This document shows, piece by piece, positions 1 to 64,000 of a DNA stretch of 64,000 nucleotides. Positions within the stretch are counted from its first letter, which is position 1. The number at the start of each line of letters is the position of its first letter. The position numbers were made by a program, and so were the translations under genes. The DNA lies in the NCBI GenBank assembly GCA_947476645.1, contig CANJRM010000001.1, positions 1 through 64,000 of the forward strand, written 5' to 3'. Under the pieces are notes generated by a model. That model did not search any database and had not been told where the DNA came from. It saw nothing but the letters and a program-made list of their open reading frames with translations. This DNA comes from Bacteroidota bacterium. Lineage in GTDB: Bacteria; Bacteroidota; Bacteroidia; Chitinophagales; LD1.

Positions 1-155
1 ATAACCTGACCATTCATATTGGTAAAAGAAATAATGATGTTGTTGAAAGTGGCATTGATAAATGCTTTACCTTCTGCATCTACTTTTACTACTCTTTTCT
101 TTGCCTTTGCTTTTGCAACTGCCGATGGTTGCTGAGCCGTTTGTTGTTTTGCCAT
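1..155 (-). CDS. rpsK: 30S ribosomal protein S11, N-terminal part (runs off the window edge)
   Basis: Reverse-strand translation [51 protein letters not shown]; follows rpsM in the expected order. Confidence 0.93.
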
Positions 156-223
156 TTCGCTTTTTGTCTTTGAATTTGTATTCTGTATTGTCTAACTACT
201 CAATACTAAGTACTCACTACTTA

Positions 224-601
224 TTATTTGGTAACCATCTTCTTGTTAGCAACCGTCTTACGCTTACCCTTTCTGGTTCTCGCGTTGGTTTTAGTTCTTT
301 GTCCACGAACCGGAAGACCTTTACGGTGACGGATGCCACGGAAAGTTCCGATATCCTGTAAACGCTTGATGTTCTGCTGAACTTCTCCGCGCAATTCACC
401 TTCTACTTTCAGGTTGTCTGCCATAAAACGGAGAATACCGTTTATCTGCTCATCTGTCCAGTCCTTTACTTTGGTGTTTAGGTCTATATTATTAGAGCTA
501 AGAATTTTTGCTGCTGTGGTTCTTCCGATACCATATACATAGGTAAGAGCAATTGCGCCTCTTTTATTCTTTGGTAAATCAACACCTGAAATACGTGCCA
601 T
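224..601 (-). CDS. rpsM: 30S ribosomal protein S13
   Basis: [30 protein letters not shown]...[25 protein letters not shown]. Confidence 0.98.
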
Positions 602-643
602 GAGTTAGGATATTTTTTTGATGATTAGTTATTGGATGACAAA

Positions 644-760
644 TTACCCTTGACGCTGTTTGAATTTCGGGTTCTTCTTATTAATGACAAACACAACTCC
701 TTTGCGTCTTACAATTTTGCATTCCGCACTTCTCTTTTTTACTGATGCTCTTACTTTCAT
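644..760 (-). CDS. rpmJ: 50S ribosomal protein L36 (38 aa, absent from the ORF track)
   Basis: Manual translation [38 protein letters not shown]; lies between infA and rpsM. Confidence 0.95.
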
Positions 761-771
761 TTTTTAGTTCT

Positions 772-990
772 TTACTTGTATCTAAAAGTTATTCTTCCTT
801 TATTCAAATCGTAAGGGCTCATTTCTAACTGCACTTTATCGCCCGGCAAAATCTTTATGTAATTCATTCTCATCTTTCCCGAAATGTGTGCTAACAACTC
901 ATGACCATTCTCTAATTTCACTCGGAACATTGCATTGCCTAAGGCTTCTGTAATTGTTCCATCTTGTTTAATTAAATCCTGTTTTGCCAT
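772..990 (-). CDS. infA: translation initiation factor IF-1
   Basis: [72 protein letters not shown]. Confidence 0.98.
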
Positions 991-1033
991 GAAAAAACTG
1001 TGTTAAATACACTACGCCCTTAAAAAGGGAATG

Positions 1034-1064
1034 CAAAAGTATTATTTACGAACACAGTTCCAAA
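1034..1064 (-). promoter_or_regulatory. Bacteroidota-type housekeeping promoter upstream of infA (TTTG-N19-TACTTTTG)
   Basis: Reverse strand has TTTG (1061-1064), 19 nt, then TACTTTTG (1034-1041), matching the TTTG/TAnnTTTG consensus. Confidence 0.7.
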
Positions 1065-1119
1065 TATTTGGTGGAAAAATTCTTGGGCGGGTAAATAGCT
1101 TCCGTTTTACCTCTTCGGT

Positions 1120-1935
1120 TTATCTTTTTACCCCTCTCAGTTCATACATTCCCACCACCTTAAACACATCGGGCAGGTTTCCCGCAATGTAGTTGTCTTC
1201 GTTGTGTTGCGTGGCGGTATGAAAGCCCGAAACCTTTTCAAAATTATCGTGCGTGTAACTAACGGGCTGAATTATTTCAGTTTCAAAACCTGCTTTACTC
1301 AGCATATCGCGCATACCCGTTGGAGAATTTTGCTGCGCGGTAAATTTGAATTTGTAAAACTGATTGATGTTCTCCAGAATTTCAGCAAACCGACTTTCTG
1401 TTAAGCCGTTCAACGATTCATTCACCAAATAATCTTTGATATAAATAAAGCCACCGGGTTTTAAAACTTTATGAGCTTCGCGCAGCACCTGTTCGTAATC
1501 ATAAGCATGACAGAAGGATTCGAAAAAATAAATGCCATCGTAAGTTTGAGCAGGAAAGTAGTTCGACAGAAAATGAAAATCACCTTGCCGCACAGTAAGT
1601 TTTGATGAAAGATTTCTTTCGGTAATCTTCGTTTGTGTAATCATGCGCTGCTCTTCATTAATAGTAAGCGCATCAATACTTACTCCATAATTCTCTGCAA
1701 AAAACAAAGCCGGTCCACCGAAGCCGCTGCCGGCATCAATTAGTTTTTGCCCGCTTTTTAATTGTATGCTTTGTGCGAGATAGTTCAGCAAATCTTTTTC
1801 ATCCACTGTCCGCGAACCCTGAATTACATCGCCCAGATACGTTTGATAAGTCTTATTATAAGTGTCGTAATGCGTACTCACTTTGCCTGTGTGCCTGCCA
1901 ATAAAATAGTTGCGGAGGAAGTTTGGCAGCTTCAT
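1120..1935 (-). CDS. SAM-dependent methyltransferase (class I)
   Basis: Motif I-like KLIDAGSGFGGPALFFAENYG; LREAHKVLKPGGFIYIKDY. Confidence 0.85.
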   Translation of the reverse strand: MKLPNFLRNYFIGRHTGKVSTHYDTYNKTYQTYLGDVIQGSRTVDEKDLLNYLAQSIQLKSGQKLIDAGSGFGGPALFFAENYGVSIDALTINEEQRMITQTKITERNLSSKLTVRQGDFHFLSNYFPAQTYDGIYFFESFCHAYDYEQVLREAHKVLKPGGFIYIKDYLVNESLNGLTESRFAEILENINQFYKFKFTAQQNSPTGMRDMLSKAGFETEIIQPVSYTHDNFEKVSGFHTATQHNEDNYIAGNLPDVFKVVGMYELRGVKR

Positions 1936-2714
1936 AATTTCTGAAGCAGGGTGTTATAACATTGCGTAACCGGAAAGTCTGGCACCGTAAAATTGAAATT
2001 CTTAATGGCGCTGTTCGCCACCTCCACATTCGCATTACTCGAACGATAATCATCGGTATTAATAGAAGGTAGCTTTATCAGTTTCAACTGAAAGCCGATG
2101 CTCTCGCAAAGTTTGATGTATTCATGCAAAGCCAGGTGAGTAAAAATACGCATGCTGTCGGTTTCGCTTTGCAGTGTCTTCTTAAACGCATCCTCGCGAC
2201 CTGTGGCATTCTTCCACAACACAAAATGATATTTAATGAAAAGAAACCCACCGGGTTTCAGAATATCAAAAGCATCGCGCAATACTTTCTCTTTATCATA
2301 CACATGCTCAAACGATTCGAGAAACATCACCATATCGAATGTTTCTTTCTGAAAAATATTTTTCATGAAATGAAAATCTGCCTGCTGATAATGCAGATTT
2401 CCCTTGGTTGATTTATCTCCGTAAGTTTTTTGTGCCGTGGCAAATTCAGTTTCACTGAAAGTAATTGCCGTTACATCGCAATTCTTTTTCTGCGCCAGAT
2501 AAGCCGCAAATGCACCAAGTCCGCAACCGGAGTCCAACACTTTCATACCGTCACTCACCGAAGAATCGAGAATAATATCTTCATAAGTTTCAGCAATATC
2601 TGTAGCGCGGTAACTCTGCACCGAGTTATCAGGAAAGGTAATTACCTGATGCACGCGATTGTAAAAATCCGCCACCTCCTTCGAAATACTTTTTAGTTTT
2701 TCTGTTTCGCTCAT
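1932..2714 (-). CDS. SAM-dependent methyltransferase (class I)
   Basis: MKVLDSGCGLGAFAAYLAQKKNCDV and LRDAFDILKPGGFLFIKYHF; 4-bp overlaps with both neighbours. Confidence 0.85.
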   Translation of the reverse strand: MSETEKLKSISKEVADFYNRVHQVITFPDNSVQSYRATDIAETYEDIILDSSVSDGMKVLDSGCGLGAFAAYLAQKKNCDVTAITFSETEFATAQKTYGDKSTKGNLHYQQADFHFMKNIFQKETFDMVMFLESFEHVYDKEKVLRDAFDILKPGGFLFIKYHFVLWKNATGREDAFKKTLQSETDSMRIFTHLALHEYIKLCESIGFQLKLIKLPSINTDDYRSSNANVEVANSAIKNFNFTVPDFPVTQCYNTLLQKL

Positions 2715-3943
2715 TTTATTTTTTGCAGCACCGATTCCAAAACCGGTTTTAAAATTCCCGGCATCACCACCGGAATTAAATTCTCTTTTCCTTCAGACAT
2801 CTTAAGTGTAATCAGTTTGTCAATTTTAAGTAACACTTTCTTGTCGCCCACAAACCTAAAGTTTACGGCATACATTTTTTCGTTGAGCAAATCGGCAGGC
2901 ACAATAAATTCAATTCTGTATTTGCCTTGGTCAAGATTGGTTGAAATAGTTGCCTGTTGAAGCGTAGATGAAGTAAAAGCAATCACTCCCGTTATATCAC
3001 AAACTTGCACACTAAAACTTCCATTGATTGTGTTTGTAATTTCTACTTCGCAAAAAATGCGGAATGCTTTTTTATTGCTGATGCCCTCGGCTTCTTCGGC
3101 ATAATCTGCCAAACCGTAATTCAGTATTTTAATTTCTTCGGTAGATGAAACCTCTTCCTTCTTCTTCAAATGAAAATGCTTTCCACCGTCAAACGAAAAA
3201 TATTCAGGAATGGCAATCGTGTAATATTTCTGAATCGCATCGCTGCTGCCCGTGTCGAGAATCTTTCCGTTCTCCATCAATAAAATTCTATTGCACAAAG
3301 ACGAAATCTCATTGAGGTTATGGCTGGCAATTAAAAGCGTTTTGCCTTGTGCAATCAACTCTTCAATCTTGGTTTTGCACTTCATTTGAAAGTTCGCATC
3401 ACCTACGTTAATCACTTCATCAATCAAATAAATATCTGCCTCCAGACAGGTGATAATTGAAAACGCCAAACGCAGATACATACCCGCGCTGTAGTTCTTC
3501 ACGGGCTCTTCAATAAAATTCTCCACCCCGCTGAAATCAACAATCTCCTGATATTTCTCTTCAATCTTTTCTTTGGTGAAATTGAAAAGCGAAGCAGAAA
3601 GAAAAATATTTTCTCTGCCCGAAAGTTCGGGATGAAAACCCGCGCCCACATCTAAAATAGAAACAGGCTTGCCGTAGAAATTTATCTCTCCGCTATCGGG
3701 CTGCATAATGCCGCTAAGAATTCTAAGCAGCGTAGATTTTCCCGCACCGTTTCTGCCGATAATGCCAATCGCTTCTCCTCTCTTTACTTCAATAGAAACA
3801 TTATCGAGTGCCTGAAAAAGTGTAGCAGAATTTTTCTTCGATGAAAACAAACCAGCTATGTTTTCTTTCAAACTATCGGCTCGGCTTTCATGAATCTGAA
3901 AACTCTTCGAAACGTTTTTTATTTCTAATGCTAACTCGCTCAT
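2711..3943 (-). CDS. polysaccharide ABC transporter ATP-binding protein with C-terminal Wzt-like domain
   Basis: Walker A GRNGAGKST, signature NYSAGMYLRLAF, long C-terminal beta-rich extension as in Wzt. Confidence 0.9.
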   Translation of the reverse strand: MSELALEIKNVSKSFQIHESRADSLKENIAGLFSSKKNSATLFQALDNVSIEVKRGEAIGIIGRNGAGKSTLLRILSGIMQPDSGEINFYGKPVSILDVGAGFHPELSGRENIFLSASLFNFTKEKIEEKYQEIVDFSGVENFIEEPVKNYSAGMYLRLAFSIITCLEADIYLIDEVINVGDANFQMKCKTKIEELIAQGKTLLIASHNLNEISSLCNRILLMENGKILDTGSSDAIQKYYTIAIPEYFSFDGGKHFHLKKKEEVSSTEEIKILNYGLADYAEEAEGISNKKAFRIFCEVEITNTINGSFSVQVCDITGVIAFTSSTLQQATISTNLDQGKYRIEFIVPADLLNEKMYAVNFRFVGDKKVLLKIDKLITLKMSEGKENLIPVVMPGILKPVLESVLQKIK

Positions 3944-3949
3944 GGTGCT

Positions 3950-4771
3950 TTATAAATGGTCGGCAGTAAATTTTTCATTCTTCACAAAAAACACCAGTCC
4001 GCTCACAAACAAAACAAACGCTAAAGCGAATGAAACCACAACCTGCATTTCGTTCACCGCGGTGCCTATAAATATCCAGCGATACAGCGCAATCACATTC
4101 GCCACGGGATGGAAATAATAAATGAAGTTGAACTGCTGCGGCACTATCGTTGTCGGATAAAAAACAGGCGTGAGCCATATTCCGAAACCTACCAAATAAG
4201 GAATGATATGATGCAAATCGCGGAAGCGCACCGTGAGCGCACTCAACCAAATCCCTCCCGATAAACCTGTAATGACATTCGCCAGCACAACTAAAGGAAG
4301 AAAAAGAATACGCCACGAAAACGGACAACCCATGAACAGCATCAGTATTACCAAAAGCACAATGGAAATACTAAACTCAATCAGCCCCGTAAGCGCTTTT
4401 GAAAGCGGCAACACCAATCGCGGAAACTGAATCTTCTTAATCAACTGCTGATTATTCATAAGCACCGTGCCCGCCTGACCTATCAACGAGGTAAAGTAAA
4501 ACCAGCCGATAATTCCGGTGAAAGCAAAAACCGAATAAGGCACATCAAGATGCAGCGGCATTACCCTTTGAAAAAAGAAACTGAAAATTATTAAACCCGT
4601 TAGCGGTTGAATCACCGACCACAAAAGCCCGAGGTAAGTTTGTGCATACTGCACCTTCAAATCGCGTTTGGCGAATGTGTAAATCAAATGGCGCACCTGC
4701 CACACATCGCGCAGGTAAGCTGCAACAGAAATCTGTCCCCCCCGAATGGTTTTGTAAATACGTTGTTCCAC
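3950..4771 (-). CDS. ABC-2 type polysaccharide export permease (Wzm-like)
   Basis: FAKRDLKVQYAQTYLGLLWSVIQPL, hydrophobic segments; next to the Wzt-like gene. Confidence 0.9.
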   Translation of the reverse strand: MEQRIYKTIRGGQISVAAYLRDVWQVRHLIYTFAKRDLKVQYAQTYLGLLWSVIQPLTGLIIFSFFFQRVMPLHLDVPYSVFAFTGIIGWFYFTSLIGQAGTVLMNNQQLIKKIQFPRLVLPLSKALTGLIEFSISIVLLVILMLFMGCPFSWRILFLPLVVLANVITGLSGGIWLSALTVRFRDLHHIIPYLVGFGIWLTPVFYPTTIVPQQFNFIYYFHPVANVIALYRWIFIGTAVNEMQVVVSFALAFVLFVSGLVFFVKNEKFTADHL

Positions 4772-4824
4772 TTAGTGTGTAAGGGTAACAAAAATTTTGG
4801 AGAGAAATTTTGCCGCAGCAGGTT

Positions 4825-7659
4825 TTATTTCTTCTTCAACTCCTCAATTTCTTTTCTCAACTCCTCAATCATCTTTTGCTGTTCCTGAATAGCTTTTACC
4901 ATTGGCGCCATCAAATCGTTATAGCGCACGCCATACATACCTGCATCATCCTTCGAAATAATTCCGCTGTGCGTAACGCCTGAAAGTTTAAGTGCTTCTT
5001 CTACTTCCTGCGCCACAAAGCCGTATTCTGTTTTTTTGCTTTCATCGTTATTGCGCACATAAGAAACAGGACGCAGCCTGCCTATAAACTCTAAACCAAG
5101 ATTGGTATTCTCAATATCTGTTTTCCATCTTCTGTCACTCGTTATTGTCCAAGCCACCTGCACACCAGCGTAAGTAATATTCACATCGCCAATGCGCACC
5201 TGATTGCTTGCGGTAATCGAAGGCACCTGCGCATTGTAACCAATAGCAGTGTTATTGCTTCCGGTAGTTAGCAGACTTAGCGCATTGTAGCCATCTGCTG
5301 TATTGTTATTGCCCGTAGTATTTGCCTGAATAGTTCCGTAACCATTTCCGGAGTTCCCGTTTCCTGTGGTGTTATTATAAAGAGCATTGGCTCCGTTACC
5401 TGTGTTATTAATTCCGATAGTATTGAAGTAAAGCGCGTTCTGTCCGTTAGCACTATTGAAACTTCCGGTGCTGTTTGTATAAAGCACGTTGGCTCCGTTA
5501 CCCGTATTGTTCCCTCCGCTTAAGTTCGAGAAAAGCGCATTCAATCCCGTACCAGTATTATTGGTTCCGGTGGTGTTCAACGATAAAGCTCCATATCCTG
5601 AACCCGTATTAAAACTACCACTGATATTCGCCTGCATTACACTCATGCCTATGCCCGTGTTACCATTACCAACCGTATTTACCAAAAGCACTCCTTCGCC
5701 ACACGCAATGTTATAACTGCCGCTTACATTTGCTGCTAAAGAACTTGTTCCTACAGCCGTATTATTTGCTCCCACTGTATTAGCACTTAAAGCACTCTTT
5801 CCTACTGCTGTGTTATTGCTTCCGGTGGTGTTTACATAAAGAGCGCGGTAACCAATACCCGTGCAATAAATATTTGTATTGCTGTTTCCTGCCTGCATAC
5901 CAAAAAATGTAGGCCCGTTAGGGTCTATTCTTCCGGCCTTCTGATTATTTACTCTGATATTAAAAGCAACATTATCTATAGTACCTAAGAAATTTGTGCC
6001 GTCAACTGTTCCCGTATTTCCTGTTAAGCCCCAGGCATTCGAAGCTCCGTTCTGCCCTGTAGCACCAACCGCTCCTGCCGGTCCTGTAGCTCCTACTGCT
6101 GCAGTTGCACCTGTGGCCCCTGTAGCGCCTGAGCCCGTAGCGCCTGTTATACCTATAGCTCCTGTGGCCCCTGTTAAACCAATACTGCCTGTAGCTCCTG
6201 TGGCTCCCGCTCCTGTAGCACCCACTGCGCCCGTGGCTCCTGTGTTTCCTACTGCACCCGTGCTTCCGGTTGCACCTGTGCTACCTATTGCACCTGTTGC
6301 TCCGGTTCCTGTTGCACCAGTTATTCCTATTGCTCCGGTTACTCCTGTAGCGCCTGTTATTCCTGTAACACCCGTAGCACCTACTGCTCCGGTTACTCCT
6401 ATACTACCTGTAACTCCTGTGCTTCCCACTGCACCTGTACTTCCTGTTACACCTGTTACTCCAATTGCTCCTGTTGCGCCTATCCCTGTACTTCCGGTTA
6501 ATCCTATTGAACCCGTTGCCCCTGTTGCTCCAATATTTCCTGTTGCGCCCGTAGCTCCTATAGCCCCTGTTACTCCTATACTACCTGTAACTCCTGTGTT
6601 GCCAACTGCACCCGTGCTTCCTGTAATTCCCATTACACCTATAGCTCCGGTTGCGCCTACTCCCGTGCTTCCGGTTATTCCTATTGCACCTGTTACACCT
6701 GTGCTTCCTGTATTTCCTGTTGCGCCCGTAGCTCCTGCTCCTGTAGCGCCCACCGCGCCTGTCGCTCCTGTGTTTCCTAAAGCGCCTGTGCTACCTGTAT
6801 CACCTGTTGCCCCTGTGGTTCCCGTAGCTCCTGTTCCTGTGCTACCTGTTAATCCAATAGCACCTGTAACTCCCGTGCTTCCTGTACTTCCGGTGGCGCC
6901 TGTGGCACCAACTCCTGTAGCACCTACTGCCCCTGTAAATCCTATAGCTCCTGTGCTACCTGTAGCACCTACTGCCCCCGTGGCACCCACAAAACCCGTT
7001 GGTCCAAATCCCGTAGCCCCTGTTAATCCTATAGCACCCGTTGCCCCTGTTGCTCCTGTACTTCCCGTGCTTCCTGTAGCACCCGTTCCTGTAAGCCCTA
7101 TTGCTCCCGTTGCACCTGTGGCTCCTGTACTTCCGGTTGCACCGGTACTACCCACTGCTCCTGTGACTCCTGTACCTGTGGCTCCTGTAAATCCTATAGC
7201 ACCTGTTGGCCCTGTATGGCCATTAACACCTATAGGACCTTGCGGGCCCGTGGCACTGTTAGCTGCAAAAAGTGCATAAGGCACGCTGATTAACTGCGAG
7301 GTTCCCATGTCGGTATAAACTCCGGTGTTATTGATATCTGTTTCTACCTGTAAAAACTTAGCACCGTTCGACCAGTCCACGGTTCCTAATGACCCCACCG
7401 CACCTATTTGCACATTCACTAAACCAAATTGATTGGTAGTAGTAGTTTGCACTTCGGTAAAAACAGAAGCACCCGTGGCACTAAGCTGATGAATAGTAAA
7501 GCGAATTTTTATAGGGCTGTTGGCAATTATACTGCCGCTGTTATTGCGCACTACTGCCTGATAATTCATTTGTGTAGGCGATTGCGCAAGCACGCCGTTC
7601 ATACTACACACAACACACAACAAGCTAAAGAAAATACAGAGGGGTGAGTTCTTTTTCAA
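4825..7659 (-). CDS. secreted collagen-like repeat protein with 17-aa repeats and C-terminal S74-type (tail-fibre chaperone) domain
   Basis: Signal peptide [26 protein letters not shown]; 127 G-X-Y triplets; twelve 17-aa NTTGxNNTxxGxxALxx repeats; C-terminal [29 protein letters not shown]...[12 protein letters not shown]. Confidence 0.93.
5222..5833 (-). repeat. twelve tandem 51-bp (17-aa) repeats, [17 protein letters not shown] type
   Basis: Translation divides into 12 consecutive 17-aa units; 12*51=612 bp. Confidence 0.9.
6040..7248 (-). repeat. collagen-like G-X-T region, 403 codons
   Basis: 127 triplets plus 11 two-residue G-X interruptions; 127*3+11*2=403 aa matches the coordinates. 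Confidence 0.92.
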
Positions 7660-7827
7660 AGGATATTTGTTTCGTAAGGTAGGTGAAAATAAAAACAGAA
7701 GGCAATAAAAGAAGTGCCAACAGCAAAATAAAATGAGCTTATCTAAAGAAGAGAATAAGTCTAAAAACTAAAAATTGGATATTTTTTGGGGATACTCTGT
7801 GATTCACTAAGTTAAGCTTTTTCTCTT

Positions 7828-9255
7828 CTACGCCTTTCCTCGCTTAAACATCTTGCTCATTCCTTTAAACAAATCGCTTACCTCTCCGCGTATAGCGTCA
7901 ACAGGTCGCATGTTGGCTGCGCTCCAGGCAGGAATAAAACCGGCAAGTATTCCGGTTACAATAGAAATAGAAAGACCGATGATGATGTTTTGTGCAGTGA
8001 TGTAGAATTTAAAATCAGAGCCATTGCTTGCCACTACCCAGCCCAACGTTTTAAAAAGTATAATCACCAATGCCAAACCTGTGAGCCCGCCAAACACACA
8101 AAGCATAACTGCTTCGAGCAGAAACTCTAAAAGAATATAGAGTTTGCGCGCGCCCAATGCTTTTTTAATTCCTATTTGATACACGCGCTCCTGCACACTC
8201 ACAAACATAATATTGGCAATGCCGAAGGTTCCTACCAAGATGGAGAATCCGCCAATAAACAGACCCGCAATATTGATGATGGAAAAAATAGAAGCAATCC
8301 CTTCGGTAAAAACACTCACCTGATTAATCGCAAAATTATCTTCCTCATAAGGTGATAACCTGCGTATCGAACGCATGGCACCTTTTACTTCATATTTTAA
8401 TTCGTCCATCGGTACACCTTTCTTTGGAACGACAGCCAGCAAAGGGTCGTTGCCGTTATCATACATGTTTACAAACATGCTTGTGAAACTAAAAGGCACA
8501 ATCACATTGTTATCGAGTGTGAAACCAAAGAGGTCGCTGCCTTCTTTTTTAAGAACACCTATAACGGTCAGTTTTACTCCGCGAATTTTTATCTGTTCGC
8601 CTATTATATTGGTTCTGCCATTAAAAACATTTTCAGCTACCGAAGCACCAATCAAGGCAACCGCCTGCGCGTTGTTTGCTTCACCCGTAGTAAAGTAACG
8701 CCCCTGCTGAAACTCCATTTCTTTAATGCGGTTGTAGTCGTATGAAACTCCGAGAATCTGTGCGCGCTCTGCTTCGTTTTCTCCTGCGGCAACATTAGCA
8801 CCACCCGCAAAATACAGAATGCAGATTCCTTTTGCACCTTTCATTTTTTCCTGCAACTGGTCTAACTCTCTGCGATTAGTGCCGGGGCGGTTCAAATATT
8901 TCCACCACGGATAATTTCGGTCATCACCCCAAATCCAGGGCCATTTTTGCACATACAAAATATCGTTTCCAAATGATGCCAATGAATTTTGAATATTCAT
9001 TTGCATAGAGTTTACAGCCGTGCGAACCGAAATAATACAGAGAATACCTATGCTGATTCCAATGAGAGAGAGTGTCGAACGAAGTTTAGCAGCGCGTATT
9101 TCAGCGAAGGATAAAACCAAACTTTGCCATAAAATCTGAAAGAAAATGCTCACGCGGCAAACGTAACAAATCAAAAGAGAAATGTGATGCTGAGTCCGAT
9201 GAAGCCTCTCCCTTATTGCTAAAAAGGCAATAGAAACCACATTTTTACTTGTCAA
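7828..9255 (-). CDS. MacB/FtsX-family ABC transporter permease (start more likely the GTG near 9153)
   Basis: [25 protein letters not shown]-terminus; [34 protein letters not shown]. Confidence 0.88.
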
Positions 9256-9343
9256 ATCCGATTCTGCGGTTACTTTTGCGCCCTCGAAAATTCAGAAACG
9301 TTCTGAAATTTTGAATTCCGTAAAATTCAAAACCAATATACAA

Positions 9344-10393
9344 ATGAAACTCTCCAGCTTTGGATTCAACATCCCGAAAGACGCAGTAGCGCAGTATCCC
9401 GCAAAAAACCGTGACGACAGTAAACTGATGGTAATTGACCGCAGAACGGGAAAAATTGAACACAAAAAATTTCACGACATCCTCAAATACTTTGGCGATG
9501 GTGATGTGCTTATTCTGAACAACACAAAGGTATTTCCTGCGCGTCTTTATGGCACCAAGGAAAAAACAGGTGCTAAGATTGAAGTATTCCTTTTGCGCGA
9601 GTTGAACCAAAAACAATTTCTGTGGGATGTGTTGGTTGACCCTGCCCGTAAAATCCGCGTAGGAAATAAATTGTATTTCGGAGCTAACGATGATTTGATT
9701 GCAGAAGTAGTAGACAATACCACTTCACGCGGAAGAACTATTCGTTTCCTTTTTGATGGCGACTACGACAAATTCAAGAAAATTCTTTTCGGCTTGGGAG
9801 AAACACCACTACCTAAATATATTAAGCGTAATGTTGAGCCGTTAGATGCAGAGCGTTACCAAACTGTTTTTGCGCGCGTAGAAGGAGCAGTAGCTGCACC
9901 AACAGCCGGTATGCACTTCAGTCGCGAGTTATTAAAGCGGATGGAGATTAAAGGAGTGGAACTAGCAGAAGTAACTTTGCATACAGGTCTAGGAACTTTC
10001 CGCACTATAGATGTGGAAGACCTTTCGAAACATAAGATGGATGCCGAGGAAATTAATATTCCTGAAAAAGCAGTGAAGACAGTGAACCATGCAAAAGATA
10101 ATGGCAAAAGAATTTGTGCTGTAGGCACCACTTCTATGCGTGCTATTGAATCGGCAGTTTCTGCCGAGCATTATTTGAAACCATTCAACGGCTGGACAAA
10201 CCTTTTCATTCACCCGCCATACGATTTCAGCATTGCAAATACTATGTTGACTAATTTCCATGCACCAAAATCGAGCTTAATGATTATGGCGGCAGCGTTT
10301 TGCGGTTATGATTTATTAATGAAAGCTTACGAAAGCGCAGCTAAGGAGAAATATAAATTCCTTTCGTATGGCGATGCCATGTTGATTTTATAA
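9344..10393 (+). CDS. queA: S-adenosylmethionine:tRNA ribosyltransferase-isomerase
   Basis: [64 protein letters not shown]. Confidence 0.96.
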
Positions 10394-10410
10394 TAGGCAG
10401 CCTGTGCCAA

Positions 10411-10459
10411 TACAAAAAAACAAAAGCCACCCGAAAGAGTGGCTTTTGTTTTTTGTATT
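10411..10459 (+). terminator. rho-independent terminator hairpin, likely bidirectional
   Basis: tacaaaaaaacaaaagccac-ccgaaaga-gtggcttttgttttttgta just after the queA stop. Confidence 0.85.
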
Positions 10460-10495
10460 AACCGTGAACAGTCAACAGCAAACCATTATTTTTTT

Positions 10496-10762
10496 TCAAT
10501 GCTCATCCTCATTAAAGAAGAAATCTTCTTTAGTGGGATAGTCGGGCCAGATATCTTCGATGCCTTCATAGCTTTCGCCATCGTCATCTAATTCTTGTAG
10601 GTTTTCAATTACTTCCACTGGCGCACCGGAACGAATTCCGTAATCAATCAACTCATCTTTAGTAGATGGCCAAGGCGCGTCTTCGAGGTATGATGCTAAT
10701 TCGAGTGTCCAAAACATAAGCGTGTGCCTTTTTTTACAGCGCGCAAAAGTATATTTTTCCAT
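10496..10762 (-). CDS. DUF2795-like protein
   Basis: TLELASYLEDAPWPSTKDELIDYGIRSGAPVEVIENLQEL...IWPDYPTKEDFFFNEDE. Confidence 0.8.
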   Translation of the reverse strand: MEKYTFARCKKRHTLMFWTLELASYLEDAPWPSTKDELIDYGIRSGAPVEVIENLQELDDDGESYEGIEDIWPDYPTKEDFFFNEDEH

Positions 10763-10936
10763 TAAACAACAAACTCAATAAAATTTATTGTTGGTAAGCA
10801 GTTTTTATTCGCTGAAAAAATAGCGTTGCATCTGCTCCTTTAGTGCACAATCAAAACGGCTTTCAACATACAAAATCTGCAAAACTGTTTTGCGAACTCA
10901 ACTGAATTAGGATAAGTTTACCACCGAAAATCAAGC

Positions 10937-11788
10937 ATGGCTAACAGCAAACGCACTTCCTATTTCTATTCTATTTTCGGTATTACCCTCGTGTTGTTTG
11001 TATTGGGTTTAGCCGCTGTTTTAGGTATTGAGGCCAAAAGAGTTTCGAAAGACTTTAAAGAAAACCTTACCGTGGAACTGGTGCTCAAGGATAATATAAA
11101 CCCGAGCGAAATCACTTCGCTTAAAACGAAACTCCAAGGGAAGCTGTATGTAAAAAACACACTTTTTGTTTCTAAAGAAGAAGCTGCAAAAATTTTACAA
11201 AAAGATTTGGGAGAAAATTTTTTAGACATACTGGGGTACAATCCGCTGTATGCTTCATTCAATCTTAATTTGTTTGAGGGCTACGCCAACAAGGATAGTT
11301 TCGAAATGATAAAGAAGGATTTGTCAAAATTTGCCGATGTTAAACTGGTGAACATACAAGGCAATCTGTTGGAGTCGCTCGATAAAAATGTGCGCAGTGC
11401 CACCTTTGTAGTATTGATAGTAGCTATTGCGTTTTTAATTTTTGCGGTGTCGCTTATCTTCAATACTATTCGGTTGGTCATGTTTTCGAACCGGTTTATT
11501 ATAAAGACACAACAACTGTTTGGTGCTACACGTTGGTTCATTATTAAACCGTTTTTGGGTAGAAGTTTATTGAACGGTTTCATCAGCGGATTATCGGCAA
11601 GTTTACTGGTGGCAACACTGCTTTACTACTTCGACTATGCACTTCCTGAGCTTGGTTTGCTTAGTGATTTGGTTACATTTGCCGTCCTGTTTGCGGGGCT
11701 TATGACGTTTGGAATTTTGATTGCGTTTTTAAGCACCCTCACAGCAGTTCTTCGTTATTTGCGACTAAAAGTAGAGGACCTTTATTAA
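10937..11788 (+). CDS. ftsX: cell division permease FtsX
   Basis: VELVLKDNINPSEITSLKTKL; LIFNTIRLVMFSNRFIIKTQQLFGATRWFIIKPFL. Confidence 0.9.
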   Translation: MANSKRTSYFYSIFGITLVLFVLGLAAVLGIEAKRVSKDFKENLTVELVLKDNINPSEITSLKTKLQGKLYVKNTLFVSKEEAAKILQKDLGENFLDILGYNPLYASFNLNLFEGYANKDSFEMIKKDLSKFADVKLVNIQGNLLESLDKNVRSATFVVLIVAIAFLIFAVSLIFNTIRLVMFSNRFIIKTQQLFGATRWFIIKPFLGRSLLNGFISGLSASLLVATLLYYFDYALPELGLLSDLVTFAVLFAGLMTFGILIAFLSTLTAVLRYLRLKVEDLY

Positions 11789-11797
11789 AAAGAAATT

Positions 11798-12100
11798 ATG
11801 GCTAAGCAACAACCTCAAACTAAAGCGAAACAAACTGTCGCTTCTGCACCAAAAACAAATACTCCTTCAGCAGCTATTACTCCATTCATTTTCGATAAAA
11901 CAAATTACATCATCATGATTGCCGGTGTGATCGTAATTTTGATTGGTTTTGCATTGATGAGCGGTGGTGCAACAACCGACCGAAATATTTTTCCGCAGGA
12001 AGAAATTTACAGTTTCAGAAGAATTACACTCGCACCTATCGTTATCATGTTCGGATTTGGAATTGAAATTTTTGCGATACTCAAAAGACCTAAAGAATAA
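11798..12100 (+). CDS. DUF3098-like membrane protein
   Basis: GVIVILIGFALMSGGATTDRNIFPQEEIYSFRRITLAPIVIMFGFGIEIFAI; between ftsX and uppP. Confidence 0.8.
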   Translation: MAKQQPQTKAKQTVASAPKTNTPSAAITPFIFDKTNYIIMIAGVIVILIGFALMSGGATTDRNIFPQEEIYSFRRITLAPIVIMFGFGIEIFAILKRPKE

Positions 12101-12963
12101 TGACCACTGCCGAGGCAGTTATCCTGGCTGTAGTAGAGGGGATAACTGAATTTCTCCCTGTTTCTTCAACAGGGCATATGATACTTGCCGAAGCTGCATT
12201 GAAAATGCAGAAGAGCGCTTTTACCAATATATATATTGTAAATATTCAGTTCGGGGCAATTGTGTCTGTGCTGCTTCTGTACTGGCGCAGATTTTTTCAA
12301 TCGTTCGATTTTTATTTCAAACTCGCGGTGGCGTTTCTTCCTGCTGCGGTACTTGGCTTTTTACTTAACAAGTATATTGACGCGCTTTTGTCGAGCGTAA
12401 CTACTGTGGCAGTATCACTATTGGTGGGTGGGGTAATCTTGATCTTTACCGATAAGATTTTTCACGCACAAATTGAAGACATTCATGATGACGATGACAA
12501 AATGCTGTTGAAAGAACGCGATGAATTTGGTGTGGAGGTTACCAGAAAAGTTTTGAGAAATTTGAAAGCGAATTGGAAGCAGGCGTTTTTGATTGGTTGT
12601 TATCAATGCATTGCCATGATACCCGGGGTTTCACGCTCTGCGGCAACTATCATTGGCGGCTTGCAACAGAAACTGAATATTAAAAGAGCAGCTGAGTTTT
12701 CTTTTTTCCTTGCTGTGCCTACTATAACCGCTGCGGCTTTATATAAGCTGATGAAAAATTTTAACGTCATCCGTGGTACTGATGTGAATGTATTGCTGAT
12801 TGGAAATGTGATTTCGTTTGTGGTAGGAATGATTGCCATTAAGTTTTTTATAGGGCTTATCACCCGCTACGGCTTAAAGTTTTTCGGATACTACCGCATT
12901 ATTCTCGGTGTAACCATTCTGGTTATGCTCGCTCTGGGTCACAAACTGGAAATAGCCGAGTAA
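12100..12963 (+). CDS. uppP: undecaprenyl-diphosphatase
   Basis: AVVEGITEFLPVSSTGHMILAE; MIPGVSRSAATIIGGLQQ. Confidence 0.97.
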   Translation: MTTAEAVILAVVEGITEFLPVSSTGHMILAEAALKMQKSAFTNIYIVNIQFGAIVSVLLLYWRRFFQSFDFYFKLAVAFLPAAVLGFLLNKYIDALLSSVTTVAVSLLVGGVILIFTDKIFHAQIEDIHDDDDKMLLKERDEFGVEVTRKVLRNLKANWKQAFLIGCYQCIAMIPGVSRSAATIIGGLQQKLNIKRAAEFSFFLAVPTITAAALYKLMKNFNVIRGTDVNVLLIGNVISFVVGMIAIKFFIGLITRYGLKFFGYYRIILGVTILVMLALGHKLEIAE

Positions 12964-13670
12964 TGAATTTTGCCGAAGGAGAAATTCTTCTCATCAATAA
13001 ACCTCTCACCTGGACATCGTTTGACGTTGTCAACAAACTTCGCTATTCTATTACACGAAAATTAGGAAACAGAATTAAGGTAGGTCATGCGGGTACTCTC
13101 GACCCGTTGGCTACTGGTCTGCTGATTATCTGCACAGGCAAAATGACGAAGCGCATTGATGAACTCACGGGAATGGACAAAGAATACACCGGAACTATTT
13201 TGTTGGGTGCCACTACACCTACTTACGATTCTGAAATGGAAGTTGACGCAACTTTTCCTGTTGAACACATCAACGAGAATTTATTGAATGAAGCGGTGAA
13301 AAAGTTTTTTGGTGTAACGCAGCAGATGCCGCCAATTTATTCTGCCATTAAAATTGACGGCAAAACTTCCTACGCACAAGCGCGAAAAGGAAAGGAGGTT
13401 GAAATGAAAACGCGAACCGTGGAGATAAAAGAATTTGAACTGACGAAGATTGATTTGCCACAAGTGGAATTCAGAGTTTTGTGTAGTAAGGGAACTTATA
13501 TCCGGTCACTGGCTTTTGATTTTGGTAAAGCAGTAAACAGCGGAGCGTATTTAAAAGCGTTGTGCCGCACAAAAATTGGCAACTACGAATTGAGTAATTC
13601 CATGACTGTAGAAGAATGTGTAACCATGATTTCAGAAACTGTTGTTGGCGATAACACCAACAACAGCTAA
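12963..13670 (+). CDS. truB: tRNA pseudouridine(55) synthase
   Basis: LLINKPLTWTSFDVVNKLR; KVGHAGTLDPLATGLLIICTGKMTK. Confidence 0.97.
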   Translation: MNFAEGEILLINKPLTWTSFDVVNKLRYSITRKLGNRIKVGHAGTLDPLATGLLIICTGKMTKRIDELTGMDKEYTGTILLGATTPTYDSEMEVDATFPVEHINENLLNEAVKKFFGVTQQMPPIYSAIKIDGKTSYAQARKGKEVEMKTRTVEIKEFELTKIDLPQVEFRVLCSKGTYIRSLAFDFGKAVNSGAYLKALCRTKIGNYELSNSMTVEECVTMISETVVGDNTNNS

Positions 13671-13730
13671 CATTGCATTTGTATTGGCTGTTACTATTAA
13701 CCGCTATCTGTTAACCGTTAACTATTTTCC

Positions 13731-14672
13731 ATGCGCGTTTTTCGTGACTTAAATAATCTTCCCCCTTTCAAAAACTCGGTGCTTACCATAGGCACTTTCG
13801 ATGGCGTGCACAAAGGTCATCAGAAGCTGATTGAACGAATCAATATTCAGGCAAAGAAAAATAACGGAGAAAGCATCATCATCACTTTCCATCCGCATCC
13901 GCGCATTGTTATCAATCCCGAAAACAAATCACTTCGACTACTGAATACGATTGAAGAAAAAATTTCTTTACTCGAAACGTATGAAGTAGATAATCTGGTG
14001 ATTGTTCCTTTCAGCAGAGATTTTTCTGAGCAAAGTGCGGAAGAATATGTTTCTAATTTTTTGGTGAAGAATTTTCAACCCAAAAATATTGTAATTGGTT
14101 ACGACCATAAATTCGGAAAGAACCGAAGCGGAGATTTTCATTTGCTCGAAAAAATGAAAGAGCAGTATGGCTATTCGATGGAAGAAATTTCGAAAGAAAC
14201 GTTAGATGATATCGGCATAAGTTCCAGCAAAATCCGCAACTCGCTTCAACATGGAGAAATAAAACTCGCCAACGAATTACTCGGACATAGCTATAAACTA
14301 ACGGGCACTGTCGTGCGTGGTTTGCAGAATGGTAGAAAACTTGGATTTCCTACTGCTAATATTCAAGTGAATGATGAATACAAGCTTATTCCTAAAACAG
14401 GAATTTATGTTGTGAAGGTGTCTGACACTTCTAAAGTGTCAGACATCTACAAAGGCATGTTGAGTATTGGTTACAATCCAACTTTCGAGGGCAAGGAACA
14501 AACGATTGAAGTAAACATTCTTGATTTCGATAAAGACATTTACGGTAGCTCACTCACACTTGAGTTCATTGATTTCATTCGAGAGGAAAAGAAATTTGAC
14601 TCTGTGGAAACACTGATTGAGGAAATAAAAAATGATGAACAGGTAACAAGAAAAACTCTTTCAACTTCTTAA
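13731..14672 (+). CDS. ribF: bifunctional riboflavin kinase / FAD synthetase
   Basis: LTIGTFDGVHKGHQKLI; GYDHKFGKNRSGD; GRKLGFPTANI; carries an internal palindrome-encoded SDTSKVSD. Confidence 0.95.
   Translation: MRVFRDLNNLPPFKNSVLTIGTFDGVHKGHQKLIERINIQAKKNNGESIIITFHPHPRIVINPENKSLRLLNTIEEKISLLETYEVDNLVIVPFSRDFSEQSAEEYVSNFLVKNFQPKNIVIGYDHKFGKNRSGDFHLLEKMKEQYGYSMEEISKETLDDIGISSSKIRNSLQHGEIKLANELLGHSYKLTGTVVRGLQNGRKLGFPTANIQVNDEYKLIPKTGIYVVKVSDTSKVSDIYKGMLSIGYNPTFEGKEQTIEVNILDFDKDIYGSSLTLEFIDFIREEKKFDSVETLIEEIKNDEQVTRKTLSTS
14419..14445 (+). repeat. perfect palindromic element inside ribF (12-bp arms, 3-nt loop)
   Basis: tgtctgacactt-cta-aagtgtcagaca. Confidence 0.9.
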
Positions 14673-15688
14673 GCCAATACTTTCGCCACCAGCTCCTTCA
14701 GCAATTCACCTTCCTTAATATTGTTCGTAGAGTTCACGCCTTTAGACCGCAGGTCGTATTCTTCGAGTAAATAAAAAATCTGTTCCAGCTTTTGCTCGCT
14801 ATAATTTCGTGAAGCAGTTTTATAATCCTTCACAAAAAATGGGTTCACTTTAAGAACAGAAGCAAGGTCTTTGTCCTGTGCATTCTTGTTTTGGTGAGCC
14901 AAATAAACTTTTGAAAAAAATCCCTGCAAGGTTCCCAGCACCAAAACAAAAGGTCCGTTCTTGGGGTTAGCTGCAAAGTAGTTGACAATCTGAAATGCCT
15001 TGGTTTTGTTCTTGCTGCCGAGCGCGTTGTTCAATTCAAACACGTTGAAGTCTTTGCTGATGCCTACTCCCGTTTCAATATCATCAAGTGTAATGGTAGC
15101 GCCTGCCCGTTTGTTGATGATTAGTTTCTCCAACTCATTGGCAACCTTGCTCAAATCGGCTCCCGTAAATTCAACTAATAACTCAGCCGCCTGCTCTTCA
15201 ATTTTGTATTTGCGCGCAGTCAACCAACTCTTAACCCAAGGAGCCACCTGATTTTCGTAGAGCGGTTTCGATTCAAAATAAACGCCTGCCTTTTTAATTT
15301 CCTTCGAAAACGATTTTCTGCCATCGGGTGTGCCGTGTTTCCAGGCAAAAACAAGAATGGTGCTCTTTACGGGGTTCTTAATATAACGAAGGTATTGTTG
15401 CTCTTCTTCTTCCTTTAAACTGAGTGACTGCGCTTCTTTAACAATCACCAATTGCCGCTCTGCCATTATGGGTAAACGTCCACAGGTTTCAAGCACAATA
15501 CGCGCATTCATGTCTTTGCCATAAGCAATAGTTTGATTGAACGCTTTCTCCATATCGTTCAGCGCGTGCGCTTCAACTAAATCGGTAAGTACATCAATAA
15601 AAAAATCTTCTTCGCCACAGAAAAAATAAACCGAAGCAAACTTCCTGTTCTTAATATCAGATTGAATGGATTCAAAACTTTCCGCCAT
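14669..15688 (-). CDS. holA: DNA polymerase III subunit delta
   Basis: MAESFESIQSDIKNRKFASVYFFCGEEDFFIDVLTDLV; LILVFAWKHG-like core; FTGADLSKVANELEKL. Confidence 0.9.
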   Translation of the reverse strand: MAESFESIQSDIKNRKFASVYFFCGEEDFFIDVLTDLVEAHALNDMEKAFNQTIAYGKDMNARIVLETCGRLPIMAERQLVIVKEAQSLSLKEEEEQQYLRYIKNPVKSTILVFAWKHGTPDGRKSFSKEIKKAGVYFESKPLYENQVAPWVKSWLTARKYKIEEQAAELLVEFTGADLSKVANELEKLIINKRAGATITLDDIETGVGISKDFNVFELNNALGSKNKTKAFQIVNYFAANPKNGPFVLVLGTLQGFFSKVYLAHQNKNAQDKDLASVLKVNPFFVKDYKTASRNYSEQKLEQIFYLLEEYDLRSKGVNSTNNIKEGELLKELVAKVLA

Positions 15689-15773
15689 GATTGCGCTAAT
15701 GTGCTTATTAAAATGAAAATACAAATAACACTTTGCAAAGAAACATGTTTACTTCACACGTTCAATTTCGGCT

Positions 15774-16760
15774 ATGAAAAATCTCCATTTTATTTCGGTG
15801 CTTTTAATTTTTGCAGCACTTTCATCATGTGTTACACTTCCTAAAACGTATCAAACCAAAGACGAAGTAATTACAACTGGCATAGGACCCGAAGATATGG
15901 TGGTTGATAGCATTACTGAAGAGCCGCGTTTGTTGCTTTCGTGTAGTGCGAGAAGGAAAAGCGAAAAAAATTACGGAACTATTTATGTGTACTATCCCGA
16001 AACAGGAGCGAATAAAATATTGAAACGCACTAACGAACCAGGTGATTTATCTTTCAATCCTCATGGCATTGATTTAGTAAAAGTGAATGGAGATTTAATT
16101 CTGTTAGTAGTAAACCACGAACACAAAAAGCATATCAATTCTATTTTGCGCTATCGGGTTTTGAAAGATGAAATTGTTTTTCAAAACAAAATTGTTAATC
16201 CGCTTATTTCTTCACCTAACGCAGTTACGGGTTTTGCTGACGGCACTTTGCTCGTGAGCAACGATGCGAAGAAGCAAGGTAATGCTGCCGAAATTCTTTT
16301 CAAAATGAAGAAGGCGCAAATCATTTTTTGGGATGGCACTAAATGTTCGGTGGCTTCTGAAAAATATTGTTTTACCAATGGCATTACGAATAAGAACGGC
16401 AAAGTTTATCTGGTTTCTACCATGCAGAATAAAGTTTGGCAATTTGATTTTAAAGAGGGCAAAATGCTTAACCGCGAAGTAATAGCACAAGCAAAAGGAG
16501 CCGACAATCTTCGTTTTGATGGCGATGATTTGTTGGTGGCTTGCCATCTTCGTTTCCTTAAATTTCTGAAACATTATAAGGATGCAAAGAACTTATCGCC
16601 TTCTACCGTTTACCGAATTAACCCTGCTGCAAAAACGAGAACCGTTGAATATTTTGACGATGGCAAACAGGTAAGTGCAGCTTCTACTGCACTGGTGTTT
16701 CACAACGCGCTTTATGTGAGCGGAATTTTTGATCCGAAAATTGTGAGGAAGAAGCAGTAA
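15774..16760 (+). CDS. lipoprotein, beta-propeller (paraoxonase/SMP-30-like)
   Basis: Lipobox ALSSC; SFNPHGIDLVKVNGDLILLVVNHEH; SPNAVTGFADGTLLVSND. Confidence 0.65.
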   Translation: MKNLHFISVLLIFAALSSCVTLPKTYQTKDEVITTGIGPEDMVVDSITEEPRLLLSCSARRKSEKNYGTIYVYYPETGANKILKRTNEPGDLSFNPHGIDLVKVNGDLILLVVNHEHKKHINSILRYRVLKDEIVFQNKIVNPLISSPNAVTGFADGTLLVSNDAKKQGNAAEILFKMKKAQIIFWDGTKCSVASEKYCFTNGITNKNGKVYLVSTMQNKVWQFDFKEGKMLNREVIAQAKGADNLRFDGDDLLVACHLRFLKFLKHYKDAKNLSPSTVYRINPAAKTRTVEYFDDGKQVSAASTALVFHNALYVSGIFDPKIVRKKQ

Positions 16761-16883
16761 CCGATAGTCATTATTAACTTCTTATTTCCCTTTGTGTTTG
16801 AGATTAAAAACAGGATTGTTTTTACTGTTATTTAGTTCTGTCTAAAAAGTGGAACGTGATTAAAACGAATTAACCGTAGATTC

Positions 16884-18338
16884 ATGAAACTTTTGACGGT
16901 GGAAAAAGTAAACAAGACCGAAATTGTAGCTCAACAAGAAGGAATGGCAAATAATTACACCAGTGCGGCTGAACTTACCTTGACCGATAAAGCTGTTGAG
17001 TATGAACAAAAAGTACACAACAACGAAATCAATCCGTTTACTGCCATCTACCGTTCGCTTGTAAATTTAGGCGCTGATTTTGCAATTGAAAGAAACGACC
17101 GGAAACATGTGCGCATCTCTAATTTTATTGCTCTCATCTATTTTGCAGGCTCACTTCTATATCTGAGTTTCGGAATTATTTGGGACAAATGGGAGTGGTT
17201 CGGAATCATGCTCGGTCTTACATTTTCAGCTATACTTTTATTAGTGTTGAATGCTTTCGGGAAAATAAATTTATCGCGTCTGCTTTTTATTGTGCTCATG
17301 AACACTACTCTTTTTGTGAGCGCACTTTACATAGGTCCACACGCACAAGGGTTGAATTACTTTATCATTTCGGTGGTGATTCCGTTTTTGTTTTTCGATG
17401 TAAAAAAGGTAGGCTACATATCTTTAGGTGTTGTTCTTCCATTGCTTTACATCTATGCTTATGAGTTTATTGAACCTGCTTTTGCTTCCAGCAATTTTTT
17501 GATTGGCGACCAGATTTTGATGGCGCGTATGGGAGTGATTTTGCAGTTCATGCTCATGTTGCTCGCTGTTTATCAGTTTGTGTTTTACAACCGCAAAGCC
17601 GAAAAAGAATTAGAAGCCTCGAATGCACAAATGATGTTGCAGACTTCAGAACTGAGACGTTCGAATTCTGATTTGGAACAGTTCGCTTATATTATTTCGC
17701 ACGATTTGAAAGCGCCTGTTCGAAATATTTCGAGTTTCATGGGTTTGCTTTTGAGTAAGCACGGCAGCACTATGAACCCCGAAGCAAAAGAGTTTGTGGA
17801 CTATTCGCACCTTGGTGCAAAAAGATTGGAACGATTGATTGATGATGTGTTGGCGTATTGCCGCATTGGAACAAATCTTCCGAAACCAATTCCTGTAAAC
17901 CTAAACGATGTGGTGAGCACTATCCGTTTTGAGTTGCGCGATAAATTGACAACAACAGGCGGTCAAATAAATATTAATAGAGAATTGCCGATTGTAAATA
18001 ATGTGCATTCGTCACTCATGTATCACGTGTTTCAGAATTTAATAAGCAACGGTTTAAAATTTAATAAGAGCGAAGTGCCGACTATCAATATCAGTTGCAC
18101 CAACTCACTCAACTTCTACACGTTCACCGTTTCCGATAATGGTATAGGAATTTCAAAAGAGTACTCGGCCACAATTTTCCAAATGTTTAAACGCCTTCAT
18201 AACGAAAACGAATATGACGGAACGGGAATCGGACTTGCCATCTGCAAAAAAATTGTAGAATACTATCATGGCGAAGTTTGGTTCGAAAGTGAAAACGGAA
18301 AGGGAACTACTTTCCATTTTACGGTAAGGAAATTCTAA
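16884..18338 (+). CDS. membrane sensor histidine kinase
   Basis: H-box LEQFAYIISHDLKAPVRNISSF; DNGIGISKEY; GTGIGLAICKKIVEYYHGEVWFES; N-terminal TM segments. Confidence 0.92.
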   Translation: MKLLTVEKVNKTEIVAQQEGMANNYTSAAELTLTDKAVEYEQKVHNNEINPFTAIYRSLVNLGADFAIERNDRKHVRISNFIALIYFAGSLLYLSFGIIWDKWEWFGIMLGLTFSAILLLVLNAFGKINLSRLLFIVLMNTTLFVSALYIGPHAQGLNYFIISVVIPFLFFDVKKVGYISLGVVLPLLYIYAYEFIEPAFASSNFLIGDQILMARMGVILQFMLMLLAVYQFVFYNRKAEKELEASNAQMMLQTSELRRSNSDLEQFAYIISHDLKAPVRNISSFMGLLLSKHGSTMNPEAKEFVDYSHLGAKRLERLIDDVLAYCRIGTNLPKPIPVNLNDVVSTIRFELRDKLTTTGGQININRELPIVNNVHSSLMYHVFQNLISNGLKFNKSEVPTINISCTNSLNFYTFTVSDNGIGISKEYSATIFQMFKRLHNENEYDGTGIGLAICKKIVEYYHGEVWFESENGKGTTFHFTVRKF

Positions 18339-19036
18339 TCTCCTAAATTTTTCATGTAAATCCCTTTTTCCAGATTGACAGAGTTGTTGGAGAAACTGTA
18401 AATCTTCGAAGGATACTTATCAATCAATTGGTAATTGTGTGTAGCCATCAACACGCTGGTGTTGTGTTCACGATTGATTTTAATAAGCAGCTTTATAATA
18501 TCATCTGAAGTTTCGGGGTCAAGATTTCCTGTTGGTTCATCAGCTATAAGTAGAGGTGGGTTATTAAGAAGCGCCCGAGCAATAACCAAGCGCTGTTGCT
18601 CTCCACCTGAAATTTGATAAGGCATTTTAGCAATGAGATGCGATAGCCCCACTTCATTCAACACTTCTGCAATTCGCTCTTCCCGTTTCTCGTTGTGCTC
18701 CCAGCCGGTAGCTTTCAAAACAAAATCGAGATTGGAATGAACAGTTCTATCGTTCAGCAATTGAAAATCCTGAAATACAATTCCGAGTTTTCTGCGCAGA
18801 AAAGGAATTTCACTTTTTTTCAACTGCTTTAAATTGTAACCGCAAATAGTTGCTTCGCCTTCTCTTATGGCAACTTCGGCATAAAGCGTTTTAATGAAAC
18901 TGCTTTTGCCGGCACCCGTTTTGCCAATCAGGTAAATGAATTCTCCTTGCTTCATTTCAAAATTCACATCGCTCAAAACAAGCGAGTTGCCCTGATAAAT
19001 ATTAACGTTTGAATAGCTGATTACGTTTTCTTCCAT
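18335..19036 (-). CDS. ftsE: cell division ATP-binding protein FtsE
   Basis: [55 protein letters not shown]. Confidence 0.88.
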
Positions 19037-19133
19037 CTTTTAAATTACGAAATACGAAGTTAGAAATACGAAATAATCCCAAACTCCGTTTACCAACATT
19101 TCATGTTTCGTGTTTCCTGTTTCGTATTTTCTT

Positions 19134-20471
19134 CTAAACTACTTCGAGGTGTTTGTATTTAAAGAATACTAAACAAGCCAGTAAATTGGTGAGCCAGTAA
19201 ACCCACTCTGCTGTCCAAATCCAGAACGTGCTTACAAACGGCATGGCAAACATTACCTGAAAATATACGATGTAAACAATCACTACCACTACCTGAATTC
19301 CGAGCGCTATATAAATATCACCAAGACTGATTACGCCATTGAACAAAATATTTGCGAACGACATTAAAATGAACACCACAAAAATTACAGGCAGAATTTC
19401 GGTAGCCATAGGAATAAGCGCATAATCCTGCGGACTGGTAAAAATGCCGATACAGAATCTCGGAAACACCAAAATGATTAAGCAGGAAATAACTGCAAAG
19501 AACAAACTCACCAACGAAATTCTGCGCACTGCCGTTTTAATTCCACTATAATCTTTTTGCCCAACCATATTGCTGATAAGCGTATTGGCAGTAGAACCCA
19601 AACTCCAGGTAGGAATAGTGAAAAACAAAATCAACTGACGAAAAATAGAGGAGATAGCGAGTGAATCTTTTCCTAACACCGTTTCAATGCGCGCAAAGAA
19701 AAACAGCCATGAACCTACGGCAACACCTGATTGTATCATTAACGGAATAGCCATGTTGCTCATTTGTTTCATGAGTGGCACATCGAATTTTTTAAAACGG
19801 AACAAAGAGAAATCGTGAATGCGGTGTTTGTAGAAAGTGCCGAGAAACAAAACCAGCACCGCCAGCGTTTCAGAAATAGAAGTAGCAAGACCTGAACCTC
19901 CAATGCCAATGCAGGGCAATCCGAATTTACCATACACCAAACCGTAATTGAGAAACACGTTGAAGAAAGTCATTACTCCAACTGATGCAGCAAGAATAGG
20001 TGTGCGCCCAATGCCCGAGTAAAACGCAATGAAAACAAAACTTACAAAACTCGGCAGCAATCCCCATAAACGGTAATTCAAAAACTCTTCGCTCTTCGAA
20101 ATAATATCCTGATTGCTCAGCATGAAACTCAAAATCTGGTGCGTGTAAACTTTCAGTAACACAAAAAACAGTACTGCTACAGAAAGCATAGCCACGATTG
20201 TGGTGTCGACAATATTTCCTACCTCGTGTTTGTTGAGTTCTCCCATTCTGCGCGCAATAAGCATTTGTGTGCCGCGTGTAAAACTGAAGCCCATCATAAA
20301 CAAAACCGAATAAAAAATGGATGCAAAGCCGATGGCATCTAATTCAACCTTGCCGAGGTTGCCAACAAAAATTGTATCGAACACACCGTTGCTCGTCCAT
20401 GCCGTGTTGCCGAGGATAAGTGGCAAGGAGATGATGAGTATTTGCTTGTACGTTGCTTTTAGTTGTGCCAT
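19134..20471 (-). CDS. MATE family efflux transporter
   Basis: PLILGNTAWTSNGVFDTIFVGNLG; FTRGTQMLIARRMGE; 12-TM-like hydrophobic pattern. Confidence 0.9.
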   Translation of the reverse strand: MAQLKATYKQILIISLPLILGNTAWTSNGVFDTIFVGNLGKVELDAIGFASIFYSVLFMMGFSFTRGTQMLIARRMGELNKHEVGNIVDTTIVAMLSVAVLFFVLLKVYTHQILSFMLSNQDIISKSEEFLNYRLWGLLPSFVSFVFIAFYSGIGRTPILAASVGVMTFFNVFLNYGLVYGKFGLPCIGIGGSGLATSISETLAVLVLFLGTFYKHRIHDFSLFRFKKFDVPLMKQMSNMAIPLMIQSGVAVGSWLFFFARIETVLGKDSLAISSIFRQLILFFTIPTWSLGSTANTLISNMVGQKDYSGIKTAVRRISLVSLFFAVISCLIILVFPRFCIGIFTSPQDYALIPMATEILPVIFVVFILMSFANILFNGVISLGDIYIALGIQVVVVIVYIVYFQVMFAMPFVSTFWIWTAEWVYWLTNLLACLVFFKYKHLEVV

Positions 20472-20588
20472 TCACCCCTCCTAACCTCTCCGAAGGGGAG
20501 GAACTTGTTTTGTCTTGTAAAAATAGATGCCTCTTTCATGTTGATACTAAATTATTCCCTCTCCTTCGGAGAGGGTTAGGGAGAGGTG
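20472..20588. repeat. inverted pair of tcacccctcctaacctctccgaaggggagg-type elements
   Basis: First copy 20472-20503, second copy as reverse complement at about 20551-20588. Confidence 0.75.
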
Positions 20589-21016
20589 ATTACAGCCATA
20601 GTCGCGCTTCCTTTCGCTACTATTACTTCTTCTCCATTTTTCAAATAATAAACTTCGGCTTCGCAAAAATGAAATCGCTTGCCCGGCTTAATAACGCCCC
20701 CGCGCGCATAAAATTTTTGCGCATCACCGGGATTGAAATAGGAAACCTTTGCTTCCACAGTAAAAACTTTCTGTCCTTCTTCCACCAAAGAATATGCAGC
20801 AAATCCCTCTACCATATCCAATATAGTAGCTATGGCTCCGCCATGTAACCAGCCGTTTTGCTGTTCAAGTGTATCTTTAAAATCAAGCTCGCCTTCTAAA
20901 TACCCAGCTTCAATTTTTGTCATTCTAAAACCCATCCAATTCATAAACTTATTGCGCGAAACCATCAACTCCACATACGCTCTAAAATTCGGATTTCTTG
21001 ACTCTAACTTTTTCAT
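20576..21016 (-). CDS. PaaI-like hotdog thioesterase
   Basis: QQNGWLHGGAIATILDMVEGFAAYSLVEEGQKVFTVEAKVSYFNPG. Confidence 0.85.
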   Translation of the reverse strand: MKKLESRNPNFRAYVELMVSRNKFMNWMGFRMTKIEAGYLEGELDFKDTLEQQNGWLHGGAIATILDMVEGFAAYSLVEEGQKVFTVEAKVSYFNPGDAQKFYARGGVIKPGKRFHFCEAEVYYLKNGEEVIVAKGSATMAVITSP

Positions 21017-21190
21017 GCTTTTCAAACATAGGAATTTAGCGGGAAGTGGAAATGAATAAATAGATGCGAAACACAAGTTTCACTTACATCCCACAATTCT
21101 CTACTATATTTTATCGTTTCGTAATTTGCTTTTATGGCAAAGTCTTTATAGCGGTGGTGTTCATCAATAATTTTTTCGGGGCATTTTTTA

Positions 21191-21343
21191 TTATGTCTTC
21201 ATTCTCCTATGTTCCATAGTGAATTTAAGACAACCTTTCTCATCAACTGTCGTTCCGCCAAGGCCAGTTTGCGTACGCACCGCATAGTTGATTTCATCAA
21301 CCAGTTTCTGTCTTTCGGTTTTGCTTAAATCGTAGAATGCCAT
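21191..21343 (-). CDS. 50-aa small ORF, possible gene remnant downstream of rplJ
   Basis: MAFYDLSKTERQKLVDEINYAVRTQTGLGGTTVDEKGCLKFTMEHRRMKT; not in the ORF track; family not recognised. Confidence 0.4.
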   Translation of the reverse strand: MAFYDLSKTERQKLVDEINYAVRTQTGLGGTTVDEKGCLKFTMEHRRMKT

Positions 21344-21370
21344 GTATAGTTTTGCGTTAACTGTGTTTAC

Positions 21371-21416
21371 ATAAATAAAAAAGTCCGTTCAAAAATGAAC
21401 GGACTTGTATTTATTC
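21371..21416 (-). terminator. rho-independent terminator after rplJ
   Basis: aagtccgttca-aaaa-tgaacggactt stem followed by a T-run on the minus strand. Confidence 0.9.
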
Positions 21417-21441
21417 TGAATCCTAAATTCCGCATTCGGAA

Positions 21442-21966
21442 TTAGTTTGCTCTGTCTTCCAATGCTTTTACCAAGCCGGCAATTTTTTGAGCAGATGAAC
21501 CTTGTAATGCACTGATAACATTGCTGGCTGGTGATTGCAACAAGCCAATGATTTCGCCAATCAATTCCTTCTTGCTCTTCAACTTAGCCAACACGTCAAT
21601 TTGTGTATCGCCTACAAACACTGAAGCATCAATGTAAGCGCCTTTCAATACGGGTCTGTCGTTTGTCTTTCTAAACTCCTTCAACACCTTAGCCGGTGCT
21701 GCACCGTCAGCCGAAAACATAACGCCTGTTGGTCCGTTTAAAAGCGGATAAATTTCTTCGTAACCAACACCCACTTGCTCTAAAGCTTTGCGGATAAGGG
21801 TGTTCTTAGATACGCGGTACTCAATTCCTGAATTGAAACAAAGTCTGCGGAACTTATTGATTTTTTCTACTGATAAAGTAGATGAATCGGTAATGTAGAA
21901 GTATGAAGTATTGCTGAACTTTTCTTTCAGCGTTGCTATCTCTTGATTTTTTTGATTCTTTTCCAT
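21442..21966 (-). CDS. rplJ: 50S ribosomal protein L10
   Basis: LKEKFSNTSYFYITDSSTLSVEKINKFRRLCFNSGIEYRVSKNTLIRKAL. Confidence 0.96.
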   Translation of the reverse strand: MEKNQKNQEIATLKEKFSNTSYFYITDSSTLSVEKINKFRRLCFNSGIEYRVSKNTLIRKALEQVGVGYEEIYPLLNGPTGVMFSADGAAPAKVLKEFRKTNDRPVLKGAYIDASVFVGDTQIDVLAKLKSKKELIGEIIGLLQSPASNVISALQGSSAQKIAGLVKALEDRAN

Positions 21967-22010
21967 TTGCTGTTTTTTTTGATTCGTTATTTAAAGTCTA
22001 ACGTCTCTTA

Positions 22011-22712
22011 TTAAGATTGTAGTCCTCCTACCGATTTGTAATCAACGTTAATTCCCGGACTCATAGTAGAAGCCATGCTGATTCCCATAAAATAAATTCC
22101 TTTAGCAGTAGCCGGTTTCATTTTCGATAAAGTCTGAAGCAGGGCTTCTGCATTCTCATTGATTTGAGCCGCACTGAACGACACACGACCTACTGAAGTG
22201 TGAACGATTCCGAACTTGTCAACCTTAAATGCAATTTTACCTTTCTTTACTTCACCTACAGCTTTACCAACTTCCGGTGTTACCGTTCCTGACTTTGGAT
22301 TCGGCATTAAGTTACGAGGTCCTAAAACCTTACCTATTTTCGCAATCTTTGCCATTACGTTTGGTGATGCTATAACTACATCAAATTCCATCCAGCCCGC
22401 TTCAATTTTTTGAACGAACTCATCAAGACCTACAAAATCAGCACCTGCTTTTTTTGCTTCTTCTTCTTTATCTGGAGTAGTGAGAACCAAAACGCGTTTG
22501 GTTTTTCCCGTTCCGTGTGGAAGGGCGGTTGTACCGCGAATAGCCTGGTCGGCTTTCTTAGGGTCAACACCTAATTGAATGTGCAAGTCAACAGATGCAT
22601 CGAACTTGCAGGTAGTTACTTCCTTTACAATTTTGGAAGCATCGGCTAATGAATAGAGCTTGTTAGCATCTACTTTGCCAGCCACGGCTTTTCTTTTCTT
22701 TGATAATTTCAT
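22011..22712 (-). CDS. rplA: 50S ribosomal protein L1
   Basis: [53 protein letters not shown]. Confidence 0.98.
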
Positions 22713-22829
22713 TGGTTTAGTTTTTTGAGGTCAGGCGGAGCAATGAACTCCTCCCTCGTTAGTAAATATGAATGATGAATTCAGATTTCGGAATTTAATT
22801 CCGCACTCCGCATTCGTAATTCCGAATTC

Positions 22830-23258
22830 TTAGTATCCTTCTACATTAAATCCTGCGCTCTTTGCAGAACCTGCCACCATGCTCATAGCCGATTCAATAG
22901 TGAAACAGTTTAAGTCAGGCATTTTTTCTTCAGCTATCTTTCTGATAATGTCTTTGCTTACCACGCCTATTTTTTTACGGTTTGGCTCAGCAGAACCCAA
23001 TTGCTTCTTCGTCAATTCCATCAACATAGCATGAGCCGGTGGAGTTTTAATTACGAAGTCGAAACTTTTATCTGTATAGACGGTGATAATACACGGAAGA
23101 ATTTTTCCCTGTTTGTCCTGTGTTTGCGCGTTGAAGCGTTTGCAGAACTCCATAATGTTCACACCCTTTGAACCTAGAGCCGGTCCAATTGGAGGAGCTG
23201 GGTTTGCTTGTCCGCCCTTAACCTGTAACTTGATGAATGTTTGAATTTCCTTTGCCAT
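22830..23258 (-). CDS. rplK: 50S ribosomal protein L11
   Basis: [38 protein letters not shown]. Confidence 0.98.
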
Positions 23259-23314
23259 TGTATTGCGTTTTGTATTCTGTATTTCTAATTACTAAATCCT
23301 ATTCCGTTTTGTAT

Positions 23315-23848
23315 TTAAGCTATCTTCTCTACCTGCATAAAACTCACTTCCACAGGAGTTTTGCGTCCGAAAATTTTCACCACCACTTTCAATTTCTTCT
23401 TGTCGTTGTTTATCTCTTCAATAGTTCCTATAAAATCGTTGAATGGCCCATCTACAATTTTCACATCTTCATTCATAATAAATGGTTCAGCAATTGTTTC
23501 TCCTGCTTCAAGCATTTCGTCTGCCTTACCAAGAAGTTTGAAAACCTCTGCATGAGAAAGTGTTCCTAAAAATCCAAGCACACCGTGCACCTGACGAACA
23601 TGCGACCACATTTCCTGACTCATTTTTTTGTCTTCCACTTCCATGTAAACATAGCCGGGGAACAAAGTTTTTTCTTTAATGGTCTTCTTTCCTGCCTTAA
23701 TCGTATAAATCTTCTCGGTAGGTACCAGAATATTCAAAACGATTTTATCCCACTTTGAACGGTTTACTTCGAGTAAAACGTGCTCGCGTATCTTGCGTTC
23801 CTGTCCGCTTATTACGCGGACTACATACCACTTTTTATCATCTGCCAT
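23315..23848 (-). CDS. nusG: transcription termination/antitermination protein NusG
   Basis: KWYVVRVISGQERKIREHV; LFPGYVYMEVE; GPFNDFIGTIEEINNDKKKLKVVVKIFGRKTPVEV. Confidence 0.97.
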   Translation of the reverse strand: MADDKKWYVVRVISGQERKIREHVLLEVNRSKWDKIVLNILVPTEKIYTIKAGKKTIKEKTLFPGYVYMEVEDKKMSQEMWSHVRQVHGVLGFLGTLSHAEVFKLLGKADEMLEAGETIAEPFIMNEDVKIVDGPFNDFIGTIEEINNDKKKLKVVVKIFGRKTPVEVSFMQVEKIA

Positions 23849-23850
23849 GA

Positions 23851-24048
23851 TTACCCGATAATGATTTTGTAAAGTTCCTGAATACCGTATTTAAATACCA
23901 CATCAATAAACAAAACAATCAACGAAATAATAATAGCAGTAATAAGCACTATCACCGAACTATCCTGCAACTCAGCCCATGTAGGCCAGGTCACTTTGTG
24001 AACCAACTCATCGTAAGCTTCCTGAAAATATAAAGTGATTTTATCCAT
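23851..24048 (-). CDS. secE: preprotein translocase subunit SecE
   Basis: YDELVHKVTWPTWAELQDSSVIVLITAIIISLIVLFIDVVFKYGIQ. Confidence 0.95.
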   Translation of the reverse strand: MDKITLYFQEAYDELVHKVTWPTWAELQDSSVIVLITAIIISLIVLFIDVVFKYGIQELYKIIIG

Positions 24049-24103
24049 TGCTTTTTGTGTTTCTGTCTTCTGTTACTTCTTACTATTTACCACTCACTAT
24101 TTG

Positions 24104-24174
24104 CAGGGGCAGCCAGATTCGAACTGACATCAAGGGTTTTGGAGACCCGTATGCTACCATTGCACTATGCCCCT
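24104..24174 (-). tRNA. tRNA-Trp (anticodon CCA)
   Basis: Reverse strand AGGGGCATAGTGCAATGGTAGCATACGGGTCTCCAAAACCCTTGATGTCAGTTCGAATCTGGCTGCCCCTG; paired AGGGGCA/TGCCCCT acceptor, TTCGAATC loop, CTCCAAA anticodon loop. Confidence 0.95.
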
Positions 24175-24346
24175 AATTCTCTTTGCCGGAACGCTCTCCA
24201 AACCTTCGTTTACTCCAAATCTTTATCAGCCCTTCGGTAAAAAGGGACGCAAATATAACCACCGAACCGAATTTTCAAAAGATTTGGAAAGAATAGTGTT
24301 TCGGCCAATATTTGCGTAGCCCGCATTTGGCGCTTATCCAAATGCA

Positions 24347-24673
24347 TCATTTCAGCGAAACCAGCACCACCCCGCCAATAATTACCGCTATGCCTACCAT
24401 TTGCCTTGTGGTAAATGCTTCGCCAAAAATAAAGTAAGCCGAAAGCGACAAGCCAACAATGGTCAACGAAAAGAAAATAGCGCTCGCCACCTGCATCTGA
24501 ATGGTTTTAAGTGCCTCGGTAAACAATACCGAATTGATTAAACCGAAAACCAAACCCAACGCCAGATAGCCCCACTTTTTTGCAGGAATGGCATCGTTCA
24601 AAGCAGAGTATTTGAAACTGATATTCGTAAGTACATTAAAAATAATAGAACCGTAGAGAAGGATTTCTTTCAT
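24347..24673 (-). CDS. EamA/SMR-like small membrane transporter
   Basis: Four hydrophobic segments; FTEALKTIQMQVASAIFFSLTIVGLSLSAYFIFGEAFTTRQMVGIAVIIGGVVLVS. Confidence 0.75.
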   Translation of the reverse strand: MKEILLYGSIIFNVLTNISFKYSALNDAIPAKKWGYLALGLVFGLINSVLFTEALKTIQMQVASAIFFSLTIVGLSLSAYFIFGEAFTTRQMVGIAVIIGGVVLVSLK

Positions 24674-24709
24674 AATTTAAAGTTGGATTAATAAATGAAT
24701 ATAGAAACC

Positions 24710-26380
24710 TTACCAAAACATTGCATACAACGCCACCAACAATCCTGCAATAATCAACGAGCCAACGAGGAATGAATTGGAAACCTTGAACAGGGAACTG
24801 TCCACTTCCAACGCGTGTGCTTTTTTGCCATCGGCATTTTCGAACATGCTGATGATGAACATGCCGATAATGCAAAGCGCAAACACAATTCCCATTCTAT
24901 CCAAAAAAGGAATTTCAAAAACACCTTTTGCATTAGCACTTGAAAAACCAATTGAAGCAAGCGAAGATAAATCCATCGTGCCTGGCAAAAACTTCAAAAG
25001 CACCGAAAAAAGAAATCCTCCGATAGTTGCAAAGAGCGCGGCATTGCTTGTTGTCTTCTTCCAAAAGAAACCCATAATAAACATGGCGAAGATACCCGGT
25101 GAAACAAAGCCAGTATATTCTTGGATGTAATTCAATCCGCCCTTGTCGATGCCTAAATGCGGAGCAATGAAAACTGCAATGAGCATAGCGGCAACCACAA
25201 CTATTTTCCCAACCTGCACTTGTTTGTTCTCATCGGCATTTTTGTTCAACACTTTCTTGTAAATATCAAGAGTGAAGATGGTAGCGATAGAGTTTGTTTT
25301 ACCCGCCAACGATGCCACAATAGCGGCAGTAAGCGCGGCAAAGCTCAATCCTTTTAAACCCGCAGGAAGAAGATTCAATAAAACAGGATATGCTCTATCA
25401 CCTGCAATCACTCCATCGGCATTCAGCAATTCGGTTTGAAAACTTCCCTGCTGATACAGCACAAATGCAGCGATACCCGGCAGCACTACAATCACCGGCA
25501 TCAATAATTTCAAAAACGCGGCAAACAAAATTCCGTTACGCGCAGTCGGCAAATCAGCACCGAGAGCACGTTGCGTAATGTATTGATTGCATCCCCAGTA
25601 ACTGAAGTTGGCAATCCACATACCACCGAGCAAAACAGTCAAGCCCGGCAAATCCAAATAACTTGGATTATCACGTTGCAAAATCATGTGAAAGTGGTCG
25701 CCTGCATGTTGTGTCATTAAATGAAAACCGTTCAGCACACCGGTAGTTCCGAATTTTTCTGCAACGAGATTAAGCGCGAGATATGTTGTAACCAATCCGC
25801 CCAACACCAAAAAGAAAACCTGAATCACATCGGTAAAACCAATCACTTTCATTCCACCAAGCGTTATGAAAATGGCAAACACAGCTAAGCAATACATACA
25901 GAGCGATAAACTCAAACCCGAAATACTACTGATAGCCAATGCACCGAGAAATAAAATGGAAGTGAGATTCACCACTACATAAAGCAACAACCAAAACACA
26001 GCCATTATCATAGCCACTGTGCCGTTATAGCGCGTGCTTAAGAACTGCGGCATGGTGTAAATTTTATTTTTCAAATACACCGGCATAAAGAAGACTGCAA
26101 CGATAATCAGCGTTGCCGCTGCCATCCATTCATAACTCGCAACGGCTAAACCCAATTTGAAACCTGCACCACTCATGCCTATGAATTGCTCGGCAGAAAT
26201 GTTTGATGCAATCAATGATGCACCGATAGCCCACCAGGTCAATGCCCCTTCAGCCAAAAAATAATCTTTGGAATCTGCATTCGCTTTTTTCTTGCGCTGG
26301 TAAATCCAAAAGCCGTATCCGGCAACAATTAAAAAATAGAATAGAAAAACAATGTAGTCGAGGGTGGCGAGTTGATGCAT
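24710..26380 (-). CDS. sodium:solute symporter (SSS family)
   Basis: DYFLAEGALTWWAIGASLIASNISAEQFIGMSGAGFKLGLAVASYEW. Confidence 0.93.
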   Translation of the reverse strand: MHQLATLDYIVFLFYFLIVAGYGFWIYQRKKKANADSKDYFLAEGALTWWAIGASLIASNISAEQFIGMSGAGFKLGLAVASYEWMAAATLIIVAVFFMPVYLKNKIYTMPQFLSTRYNGTVAMIMAVFWLLLYVVVNLTSILFLGALAISSISGLSLSLCMYCLAVFAIFITLGGMKVIGFTDVIQVFFLVLGGLVTTYLALNLVAEKFGTTGVLNGFHLMTQHAGDHFHMILQRDNPSYLDLPGLTVLLGGMWIANFSYWGCNQYITQRALGADLPTARNGILFAAFLKLLMPVIVVLPGIAAFVLYQQGSFQTELLNADGVIAGDRAYPVLLNLLPAGLKGLSFAALTAAIVASLAGKTNSIATIFTLDIYKKVLNKNADENKQVQVGKIVVVAAMLIAVFIAPHLGIDKGGLNYIQEYTGFVSPGIFAMFIMGFFWKKTTSNAALFATIGGFLFSVLLKFLPGTMDLSSLASIGFSSANAKGVFEIPFLDRMGIVFALCIIGMFIISMFENADGKKAHALEVDSSLFKVSNSFLVGSLIIAGLLVALYAMFW

Positions 26381-26437
26381 GTGTGGTGGTTTACATCAAA
26401 CCTACATGAATCGTTTAAAAAACAAAATTTAAGTTCC

Positions 26438-27220
26438 TTACGGAATAATCACCGTTTTGCTTTTTATGGAATGTGCACTGAAATATCCCATCGCGGCAGG
26501 GGTGTAAACCGGGTCAGGATTTGCAGGAGCAGCTGGTGCTCCAAAATTGTTTTGATTCTGGTCGAACTGGTCGAAGAAAGTATAAACCTGTTGGCTGATG
26601 CTCCAAAGTTCAGCTTCTAATGTGTCACCGGAAGCTAAATCCTTATGCGGAATATTAAACTCACGAATTTTGCCATCCCAAAGACGGTCGCTATGTTGGC
26701 CGTGATAACCATCGCGCACAGAAAATACCTGATAATAATTGGGCACTCCTGATGGGTCTCGAATTTGCATTTTGGTAGTGGTTTTCAGTTCGCCTTGAAA
26801 ATTTGTTTCGGTAGAAATAAGAATGCTGTCAATATCTACAGGAGGATTCATTTTGCAAAGCGAAACATAAGTAGTGCCTTCAACGGTTGCACTCAACTTA
26901 TACGTTCTGCCAACCGTGCCTTGTATAAAATTGGTTTGATACAAACCGGTAATAAAACCAGGCGCTAGAGTATCTATATTGCCCGCATCATCACTAATAA
27001 CTACCAGTGCGCCACCTATGCCGATAAAATCATTGTTCTCGGTGTAGAGTCGCGACTTGGTAATGGCTACATAATAAGGACCGGGCTTATCGTTCACTCG
27101 TCCTTCAATAGTTACTTGCGGCTCAGAGTTCTTCAGCTTCAAATCAATTTTTTCGGTGCAAGCCGAATTGACAATAACAGCACCTAATGCGATGGCGATT
27201 GTTCTCAAAATGTTTCTCAT
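26438..27220 (-). CDS. DUF4249-like lipoprotein
   Basis: VNSACTEKIDLKLKNSEPQVTIEGRVNDKPGPYYVAITKS; partner of downstream TonB receptor. Confidence 0.85.
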   Translation of the reverse strand: MRNILRTIAIALGAVIVNSACTEKIDLKLKNSEPQVTIEGRVNDKPGPYYVAITKSRLYTENNDFIGIGGALVVISDDAGNIDTLAPGFITGLYQTNFIQGTVGRTYKLSATVEGTTYVSLCKMNPPVDIDSILISTETNFQGELKTTTKMQIRDPSGVPNYYQVFSVRDGYHGQHSDRLWDGKIREFNIPHKDLASGDTLEAELWSISQQVYTFFDQFDQNQNNFGAPAAPANPDPVYTPAAMGYFSAHSIKSKTVIIP

Positions 27221-27222
27221 GA

Positions 27223-29565
27223 TTATTTCTGCTTTTTCTTTAGTGGTGCAAAACTGAATTTGAAATTGTAGGTGATAGAAGGAACAATGCGGAAGAGATA
27301 AGTCTTTTCAGCATAGCTTGTTCCCGTATTGTAATCGGTTTTAAAATCAATACTGTAAGCGTTCTTGCGCGCATACAAATTGTAAACGCTGATGTTCAAA
27401 TCATGTTCCCATGTTTTGCGTTTCTTCAAAACAAAAGTTGCTCCTATATCCAAACGGTGATAAGCCGGAAAGCGGTCTTGATTTCTATCGCCATACAGCG
27501 GAACTATTTCTCCGTTCAACACATATTTACCAATGGGAAACGTAGCGGCAAGTCCTGTATAATAAACCCAGGTAGCAGAAATATTTATGCGCGGAGTAAT
27601 GTCATACATCAGCACAATACTCAAATCGTGTGTACGGTCATAGCGTGATGCAAACCATGTTCCGCGATTCACAGTAGGAAACTTTCTTTCGCTACGCGAG
27701 AAAGTATAACTCACCCAACCCGTAAATTTTCCTTCTTTCTTTTTGAAGAAAAATTCAGCACCATACGCTCTACCTACTCCATACAGCAATTCAGTTTCCA
27801 CTGCTTCATTTGCACGAAGCGTAGCTCCGTTTTTATAATCAATTTGATTTTGCATCCACTTGTAATATCCTTCTACCGAAAGCTCGAACATATCTTTATG
27901 AAAGTTGACAAAGTAACCCGCGCTCACCTGATCAGAAATTTCAGGCTTCGTGTTGTTACTTGTCATTATCCAACGGTCAGTAGGAGCAGAAGTGGTAGTG
28001 GTAGAAAGCTGATGTAGATTTTGCACGTTGCGCGAGTAAGCCGCTTTAAAACTCATGCTCGGAATAAAATTATAGCTGATAGAAACGCGCGGCTCGGGAT
28101 TAAAATACGTTTTACCAAACTGCCCTAACTTTAAATTGAACGTGTCAATCGCATCTTCATTCGGAAACTTGAAATATTTGGAAGGCCCCACCTGACTGAA
28201 AACAGAAAGACGAATGCCATAATTGATATTCACTTTGTTCCAAAGTGAAATTTCGTGTTGCGCATATACCGAACTTTCCCATCCATAATTTTTAGTGAGT
28301 ATAATATTTCCTATGCGAGCAGTATCGCTCGATATAACCTGACCGGGAACAATCGTATGAAACGTGGTGAGGAAACCAAACTTCAATTTGTTTTTTGAAT
28401 TGAGGTAGTAATCCAAATCTTCCTTCAAACTAAAATCGCGAATCTGCGATTTCACATCAATGCTCGCTACGTTTATACCAATGGTATAATTGAATTCATT
28501 GTAGATAAAGGAAGTGTTCGAAAAAAGTTTGTCGCTAAAAATGTGATTCCAGCGAAGAGTAGCCGTAGCGTTTCCATACACAATAGTGAACCGGTCCTGC
28601 AAACCAAATTTATCCTGACCGAAATAACCCGAAAGAAAAATTCTATCGCGCTTACCAATTCGATAATTTGCTTTGGCGTTGATGTCATAGAAATAGAGAA
28701 TACTCTTTTTAAGATTCTCCTTCTTCGACAACTTCAAAAACAAATCGGCATACGTTCTTCTTCCGGTTACGATAAACGAACCTTTGTCTTTTACAATTGG
28801 TCCTTCAATATTCAAGCGCGAAGAAATTAAACCTATGCCACCGCCAATCACATATTCTTTGCTGTTGCCTTCTTTCATTTTCAAATCTAACACACTCGCT
28901 AAGCGTCCACCGTATTCCGCAGGCATATTGCCTTTGTAAAGCGTAGCATCTTTAATGGCATCATTATTAAACACCGAAAAAAAACCGAGCAAATGCGCAG
29001 GACTATAAACAGTTGCTTCATCAAGCAAAATCAAGTTTTGGTCGTTGCTCCCACCACGCACATAATAACCTGCATTGCCTTCACTTGCCGGCTGAACACC
29101 AGGCAAAAGCTGAATCGTTTTCAGAATATCTTTTTCGCCAAACAGTACAGGAATTTTTTCAAGCTGTTTTATATCCAACTTAATAGCACTCACTTGTGAG
29201 GTGGTAATATTTTCGTTGCTCTTAGTGGCTTTTACTTCTACTTCTTTCAATGTTTTTGATGCAGGCGAAAGCGAAACATTGATGCTTTGACTTTTCATCG
29301 AATCAAGCGTTACGCTATAATCTTCATAGCCAACGTAACGAACAGCAATTTCCTTTTTTGAAGCGGGAATAGTGAGTGAATAAAAACCGTAAGCATTCGT
29401 AACCGCACCAATGCCGGTGGTATCTTTCAAAAAAATCGTTGCCCCAATTAGCTCCTCTCCTGTTTTACCATCTTTAATGGTGCCACTGATGGTAAATTTT
29501 GTTTGAGAAAAAAGCGAAACAGAAAACAAAAAACTCAAGACAATCAATAGAACATTTTTTCTCAT
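27223..29565 (-). CDS. TonB-dependent receptor with carboxypeptidase-regulatory-like N-terminal domain
   Basis: FTISGTIKDGKTGEELIGATIFLKDT; LLPGVQPASEGNAGYYVRGGSNDQNLILLDEATVYSP. Confidence 0.93.
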   Translation of the reverse strand: MRKNVLLIVLSFLFSVSLFSQTKFTISGTIKDGKTGEELIGATIFLKDTTGIGAVTNAYGFYSLTIPASKKEIAVRYVGYEDYSVTLDSMKSQSINVSLSPASKTLKEVEVKATKSNENITTSQVSAIKLDIKQLEKIPVLFGEKDILKTIQLLPGVQPASEGNAGYYVRGGSNDQNLILLDEATVYSPAHLLGFFSVFNNDAIKDATLYKGNMPAEYGGRLASVLDLKMKEGNSKEYVIGGGIGLISSRLNIEGPIVKDKGSFIVTGRRTYADLFLKLSKKENLKKSILYFYDINAKANYRIGKRDRIFLSGYFGQDKFGLQDRFTIVYGNATATLRWNHIFSDKLFSNTSFIYNEFNYTIGINVASIDVKSQIRDFSLKEDLDYYLNSKNKLKFGFLTTFHTIVPGQVISSDTARIGNIILTKNYGWESSVYAQHEISLWNKVNINYGIRLSVFSQVGPSKYFKFPNEDAIDTFNLKLGQFGKTYFNPEPRVSISYNFIPSMSFKAAYSRNVQNLHQLSTTTTSAPTDRWIMTSNNTKPEISDQVSAGYFVNFHKDMFELSVEGYYKWMQNQIDYKNGATLRANEAVETELLYGVGRAYGAEFFFKKKEGKFTGWVSYTFSRSERKFPTVNRGTWFASRYDRTHDLSIVLMYDITPRINISATWVYYTGLAATFPIGKYVLNGEIVPLYGDRNQDRFPAYHRLDIGATFVLKKRKTWEHDLNISVYNLYARKNAYSIDFKTDYNTGTSYAEKTYLFRIVPSITYNFKFSFAPLKKKQK

Positions 29566-29694
29566 TCTGAATTTCAATTTAGGGCGCAAATGAAGAAACA
29601 TATACTTACTTATGGTCTGTTTTTATTCAGAACGTAGGAAACAACAAATGAAACGTTTATTTTGTTCGATATTTTACTGAAACATAAAATCCAC

Positions 29695-31176
29695 ATGAAA
29701 TACTTTTCTTTCCTAACAGCAGTTCTGCTTTCCCTGCAAATTCAGTCGCAAAACATTTCACCCCTTTACGAAGGCGTTCCCGTTTTTCACGGAGCAAAAA
29801 TTACAGGCAACTTTCCCAACACAGAATTTCTTTTTACCGTTCCGGCAACAGGCGAACGTCCAATTTCGTTCTCCGCGGAAAATCTCCCGAAAGGATTAAG
29901 CATTGATGCAAGCACCGGAATTGTTCGCGGCACTGTAAAAGAGAAAGGCTCTTACACCGTGAAAATTTTGGCAACCAACACGAAAGGAAGAGCAGGCGAG
30001 AATCTAAAAATTGAGATTGGCGACAAACTTTGTCTCACTCCTCCAATGGGCTGGAACAGCTGGAATGTTTTCACCAACACGCTCGATGAAAAATTGGTGA
30101 TGGAAACTGCCGATGCCATGGTAAGTACCGGCATGCGCGACCTCGGCTATCAATACATTAATATGGATGACTACTGGCACGCAGTTTCGCGCGATGATGA
30201 TGGAAAGCCGGTAGCGAATGCTGAAAAATTTCCGCACGGAATTAAATGGCTTTCCGATTATGTTCACTCCAAAGGATTGAAACTCGGTATCTATTCCGAT
30301 GCCGGTGATAAAACCTGTGGCAAATGTTTTGGTGGTTTTCAGCATGAAGAAATTGATGCCAAGGTGTATGCAGAATGGGGAGTGGATTTGCTGAAATACG
30401 ATTTCTGTTTTGCTCCGCTTAAGAAGAGCGAAGCTATTGCGCGTTACACAACTATGGGAAAGGCACTTAAAAATTCCGGCCGCTCTATAGTTTATAGTAT
30501 TTGCAATTGGGGTGTTTTTGCTCCATGGAAATGGGGCGAACAGGTAGGCGGAAATTACTGGCGCACTACACCCGATATTATGGACACATGGAAACGAACT
30601 CCGTTTTGGACGGGAAGCTTTTCAAGTATTCTGAAGCGGGAAACGAACCTTGATAAATATGCCGGTCCAGGTCATTGGAACGACCCCGACATGATGATTG
30701 TAGGCAATTATGGAAAAGGAAAAGCGACCGGTGGCGGTGGTCAATACAAAGGTTTGAGCGACCTGGAATATCAAACACACATGAGTTTGTGGTGTATGCT
30801 CAATGCGCCTCTGCTTTCGAGTTGCGATTTGCGTAGTATGAACGAGCCGACAAAAAATATTTTGCTTAATCCTGAAATTCTTGCCATTAATCAGGATGAA
30901 AAAGGCGAGCAGGCAAAATTGATTCAAACCAAAAACGGAGTGCAGGTTTATATGAAGCATCTTGCAGATAGTTCTTTGGCAGTAGCTTTATTCAATACAA
31001 ATAAGTCGGATACAAAATTTGATTTCAAAGCAGAAGGTGAATTCAAAGGCACATGGAACGCCCGCGATGTATGGCAACACAAAGATGGGGGTGTTCTTAA
31101 AGATAAATTAACCTTCAAGTTAAAGACGCATGAAACACTTGTGCTTAGGTTAGCGCCTTATTATTTTTCGTTTTAA
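29695..31176 (+). CDS. alpha-galactosidase-like GH27 glycoside hydrolase with putative Ig N-terminal domain
   Basis: LTPPMGWNSWNVF; YINMDDYW; LKYDFCF; GHWNDPDMMIVGNYG. Confidence 0.92.
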   Translation: MKYFSFLTAVLLSLQIQSQNISPLYEGVPVFHGAKITGNFPNTEFLFTVPATGERPISFSAENLPKGLSIDASTGIVRGTVKEKGSYTVKILATNTKGRAGENLKIEIGDKLCLTPPMGWNSWNVFTNTLDEKLVMETADAMVSTGMRDLGYQYINMDDYWHAVSRDDDGKPVANAEKFPHGIKWLSDYVHSKGLKLGIYSDAGDKTCGKCFGGFQHEEIDAKVYAEWGVDLLKYDFCFAPLKKSEAIARYTTMGKALKNSGRSIVYSICNWGVFAPWKWGEQVGGNYWRTTPDIMDTWKRTPFWTGSFSSILKRETNLDKYAGPGHWNDPDMMIVGNYGKGKATGGGGQYKGLSDLEYQTHMSLWCMLNAPLLSSCDLRSMNEPTKNILLNPEILAINQDEKGEQAKLIQTKNGVQVYMKHLADSSLAVALFNTNKSDTKFDFKAEGEFKGTWNARDVWQHKDGGVLKDKLTFKLKTHETLVLRLAPYYFSF

Positions 31177-31186
31177 AAATTTCATC

Positions 31187-32266
31187 ATGAACAAAATTCC
31201 TTCTGTCCTTTTCATTCTTTGTGTAGCAGTTTCATTTGCACAAGACGTTCCCAAAACTCAAAACGTAATCCTCGTAACTTTTGATGGCTACCGTTGGCAG
31301 GAAATGTTTAAAGGCGCACAGAAAAAACTAATCGGCAATAAAAAACTGGTGAGGGATATTCCTACACTGGAGAAAAAGTATTGGGCGGACGATGCAATTG
31401 CCCGTAGAGAAAAGCTAACTCCGTTTATCTGGAACACCGTTGCTAAACAAGGAAGCATTATTGGCGAAAGAAAACACTCCAGTAAAATGCAGGTAACCAA
31501 TATACACCGTTTTTCTTATCCTGGTTATAGTGAAATCTTCAGCGGATGGGGCAACCGCAAAATAAACAGCAACGATTATCCCGATAATCCGAACCATACC
31601 ATTTGGGATTTTCTGCAAGCCGATGCAAGTTTCAAAAACAAAATTGTTGCGGTGGCAACCTGGGATGCCTTTCCGCGCATCATCAACACCAAGCGAAACG
31701 GAGTTCCGGTTTATGTAAACATTAAAGACACTGCCGGCACTTGTCGCAGCGGAAATATTTTGTTACAGGGCTGGGATACTAAATGTCCCGCATCAAACGG
31801 ATTTATCACCGAAGATTCACTCACCTATCATTTCGCAAAAGAATACATCGTAAAAAATCATCCGCGCTTCGCCTTTATAGGTTTCGATGAAACTGATGAA
31901 ATGGCGCACGAAGGCAAATACGATTCGTATCTCAACAGCGCGAACCAACTCGATGGCTACATGCAGGACCTTTGGAATTTTATTCAAAGCGACCCGCAAT
32001 ACAAGGACAACACAACATTGATTATCACCTGCGACCACGGTCGCGGACATTTAGGCATGAACATGTGGAAGCATCACGGAGGGTTGGTTTTCTCTTCCAA
32101 CAAAATATGGGTGGCTGCTATTGGTGCCGGAATTAAAAGTCAGGGAGTGTTGAAGAAGGGGCATTTCTATCAGAAACAAATTGCCGCTACCATCACTAAA
32201 CTTTTCGGAAAGAAATTTTCAGACGAGCAAAAAATCGGCAAGCCGATTGATGCCATACTGAACTAA
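31187..32266 (+). CDS. alkaline-phosphatase superfamily phosphoesterase
   Basis: NVILVTFDGYRWQEMFKGA; TTLIITCDHGRGHLGMNMWKHHGG. Confidence 0.8.
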   Translation: MNKIPSVLFILCVAVSFAQDVPKTQNVILVTFDGYRWQEMFKGAQKKLIGNKKLVRDIPTLEKKYWADDAIARREKLTPFIWNTVAKQGSIIGERKHSSKMQVTNIHRFSYPGYSEIFSGWGNRKINSNDYPDNPNHTIWDFLQADASFKNKIVAVATWDAFPRIINTKRNGVPVYVNIKDTAGTCRSGNILLQGWDTKCPASNGFITEDSLTYHFAKEYIVKNHPRFAFIGFDETDEMAHEGKYDSYLNSANQLDGYMQDLWNFIQSDPQYKDNTTLIITCDHGRGHLGMNMWKHHGGLVFSSNKIWVAAIGAGIKSQGVLKKGHFYQKQIAATITKLFGKKFSDEQKIGKPIDAILN

Positions 32267-32494
32267 TTATTTTTTCTCGGCATTCAGGTAAAAACTAAGC
32301 GCACCGTTCGGGCACTTCTTCACCTGTTCCATAATTTCTTCGGTTGAGGCGCTCTCGGGTTTTATCCAGGGGTTTGCTCTGGAATTAAAAACTTCGGGCA
32401 AACCCTGCACACAATTTGCAGAGTGCTGGCAAAGCGCGTTCTTCCAAACAATGGTTACTTCTCCGTTGGTGTATTCTTTGGTTACTTCTTTCAT
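32267..32494 (-). CDS. short divergent 4Fe-4S (Fer4_19-like) protein
   Basis: ALCQHSANCVQGLPEVFNSRANPWIKPESASTEEIMEQVKKCPNGALSF. Confidence 0.8.
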   Translation of the reverse strand: MKEVTKEYTNGEVTIVWKNALCQHSANCVQGLPEVFNSRANPWIKPESASTEEIMEQVKKCPNGALSFYLNAEKK

Positions 32495-32913
32495 TCTCCA
32501 AGTTTACTGAAAAATAAATTATCTAGACTATATTTTCCAGCCCCCTTAAGTAACAGCGTAACGTAAATAGCGAGATATAAAAACGCTGTTTGTCCGTCCC
32601 CAAAAACATCTCCGCTGTGCGCTTGAAAAACAGCAACCAGCATAGTGATGATAAGCGGAATCAAAGCAAAGCGTGTTGCTAAACCTGCAATTAAAAGTAG
32701 CGAGCAGAAAAATTCGGCAAACACAACTAAAGCAAGCGATGTGCTCATGCCCAAGCCCATAAAGTCCATGAACTTTGCTTGCATTTCTGAAAAGTGTGTG
32801 AGTTTTCCGTAACCGTGATGCGCCATCAACACACCGGCAGTTACCCGAAGAATGAGCAGGGCAATGTTCACCTGCGAATCATTAATTTTTGCGGAAAGAA
32901 TTTTCTTAATCAT
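32491..32913 (-). CDS. DoxX family membrane protein
   Basis: ALLILRVTAGVLMAHHGYGKLTHFSEMQAKFMDFMGLG. Confidence 0.9.
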   Translation of the reverse strand: MIKKILSAKINDSQVNIALLILRVTAGVLMAHHGYGKLTHFSEMQAKFMDFMGLGMSTSLALVVFAEFFCSLLLIAGLATRFALIPLIITMLVAVFQAHSGDVFGDGQTAFLYLAIYVTLLLKGAGKYSLDNLFFSKLGE

Positions 32914-32915
32914 GA

Positions 32916-33416
32916 TTATGGATTTTGCTTTTTGCGAAGCAAACTATCCATAGGATAGGTTGCCTCCATCTGTTTGCGAATATTTTTTGTCCAGCTAATC
33001 AAGGTTTCTTTTTGTTCTGCCGAAAGCACCGCATTGCGGTGAATGAAGGTGTAAGAAGATAAAGGCATTTCGCCCTCGGTCAGCAGTTCTTCGGTTTCTT
33101 TCAATTTATTGTATTGCCTCCGCGGACTGTAACTTGCAAACTCATCAAAGTTCAATTTTCCTTTTGCTTCTGTTACATGATTATTCAGCCACCAGGCCAC
33201 GGGCTGAATGTTATTATACCTGGGATAAACAGTGTTATTGCTGTGGCAATCATTACAGCTTGTCACCAGAATAGTTTTCACTTCTTCGGGTGTGGTATAT
33301 ACAGAAGCAATATTATTTGCCTGAACTCCACCGGCAACATTCTTTTCAGGATGAAAGAATTGAATGGCCACTATAATGATGACCAAACCCAACAAAGCCA
33401 TTTTTAGTTTATTCAT
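32916..33416 (-). CDS. heme-binding domain protein (CxxCH)
   Basis: VTSCNDCHSNNTVYPRYNNIQPVAWWLNNHVTEAKGKLNFDEF. Confidence 0.88.
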   Translation of the reverse strand: MNKLKMALLGLVIIIVAIQFFHPEKNVAGGVQANNIASVYTTPEEVKTILVTSCNDCHSNNTVYPRYNNIQPVAWWLNNHVTEAKGKLNFDEFASYSPRRQYNKLKETEELLTEGEMPLSSYTFIHRNAVLSAEQKETLISWTKNIRKQMEATYPMDSLLRKKQNP

Positions 33417-33972
33417 TAAACACCTTTTTAGTTGCTACTGCTTCGGCTAGCCAGATAAACTCATTGCTAAAGCTCATAATGTTGTTCGAAAATTTTTCTT
33501 CGATCAAACATCCGTTACCATCAAAGCGTTGCGCCATGTTTCCTATCACCAGCATATTGGGACAAGGTATACCAAACCAGGCACAGATTTGATTTTGCAT
33601 GGCCACTGCTGCACGTATTCCCCCCATGGCTCCTTCACTGGCGGTTACAATTCCGAAAACTTTCTTCGTCTGCTTTGGAAAATGGTCGAAAAGATTTCGA
33701 AGAGCAGAAGACATACTTCCATTGTATTCAGGGGTAACAAGCACAAAGGCATCTGCTGAATAAATTTTTTCCGCCACCTCTTTAAACTCGGCAGGTACAT
33801 CGTTAATCGTGCTCCACACTTTTTGAATGAAAGGAATTTCATGTTCACGCAAATCCACAAACTGAAACTGATGGGCCGGATATTTCTCTGAAAAATATTT
33901 CAGCAAATATTTAGCAATACGAACGGTTACACTTTCCTTTCTCGGGCTTCCACTTACGATGGTGATTTTCAT
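33409..33972 (-). CDS. NADPH-dependent FMN reductase
   Basis: ITIVSGSPRKESVTVRIAKYL; FVLVTPEYNGSMSSALRNLFDHFP. Confidence 0.9.
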   Translation of the reverse strand: MKITIVSGSPRKESVTVRIAKYLLKYFSEKYPAHQFQFVDLREHEIPFIQKVWSTINDVPAEFKEVAEKIYSADAFVLVTPEYNGSMSSALRNLFDHFPKQTKKVFGIVTASEGAMGGIRAAVAMQNQICAWFGIPCPNMLVIGNMAQRFDGNGCLIEEKFSNNIMSFSNEFIWLAEAVATKKVFNE

Positions 33973-34056
33973 TTTACGTTTTTAGTTTTTACAAGAGACG
34001 CAAAGACACAAAGTTTTTTGTAATTACTTAGTGCCTCCGCGTCTTTGTGTTCAGAT

Positions 34057-34929
34057 TTAATCTTCCAGGACACCAAACTTACCACTATTCACATCGTCAT
34101 ACGCCTGAATAATTTCTTCTTTTGTGTTCATCAGGAAAGGTCCGTAAGCAACAATTGGTTCGTTAATAGGTTCACCGCTCAGCACTAAAACTTTGACATC
34201 GCTCAATGCTTCCACTGTAATTTCCGTTCCCGAATTTTTGAAAAGCAGGAAGTGGTCAAGCGGAACATTTTTTTCATCATTCACTTTTATTTCTCCCTCG
34301 GCTACCAGTAAACCGGTGTTGAAATTCTCGGGTAATTCGAAAGAGATTTTTGCGCCTTTATTCAGATACAAATTGTAAACGTGCATTGGCGTAAATGTAG
34401 AAGCCGCGCCTTTCACTCCTTTAAATTCACCGGCAATAACATCCACACGTCCACCGTTGTCAGGCAAAATGTATTTGCCCATTTGGTCAACAGAAATTCC
34501 CTGATACTTCGGCTTGCTCATTTTATCTTTTGCGGGAAGATTCACCCACAACTGCACCATCTGAAACGCTCCGCCTTTGCGTGCAAATTCTTTCTCGTGA
34601 TATTCTTTGTGCAAAATTCCTGATGCAGCAGTCATCCACTGTACTTCGCCTTCGCCAATTATTCCGCTGTTGCCCGCGCTATCATGATGCGCAACTTTTC
34701 CTGCATAAGCAATCGTTACGGTTTCAAAACCGCGATGCGGATGCACGCCCACACCGCGCTGATGTTCCGAAGCAGGAAACTCAATCTTTGCACCATAGTC
34801 CATCATAAAGAAAGGACTCATGCGAGTCATTTCACCATAAGGTCCCGGGAAAAAATTATGCACGCGGAAACCATCACCCACCATATGCGGTGGGGGTGGA
34901 GAGAGAACTTTTTCAATTTGCTTTTTCAT
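34057..34929 (-). CDS. pirin family protein
   Basis: RGVGVHPHRGFETVTIAYAGKVAHHDSAGNSGIIGEGEVQWMTAASGILHKEYH. Confidence 0.95.
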   Translation of the reverse strand: MKKQIEKVLSPPPPHMVGDGFRVHNFFPGPYGEMTRMSPFFMMDYGAKIEFPASEHQRGVGVHPHRGFETVTIAYAGKVAHHDSAGNSGIIGEGEVQWMTAASGILHKEYHEKEFARKGGAFQMVQLWVNLPAKDKMSKPKYQGISVDQMGKYILPDNGGRVDVIAGEFKGVKGAASTFTPMHVYNLYLNKGAKISFELPENFNTGLLVAEGEIKVNDEKNVPLDHFLLFKNSGTEITVEALSDVKVLVLSGEPINEPIVAYGPFLMNTKEEIIQAYDDVNSGKFGVLED

Positions 34930-35285
34930 TGTTCAAAATTTAATTTCTTCCGTATATCTTTAATTATTTCTGAATTTTCGTAAGGATACTGATATCCCGG
35001 TTCGGTTATTTGCGTATTCGGTAATTGCTGCTTTACGTAGGCACGAATTCTATTTCTCTGTTCATCTGTATATCTGCCTCCAATTAAAACTAAATCAATT
35101 TTTGGAAGCGACTTTAGTAATTGCATTCCTTCTTCTTCAGAAAAAGAACCAATGGCTGTAATGCCACCAACATTCTTTATCAAGGTAACCACTTCGTTCA
35201 TTCTGTTCGGGTTTCCTCCGAACAGAATTATTACCGGAGCGTTCACGTCAGCAGCTTTAAATTCTCTTATTAATGTATCGTTCAT
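34926..35285 (-). CDS. hypothetical protein, possibly receiver-like
   Basis: MNDTLIREFKAADVNAPVIILFGGNPNRMNEVVTLIKNVGGITAIGSFSEEEGMQLL; overlaps the pirin gene by 4 bp. Confidence 0.55.
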   Translation of the reverse strand: MNDTLIREFKAADVNAPVIILFGGNPNRMNEVVTLIKNVGGITAIGSFSEEEGMQLLKSLPKIDLVLIGGRYTDEQRNRIRAYVKQQLPNTQITEPGYQYPYENSEIIKDIRKKLNFEQ

Positions 35286-35352
35286 AATATGAACATTTTG
35301 ATTTGACAAAAGGTTCGAACATAATGTTGAGTGGAGTAGAAATGAAATTGCA

Positions 35353-36060
35353 TTAAACATTTATGCCGCGTTGCATTGGAACTTCAACAAAAATTAAATC
35401 CGCATCTGATGTAGCTGAGATCGTCACAGCCTCCCCTTCATATGCTCCCAAGGCATCTCCGGCATTCAATTCATGCTCATCTATTTTTACTTTTCCTGTA
35501 GCACAATGAATATAAACTCCGTTCTCAGCCATATTCATTTTGTATTCTATGGTATTTCCTGATATCAATTTAGATACGCTGAAAAAAGAATCCTGATTAA
35601 TCACAGCTGTTCCATTTCTGCCATCCGGTGAAAGGGTAAGCAGTATTTTGTTGAGCTTGTCTTCGGGTTCATAACTAAACTTTTCGTGTCGTGGTTTTAC
35701 GTTTTTAATTTTCGGATAAACCCAAATTTGAAAGCTGCGAAAAGATTCCGTGTCAGAGGCATTAAATTCGCTATGCATAATTCCGGTTCCCGCACTCATG
35801 GTTTGAACAGAATTATCGGATACAACTCCTTCGCTTCCGGTATCGTCCTTGTGAGCCTGTGCACCGCTAATCACAATAGTGCTTATCTCCATATTTTCAT
35901 GTGGGTGCATGCTAAACCCCTTTCCTCGATAAACAACATCATCGGCCATTCCGCACAACTCTCCAAAATTTGTTTGGAAAGGAACAAAGGCATAAGCACT
36001 CTTCTTCATAGAATCCTGCTTATGCCATCTACTTTTATCGGGTCGTAATAGGTATTTCAC
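35353..36060 (-). CDS. pirin family protein
   Basis: FSMHPHENMEISTIVISGAQAHKDDTGSEGVVSDNSVQTMSAGTGIMHSEFN. Confidence 0.93.
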   Translation of the reverse strand: MKYLLRPDKSRWHKQDSMKKSAYAFVPFQTNFGELCGMADDVVYRGKGFSMHPHENMEISTIVISGAQAHKDDTGSEGVVSDNSVQTMSAGTGIMHSEFNASDTESFRSFQIWVYPKIKNVKPRHEKFSYEPEDKLNKILLTLSPDGRNGTAVINQDSFFSVSKLISGNTIEYKMNMAENGVYIHCATGKVKIDEHELNAGDALGAYEGEAVTISATSDADLIFVEVPMQRGINV

Positions 36061-36079
36061 AAATTGAATTTTGCTACTA

Positions 36080-36622
36080 TTATTTCAATAATTGCAATTG
36101 AACATTCAATACCAACTTAACTTCGTTACTCAGCACAATGCCACCGGTATCGGTAACTCCATCCCAAACTAAACCGAAATCTTTTCTGTTCAGTGTGCCT
36201 GTTATTTCAAAACCCGCTTTAGTGTTACCATAGAAGTCCACCATTTTGCCGCCATATTCTACATCTAACTGAATAGGCAACGTGGTATCGAGAATGGTGA
36301 TATTGCCTTTCAACAAATAAATAGCATCCCCAATTTTTTCCATTGAAGTAGATTCGAATTTCAATTGCGGATACTTTTCAGCATTAAAAAATTCTGCTCC
36401 CTTTAAATGAGAATCGCGCATTTCCATTCCGGTATCAATGCTCGCTATGTCTGCGCTGAAAGAAACCTTTGCTTGGTTGAAGTCCTCGTTAGTGGTTTCA
36501 ATGCTACCTTCAAACTTATTGAAGCTACCGGTAACTGTGTTAATCATTAAGTGTTTCACTTTAAAATAAATTTCACTGTGCGTGGGGTCAATAGACCATT
36601 TTGAAATTGCTTGAGTTGACAT
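36080..36622 (-). CDS. YceI family protein
   Basis: WSIDPTHSEIYFKVKHLMINTVTGSFNKFEGSIET; GNTKAGFEITGTLNRKDFGLVW. Confidence 0.95.
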   Translation of the reverse strand: MSTQAISKWSIDPTHSEIYFKVKHLMINTVTGSFNKFEGSIETTNEDFNQAKVSFSADIASIDTGMEMRDSHLKGAEFFNAEKYPQLKFESTSMEKIGDAIYLLKGNITILDTTLPIQLDVEYGGKMVDFYGNTKAGFEITGTLNRKDFGLVWDGVTDTGGIVLSNEVKLVLNVQLQLLK

Positions 36623-36658
36623 TTTATTTTGTTTTTAATTTTGAAAAGATTTTTGAAA

Positions 36659-37051
36659 TTATTTGCTGAAACGGGGAATACCAAATGCCGCTGCCAAGCC
36701 CGCTGCGAAGTGCATAGGCAACGTTAATATGGCGAAACCTTGAGGTGTAGCTGTTCCGTCCGGTAAAACAGGTTGAAAGTTGCCGTAAACGCTTAGCACG
36801 GCTAGAACTATGCATAGTGCCGTAAAGATTTTAGAACCATTGCTGGTATATTTTTCCAATAGAAAGTAAACCACCGCTGCTAATAATAAAGGAGCAATTG
36901 AGGATACTGCCACCATAATTGCCCATGGCCCTGCCGGTGCTACCGATCCTAAAAAATGAAGGGCAATAAAGCTCCAAATCTGGTTAAATACTAAAGCGAT
37001 TACTCCGCTGATAAGTGCACCTTTAAGTGCCTGTGTAATTGTTGGTTTCAT
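36659..37051 (-). CDS. four-TM DUF6069-like membrane protein (start 37051, not the ORF-track start 37120)
   Basis: MKPTITQALKGALISGVIALVFNQIWSFIALHFLG; the longer ORF start would lie inside a palindromic operator. Confidence 0.6.
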   Translation of the reverse strand: MKPTITQALKGALISGVIALVFNQIWSFIALHFLGSVAPAGPWAIMVAVSSIAPLLLAAVVYFLLEKYTSNGSKIFTALCIVLAVLSVYGNFQPVLPDGTATPQGFAILTLPMHFAAGLAAAFGIPRFSK

Positions 37052-37100
37052 TTTGCTTGTTTTTTGGTTTTGCGAATTTGATTTCGACAACAAAGGTAAA

Positions 37101-37128
37101 AACAATACTTGTATATACATGTATTGTT
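37101..37128. promoter_or_regulatory. palindromic operator, candidate MarR site 1
   Basis: acaatacttgtatatacatgtattgt, 24 of 26 positions self-complementary. Confidence 0.75.
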
Positions 37129-37138
37129 TTAAAAAATT

Positions 37139-37594
37139 TTATCTTCTTAACTTATCCAATATCCTGTTCAGTTCCTGTGCTTCAGCTTTTGTAATGGTTT
37201 TAATAGAGTTATTCCACTCCTCAGCTTCGTTATCAATTTTAGTAAGTAGGGAGAGTCCCTTTTCTGTAATAACAATGTCTACCTGTCTGCGGTTGGTTTC
37301 GCATTGTTCACGCTCCACATAACCCTTTTGGCGAAGCTTTTCTACCAAGCGTGTAGCATTGCTGGATTTATCAAGCATTCGGCAGGTAATTTCACCTAGC
37401 ATTAACGGTTTTGGATAAGAGCCGCGAAGAATTCTAAGCACATTAAACTGTTCCGGAGTAATGTCATGTTTTTTCAGTCGCGAAGCATTACTATTATATA
37501 ACCAGTTGCTGGTGAACATAAGATTCACGGCAGCCTTTTGATGCTCGTTGTCAAATTTCTTTTGCTGTTTTATTTCTTCTTCTATGCTTGCCAT
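37139..37594 (-). CDS. MarR family transcriptional regulator
   Basis: DITPEQFNVLRILRGSYPKPLMLGEITCRMLDKSSNATRLVEKLRQKGYVEREQCETNRRQVDIVITEKG. Confidence 0.95.
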   Translation of the reverse strand: MASIEEEIKQQKKFDNEHQKAAVNLMFTSNWLYNSNASRLKKHDITPEQFNVLRILRGSYPKPLMLGEITCRMLDKSSNATRLVEKLRQKGYVEREQCETNRRQVDIVITEKGLSLLTKIDNEAEEWNNSIKTITKAEAQELNRILDKLRR

Positions 37595-37611
37595 GGTGCA
37601 AAAGTAAACGA

Positions 37612-37633
37612 AATAGTTGTATACACAACTATT
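37612..37633. promoter_or_regulatory. palindromic operator, candidate MarR site 2 (upstream of marR)
   Basis: aatagttgtatacacaactatt, 20 of 22 positions self-complementary; shares TTGTATAnACA core with site 1. Confidence 0.75.
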
Positions 37634-37645
37634 GCAGATGGATAT

Positions 37646-39139
37646 TTATAGACTTGGCACTTTATCAAACCACGGTTGCGCCTTTTCTAATTGTGCTGCA
37701 AGCTGAAACAAAGTTGCTTCATCTTGCCATGGCGCGGTGAACATTACCCCGACCGGAAGATTTTCGGGAGCCCAATGAAGAGGAACTGTCATAGATGGTT
37801 GTCCGGTGATGTTGGCTAATGCAGGATAGGGAATCCAGCTAAAAGTTTGTGCCGCGATTTTTTCAATCATGCCGGTATATCGAACGATTGTTGAAATGCC
37901 CAATGCATTCAGCATGCGCAAGGCATTTTCTTCAAATGGCGGATTCTTTAATGCGCCTATCTTGAATGGTCGTCTGCCCAATGTTGGTGTAAGTAGCAAA
38001 TCGTATTGGTTGTGGAAGTCGGCCATTTTTCGATTCACCAGATTCCATTTTAATCTTGCTAAAGCAAAGGCGTTGGCGCTGAAAGATTTGCCGAGTTTAT
38101 ACAGTAGCCATGTGTTGGGTTCGAGTTCGTGGCGCTGTGGTTTGGATCCTCGTTGCTCGCCAATGTTGTCCAGAGTGGAACTTAGTTCACCCAAGACAAG
38201 CATATAGAGAAGTTCGGCATTGAGTTGATGGGTGAAGGGCAGAGGCACTTCTGTTACTTCGTGTCCTGATTCGCGTAAAAGCTTTAAAGTAGTTTCTATT
38301 GCACGGATATTTTCATCATCTATATCGGCCTTTAACCCTTCGGGCATTTGATAGCTGTAACCTATTTTGAGTTTGCGCGGTGTTGTCTTTACTTCTTCAC
38401 TATAAGGAATAGTTGGCGATGGAATTGTATAAGGGTCGCCTTTCATAGCTCCACTTACTAAATCGAGATAGGCGGCAGCATCGCGCACACTACGGCTGAC
38501 GATGCCCGAGCAAACGGCTCCGCTCCATACTTCGCCATAATGTGGGCCGTTGGTGATTCTTCCTCGCGTAGGTTTTATTCCAAACAAACCATTGCAGCTT
38601 GCCGGTATTCTGATAGAGCCTCCGCCATCGCTGGCGAAAGCCATGGGCACGATGCCCGCTGCTACGCTGGCTCCCGCGCCACCACTGCTACCTCCGGTAG
38701 TATGATTTAAGTTCCAGGGGTTGCGGGCTGAGCCGAGTAATTCGCTTTCGGTGAAGGGAGTTAAACCAAACTCAGGAGTGTTGGTTTTGCCGAAGATGAC
38801 GAGGCCGCCTTTTTGAATTCGATTAACTACTTCGCTGCTTTGGATGGAGACAAAATCTTTGAGCAGTCGCGCGCCGCAGGTGTAGCGCGTGCCTTTGAGT
38901 TGGGCATCGAGGTCTTTGAGCAGAAAGGGAACGCCAGCGAAAGGAGCGTTCGCATCGAGGTTCTTTATTTGCTCGGCTGCTTCTTTATATAAAGGAGTGA
39001 CTACCGCGTTTATCTTGGAGTTGACTTCTTCGTTGCGCCTGATGGCCATGTCGAGAAGTTCGGTGGGAGTAACTTCTTTTTTTCTGATTAGTTCAGCTAG
39101 AGAGGTGGCATCATGTTTTCTATACTCTTCGAATTTCAT
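37646..39139 (-). CDS. amidase (amidase signature family)
   Basis: NLNHTTGGSSGGAGASVAAGIVPMAFASDGGGSIRIPASCNGLFGIKPTRGRI. Confidence 0.95.
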   Translation of the reverse strand: MKFEEYRKHDATSLAELIRKKEVTPTELLDMAIRRNEEVNSKINAVVTPLYKEAAEQIKNLDANAPFAGVPFLLKDLDAQLKGTRYTCGARLLKDFVSIQSSEVVNRIQKGGLVIFGKTNTPEFGLTPFTESELLGSARNPWNLNHTTGGSSGGAGASVAAGIVPMAFASDGGGSIRIPASCNGLFGIKPTRGRITNGPHYGEVWSGAVCSGIVSRSVRDAAAYLDLVSGAMKGDPYTIPSPTIPYSEEVKTTPRKLKIGYSYQMPEGLKADIDDENIRAIETTLKLLRESGHEVTEVPLPFTHQLNAELLYMLVLGELSSTLDNIGEQRGSKPQRHELEPNTWLLYKLGKSFSANAFALARLKWNLVNRKMADFHNQYDLLLTPTLGRRPFKIGALKNPPFEENALRMLNALGISTIVRYTGMIEKIAAQTFSWIPYPALANITGQPSMTVPLHWAPENLPVGVMFTAPWQDEATLFQLAAQLEKAQPWFDKVPSL

Positions 39140-39174
39140 GAGATTGCATTTACTATGATTAATGAGAACTGATT

Positions 39175-39987
39175 TTATTTCTTGAATTTCTTTTCGTGAA
39201 TCCATTTGAACAGACCAGAGTATTTTACCGGAAACCAGCGCGCAATTTTATCAATGAGTTTTGCATCTACTCCAACCAAAATTTTCTCTTTCCCTTTTTT
39301 AATTCCATTGATGATAATTGTGGCGGCATCTTCGGCTGTGGTGATAGCTACTTCATCAAATTGGTTGGCACTTTTGTCTCCGTCTTTATAATGAATACCG
39401 TTGCGCGCAATGTTTGTTTTAATACCACCGGGATGAACACAGGAAACGGTAACGTTTGTATCTGACAATTCCATACGCAAAGCTTCGGTAAAACCGCGAA
39501 CGGCAAATTTGGTAGTACAGTATGGAACTTGTGTTCTTACCCCTATTATTCCAAACACACTCGATGTGTTTACGAGATGCGCTTCGGGTCTTGAAATTAA
39601 AGTAGGAAGAAATGCACGGGTGAAATGAATAACACCCCACATGTTTACATCAATAATTTTTTTTAGGTGCTCGTCTTTTACTTCCATGAATTCAATTTCG
39701 CCAAGAGCCATTCCGGCATTATTGAAAAGCACATCTACATATTTTTCTTCTGCCAAAAATTTTTCTTTGAAAGCGTAAATCTGTTGCTCACTTCCGCTAT
39801 CTACTACATAGCTTTTGCATTTACCGCCTTTCGAAATTATTTCCTGCTCGGTTTCTTTCAGCGTTTGTGCGTTGATATCAGTAATAAAAATTTCCGCGCC
39901 TTCATTCGCCAATTGGTAAGCAAGATGTCTACCCATGCCTGAACCTCCACCGGTGATGATTATTTTTTTGTCTTTGAAGTTTTTCAT
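39175..39987 (-). CDS. short-chain dehydrogenase/reductase
   Basis: KIIITGGGSGMGRHLAYQLANEGA; VNTSSVFG; PYCTTKFAVRGFTEALRMEL. Confidence 0.94.
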   Translation of the reverse strand: MKNFKDKKIIITGGGSGMGRHLAYQLANEGAEIFITDINAQTLKETEQEIISKGGKCKSYVVDSGSEQQIYAFKEKFLAEEKYVDVLFNNAGMALGEIEFMEVKDEHLKKIIDVNMWGVIHFTRAFLPTLISRPEAHLVNTSSVFGIIGVRTQVPYCTTKFAVRGFTEALRMELSDTNVTVSCVHPGGIKTNIARNGIHYKDGDKSANQFDEVAITTAEDAATIIINGIKKGKEKILVGVDAKLIDKIARWFPVKYSGLFKWIHEKKFKK

Positions 39988-40862
39988 GTGTGAGTTTGTT
40001 GTTTAGGAAACGGACCGACTTTACTGATGTGATAATCGGGATAATCTTTGGTATAGTAATCGAGCACGTTGCGGTCGCTCGGGTCGGGGAAAAGTTGGAA
40101 GATGATGCGCAGTTGAATCCACATATAAATCTTTACTCCGTAGCGATACATAAAGTTTGGTTTTGGAATGCGGAGTGTTTGTAAAAGAAAATCATCGAAC
40201 AAACTGTAGTAATACTGCTCTCCGGAATATTGCATAAACGATGGATACCAGCGTTCTGCAAATTCTGCTGCAAGTGCTTCGGCAATTTTTTTGCCTTCAT
40301 CGCTGTACGCGTAACTCTTCTTTTCAAAATCTTCATACCATTCATAAAGTTTGTTTTCGTCTTCCGGAATGGAATGAATGCTCATCATCTCCGCCATACG
40401 CTTCCACATATTATACACGGCATGAAATTCTTTTTTCGAAAACAAATCTTTGTTGCAAAGAAAGATGGCATTGCGCTTAGGCTCGCAAACAATTGTGGCG
40501 AGCGTGTAAAGGTTTTCTTCGTTGGTAATTTGAAAATGGCTGTGAATGAAGTTCAGCAATTCTATCGCTTCTCTTCCTTCGTTCTTATCGCCATGCTTGT
40601 AAAACTCACCAAAGAAAAGCAGCGTGTCGTTGTTGCGCTTTTTTGTGTTGGTTATGATTCCTCCTTTGCCACCACGATATAAAACCCTTGCAATGCTAGG
40701 AACTGCTGCCTGCCGAGCAAACGCCACTGAAAAAATAGAATGGGTAAAAAGCGGAGTGCCGTAACGTACCTCAAACGCAAGGTGCGCAATTTCGTGTGCG
40801 TCTTTATCGGCATCGAGTGTTGCAATTTTTTTGCGCGCCCAAAATGGGTTGAGGAAGTTCAT
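39984..40862 (-). CDS. oxygenase MpaB-like (DUF2236-like) protein
   Basis: DKDAHEIAHLAFEVRYGTPLFTHSIFSVAFARQAAVPSIARVL; R-x-x-D/H layout suggestive of the family. Confidence 0.6.
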   Translation of the reverse strand: MNFLNPFWARKKIATLDADKDAHEIAHLAFEVRYGTPLFTHSIFSVAFARQAAVPSIARVLYRGGKGGIITNTKKRNNDTLLFFGEFYKHGDKNEGREAIELLNFIHSHFQITNEENLYTLATIVCEPKRNAIFLCNKDLFSKKEFHAVYNMWKRMAEMMSIHSIPEDENKLYEWYEDFEKKSYAYSDEGKKIAEALAAEFAERWYPSFMQYSGEQYYYSLFDDFLLQTLRIPKPNFMYRYGVKIYMWIQLRIIFQLFPDPSDRNVLDYYTKDYPDYHISKVGPFPKQQTHT

Positions 40863-40884
40863 GTGACTTAGTTGGTACCGGAAA

Positions 40885-40920
40885 ATAAAAAAGCCCGAAC
40901 AATTTTTCGTTCGGGCTTCG
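40885..40920 (-). terminator. rho-independent terminator downstream of the acyl-CoA ligase
   Basis: aagcccgaac-aatttttc-gttcgggctt with T-run on the minus strand. Confidence 0.88.
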
Positions 40921-40924
40921 TATG

Positions 40925-42718
40925 CTAAGAGTAAATCTTCTCTACAATGTCTTTATACTTTTCGAGAACTACTTTGCGTTTCACTTTCATGGTTGGAGTT
41001 AACTCCCCACCATCGATGCTCCATTCGTTTTCCATTAATTCAAATTTTTTCACGGTTTCCCAATTTCCGAAGTTTTTGTTCTTCTCTTCAATGCTATCGC
41101 GGAAAAGTTTTTGCACTTCTGCATTCTTCGTTAATTCAGCAGGAGATTTTGCTGTGATGCCGTGCTTGGTTGCCCAATCTGATAAATTCAAAAAATTGGG
41201 AACGATAAGTGCCGAAACAAAATTACGGTTCTCTCCTACTGCCATAATTTGTTCGATGTAAGGAATCTCTTTCATTTTATTTTCAATCTGCTGCGGAGCA
41301 ATATATTTTCCTCCCGAAGTTTTGAAAAGCTCTTTTACGCGGTCGGTAATCTTGATGTACTTGTTGCCCTTGTATTCTATAAACTTCCCAACATCTCCTG
41401 TCTTTAACCAACCGTCAGCTGTTACTGTTTCAGCAGTAATATCAGGGCGTTTGTAGTAGCCCATCATTACGTTTGGTCCCTTCGCCCAAATTTCGCCTTC
41501 GCCTTCACCCATGCCTTCGCGGTGGTCAAGTTTAACCTGAACCCCATCAATCACCGTTCCAACCGTTCCGAATTTTATTTTTTCTAACGAAAACGGATTG
41601 ATTGAAATTACCGGAGAAGATTCTGTTTGTCCATAGCCTTCCATAATTGGAATACCCGCGCAAGTGAAAACTCTTGCTAACAACGGATTCAATGCAGCCG
41701 CACCGGTGCATATACCCATACATTCACCGCCTAATGCCTCGCGCCATTTTTTGTAGATGAGTTTGTCATACAATTTGTGTTTCAATTTATCTGTAAAACT
41801 GTATTCCTTTTCCACATCATAAGTTTGAGCAAACGCCAAGGCGCTGTCATACAAACTTTTTTTCCATCCATCGAGATTTGCAGCAGCTCCTTGCAATTTG
41901 ATGTAAACTTTTTCGAGGAGACGCGGAACTGAAGTAAAGAAATTCGGTTTTACTTCCTTTAAATTATCTGCAATGGTTTCCATGCTTTCGGCATAGTAAA
42001 CCGAAACACCACGAACCATATACACATACACTACTACACGCTCGAAAATATGACAAAGAGGAAGGAAACTTAAGCAACGCATGTTTTCGTTCAGCGGCAA
42101 CACAGGCATTACGGCTTTAATGTTACTCACGATATTATCGTGCGAAAGCATTACCCCTTTAGGATTTCCTGTAGTGCCTGATGTATAAATAATAGTAGCC
42201 AGTTGCGATGGTTTAACTGCCGCTTTTCTTTTTTCTACTTCGTTCAAATCCCCTCCATCAGCCAATGTGAGAAACTCACTGAAGTGTTTACACCCTTCTA
42301 CCTTTTCGAAACTGAAAATTTCTTTTAGCGAAGGAACCGAAGATTTAATGCTATTGATTTTATTGAACAAATTTTTGTCGGTAACGAATGCGTATTTGAT
42401 TTCGGCATCGTTGAAAATGAATTTGTAATCGCTTTCGCTGATGGTGGGATACACGGGCACATTCACCGCACCGGTTTGCAAAATTCCCTGGTCAACCATG
42501 TTCCATTCAGGACGACTAGTAGATACCAACGCAATTTTTTCATCGGGCTGAACACCAAGTTTCAACAAAGCAAGACTTACTTTGTTTGCGGTGTCAACCA
42601 GTTCTTGCGTGGAAACTTTTTTCCATTCGCCATTTACTTTATTGGCAAATGCATCGGGTTGAGGAAAATCTTTTAACTGCACATGAGGGATGTCGAAGAG
42701 ACGTGTATAGTCTGTCAT
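40925..42718 (-). CDS. long-chain fatty-acid-CoA ligase (AMP-binding)
   Basis: LATIIYTSGTTGNPKGVMLSHDN; EGYGQTESSPVIS; WLKTGDVGKF; DRVKELFKTSGGKYIAPQQIE. Confidence 0.95.
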   Translation of the reverse strand: MTDYTRLFDIPHVQLKDFPQPDAFANKVNGEWKKVSTQELVDTANKVSLALLKLGVQPDEKIALVSTSRPEWNMVDQGILQTGAVNVPVYPTISESDYKFIFNDAEIKYAFVTDKNLFNKINSIKSSVPSLKEIFSFEKVEGCKHFSEFLTLADGGDLNEVEKRKAAVKPSQLATIIYTSGTTGNPKGVMLSHDNIVSNIKAVMPVLPLNENMRCLSFLPLCHIFERVVVYVYMVRGVSVYYAESMETIADNLKEVKPNFFTSVPRLLEKVYIKLQGAAANLDGWKKSLYDSALAFAQTYDVEKEYSFTDKLKHKLYDKLIYKKWREALGGECMGICTGAAALNPLLARVFTCAGIPIMEGYGQTESSPVISINPFSLEKIKFGTVGTVIDGVQVKLDHREGMGEGEGEIWAKGPNVMMGYYKRPDITAETVTADGWLKTGDVGKFIEYKGNKYIKITDRVKELFKTSGGKYIAPQQIENKMKEIPYIEQIMAVGENRNFVSALIVPNFLNLSDWATKHGITAKSPAELTKNAEVQKLFRDSIEEKNKNFGNWETVKKFELMENEWSIDGGELTPTMKVKRKVVLEKYKDIVEKIYS

Positions 42719-42883
42719 GTCAAATAGTTTTTGGTTAGTGTGAAGCGTGAATATAGAAAAGAGAGACAAAAAGTTAGAGGTCAGAAGTCGGAAGACAGAA
42801 GAAAACGCGTTTCCAAAAAATAAGCAATAAACAAAAGCCCTTATTCTCCCAATGTCTGAATGCCCAAATTCCCTCGTATAAAA

Positions 42884-45268
42884 CTACATAGCCGCCATTC
42901 TCTTCGCAGCATTCTGCGCAGAGGTAGAACTGTTAGAGCCGCCAAAATTTACAACCAGCTGAACGGTATATGTTCTTGGCTTATCAGGTTTCGCAACGCG
43001 AATGGCATAATTAGAGTTCATTACATTCTTCACGAGGAAGTTGAGCGACACATTTCTATTGATGTCATATCCTGCTCTCAAATCCCAGATAAAATCTCCC
43101 TTGTTTCGGTTTTCTCTTCGAAGGCGGTTGATATCAGGAATAAAAATTCCGAACACTTTATCTATCTGCCCCATATAGCTATAGTATTGGAACGAAGTGC
43201 CGAGGTGAATTTTATTGATGAAAATAAAATCGAAATCTGCTTTAAACGTGTGCGGGTTTCTATAGCGCAACATACCTGCAGTAACCGAATCCCAATCGTG
43301 GTCAGACTTGGCTGTGGGCAATGAGAAGTGAGTGAACGCATCAAGAATAAAGTTACCGACTTTTGCATTTCTTTTTGCCGCGCCATACATGGTATCGTTC
43401 AAATCTACCCCGTAGAAATATGTGTAACCAAACATGGTGGTAAAATCAACGGGACCGATTTTGCCTTCTCCATAAGCCGAAAGTTCCCAACCAAAAATAC
43501 GAGCGCGCGCCACGTTTTGCGATTGGAAATAGAGATGCGTATTGTAGTTCGTATCCAACTCTACATTGAATTTAAATTCAATCATGTTTCTAAACTCTGT
43601 CCAAAATACCACCGCATCTAAATAACCCAGCCAGTTGCCTATTTTCAAACTGCGCTTGTAACCAAGTTCAGCAGTAAAACCACTCTCTGGTTTAATATGT
43701 GCGTTCGGTCTTATTTCAATTCCTGCTAATTGATACACCACAAATCTTTCACCAATACTCGGCACGCGAAACGACTGACCAAACGATGCACGGATGTAAT
43801 TATACTTTCTGATTTCAAAATTAAATCCAGCACGAAACACGGGAATGGTTGGTGTGATAGCACTATCCAAGCGTACAAATTCTTCGCGCACACCCGCACT
43901 AAACGTTAGCCATTTGTAATTGACTTCGCCTTGTAAAAAGCCGCCACCAAAATCAGCTTTGTGATGACCGAGCGTTCCATCCTTCACAATCCAGTGCTCG
44001 TTGTTTACTCCGCAAAGAATGCGACCAATCTTTCCGAAGTCGTGGCGAAACTGATACTCGGCACGGTAAATCCAGAAATCGGTTTCACCGTCAATATTAT
44101 TTTGCCGATAGATTCTTCCGTAAATTTTATGCTGATTATTTCCTTTATCTACGTACCGAATTTTCGGGTCAATGTAAGCATGAAAGTATCTTTCATTTAA
44201 AGTAACTCCCGAAGCCGAGATATACGGATGGCCTGCATCCTGCCAGTAAAACTGAAATCCGCTTTTGCGATAAAGAAGATTGGCAGAAACTTCAAGTGTT
44301 AAGCGTTTCAACTTGGCAGGCTGCCAACGAATTTTAGAACTGAAACGAGCAAAGTGGTCATACTCCGACTGCAAATGACTTTGGCTTCCCTGCATCATAC
44401 CGCTGATAACAAAATCAACCGCACCGAATTTTTGCTTATGCAAAAAGCTAACGCCCATTGTATTCGGGTTTTGAAAAACCTTTCCATCGCGTTTCCACCA
44501 GCGAAACGAATCAACGGGCGGCTTGTCCATGCCCTCATAAAACACCGTGAACTTGGTAACGGGTGTATCGCGCGCATAAGCTGTTGTTACATTGATAACC
44601 CCGTTCAAAGCCGATGAGCCATACTGCACCGATGAAGCACCTTTGTTCACTTCCATCTGCTCAATATTTTCCACAGGAATAAAAGGCCATTCAATATCGC
44701 CACGGTCAGCTGTCATGAGCGGCATTTCGTCAATCACCAGCATTACACGGCTGCCCGAACCATAAGCGTAACCGCTTCCCCCGCGAATACTCATTTGCCC
44801 GTCAAGCACTGTAACGCCCGGAATTTTTGTAACCGCCTGTTGCAGGTTCGTAATGTTATTACTCTCGAGCATACGCGGCTTTATCACATCTACCGACTGC
44901 GTAGCTTTCTGTAATTTGATCCCCACTTTGTTTTCGCCCACCACAATGGTTTGCAGTTCCACCGGGCCACCACCCATAGTCTTGTTCACTATTTTGAGTT
45001 CGCCATCTTTCACTGTAAAATGCTGGGTATCGGCTTTCATGCCGAGATAGCTGATAACAAGTATCACATCACCCGGGGTAACCTTCAGTTCATAGTTTCC
45101 TTTATCATCTGTAACAGTGCCATTGCTGGGCAACTGCACCACGTTTGCGCCTTCGAGCAACTCACTTGTTTTTCCGTCCTTAATGGTTCCGCGAACGGTG
45201 GCTGTTTGAGCAAATGATATGGAAAGGAACGACAGAAATAATATAATGGAAAGAGAAAATTTATGCAT
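42884..45268 (-). CDS. TonB-dependent receptor
   Basis: VRGTIKDGKTSELLEGANVVQLPSNGTVTDDKGNYEL; plug IPGVTVLDGQMSIRGGSGYAYGSGSRVMLVIDEMPLM. Confidence 0.93.
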   Translation of the reverse strand: MHKFSLSIILFLSFLSISFAQTATVRGTIKDGKTSELLEGANVVQLPSNGTVTDDKGNYELKVTPGDVILVISYLGMKADTQHFTVKDGELKIVNKTMGGGPVELQTIVVGENKVGIKLQKATQSVDVIKPRMLESNNITNLQQAVTKIPGVTVLDGQMSIRGGSGYAYGSGSRVMLVIDEMPLMTADRGDIEWPFIPVENIEQMEVNKGASSVQYGSSALNGVINVTTAYARDTPVTKFTVFYEGMDKPPVDSFRWWKRDGKVFQNPNTMGVSFLHKQKFGAVDFVISGMMQGSQSHLQSEYDHFARFSSKIRWQPAKLKRLTLEVSANLLYRKSGFQFYWQDAGHPYISASGVTLNERYFHAYIDPKIRYVDKGNNQHKIYGRIYRQNNIDGETDFWIYRAEYQFRHDFGKIGRILCGVNNEHWIVKDGTLGHHKADFGGGFLQGEVNYKWLTFSAGVREEFVRLDSAITPTIPVFRAGFNFEIRKYNYIRASFGQSFRVPSIGERFVVYQLAGIEIRPNAHIKPESGFTAELGYKRSLKIGNWLGYLDAVVFWTEFRNMIEFKFNVELDTNYNTHLYFQSQNVARARIFGWELSAYGEGKIGPVDFTTMFGYTYFYGVDLNDTMYGAAKRNAKVGNFILDAFTHFSLPTAKSDHDWDSVTAGMLRYRNPHTFKADFDFIFINKIHLGTSFQYYSYMGQIDKVFGIFIPDINRLRRENRNKGDFIWDLRAGYDINRNVSLNFLVKNVMNSNYAIRVAKPDKPRTYTVQLVVNFGGSNSSTSAQNAAKRMAAM

Positions 45269-45416
45269 GATTTCACATTTGGTTCTCCAATGTGGACGCA
45301 ATGTAAAAAAATATTTTGCGTAAAAAACGCAGTATAAACACAGGTAACCAATGTTTTAGAAAAGAAATGGTTATATAATATAGAACGCGCGCGCGCGAGT
45401 AGTTTGTTTCTGAAGA

Positions 45417-45668
45417 GTTTTGATACAAACTCCGGGAGTTTTGTTCAAGATACGAAACGTTTGTATACAAACGCCAAGTGTTTTGATACAAACGCGAAGC
45501 GTTTTGTTCAATTCTCTTCGCGTTTTGAACAAGATACGAAGTGTTTTGATGCAAACGCCAAACGTTTTGATACAAACTCGAAGAGTTTTGATACAAACGC
45601 CAAGTGTTTTGTTCAAGATGCTTCGCGTTTTGATACAAACGCGAAGAGAATTGAACAAAACTCTTCGA
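45417..45668. repeat. intergenic array of twelve 21-bp units, consensus gttttgatacaaacgcgaagN
   Basis: Twelve consecutive units, each exactly 21 bp, start at 45417, 45438, 45459, 45480, 45501, 45522, 45543, 45564, 45585, 45606, 45627, 45648. Confidence 0.95.
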
Positions 45669-45731
45669 GAACTGTTTGTTTCTGAAAACCGCGCAAACCT
45701 TTCACTTTAGCTAAATTCTTACATTTACTAT

Positions 45732-47318
45732 ATGCGGTGTTTAGGTCTTGCTTTTCTTTTGTGTTTTGGGCTTTTGTGCGAGGCGCAGAAGTATGATAAT
45801 GTGTGGCTGTGGGGTAGATATCCTTCATATCAGGATTCTTCTCAATTTTTTTCCGGAAATGGCCAGGGTGATTTTTCATCTGATAGTCTTCAGGTATATC
45901 CTAAATACCGGAATATGCCATTCATGGCAGCGGCTGGATATTTTTCAGATGAAAATGGAAATCTTTTAATCTATACCAATGGAATGCAGATAAAAGATAC
46001 TACTGGCAGTATCATTCAAAATGGAGATAGTATAAACTATGGTGTGTGGTGGTCTCAGAGTTATTATAACATGACCCAAGGCGCAACAGGATATTACACC
46101 CCTCGTGACATAATAATATTTCACCAACCCGAAAATGATTCTGTCATATTATTAATACATGAACATACAGGAGATGGCCCGAATACTCTGGCTTCAAGAG
46201 TAAAAATGACGAAGGTGATTATTACTCCTCATAACGGATTTAAGGTAACAACCAAGAATAGAATCGTTTCAAACTATCCACCTGCATTTGCAAATTTGGC
46301 GGCTTGCAAACACGGGAATGGTAGGGATTGGTGGGTTTTATTTACACAGACAAATACTAATTGCGTTGTAAAGCTGCTTGTAAATAAAGATACTATAATA
46401 GAATTTGACAGGCAATGTATAGGCGATACAATAGAAGGAGATTGGAGTCTAAAGTCCACCTTTTCTTTAGATGGTACCAAGTTCGGAAGCAGTGACGCTG
46501 TAAAACATGGTACGAATATTTTTGATTTTGATAGATGCACTGGAGTATTATCCAATTATCAGCACTTGAATCCGTTAATCAAACTCGACACTTTTGGAAA
46601 TTATAATGATTACGTAATTACGTTTGATTTTTCACCTAACAACAAATTTCTTTATGTTTTTATGGGACAAATGATATTGCAATATGATTTAGAAAGCCCT
46701 CAATTTCCCAATGACTTTGATACAATCGCTGGCTGGGACACTTTCGTAGATTCAGCAATAGGGCAAATCTATCCGTTCACATATTTTTCATGTACTTATG
46801 GCCCCGATGGAAAGATGTACATAGGTAATGCTGGAGGCCAGCGGTATCTGTGCACTATAAATAATCCCAATGGAAAAGGAGATTTGTGTGACTTTCGAAT
46901 GCGAAGTATTTTTTTGCCAAAAATCTGGACGTATACAACGCCTAATTTCCCCAACTACCGCCTCGGTCGCTTAGCAGGCAGTGCCTGCGATACTGTTTAC
47001 AGCGATGTAAAACCTATTTATACTCAAACGCCCTGGCTAAAAGTTTTTCCTAACCCCGCCACCAATGATGTGCAGTTTGATTACAACTGGATTGAATGGG
47101 AGAAGATTGCGGATTGCGAATTGCAGATTTCGGATTTAGAAGGCAGAGTGGTTTTAAAACAACAGGTGCCTAAATATTCAACGCGACAAAACTTTAGTGT
47201 GAAGGAATTGGCAGCGGGGGTTTATACGGTGGCGTTAACCGCAACCCCTAAATCCCCTAAAGGGGACTTTAACAGCCCACAACCAATAGCCGTTTGTAAA
47301 CTTACGAAGGTGCAATGA
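45732..47318 (+). CDS. secreted protein with T9SS type A sorting domain
   Basis: Signal peptide MRCLGLAFLLCFGLLCEAQ; C-terminal VFPNPATNDVQFDYN...LEGRVVLKQQ...ELAAGVYTVAL...KLTKVQ. Confidence 0.85.
   Translation: MRCLGLAFLLCFGLLCEAQKYDNVWLWGRYPSYQDSSQFFSGNGQGDFSSDSLQVYPKYRNMPFMAAAGYFSDENGNLLIYTNGMQIKDTTGSIIQNGDSINYGVWWSQSYYNMTQGATGYYTPRDIIIFHQPENDSVILLIHEHTGDGPNTLASRVKMTKVIITPHNGFKVTTKNRIVSNYPPAFANLAACKHGNGRDWWVLFTQTNTNCVVKLLVNKDTIIEFDRQCIGDTIEGDWSLKSTFSLDGTKFGSSDAVKHGTNIFDFDRCTGVLSNYQHLNPLIKLDTFGNYNDYVITFDFSPNNKFLYVFMGQMILQYDLESPQFPNDFDTIAGWDTFVDSAIGQIYPFTYFSCTYGPDGKMYIGNAGGQRYLCTINNPNGKGDLCDFRMRSIFLPKIWTYTTPNFPNYRLGRLAGSACDTVYSDVKPIYTQTPWLKVFPNPATNDVQFDYNWIEWEKIADCELQISDLEGRVVLKQQVPKYSTRQNFSVKELAAGVYTVALTATPKSPKGDFNSPQPIAVCKLTKVQ
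47242..47275 (+). repeat. aacccctaaatcccctaaaggggacttt palindromic element inside the T9SS sorting domain
   Basis: Core tcccctaaagggga at 47253-47266; encodes TPKSPKGDFNS within an otherwise canonical C-terminus. Confidence 0.75.
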
Positions 47319-47965
47319 CAGAACAAACACAAATTTTTCGTCAGCGGTTTCGCGAGGATTTTATTACTAAAAACTACTCGGGCAAACTGCATTTTGTTTT
47401 CATTACGCTTTGGTGCGCGGCAGGTATTGGAGTTTGTGTTTTAAATATTCATGAGCCAACCTGGAAACAACTGCTCGTTATTCCGCTTACCTTTCTTTAC
47501 ACCAATCTGTTTGAATATTTCGGGCACCGCTATCCCATGCACCATCGCTACCAACCGCTTAAAGCGGTTTTCAAACGACATACTTTACAGCACCATCATT
47601 TCTTTACCAATGAAAATATGAACTGCGACAGCATCAACGATTTTAAAATCATTCTCTTTCCTCCGGTGCTGCTTATTTTTTTTTCGCTGTTTTTTGTAGC
47701 ACCTGTTTTTGCGCTGGTGTATCATTTCTTTTCGCTCAATGCCGCTTTAATTTATGTGGTTACTACACTCGCTTACTATCTCAATTACGAATGGCTTCAT
47801 CTCGCTTACCACCTACCCGAAACCAATTTCATTTATAAAATTCCGTTTTTGAAAACGCTTCGAAACTTGCACCACGAGCACCACAACCTTAAAGAAATGG
47901 ATAAATACAACTTCAACATTTCGTATCCTGTTTTCGATTTTGTGTTTGGCACGTTGAGGAAATAG
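47315..47965 (+). CDS. fatty acid hydroxylase/sterol desaturase-like membrane protein
   Basis: GHRYPMHHRYQPLKAVFKRHTLQHHHFF; HLAYH; LRNLHHEHHN histidine boxes. Confidence 0.85.
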   Translation: MTEQTQIFRQRFREDFITKNYSGKLHFVFITLWCAAGIGVCVLNIHEPTWKQLLVIPLTFLYTNLFEYFGHRYPMHHRYQPLKAVFKRHTLQHHHFFTNENMNCDSINDFKIILFPPVLLIFFSLFFVAPVFALVYHFFSLNAALIYVVTTLAYYLNYEWLHLAYHLPETNFIYKIPFLKTLRNLHHEHHNLKEMDKYNFNISYPVFDFVFGTLRK

Positions 47966-47988
47966 ACTTACCATAACTTTTTCGCAAT

Positions 47989-48021
47989 AGAAGTTCCACT
48001 TCTTGAAGAAGTGGAACTTCT
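47989..48021. repeat. perfect 33-nt palindrome (16-bp arms) between convergent genes
   Basis: agaagttccacttctt-g-aagaagtggaacttct. Confidence 0.92.
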
Positions 48022-48042
48022 CCAGGCGCTCACTGCTGCGGC

Positions 48043-50259
48043 CTACTGCTGCTTCTCAACTCCCCATTGCTTCTTCGGCTTCCCTCCCATTTCAAACTCC
48101 AGCTTTCCTCCGTTTATAATATCAGAATGATGCAGAAAAGGTTCAGTCAAAACTTTTCCGTTGAGCGAAACAGATTGGATGTAAATATTTTTTTTCGATA
48201 CGTGGTGCGCAATTATTTCAAATTTCTTGTCCTCAAAATGAATTGTTGCTTTAGTAAACAGCGGAGTGCCGATAGCATAAACATCAGTGCCTGGAGTAAC
48301 CGGATAAAAACCAAGCGCGCTGAAAACATACCAGGCACTCATTTGTCCGCAGTCGTCATCGCCCGTTAACCCATGCGGACGATTGTGATATTTAATAGTG
48401 CGATAGTGCGCCACTTTTTTTTGTGTGCGCCATGCAGCATCGGCATAATCATATAAATAGGTGTAGTGATGCCCCGGCTCGTTCTCGTGCCAGTAACGCA
48501 GCCAATGAAAATTCTTGTTGAGTCGCTTCACAAAAGTTTCTTTACCGCCAAGCAGTTTTATCAATCCCGGAATATCTTGTTGCACTGCAAAAAGATAAGT
48601 CCATGGTCCGCCTTCGGTAAAACCTGCTCTTGTGTTTTTATTCCATGTGCCATCCGAATTTTTAGGAGCCATGAATCCCGTTGCAGGGTTATAAACGTTC
48701 ACATAATTCTTGCTTCGCTTCATCAGCATTTCGTAATCATCATTGTGTCCGGTTGCTTTAGCTACCTGTGCTACACAAAAATCATCATATGCCCCTTCGA
48801 GCGTGTTTGACACTGATTCATTCGTCTTATCAACGGGCACATAACCCAACTTCATATACCAACTTAAACCTGCACGGGCTTCCACAGCAGTCCACAGCGC
48901 GCGGTCAGCCCAACGATTAGTGCTGTCGCCTTTGCTCGGCACCATTGCATCTTTCATGCAAGCACGATAGGCGCCTTCCAAATCGAAACCTTTCACGCCT
49001 TTTACTACCGCATCCGCCACTACAGCATCGGCATGTGTGCCAATCATAATTCCGGTGTAAGTGGGATTGGGCCATTTCGGCATATAGCCGCCCTGCTCAT
49101 ACATTTGAATAAGCGATTGCACCATTCCACCAACATATTCAGGTGCAACAAGTGTTAGTAAAGGATGTTGCGCACGATACGTATCCCACAAAGAATAATC
49201 ATTGTAACAAACACCGCTGTGAATGGTGTCGTCAAACGCGCTGTAGTATTTGCCGTATTCTGAAAACTGTCTTGGAAATAAAAGCGAATGATACATCGCA
49301 GAATAAAAAATGCCTTGTTGTTTTTTGCTCACTCCCTCAACTTCAACTCTGCTCAAATATTTATTCCACTCCTGCTGCGTTTCGTTTTTAATCTGCTCGA
49401 AGCTTTTACCCGCAACTTCTTTCTGCATGTTTTCTTTCGCCTCCTCGATGCTTATAAAAGATGTAGCCACTCTCGCTTCAATAGATTTGGTTCCCGCCTT
49501 AAAACTCACCCATGCACCGCAACTGTTTGCGAGTTGTTCGGTGCTATCGAATTTTAATTCATCACCATTCCAAACACCATAAGTTTCAAACGCTTCATCA
49601 AACTGAATTACAAAATATCCTTTGAAATGCGGAAGTGGTGGACCAAGGTGTGCCGATTGTCTGTCTGCATTCCAACCAATGATTTGTTTTTTGTCGGGAA
49701 TAATTTTTATCCAGCCGTTGCTATCGGGCAACTGACTTGCCTCCATAAAAACAACAGGATTTTCTTTTCCTTCAAATTCAAAATGCAAAACTCCGCAACG
49801 CGCGGTGGCTGTCATTTCCGTTTTTATTTTTTGAAATTGTTGCGTGCGAAGTTTTACCGAGTAGTAATAGGATTTTGAAATTTCGTTGCTGTGAGCAAAA
49901 TGCAATTTCTGTTTCAGCAACTTCAAACTCACCTTACCTGCCGATGGCTTCAACGTTACATAACCGTAATCACCCATCCACATGGCAGGTTTATGTGTGC
50001 CGCGAAAGCCGGTGATAGTTCTGTCGTAATACTGATAGTTCGGAATATGAATAATACTGTTTCGCGTGCAGGCAGTCCAATGAGTCATGCCGAAAGGTGG
50101 GGTGACAAACGGAGTTGTCCTGCCATAGAACCAAACGCCTTTGGTGCCAACAAGCGGATTGGCTAAATCAGAAACAGAAGTTGTTTGAGAAAAAGAAAAA
50201 GAAGAGAAGGAGACAAAAAAAACAAAAGCGATAAAGCGAAATAAAATTCTGTTCATCAC
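48043..50259 (-). CDS. GH92 family alpha-mannosidase-like glycoside hydrolase
   Basis: YSLWDTYRAQHPLLTLVAPE; GYMPKWPNPTYTGIMIGTHADAVVADAVVKG; GLTGDDDCGQMSAWYVFSALGFYPVTPG. Confidence 0.94.
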   Translation of the reverse strand: MMNRILFRFIAFVFFVSFSSFSFSQTTSVSDLANPLVGTKGVWFYGRTTPFVTPPFGMTHWTACTRNSIIHIPNYQYYDRTITGFRGTHKPAMWMGDYGYVTLKPSAGKVSLKLLKQKLHFAHSNEISKSYYYSVKLRTQQFQKIKTEMTATARCGVLHFEFEGKENPVVFMEASQLPDSNGWIKIIPDKKQIIGWNADRQSAHLGPPLPHFKGYFVIQFDEAFETYGVWNGDELKFDSTEQLANSCGAWVSFKAGTKSIEARVATSFISIEEAKENMQKEVAGKSFEQIKNETQQEWNKYLSRVEVEGVSKKQQGIFYSAMYHSLLFPRQFSEYGKYYSAFDDTIHSGVCYNDYSLWDTYRAQHPLLTLVAPEYVGGMVQSLIQMYEQGGYMPKWPNPTYTGIMIGTHADAVVADAVVKGVKGFDLEGAYRACMKDAMVPSKGDSTNRWADRALWTAVEARAGLSWYMKLGYVPVDKTNESVSNTLEGAYDDFCVAQVAKATGHNDDYEMLMKRSKNYVNVYNPATGFMAPKNSDGTWNKNTRAGFTEGGPWTYLFAVQQDIPGLIKLLGGKETFVKRLNKNFHWLRYWHENEPGHHYTYLYDYADAAWRTQKKVAHYRTIKYHNRPHGLTGDDDCGQMSAWYVFSALGFYPVTPGTDVYAIGTPLFTKATIHFEDKKFEIIAHHVSKKNIYIQSVSLNGKVLTEPFLHHSDIINGGKLEFEMGGKPKKQWGVEKQQ

Positions 50260-51521
50260 TCTTCCGCTTTCAATTGAATGTTTACCAATTCAATTCGTTT
50301 ATCGCTGGCGCGCAGAATTTTTAAATGGAAATGGTCTAAATCAATTTTGGTTCCCGGCTCAGGAATATCTTCAAACACACTGATGATATAACCCGACAGC
50401 GTGGTATATTCTCCTTCGGGAATTCCGAGGTCGTATTCGTTGTTTAGATAATCTACTTCCAACCTGCCCGCAAAAACAAATTCCGTTTCCGAAATTTTCT
50501 TTTCGGTCATATCTTCTTCATCATGCTCATCGGCTATTTCACCAAAAATTTCTTCCATCAAATCTTCCAATGTAATAATGCCCGCAGTGCCACCGTATTC
50601 ATCCACCACCCAGGCAATATTTTTACGCTCGCGAATAAACTGTAACATCAAATCACGTGCAGTCATACTTTCAGGCACCACCATCAGCGGACGAATAACC
50701 TGCTTGATAGAATCAAAACTTTTGAGCAAATCGAAATGATGAATGTAACCAAGGAGTTTGTCCATAGTTTCATCATACACAATCAACCGCGATAGCTTTG
50801 TTTCAATGAACTTCCGTTTCAAATCTTCTTTGCTATCTAAAAAATCAATGCCCACAATTTCAGGACGCGGCACCATGCAACTTCTCACTTTTACATCTTT
50901 GAGGTAAAGTGCTTTTTCGAAAATTTCAGAATTTAAATGGTCGGCTTCATCCTTGCCATCATCATCGGTTACAGCCGTTTCTTTTACTAAATATTCCAAA
51001 TCTTCTTTGGTAAATGACTGACGGCCTTCCAACAATTCGGTTCGTGTAATTTTTGTAATCAACCAGCGCGAAATGTTGTGAAACAATTTCGACAGCGGTT
51101 GAAGTGGTAGATAGAAAAGGTATTTAGCAGGATAAGCAAGCAACAATAAAGTTTGGTCAGCGTTTACGCGAAACAAAATTTTAGGAAGCAACTCGCCAAA
51201 AATCAAAATGAAAAAAGTGGTGAATACCGTTTGCACTAACAGCAATTTGATTTCGCCCGCAGGCAGAAACAGAAAATGTTCGTGTGTGAAATAGTTGGCG
51301 TTTACGCTACCGAAAAGCACCAACGAAATATTTAAACCAATCAGCATAGTGCTGATAAACTGCGAAGGGTGATTATTGAAGTCGGCAATAATACGCGCGC
51401 GCGATGAACCTTTTTCTTTCAGTAATTCAATGCGTAGTTTATTGGCAGAAACAAAAGCAATTTCAATTCCCGAAAAAAAGGCAATAAGAAGAAGCGCAAT
51501 AAACAGAACGAAGATTTCCAT
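50256..51521 (-). CDS. hemolysin/CorC-type CNNM-CBS transporter-like protein
   Basis: FSGIEIAFVSANKLRIEL; MVPRPEIVGID; IAWVVDEYGGTAGIITLEDLMEEIFGEIADEHDEED. Confidence 0.93.
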   Translation of the reverse strand: MEIFVLFIALLLIAFFSGIEIAFVSANKLRIELLKEKGSSRARIIADFNNHPSQFISTMLIGLNISLVLFGSVNANYFTHEHFLFLPAGEIKLLLVQTVFTTFFILIFGELLPKILFRVNADQTLLLLAYPAKYLFYLPLQPLSKLFHNISRWLITKITRTELLEGRQSFTKEDLEYLVKETAVTDDDGKDEADHLNSEIFEKALYLKDVKVRSCMVPRPEIVGIDFLDSKEDLKRKFIETKLSRLIVYDETMDKLLGYIHHFDLLKSFDSIKQVIRPLMVVPESMTARDLMLQFIRERKNIAWVVDEYGGTAGIITLEDLMEEIFGEIADEHDEEDMTEKKISETEFVFAGRLEVDYLNNEYDLGIPEGEYTTLSGYIISVFEDIPEPGTKIDLDHFHLKILRASDKRIELVNIQLKAEE

Positions 51522-51601
51522 TGGTTACGGAAAGTATAAAAAGATTGTCTTTGTTGAAAGAAACACGAATGTGGTGATGTTAGCCGTAACTGTTGTTTTC
51601 A

Positions 51602-54268
51602 TCAATCTGGTTCGCGACCCAAAATGATTCTGAACTCACCGTATTTTGCAAAAATGTTGTTTCCTGCTTTAGGTGATAGTCCGAATTTATCGCGGTCTAA
51701 CCCCAAACCGTAATCAAACCCGAGTAAACCAAACATAGGTAAGAACACGCGCACACCCGCACCAAATGATTTAGCTAAATCGTAAGGTTTGTATTCACGA
51801 ATACCTGTCCAGTAATTTCCCGCATCAGCAAAAAGCAAAGCGTAAATAGTAGCCGACTGATTCAAAGAAATTGGATAGCGCAACTCCATCGAGAACTTGT
51901 TATAGATAGGTGCGCCCCCTTGCGGAGTAACCACCGGATAACCGCGGAACGAAACAATATCGCGACCTAACTGCGTTCCCGCATTTTGATTACTCAAACC
52001 ATCGCCACCAAACTCAATACGCTCAAATGGCGAATAACCCACGCGCTTGTTATACACGCCAAGGAACGCCATGTTAGCCGATGCTTTGAACACTAAATTT
52101 TTCCAGATAGGTGTATACCATTCAAACGCGAGTTTCCATTTGTGGAACTCCACAAATTTATAACGCTCCGAAGCCGGCAACGCAGGGTCTTCGTAATTCA
52201 AATCTTTACGCGAGTTGAACATTAAAGAGTAAGGCAGTGTGAACTTACCTTGCACCATGAAATAAATTCCTCGGTTGTAAAACGTAGGTGCGGCTAATTC
52301 GCGCGAATCGCGGGAGATAGTCAACTGCAAATTCAGATTGGTTGAACGACCATTGCTGAAAACAAAGAAGGTGCTGTAGTTGTCGAGAATATAATGCTGA
52401 AATTCCAAACCAATTTCTGCGGTGAAAAAATCATCAGGCCATTTCAAACGCGTTCCTAAACCAACATAAACGCTGGTTGAAAAATACTTGCCTATGATTT
52501 TTGTGTAGTCGTAAGGGTTAAGCGAGTTAGCACGCAAACGATTGAACGCAATACTCAGCGATTGTGGCTTTTTACCACCTAACCAAGGTTCAGTAAACGA
52601 AACGCTATACGACTGAAACGCTCTTCCGTTTGAGTTAGCACGAATACCTAAACGCTGACCATCACCCGATGGAAGCGGAGTCCACGCTTTTTTATCAATA
52701 ATATTTTTGAGCGAGAAGTTGGTAAAGTTTACACCGAGTGTTCCGAACAAACCACCTGAGTTTGTAGAAGTAGCTGCTCCACCATAACCCGCAGAAAGCT
52801 CCAGCTGGTCAGAAGGTTTTTCTACCACGCGGTATTCAATATCCACCGTTCCTTTTTCGGGATTCGGAATAGGCACCACATCTAATTGTGAAGGGTCGAA
52901 ATAACCGAGGTTGATGATTTCGCGTTGTGAACGAATCAAATCTGTACGGCTGAATTTATTTCCAGGCAACGTGCGCAATTCTCTGCGAATAACTTTCTCA
53001 TTCGTTTTAGTATTACCCAAAATGCGCACTTCATTAATAGTTGCCTGCGCACCTTCATTAATACGCAATTCAATATCAATTGAATCGCCTACCACCGTTA
53101 CTTCCAAAGGCGTTACACTAAAAAACAAATAACCGTCATCCATGTAAAGCGAACTCAAATCGCCTCCGTTCGGATTCATGAAAATTCTTTCGTCAAGAAT
53201 TTTTTGGTTGTAAACTTCTCCGCGTTTAATGTTCACGATTTTTGCAAGAACAGAATCGGCATACTTCGTGTTTCCGTTAAAAAAGATGTTGCGGAAATAA
53301 TACTTCTTACCCTCGTTCACATAAATATCAATATTCATGTTCTTCGGGTCTTCCATCGTAATAGTATCGCTTACAATATGCGCATCGCGAAAACCCTGAC
53401 TGTTATAGAAATCTACAATCTTGCGCTTATCTTCTTCGTAATCATCTTTCTTAAACTTCGATGTTTTGAAAACATTGAGGTTGATATGTCGCTCTGCATA
53501 ATCCTTCGCACGCATCACCGAAAGATTGCCGATAATCTGGTACCATTTTACGGTGATAGAATCGCGTGCAAAGTTTTTCTTGAACTGAAACAAACCATCT
53601 AAATCAAACTTGATTTTCTCGTGCGTTTCCTTCATCTGGCGTTTCAACTTCGCTTCAGCAACTTCATGGCTTCCGTAAATATTGATGTGGTCAATTTTCA
53701 CCTTCGCTCCTTTATCTACCGAAATGCGAATGAGCACGCTGTTCACCAGCAAGGTATCTTTGAACTCTTTCACATCTACATGCACATCTAAAAATCCTTT
53801 GTCGATGTAATAATTCTTTACCGTGTTAATGGTAATAGCGCGCATGTTATCGGTAAAAATACTTCCTGCGCGCAGGTCGAGTTTCTTTTTCAGTTCATCG
53901 CCATCGCTGCTCTTAACTCCTCTTATGGAGTAGCGCGAAATACGGGGACGCTCCTCCACGTGAATCACTAAATAAATTTTACCCGCTTCAATTTTTGAAG
54001 CATCAATAGAAATATTGGTGAAAAGTTTTTGACGCCAAAGTGCCTTGATGGCTTTTGGAATTTGCTCTCCGGGAATTTTGATTTTATCACCCTTCGCTAA
54101 ACCCGAAAGTGTGGTGAGAATATGCGCATCCAAAAACTTTGCGCCTTCTACTTTTACATCAGCAATTTCGTATTCACCACCTTTGCTGTAATCAAAAGGC
54201 TGCTTTTCATCCTGCGAAAACACGAAGAGTTGCACTAACAATAAGGGGAGAAGAAATATCTTTTTCAG
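51602..54268 (-). CDS. bamA: outer membrane protein assembly factor BamA (putative CTG start at 54268)
   Basis: POTRA-like repeats, YGGAATSTNSGGLFGTLGVNFTNFSLKNI, QLGRDIVSFRGYPVVTPQGGAPIYNKFSMELRYPISLNQSATIYALLFADAGNYW. Confidence 0.92.
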   Translation of the reverse strand: MKKIFLLPLLLVQLFVFSQDEKQPFDYSKGGEYEIADVKVEGAKFLDAHILTTLSGLAKGDKIKIPGEQIPKAIKALWRQKLFTNISIDASKIEAGKIYLVIHVEERPRISRYSIRGVKSSDGDELKKKLDLRAGSIFTDNMRAITINTVKNYYIDKGFLDVHVDVKEFKDTLLVNSVLIRISVDKGAKVKIDHINIYGSHEVAEAKLKRQMKETHEKIKFDLDGLFQFKKNFARDSITVKWYQIIGNLSVMRAKDYAERHINLNVFKTSKFKKDDYEEDKRKIVDFYNSQGFRDAHIVSDTITMEDPKNMNIDIYVNEGKKYYFRNIFFNGNTKYADSVLAKIVNIKRGEVYNQKILDERIFMNPNGGDLSSLYMDDGYLFFSVTPLEVTVVGDSIDIELRINEGAQATINEVRILGNTKTNEKVIRRELRTLPGNKFSRTDLIRSQREIINLGYFDPSQLDVVPIPNPEKGTVDIEYRVVEKPSDQLELSAGYGGAATSTNSGGLFGTLGVNFTNFSLKNIIDKKAWTPLPSGDGQRLGIRANSNGRAFQSYSVSFTEPWLGGKKPQSLSIAFNRLRANSLNPYDYTKIIGKYFSTSVYVGLGTRLKWPDDFFTAEIGLEFQHYILDNYSTFFVFSNGRSTNLNLQLTISRDSRELAAPTFYNRGIYFMVQGKFTLPYSLMFNSRKDLNYEDPALPASERYKFVEFHKWKLAFEWYTPIWKNLVFKASANMAFLGVYNKRVGYSPFERIEFGGDGLSNQNAGTQLGRDIVSFRGYPVVTPQGGAPIYNKFSMELRYPISLNQSATIYALLFADAGNYWTGIREYKPYDLAKSFGAGVRVFLPMFGLLGFDYGLGLDRDKFGLSPKAGNNIFAKYGEFRIILGREPD

Positions 54269-54293
54269 AGGGGTGCTGTTTTTCTATGAATAA

Positions 54294-55043
54294 CTATTTG
54301 CCGGTTGCTAATTGCTCGCTCGTTTTACCAAATCTACGTTCGCGGTTTTGAAATTCTATCACTGCTTTATACAATTCTTCTTTATTGAACTCGGGCCAAA
54401 ACACATCGGTGAAATAAAACTCAGCATAAGCCAATTGCCATAACAAAAAATTACTCACTCGTTTTTCGCCACTTGTTCTAATCAGCAATTCCGGGTCGGG
54501 TCTTCCCGCTGTATACAAATTCTCAGTGATGAGATTCTCGTTGATATCGTGCAACGAGGTTTCACCGCTTTGCACCTTCAACGCAATTTGTTTTACCGCG
54601 CGCACCATTTCATTTTTCGCTCCGTAGCTCAACGCCAAAATCAATTCCATTCGTTTGCAATGCGAAGTTTTTTCAATGGCCTCGCGCAACTCCTTCGCCA
54701 CTCCTTTTGGCAACGAATCAATATCGCCAATAGCACCGAGGCGAATATCATTTTTCAAGAGAGTTTTCAATTCTCCATTAATCGTTTTTAACAGCAAGGT
54801 CATCAGCGCGCTTACTTCCAATTGCGGACGGTTCCAATTCTCAGCACTAAACGCATACATGGTTAAGTATTCAACTCCTAACTCAGCACATGCTTCAGCC
54901 GTTTCCCGCACCGCATTTACTCCATTGGTGTGACCGAAAATGCGGTTCATCCCTTTCTGCTTTGCCCAACGCCCGTTACCATCCATAATCACAGCAATGT
55001 GCTTGGGCAGTCGGGTTAAATCTATTTGTTCTTTCAAACTCAC
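54294..55043 (-). CDS. uppS: isoprenyl transferase (undecaprenyl diphosphate synthase)
   Basis: LPKHIAVIMDGNGRWAKQKGMNRIFGHTNG; PDPELLIRTSGEKRVSNFLLWQLAYAEFYF. Confidence 0.97.
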   Translation of the reverse strand: MSLKEQIDLTRLPKHIAVIMDGNGRWAKQKGMNRIFGHTNGVNAVRETAEACAELGVEYLTMYAFSAENWNRPQLEVSALMTLLLKTINGELKTLLKNDIRLGAIGDIDSLPKGVAKELREAIEKTSHCKRMELILALSYGAKNEMVRAVKQIALKVQSGETSLHDINENLITENLYTAGRPDPELLIRTSGEKRVSNFLLWQLAYAEFYFTDVFWPEFNKEELYKAVIEFQNRERRFGKTSEQLATGK

Positions 55044-55157
55044 GCGAACGATTAAACGCTGTTTTAAATTTTTATTTCACTACTCTATTAAAAGAGGGGG
55101 CGAAGATATTAAAATACGGTAGGGGGAAAAGTTATTGGGAATTGCTGTAAAGAGCGA

Positions 55158-56006
55158 CTATCTATACGTTCCATTCGGGCTTGGGCACTGCACTTTCATA
55201 ATGGTGTATGAAATAGTAATGCCGCCCATGAGGTAGTCATCGAACTTACCCGATTGCCCGCGCTGATAGCCGGGAGTTCCTGCTTTTTCACCACCATGTT
55301 CGGCAGAGCGGTCAGAAAGGGCAGCCGCTAAACCGGTAGAGCCACCGGGCAGCGAAGCATAGCTAGGATAGTTTCCGCTCACATCATCTAAGTAATCGGT
55401 AAATGTTTTGCGCACGCCCGCTTCAATAGCAATGTTCCAGTTTCGCTTGAACGAAAATTTAAATCCGCCAACGATAGGAATGGCGAAACTGTAAAGACGA
55501 TATTTTTTTACGCCTGAGTAACTCGGGTCGTTTTGCCCTTCAGTGCCGAGTGGTTGCAGATAATACCACTTGCCGTTGTATTCCGCCTTTGGATTAAAAA
55601 AGAAAAGTGTAACACCTGTGCCTATGTAAGGCGTCCACCAATGTTTTCCTTTTGAATCGGCTTTGTCGTACTTAAAAAAGTTGAACTCAATAATGGAGGT
55701 AAGGTCGAAGATGTCTGTTTTAAAAGAGAGATTTCTTTTTTGGTTCCAGGCATCGCTGTTAGCTTCATCTTTAAATTCGGCAATGCCCCAACTGAACATC
55801 GTGCGCCAGGCACCTCGATATTTAATATTGTAACGATAGAAAACTCCTGCACCCGGTCGCGCAAACTTGAACGATGATTTGGTATTAAGGTCACCAAAAT
55901 AATTGGTCATGCCTCCCCAAACTCCGAACTCATGAATCTGAGAGCTCGCTATTTGACAAAGCAAAAGCGGCAGCAGCAATAAGCAGTATGGAGAAACCTT
56001 TTTCAT
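55158..56006 (-). CDS. DUF6089-like outer membrane protein
   Basis: SSQIHEFGVWGGMTNYFGDLNTKSSFKFARPGAGVFYRYN; lies between uppS and nadK. Confidence 0.85.
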   Translation of the reverse strand: MKKVSPYCLLLLPLLLCQIASSQIHEFGVWGGMTNYFGDLNTKSSFKFARPGAGVFYRYNIKYRGAWRTMFSWGIAEFKDEANSDAWNQKRNLSFKTDIFDLTSIIEFNFFKYDKADSKGKHWWTPYIGTGVTLFFFNPKAEYNGKWYYLQPLGTEGQNDPSYSGVKKYRLYSFAIPIVGGFKFSFKRNWNIAIEAGVRKTFTDYLDDVSGNYPSYASLPGGSTGLAAALSDRSAEHGGEKAGTPGYQRGQSGKFDDYLMGGITISYTIMKVQCPSPNGTYR

Positions 56007-56075
56007 TTTCGAGGGCGCGAAGAAACTATTAACGGAGGAAAAAGCAAAATGTTGTTTGGGAATGGCTTTAACTTC

Positions 56076-56948
56076 TTAATTACGCTGGTCGCTGCCCCAG
56101 TTCAGTTTTGTTTTGAGGGCAGTAAGAAAACTTTGGTCGGTCAGGCGAATGATGTTGGCGCAGAAGGGCGCTTTTTTAACCGCCAGTTGAAATGAAGAAT
56201 CAATGGCTTTGTAGCGCGCATCGAGTGTGCACAGAAAACTGTCGCCTCTTCCGGTTATTTCAAAAGAAAGCACGGCTTCATCGCTCACTACCATTGGGCG
56301 CACATTTAAATTGTGTGGCGCTACCGGAGTGATTACAAAATTTCCACTGGTAGGATACAGAATTGGTCCGCCACAACTAAGCGAATAGCCCGTAGAGCCC
56401 GTGGGTGTAGAAACAATTACACCATCTGCCCAATAAGTATTCAGCAGTTCGCCATTCAAATAAGCGTTTACGGTAATCATGCTGCTTTGGTCTCTGCGCT
56501 GAATGGTCATATCGTTGAGCGCAATGTTGTCGTCAAACAAAGGTTTATTGCATTGCAGTTGCAGCAGCGTTCGTTTGTCAATCATATAACTGCCGCTGGT
56601 AATAGCGTTTACTGCTGCATGAATTTGCTCTCTGCCTAAACTTGCCAAAAATCCTAAGCGGCCAAAATTAATTCCGAGAATAGGAATTTCTGATTCTTTA
56701 ATCATTACCACCGCATCCAGAATGGTTCCATCGCCACCCATACTGAATACTACTTCGGTGTTCGATTTTATTTCATCAAAGCTTTCGAAACTATCGGCAC
56801 TTACATTCAGTTTCAATTCTGTTTGCAGCAGTTGAAGAAATTTTTTCTCCACCGTAAATTTCATTTTCTTCTTTTCGAGCAAATCGAAAAGTTCCTGCGC
56901 GTGTGGTGCGTTGCTTTTGTTGAAGGTTTTTCCGTAGATAGCAATCAT
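56076..56948 (-). CDS. nadK: NAD kinase
   Basis: VVFSMGGDGTILDAV; LGINFGRLGFLA; GVIVSTPTGSTGYSLSCGGPILYP. Confidence 0.97.
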   Translation of the reverse strand: MIAIYGKTFNKSNAPHAQELFDLLEKKKMKFTVEKKFLQLLQTELKLNVSADSFESFDEIKSNTEVVFSMGGDGTILDAVVMIKESEIPILGINFGRLGFLASLGREQIHAAVNAITSGSYMIDKRTLLQLQCNKPLFDDNIALNDMTIQRRDQSSMITVNAYLNGELLNTYWADGVIVSTPTGSTGYSLSCGGPILYPTSGNFVITPVAPHNLNVRPMVVSDEAVLSFEITGRGDSFLCTLDARYKAIDSSFQLAVKKAPFCANIIRLTDQSFLTALKTKLNWGSDQRN

Positions 56949-57025
56949 GGGGCTAAGTTAATAGTGAATAGTTAATAGTGAATAGAAAGGCAAATCCATC
57001 CCTCGTCCTTCGCTCTTGCCCCCTG

Positions 57026-59557
57026 CTAAAATCCCGGTTGAAACGCCAGTTTAATTCCCCAGTTCTGTCCACCGCTGTTGCGGTAAGTGGCGCGCCATAA
57101 AAAGTCTACCCGAAATAAATACGCAATGTTTTCAATGCCGAAACCTAATTCAATATAAGGAACAGGACCGGGCGAATGAAGTTCCGCAGGTACCACCAGC
57201 ACATCGGCATTTTTTTTACTGAAACTTCCAATCAAACTTTTGAAAATTAAAACCTCGCGCAACTTCAATTTATTGAAGCCCGGAATTTTGTTGAAGATAA
57301 AGCCGTTGAAGTGATGCTCCACCCAAAGTTGCGCATATTGGTCGCTGATAAATTCAAACTCGCGCAAGAGATTGTAGTTGAATTTATCGAGAAGGAATCC
57401 AAGGTTTCCCTGCGTGAGATAGCAAACCGTATAAGGTGCTTTGCCAAATATTTTTCCCGCCTTTAAAGAAAAATTAGTAGTGCCTGCTGGCGATGAAAGG
57501 CGTTGTTTGAGTGTAAAATGCAGCGTTTGATAATTGAAATAATCGCGCTCCATATTCACCATTCCAAAAGAATAGCGGAGCATTACTACCGGATATTTAG
57601 TGGTTTGGAAATAACGATAGAATGCTCCTACGAAATATAAATCCTTATACGAGTAACGCGTGTCCAACATAAATTCGGTGACGTTGAAATTTGGAACGTG
57701 ATGAATTACTTCATTTTGTTTGCGCATAAAATCGCTCACTCTCGGAATTTCGTAATAGATTTTATCGTTGATGGTGAAGATGGTGGAGAAATCACGCACC
57801 CATTCTTTCTCGTACGAAATTTGTGCTTCACGCACCTTCATAATTTTATTGAGCGTGCGCCCGCTAATGAGCGTAACTATATTATCGAACGTGAGCAGCG
57901 TTTGGTTTTCATCCTGCCCCGGCACCCGCATATCGTAACGATACATGGCTTCGAGCGATTGCCATCGTTCATTTTTGCGCGGCAAATTAAACCGCATCAG
58001 CGCGAGATATTTTAAGTCGCGGTCTTTATAACCCAAGGCTACATAACCCGTGAAATAAAATTTGCGCAGAAAATTATTGGCAGGTGTGCCACGATGCTGA
58101 AAGCGCACATTGGTTTCAAAACCTAAACGCACACGCCAGCCTTCTACGTTATTTCTGCTTAAAAAATTTAAAACCCGGCCAAAGCTGATAGGCCCCGCAT
58201 CAGCATAAGCAGCAGTGAAAAACCGCCCGAACCACTCGTAAGTTTTCCAGGCAGGAACTTTTTTAATAGTGTCTGAAATTTCGAAAACACGGTTTTGCGA
58301 AAAAGTCAATTTTTCAAAGCGTACAGAATCCCAATACTCTTTACTCATGTTTCGGGCACTATCTTCAACAATTGTTTCCTCCACTCCTTTAAATATTGAA
58401 TCGGGAAAAACGATATTGGTTTCGAAGTTTTTTTTCTCTACTAATTTCTCTACGAGCAAACCAATTCTGGTTTTCTTTTTAAAAATGGAACCAACGCTCT
58501 GCATCTGCTCACGACTCTTCATCCAAAATTTTCCATCCACCAAGGTGTAATCTAAATGCGCGTTGTATTCGTTAATGAAATTGAGATTTGCTTTTTCGTT
58601 CGGCTTGAAAAAGATAGTGCGAATTGCCCAGGTTGCAGAATCAATCCATGCGTAACCTTTCAATGCTAAATCTTCTTTTGTTTTTCCTACGAAATGGATT
58701 TTGTAAGAAATGCGCCCATCAATTTTTTGTGTATCAGTAACGTAGTAGTAATACGTATTTAAAGCACCCGCTGCAAACGGTGCATTGAAATAAGTTTTAG
58801 CGAAGTAGTAGAGATTGTCATATGCATCGGTTTCACGAAACTCATAATTGGCAACGCTTACCGCAGCGGGGTTGTCAATGCCCGTCATGTGTTCGGCTTT
58901 TACAAAAGTTCGTATCTGCTTTTTCGGATGCAGACGGTAATACACATCGCTCACCGTTTCTTTGATTACACCCGGTATGTATAAACTACCATCCATCGTA
59001 GTATCGGTGTTTTCAAAAACAAAGTGGAAAGGTTTGAACAGAAAGAAATTGACTAACTTTTTACCCGGATTGAGTAAGGAGATTTCGAGTTTATCATAAT
59101 TCTCGTAATGATAACTATACGAAGCGCCAACCCTATTTTGGTCTTTGTGTTTTAGCACCTGATAAAAAACATAATTGGCAGTGGTATCAATTTCGCGCTT
59201 GCGTTTCTTTCCCGCTTTCACGGTAATTTCCACCAACTTCAACTCTTCGGAACCCATTTCAATATTCAGCTCTTGTGTGCCGCCTCGTTTTATACGAATG
59301 CTTCTGTGCCCGTAACCTAAATACGAAAACACAATGGAATCTACCTTTTCAATGCTTCGGATACTGAACTCCCCTTTAGGGTTTGTCATGGTAGCTTTGG
59401 GAACTCCGCCATACAAATGCACGTTCACATAACCCATCGGTTCTTTTGTTTTGGCATCGGTTACCTTGCCAAAAATTTCTGTATTGATATTGGTTTGACC
59501 AATAGAAATTTGGGTGATGAATAAAAATAAGAAGAAGAGAAATGGTTTAACCCTCAT
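57026..59557 (-). CDS. DUF5686/carboxypeptidase-like regulatory domain protein
   Basis: IFGKVTDAKTKEPMGYVNVHLYGGVPKATMTNPKGEFSIRS; GWRVRLGFETNVRF; C-terminal YIELGFGIENIAYLFRVDFLWRATY. Confidence 0.88.
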   Translation of the reverse strand: MRVKPFLFFLFLFITQISIGQTNINTEIFGKVTDAKTKEPMGYVNVHLYGGVPKATMTNPKGEFSIRSIEKVDSIVFSYLGYGHRSIRIKRGGTQELNIEMGSEELKLVEITVKAGKKRKREIDTTANYVFYQVLKHKDQNRVGASYSYHYENYDKLEISLLNPGKKLVNFFLFKPFHFVFENTDTTMDGSLYIPGVIKETVSDVYYRLHPKKQIRTFVKAEHMTGIDNPAAVSVANYEFRETDAYDNLYYFAKTYFNAPFAAGALNTYYYYVTDTQKIDGRISYKIHFVGKTKEDLALKGYAWIDSATWAIRTIFFKPNEKANLNFINEYNAHLDYTLVDGKFWMKSREQMQSVGSIFKKKTRIGLLVEKLVEKKNFETNIVFPDSIFKGVEETIVEDSARNMSKEYWDSVRFEKLTFSQNRVFEISDTIKKVPAWKTYEWFGRFFTAAYADAGPISFGRVLNFLSRNNVEGWRVRLGFETNVRFQHRGTPANNFLRKFYFTGYVALGYKDRDLKYLALMRFNLPRKNERWQSLEAMYRYDMRVPGQDENQTLLTFDNIVTLISGRTLNKIMKVREAQISYEKEWVRDFSTIFTINDKIYYEIPRVSDFMRKQNEVIHHVPNFNVTEFMLDTRYSYKDLYFVGAFYRYFQTTKYPVVMLRYSFGMVNMERDYFNYQTLHFTLKQRLSSPAGTTNFSLKAGKIFGKAPYTVCYLTQGNLGFLLDKFNYNLLREFEFISDQYAQLWVEHHFNGFIFNKIPGFNKLKLREVLIFKSLIGSFSKKNADVLVVPAELHSPGPVPYIELGFGIENIAYLFRVDFLWRATYRNSGGQNWGIKLAFQPGF

Positions 59558-59618
59558 TCGTTTTTGCGAGGCGCTAAAATAGAAGAATTGATGAGGGGGC
59601 TTAACAAAGAGGAACCTG

Positions 59619-60281
59619 TTACACGTTCAAATAACGCATCAGCAAATCGTAGCGGTCTTTCATGTCTTCTGCGTATTCGGTGTCGTTATAAACAGAAGTA
59701 ACTTCGTATTCATAACGTTCAAACGCAGCAATGATTCCTGAAACTTCCGTAGTGTTTAGTTTGATGGTGATTTCTGCTTTTTGTTCGCGCTGATTAATGT
59801 TGGTGTAAAGACAAAGAATCTCCGCATCGTTTTCTTCTACAATTCGCGCTACTTCTGAAAGCGAGTAATCTTTTACCGCAACTTCTAATTCCAGAATTCC
59901 ACCGGCATCTTTTACAGAATTTAAAACTGCAAAAGCGCGCAGGCAACTTTCTGCCGAAATCATTCCGAGATATTTATGGTCATCGTTGATTACAGGAACC
60001 ACGCGCACATTATATTCTAATGCCGATTTCATTACATCAAAAATATGTGCTGTATCTTTTACAAAAGGCTTGCGAAGTATTTGAGTGAAGTTTTTTAGCG
60101 GCTGATTAAGATGTTTCATGTTGATGACATCTTCCATGGTCACCAAACCGATATAACTGTTACCATCAACTACAGAAAGCTGACTCACATTGTATTCGTG
60201 CATAGCAAGCAATACCTGCTCACCAGTATCATCTAAATGCAGTGGGGGAATGGAATGCGATATGAGGTCTGGTGCAATCAT
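59619..60281 (-). CDS. CBS-domain protein
   Basis: Two CBS-like repeats: QVLLAMHEYNVSQLSVVDGNSYIGLVTMEDV and DVMKSALEYNVRVVPVINDDHKYLGMISAESCL. Confidence 0.9.
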   Translation of the reverse strand: MIAPDLISHSIPPLHLDDTGEQVLLAMHEYNVSQLSVVDGNSYIGLVTMEDVINMKHLNQPLKNFTQILRKPFVKDTAHIFDVMKSALEYNVRVVPVINDDHKYLGMISAESCLRAFAVLNSVKDAGGILELEVAVKDYSLSEVARIVEENDAEILCLYTNINQREQKAEITIKLNTTEVSGIIAAFERYEYEVTSVYNDTEYAEDMKDRYDLLMRYLNV

Positions 60282-60390
60282 TTTCTTGTTCTTAATGGTT
60301 AGACGAATAAAACATTTAAAAGGTTGAGGCGGTGTTCTGTTATTACTTGTTTTTTACAATTCTATGACAATTCATCAAACGCAAAAACCT

Positions 60391-61149
60391 TCAAGCATTC
60401 TTTTTCAAAAACCCGTCCAATATTTTATTGAACTGCGCGGGCTGCTCCATCATGGCAGCATGTCCGCATTGCTCAATAATGTGTAACTCTGCATTCGGCA
60501 ATAGTTTCCGAAATTCTTCACCAACAAACGAAGGCGTAATGATGTCTTCCTTTCCCCATATTAAACATACGGGTAAATTTATCTTCAGGATTTCATCGCG
60601 AAGATTATGACGAAGAGCCGACTTTGCCATTACCACTAAACGAATTGCCTTGGCACGGTCGTTTACAATACCGAAAACTTCATCGGTCAATTCTTTAGTT
60701 GCCATAGAAGGATTGTAAAAAGTTCCTTCGGTTTTCTTTTTCACGTATTCGTAATCGCCTTTGCGCGGGTAGGTATCACCTAACGAATTTTCAAACAAAC
60801 CTGAACTGCCGGTGAGTGTCATCGTCTTTACTTTCTCAGGTTTGCGCAGGCAATACATTTGTGCAATGTGCCCGCCCAACGAATTTCCAATCAAATGAAC
60901 CTTTGCATATTTTTTGTGCTCAATAAACTCATCAATGTAATCTACCATTCCGGTGACGGTGGTTTGGTCTATTTCTAAAGTGTACAGCGGTAAAAGAGGA
61001 ATGGCAACTTTGTAATTCGGAGAAAAATAAGTGATGAGTTCATTGAAGTTACTGAGTGCTCCGAACAAACCATGCAACAAAACAATTGCCTCGCCTTCAC
61101 CCTCTTCGCAATAATTGAAACGTTGTTCGTGCTTTACTTCAAATGACAT
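60391..61149 (-). CDS. alpha/beta-fold hydrolase
   Basis: IVLLHGLFGALSNF; VHLIGNSLGGHIAQMYCLRKPEKV; LIWGKEDIITP; CGHAAMMEQP. Confidence 0.94.
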   Translation of the reverse strand: MSFEVKHEQRFNYCEEGEGEAIVLLHGLFGALSNFNELITYFSPNYKVAIPLLPLYTLEIDQTTVTGMVDYIDEFIEHKKYAKVHLIGNSLGGHIAQMYCLRKPEKVKTMTLTGSSGLFENSLGDTYPRKGDYEYVKKKTEGTFYNPSMATKELTDEVFGIVNDRAKAIRLVVMAKSALRHNLRDEILKINLPVCLIWGKEDIITPSFVGEEFRKLLPNAELHIIEQCGHAAMMEQPAQFNKILDGFLKKNA

Positions 61150-61319
61150 TCAGGAAATTTCGTTCAGGACGAAAGTAATTTTTTGAAGAGAAAGTAAAAT
61201 TGCGTTTGCGTTAAGGAATATGAACAACGGGTTTTGTTTGTAGTGTAAACCGACCATAGACCACTGACCGCTGACCATTGAAATACAAATTCTGTTTTAC
61301 AATGGTCAATGGTCGTTCG

Positions 61320-61889
61320 TCAATTGTCAATCTCTCGAAACCAATTCTTCATTAACTGCAAACCGTGTGGTGTAAGAATAGATTCAGGATGAAACTGCAC
61401 GCCTGCAATTTTTAATGTGGGATGCGCAATCGCCATTACTTCATTTTCTTTTGTGATGGCAGTTATCCGCAATTCGGTTTTCTCCAACTCCGTTAGTATT
61501 AACGAATGATAACGCATAACGGCAAATTCGGCAGGCAGGTTGTTGAAGAGGTAGCTTTTGTTGTGTGTGATGAAAGAAGTTTTTCCGTGCATCGGTTTTA
61601 TTGCCTTCACCAGCTTTGCTCCGAAAAATTCTCCTATTGCCTGATGACCGAGGCAGATGCCGAGTATTGGTTTTGTTTGATGAAAGCGTTCGATGAACTT
61701 CATCGTAATTCCTGCTTCATGTGGCGTTTTAGGTCCGGGAGAAATTATTGCGGAAGAGAAATTGAGTTGTTCAATCTCCTCTAAACTCATTTCATCGTTG
61801 CGAATAACACGGCATTGTTTTCCGCATTGAAGAATATAATCGCGGAGGTTGTAAGTGAAAGAGTCGTAGTTGTCGAGAAGTACAATCAT
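61320..61889 (-). CDS. anthranilate/aminodeoxychorismate synthase component II (glutamine amidotransferase)
   Basis: VLLDNYDSFTYNLRDYI; AIISPGPKTPHEAGI; ILGICLGHQAIGEFFGA; GVQFHPESILTPHG. Confidence 0.94.
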   Translation of the reverse strand: MIVLLDNYDSFTYNLRDYILQCGKQCRVIRNDEMSLEEIEQLNFSSAIISPGPKTPHEAGITMKFIERFHQTKPILGICLGHQAIGEFFGAKLVKAIKPMHGKTSFITHNKSYLFNNLPAEFAVMRYHSLILTELEKTELRITAITKENEVMAIAHPTLKIAGVQFHPESILTPHGLQLMKNWFREIDN

Positions 61890-61890
61890 A

Positions 61891-61999
61891 ATACTGAGTT
61901 ACACAGAGATTCACAGAGGAGCGCAGAGTTACACTGAGAAAAAACACTTTGAACCAACACCTCTGCGTATCTCTGCGCTTCTCCGCGTAACTCTGCGTT
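61891..61999. repeat. intergenic inverted repeat with iterated gttacnnagag / ctctgcgtaac words
   Basis: gagttacacagagattcacagaggagcgcagagttac ... cctctgcgtatctctgcgcttctccgcgtaactctgcgttac. Confidence 0.8.
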
Positions 62000-62519
62000 A
62001 CTTAATTCCAAAGAGCTCATCAAACTTTCCAAACGTGTCTTTAAACATAGGAACTACCGAGCCCGAAACTTCCATCACCTTGGGAGCGAGATTGGAAATG
62101 TATGGATACACATGCGAGGTTTCTTTTTGCTTTGCAGGAACCACATCTAAGCGGTTCAAAAACCAAATGAAAACGCACAACACATACAAGCCAACAAGCG
62201 AATGAAGTATGCCGCCAAAAATCTGGTTGAACAGATTCATGGAAAATGATTTGAGGATTTGTTCCAATCCCCAGCCTATTAGTTTCATTAAACCAACTAC
62301 TATGGCAAGCACTAAAATAAAAGCAATAATGGCGAGTGTTTTAGGTTCGAAATGCGCGAAGCCGTGCAGCAGGTTCACCATCATATAGCTGAACTTGAGT
62401 GCGGCTACAATACCGAGGAACCATCCGAGAATGGAAAACAGGGAATAGATAATTCCGTTTTTATAGCCCTGGTAAAAACCAAGCGCAACGAAGATTAAGA
62501 AGAGAATATCGAATACCAT
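61998..62519 (-). CDS. CvpA family protein
   Basis: FDILFLIFVALGFYQGYKNGIIYSLFSILGWFLGIVAALKFS. Confidence 0.9.
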   Translation of the reverse strand: MVFDILFLIFVALGFYQGYKNGIIYSLFSILGWFLGIVAALKFSYMMVNLLHGFAHFEPKTLAIIAFILVLAIVVGLMKLIGWGLEQILKSFSMNLFNQIFGGILHSLVGLYVLCVFIWFLNRLDVVPAKQKETSHVYPYISNLAPKVMEVSGSVVPMFKDTFGKFDELFGIK

Positions 62520-62558
62520 GGGTTAAAGTTCAAAGTTCAAAAAACAAAGTTCAAAGAA

Positions 62559-63008
62559 TTAAACCAACAAACTCTTAACGGTATCTGCCACTAATTTATT
62601 ATCTGCTTTGCCCGCTAATTGTTTGCTTACGATGCCCATTACTTTTCCCATTTCTTTTTGAGTGGTAGCGCCCGAAGAGGCAATAGCCGCTTTTACAATC
62701 TCCACCACTTCGGCTTCGCTCATCATAGCGGGTAAATATTTTTCAATTATTGCCGCTTCTTCTTTTTCCTTATCAATTAAATCCTGACGGTTTGCTTTTT
62801 CAAACTCAGTAATTGAATCTCTGCGTTGCTTCACCATTTTCTGCAACATCTGCACTTCTTTTTCGGGGCTTATAATTCCGTTTGCGCCTTTTTCGGTTTT
62901 GGCTTTAATTATTTCGCTTTTAATGGCGCGCACTGCTCTCAGGCGCGCTTCGTCTTTAGCCATCATGGCGGCTTTAATGTCGTTGTTGATTGTTTCTTCG
63001 AGTGCCAT
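62559..63008 (-). CDS. GatB/YqeY domain protein
   Basis: LEETINNDIKAAMMAKDEARLRAVRAIKSEIIKAKTEKG...IIEKYLPAMMSEAEV. Confidence 0.94.
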   Translation of the reverse strand: MALEETINNDIKAAMMAKDEARLRAVRAIKSEIIKAKTEKGANGIISPEKEVQMLQKMVKQRRDSITEFEKANRQDLIDKEKEEAAIIEKYLPAMMSEAEVVEIVKAAIASSGATTQKEMGKVMGIVSKQLAGKADNKLVADTVKSLLV

Positions 63009-63129
63009 AGTTTTAGAATTTATGAGGCGAATGTAGAAAAGTGAAGCAGAATTTTTTTGCATCAAAAACAGAAGTTTTATATTTAATGCAAGGAACCTAA
63101 CCGGATTTCATTCACCCAAATAAGGCAGT

Positions 63130-63348
63130 ATGAAAAACCCGGAAAACACGCATGACCCTAAACCAACCAAAAGAGAATTAGAAATTTTAAAAGAGCTCGC
63201 CACAGGCTTAACTTCTAAAGAAGTAGCCGCCAAGCTTTGCCTTTCGGTGCGCACGGTTGAAAAACACCGCGAAAATATTTATGTGAAACTGAACGTAAAA
63301 AACGGTTGCGCTGCCATGAACAAAGCCAAAGACCTGAAGTGGCTTTAG
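63130..63348 (+). CDS. stand-alone LuxR-type HTH protein (72 aa)
   Basis: TKRELEILKELATGLTSKEVAAKLCLSVRTVEKHRENIYVKLNVKN. Confidence 0.9.
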   Translation: MKNPENTHDPKPTKRELEILKELATGLTSKEVAAKLCLSVRTVEKHRENIYVKLNVKNGCAAMNKAKDLKWL

Positions 63349-63433
63349 TTTAAAAACTACGTAGTTTCCCGTATAGGACAAATGCGTACTAGTACAGATT
63401 TTTGCTGCCATTAATTAATCTAAAAACAGACAA

Positions 63434-63931
63434 ATGGCAAACGTTACTACCAACCTCGTTAACAGCATCATCATTCCCGCTGACCAGACTGCACTCAACA
63501 CAGGCACTGCTGCAATGATGGCTTTACTGCAACCCTATTTTGTTACCCTAACCGATGAAGAGCGCGCTTCGCTTTTCAGCCTGCAGGAAGAAAACCTGGT
63601 ATTTACCTCGCTGGCTTTGCAACAGGCACAAAGCCTCGGCAGTTTAATGCCTCCGGCTTTAAGCAGTCTGGTTACTAACCTCAGTAACGATTTAGAATTG
63701 CAACAACAGTTAGCCGAATTTGAAAACAATTTTATTAAACAGCTGGCACAAAAAACTGCAGACACTAAACGCAGAGCAGGGCACGAAGCCTTTGTGGGGG
63801 GATTGGCTGTTTACAAAATTATTGAAGCACTGGCGGCTGTGGGGGTTGACAGCGCGCAAACAGCGTATGATATTTTGAAAGTAAGATTTGCTAACCAGGG
63901 CGGAAACGGAGGAGCGCAGCCCAATCCGTAG
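63434..63931 (+). CDS. hypothetical protein, helical, family not recognised
   Basis: 165-aa ORF MANVTTNLVNSIIIPADQTALNTGTAAMMALLQPYF...; followed by a strong terminator. Confidence 0.75.
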   Translation: MANVTTNLVNSIIIPADQTALNTGTAAMMALLQPYFVTLTDEERASLFSLQEENLVFTSLALQQAQSLGSLMPPALSSLVTNLSNDLELQQQLAEFENNFIKQLAQKTADTKRRAGHEAFVGGLAVYKIIEALAAVGVDSAQTAYDILKVRFANQGGNGGAQPNP

Positions 63932-63949
63932 TTTGTTTGAAGAAAACGT

Positions 63950-63981
63950 AACAGGCATCCGGCACCGGATGCCTGTTTTTG
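63950..63981 (+). terminator. rho-independent terminator
   Basis: aacaggcatccgg-ca-ccggatgcctgttttt. Confidence 0.92.
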
Positions 63982-64000
63982 TTAGTCTTTAACCTAACGC

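Follow-up and report, generated by a model that had tools for sequence, protein, structure and literature searches.

A 21-bp intergenic tandem array in a freshwater Bacteroidetes genome and a class of arrays alike in unit length rather than in sequence

The DNA analysed here (the window) is a stretch of 64,000 nucleotides from the draft genome of a Bacteroidota bacterium (G000; assembly GCA_947476645.1, contig CANJRM010000001.1). A TonB-dependent receptor gene with a CarbopepD_reg_2 domain (42884-45268, minus strand) and a gene for a protein with a type IX secretion C-terminal sorting domain (Por_Secre_tail; 45732-47318, plus strand) diverge from a spacer that holds a tandem array (45417-45668, no strand assigned). 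A sequence-only reading of the window had described twelve indel-free 21-bp units with sub-modules in both orientations, and our inspection confirmed this; the units, of which GTTTTGATACAAACGCGAAGC is typical, are quasi-palindromic. The tails are reverse-complemented (TTCG-type) in units 5, 10, and 12, as had been claimed, and GAAG-type in the remaining units, while units 2, 5, and 10 have TTGTTCAA as their middle module and units 6 and 12 have TTGAACAA. Also present, as that reading had it, are a perfect hairpin, cttcgcgttt-tgatac-aaacgcgaag (45621-45646), and a 25-bp perfect inverted pair (left arm 45501-45525, right arm 45637-45661), none of these features being assigned to a strand. Tandem Repeats Finder reported periods of 21, 42, 63, and 84. 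The units abut directly, with no unique spacers between repeats, and the view that the array is not CRISPR-like is borne out.

To the left of the array lies a conserved terminus (45387-45416, plus strand), overlooked in the earlier reading, which reads GCGCGCGCGCGAGTAGTTTGTTTCTGAAGA and consists of an alternating GC tract with GAGTAGTTTGTTTCTGAAGA. Its pattern did not occur in shuffled sequence. The right flank (45671-45692, plus strand) can be read as repeating the left terminus word GTTTGTTTCTGAA. Elsewhere in the window, a long minus-strand gene (6137-7189) has internal repeats with a period of 9 and its multiples and is collagen-like by periodicity alone. A second 21-bp array, palindromic and with the consensus GCTGTTAGGCTATAACCTAAC, lies between convergent genes and crosses the window's right end (63979-64000, continuing in G000:C1 to 64183). 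A 21-bp exact match to the window array, CTCGAAGAGTTTTGATACAAA, was seen in a TolC-like outer membrane efflux gene (G000:C2:13414-13447; L008, about 1015-1048); it falls within coding sequence (SKSFDTK), and the rough chance expectation is well below one per genome.

Self-complementarity was compared with two nulls of 120 trials each. In one, the 21 columns were permuted identically across all units, which preserves the repeat structure and the divergence, and in the other the unit order alone was shuffled. The window array folded at -104.8 kcal/mol against a mean of -56.0 kcal/mol for the column-permuted arrays (z -5.3); none of the 120 folded as strongly, and none attained a 25-bp inverted pair. 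The earlier suggestion had turned on inverted pairing beyond that of shuffled 21-bp arrays, and against this null the excess is clear. Among the unit-order shuffles, in contrast, 19 of 120 folded as well (z -1.0) and 17 of 120 had an inverted pair of at least 25 bp. The palindromic nature of the array is real and resides in its units, while the particular 25-bp pair is not special. Because folding is kept when the units are reordered, self-complementarity is a property of the unit and not of one designed long hairpin.

The idea that the array has no other copies was refuted. A second copy with 93% identity over 235 bp lies between another divergent gene pair of the same genome (G000:C119:3814-4086), a congener has a diverged array, and many other arrays were found, as described below. 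The C119 copy shares the left terminus and does not keep the right flank. It has 13 units, and its units 2-4 are near-identical to units 10-12, which suggests that the number of units changes in whole-unit steps. The tails of the two G000 copies differ in a way that, as read from the sequences, looks like other whole units swapped in. The congener's array (G013) comprises thirteen 21-bp units between divergent flanking genes and shares, in diverged form, the terminus GCGCGCG..TTTNTTTCTGAA. Among 399 genomes of the order, the terminus pattern was found in G000, in G013, and once in G333, where the match looks like chance; no other searched family member had it. Restricted in this way, the pattern was dropped as a family marker. 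A sequence-only covariance model of the units (R1) recovered the homologous arrays and noise, and one of its noise-level matches (L065, in G012) proved to be a different 21-bp array.

When the heptad frame was used in a protein-style search, dozens of matches appeared in the genus, and most of the fetched regions were exact 21- or 42-bp arrays with unit sequences of their own. L138, a coding coiled-coil repeat, was left out of the class. Since a heptad query favours seven-residue periods, we next scanned contiguous DNA without regard to period in three genomes of the genus totalling 1.66 Mb (G000, 860 kb; G016, 400 kb; G006, 400 kb) and in two genomes of other genera (G029, 240 kb; G020, 79 kb). 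We set the scan thresholds ourselves, genes were called by a simple ORF method, and repeats inside long ORFs were removed; all genomes are draft assemblies, one per species, so the number of units counted in an array may be in error. Outside long genes, the three genomes of the genus yielded 47 arrays. Their periods were 21 bp (25 arrays), 42 bp (15), and 41 bp (4), and of the remaining 3 arrays two resemble 21-bp arrays that contain indels. A few of the 47 lie in short ORFs, some of which arise from the sequence of the array, and the array at G000_C2:18838 may code for protein. About 21 repeats were within long ORFs, with periods such as 9, 18, 27, 39, 51, 54, 57, 60, 66, 72, and 78, and none had a fundamental period of 21. 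No intergenic 21- or 42-bp array was found in the 320 kb scanned from the two other genera, and the plasmid and phage collections gave no match.

The arrays are unevenly distributed, with 23 in 860 kb of G000, about 21 in 400 kb of G016, and 2 in 400 kb of G006. By extrapolation there are roughly 95 in G000 and 210 in G016, which makes the window array one of roughly a hundred non-coding intergenic arrays in this freshwater Bacteroidetes genome. Our search of the open papers found no description of such a class.

The sequences of the arrays turn over, and few arrays resemble one another. Grouped at E 1e-8, 78 arrays (one counted twice) gave 65 sequence groups, and 55 of the arrays matched no other. 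When 44 arrays were aligned by wraparound to their cyclic consensus units, there were 8874 matches, 2333 substitutions, and 58 indel bases (32 inserted and 26 deleted), the scarcity of indels being a matter of raw counts. About half of the 44 arrays were gap-free. Many of the gaps came in compensating pairs and probably stem from the alignment; the window array, in which none is seen by eye, is a case in point. Units diverge 3-32% from their own consensus while keeping register. Compared with dinucleotide-preserving shuffles, the consensus units of the 44 arrays are palindromic in excess (Stouffer Z 8.3), most strongly in the 42-bp arrays, and palindromicity is absent in many 21-bp arrays. Column variability had a 10.5-bp harmonic of 1.96 times the flat level, against 1.27 and 1.13 for the neighbouring harmonics (Wilcoxon p 0.005), and non-palindromic arrays showed it too (p 0.006). 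As one of ten harmonics inspected, this modest signal counts as supporting evidence only. The flanking genes show no clear preference among divergent, convergent, and co-directional arrangements, and neither common flanks nor evident target duplications were seen at the array edges.

Arrays of 41-bp units stand in spacers at G000:C6:18694-19059, C11:34459-34900, and C11:43352-43740 and at G016:C1:24934-25344, most with a stem and a CTT loop. Compensatory stem changes exceeded chance in one of four array pairs (p about 0.01), namely the C6:18694 array and its relative L276 in G017, in which the stem is kept.

Our comparison with relatives, the named ones being freshwater Bacteroidetes genomes from metagenomes, revealed differences in presence at the same loci. 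L236 and L240, the two closest relatives, have the same neighbours, the TonB receptor gene and a hydroxylase gene, but lack the segment with the array and the T9SS-sorted gene (45339-47320, no strand assigned) between them. L240 has a GIY-YIG-like gene there at about 4400-4900, named from its sequence and not by a family search; it is flanked by TTCGACAGGCTCAGG-type palindromes where the array would stand. Seven other G000 array loci were matched in G007 or G017, and the relative lacked a 21- or 42-bp array. At four of these loci (C11:10213, C14:25380, C9:37531, and C10:19602) both flanks align with 71-92% identity, and the spacer of the relative is just 18-45 bp. C6:18694 stands apart, since the 41-bp array there has a related 41-bp counterpart in G017, next to a related gene. 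No arrays were found in 76 kb of G007 or in 200 kb of contiguous DNA of G017, yet two occur in G017 at targeted loci. These differences reflect either gain in G000 or loss in the relatives. At C11:10213, the best case, the units are 20% off their consensus and the flanks differ by 9%, which suggests that arrays either arrive already diverged or diverge fast.

With 10.5 bp to a turn of B-DNA, 21 bp makes two turns, and no smaller whole number of bases comes back exactly to the helical face from which it started. The occurrence of many sequences with one unit length suggests that spacing along the helix, and not sequence, is kept. Together with the few indels and the helical rhythm of conservation, a fixed lattice without a fixed sequence fits a DNA-level role best. 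The analysis shows a class of non-coding intergenic tandem arrays and their lattice of 21 bp (21 or 42 bp, and 41 bp close to it). We give about an even chance to the full reading, in which this lattice rather than a common sequence defines the class and the arrays act as DNA. Each array would offer phased units, palindromic in many cases, from which hairpins could be extruded or to one face of which a protein could bind; it might, for instance, structure the nucleoid or supercoils from within a spacer. Helical phase would then be the constraint, with the spacing selected for function. Arrays might grow by duplication of whole units, as the near-identical units of the C119 copy hint, and might sometimes spread ready-made, as the 93% copy at a second locus hints. 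The phasing idea has weak points: the 41-bp arrays fit two turns less well, many arrays have no palindromes, and the period could come from a few ancestral arrays. More tentatively, and with somewhat less than an even chance in our estimate, these would be elements conserved in helical spacing alone, with dozens to about 200 arrays per genome, mostly each of its own sequence and with exactly two or four turns per unit, forming a sequence-independent phased chromosome scaffold.

The main rival to the lattice reading is a neutral process with an intrinsic 21-bp step. The arrays are non-coding tandem arrays between genes, as intergenic minisatellites are, and they might be neutral or selfish minisatellites without cell function, made by slippage or template switching aided by hairpins, with a step imposed by the machinery of replication or repair or handed down from a few ancestral arrays. 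The variable presence of arrays between relatives, their unrelated sequences, the lack of a favoured gene orientation, the higher-order periods made of whole units, and the many palindromes all agree with such an origin, which we hold to be a real possibility, though less likely than not. Harder to square with it are units that lie 3-32% off consensus yet stay in register and almost free of indels, and conservation that is modulated at 10.5 bp. REP-like palindromes mobilised by a Y1 (RAYT) transposase would likewise be palindromic, extragenic, and dispersed, and Y1 genes occur in 18 of 18 genomes across the genus. Their numbers, however, do not by eye track array abundance (one in G000; ten in G001, which has few array matches), no REP sequence is common to the arrays, 55 of 78 matching no other at E 1e-8, and the array edges have no common flanks or evident target duplications. 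We regard this origin as very unlikely.

The sequence-only reading had proposed a heptad-repeat peptide, a structured-RNA or DNA-hairpin array, and an inversion-prone switch. Genes for heptad-repeat (coiled-coil-like) peptides with 7 or 14 residues per unit would explain why the units measure 21 and 42 bp, and the class was first reached through a protein search; the window, C119, and G013 arrays all keep the RLYQN frame open, G012 has a similar heptad, and at least one frame is open in 28 of the 44 arrays (a raw count). Nevertheless, all six frames are blocked in the other 16, several frames of the G013 array contain stops, the 3-bp harmonic of column variability is below flat and gives no codon signature, the differences between the two G000 copies mostly alter residues in the RLYQN frame, and no Pfam match was obtained. 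There is a general lack of coding constraint and no single conserved open frame in the class, for which the peptide fails and is very unlikely, even though the window array itself has open frames. Of the second proposal, hairpin-rich DNA stood, both in the window array against the repeat-preserving null and over the 44 arrays, and a specific structured RNA did not. Arrays of structured RNA or transcription terminators would account for the strong folding predicted for the window array on either strand (z -8.4 and -7.4) and for the homologous arrays (z -6.6 and -3.8). The folds differ among the window array and its related copies, though, unit order is immaterial to fold strength in the window and C119 arrays, gene orientation is mixed, and the Rfam matches, mostly to miRNA models, all fall below the gathering score (best 30.6 bits against 101), so we regard this explanation as quite unlikely. 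An invertible regulatory switch, in which a recombinase flips modules in place, would leave modules in both orientations at constant register; but these orientations follow from quasi-palindromic units, invertible modules are not needed, and whole-unit exchange would explain the tail difference between the copies. This proposal we find scarcely credible.

Bacterial repeat families are normally recognised by a common sequence. Unrelated arrays with one unit length (21 or 42 bp) across a genome point instead to a ruler, either a helix-level constraint or a generating process not yet described. Differences in presence at the same locus between close relatives make the birth, loss, and effect of arrays directly testable, and annotation of such regions risks turning open heptad frames into false small proteins.

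Several known systems resemble these arrays in part. Bacterial intergenic minisatellites, such as the mycobacterial MIRU, are, as here, non-coding head-to-tail arrays between genes, and they vary in unit number, as the present arrays may; but each family has one fixed sequence, whereas the present arrays vary in sequence and are fixed in unit length. Plasmid iterons are direct repeats about two helical turns apart, bound on one face of the DNA by a cognate Rep protein. The present arrays have a similar spacing, and one-face binding, a feature of the iterons, is for them a proposal only; iterons stand at a single locus with their Rep, whereas the present arrays stand at many loci and are not known to have such a protein. 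REP, BIME, and REPIN elements, as outlined in the accounts consulted, are also extragenic, palindromic, and dispersed, but share a sequence family and a RAYT, whereas our arrays have spacing alone in common (PMC3116915, PMC3733652). The TAACTGA direct repeats of marine Beggiatoaceae, as far as that account goes, are likewise short, numerous, and intergenic in a single genome, but consist of one fixed heptamer, in contrast to the 21-bp units of many sequences described here (PMC4679880).
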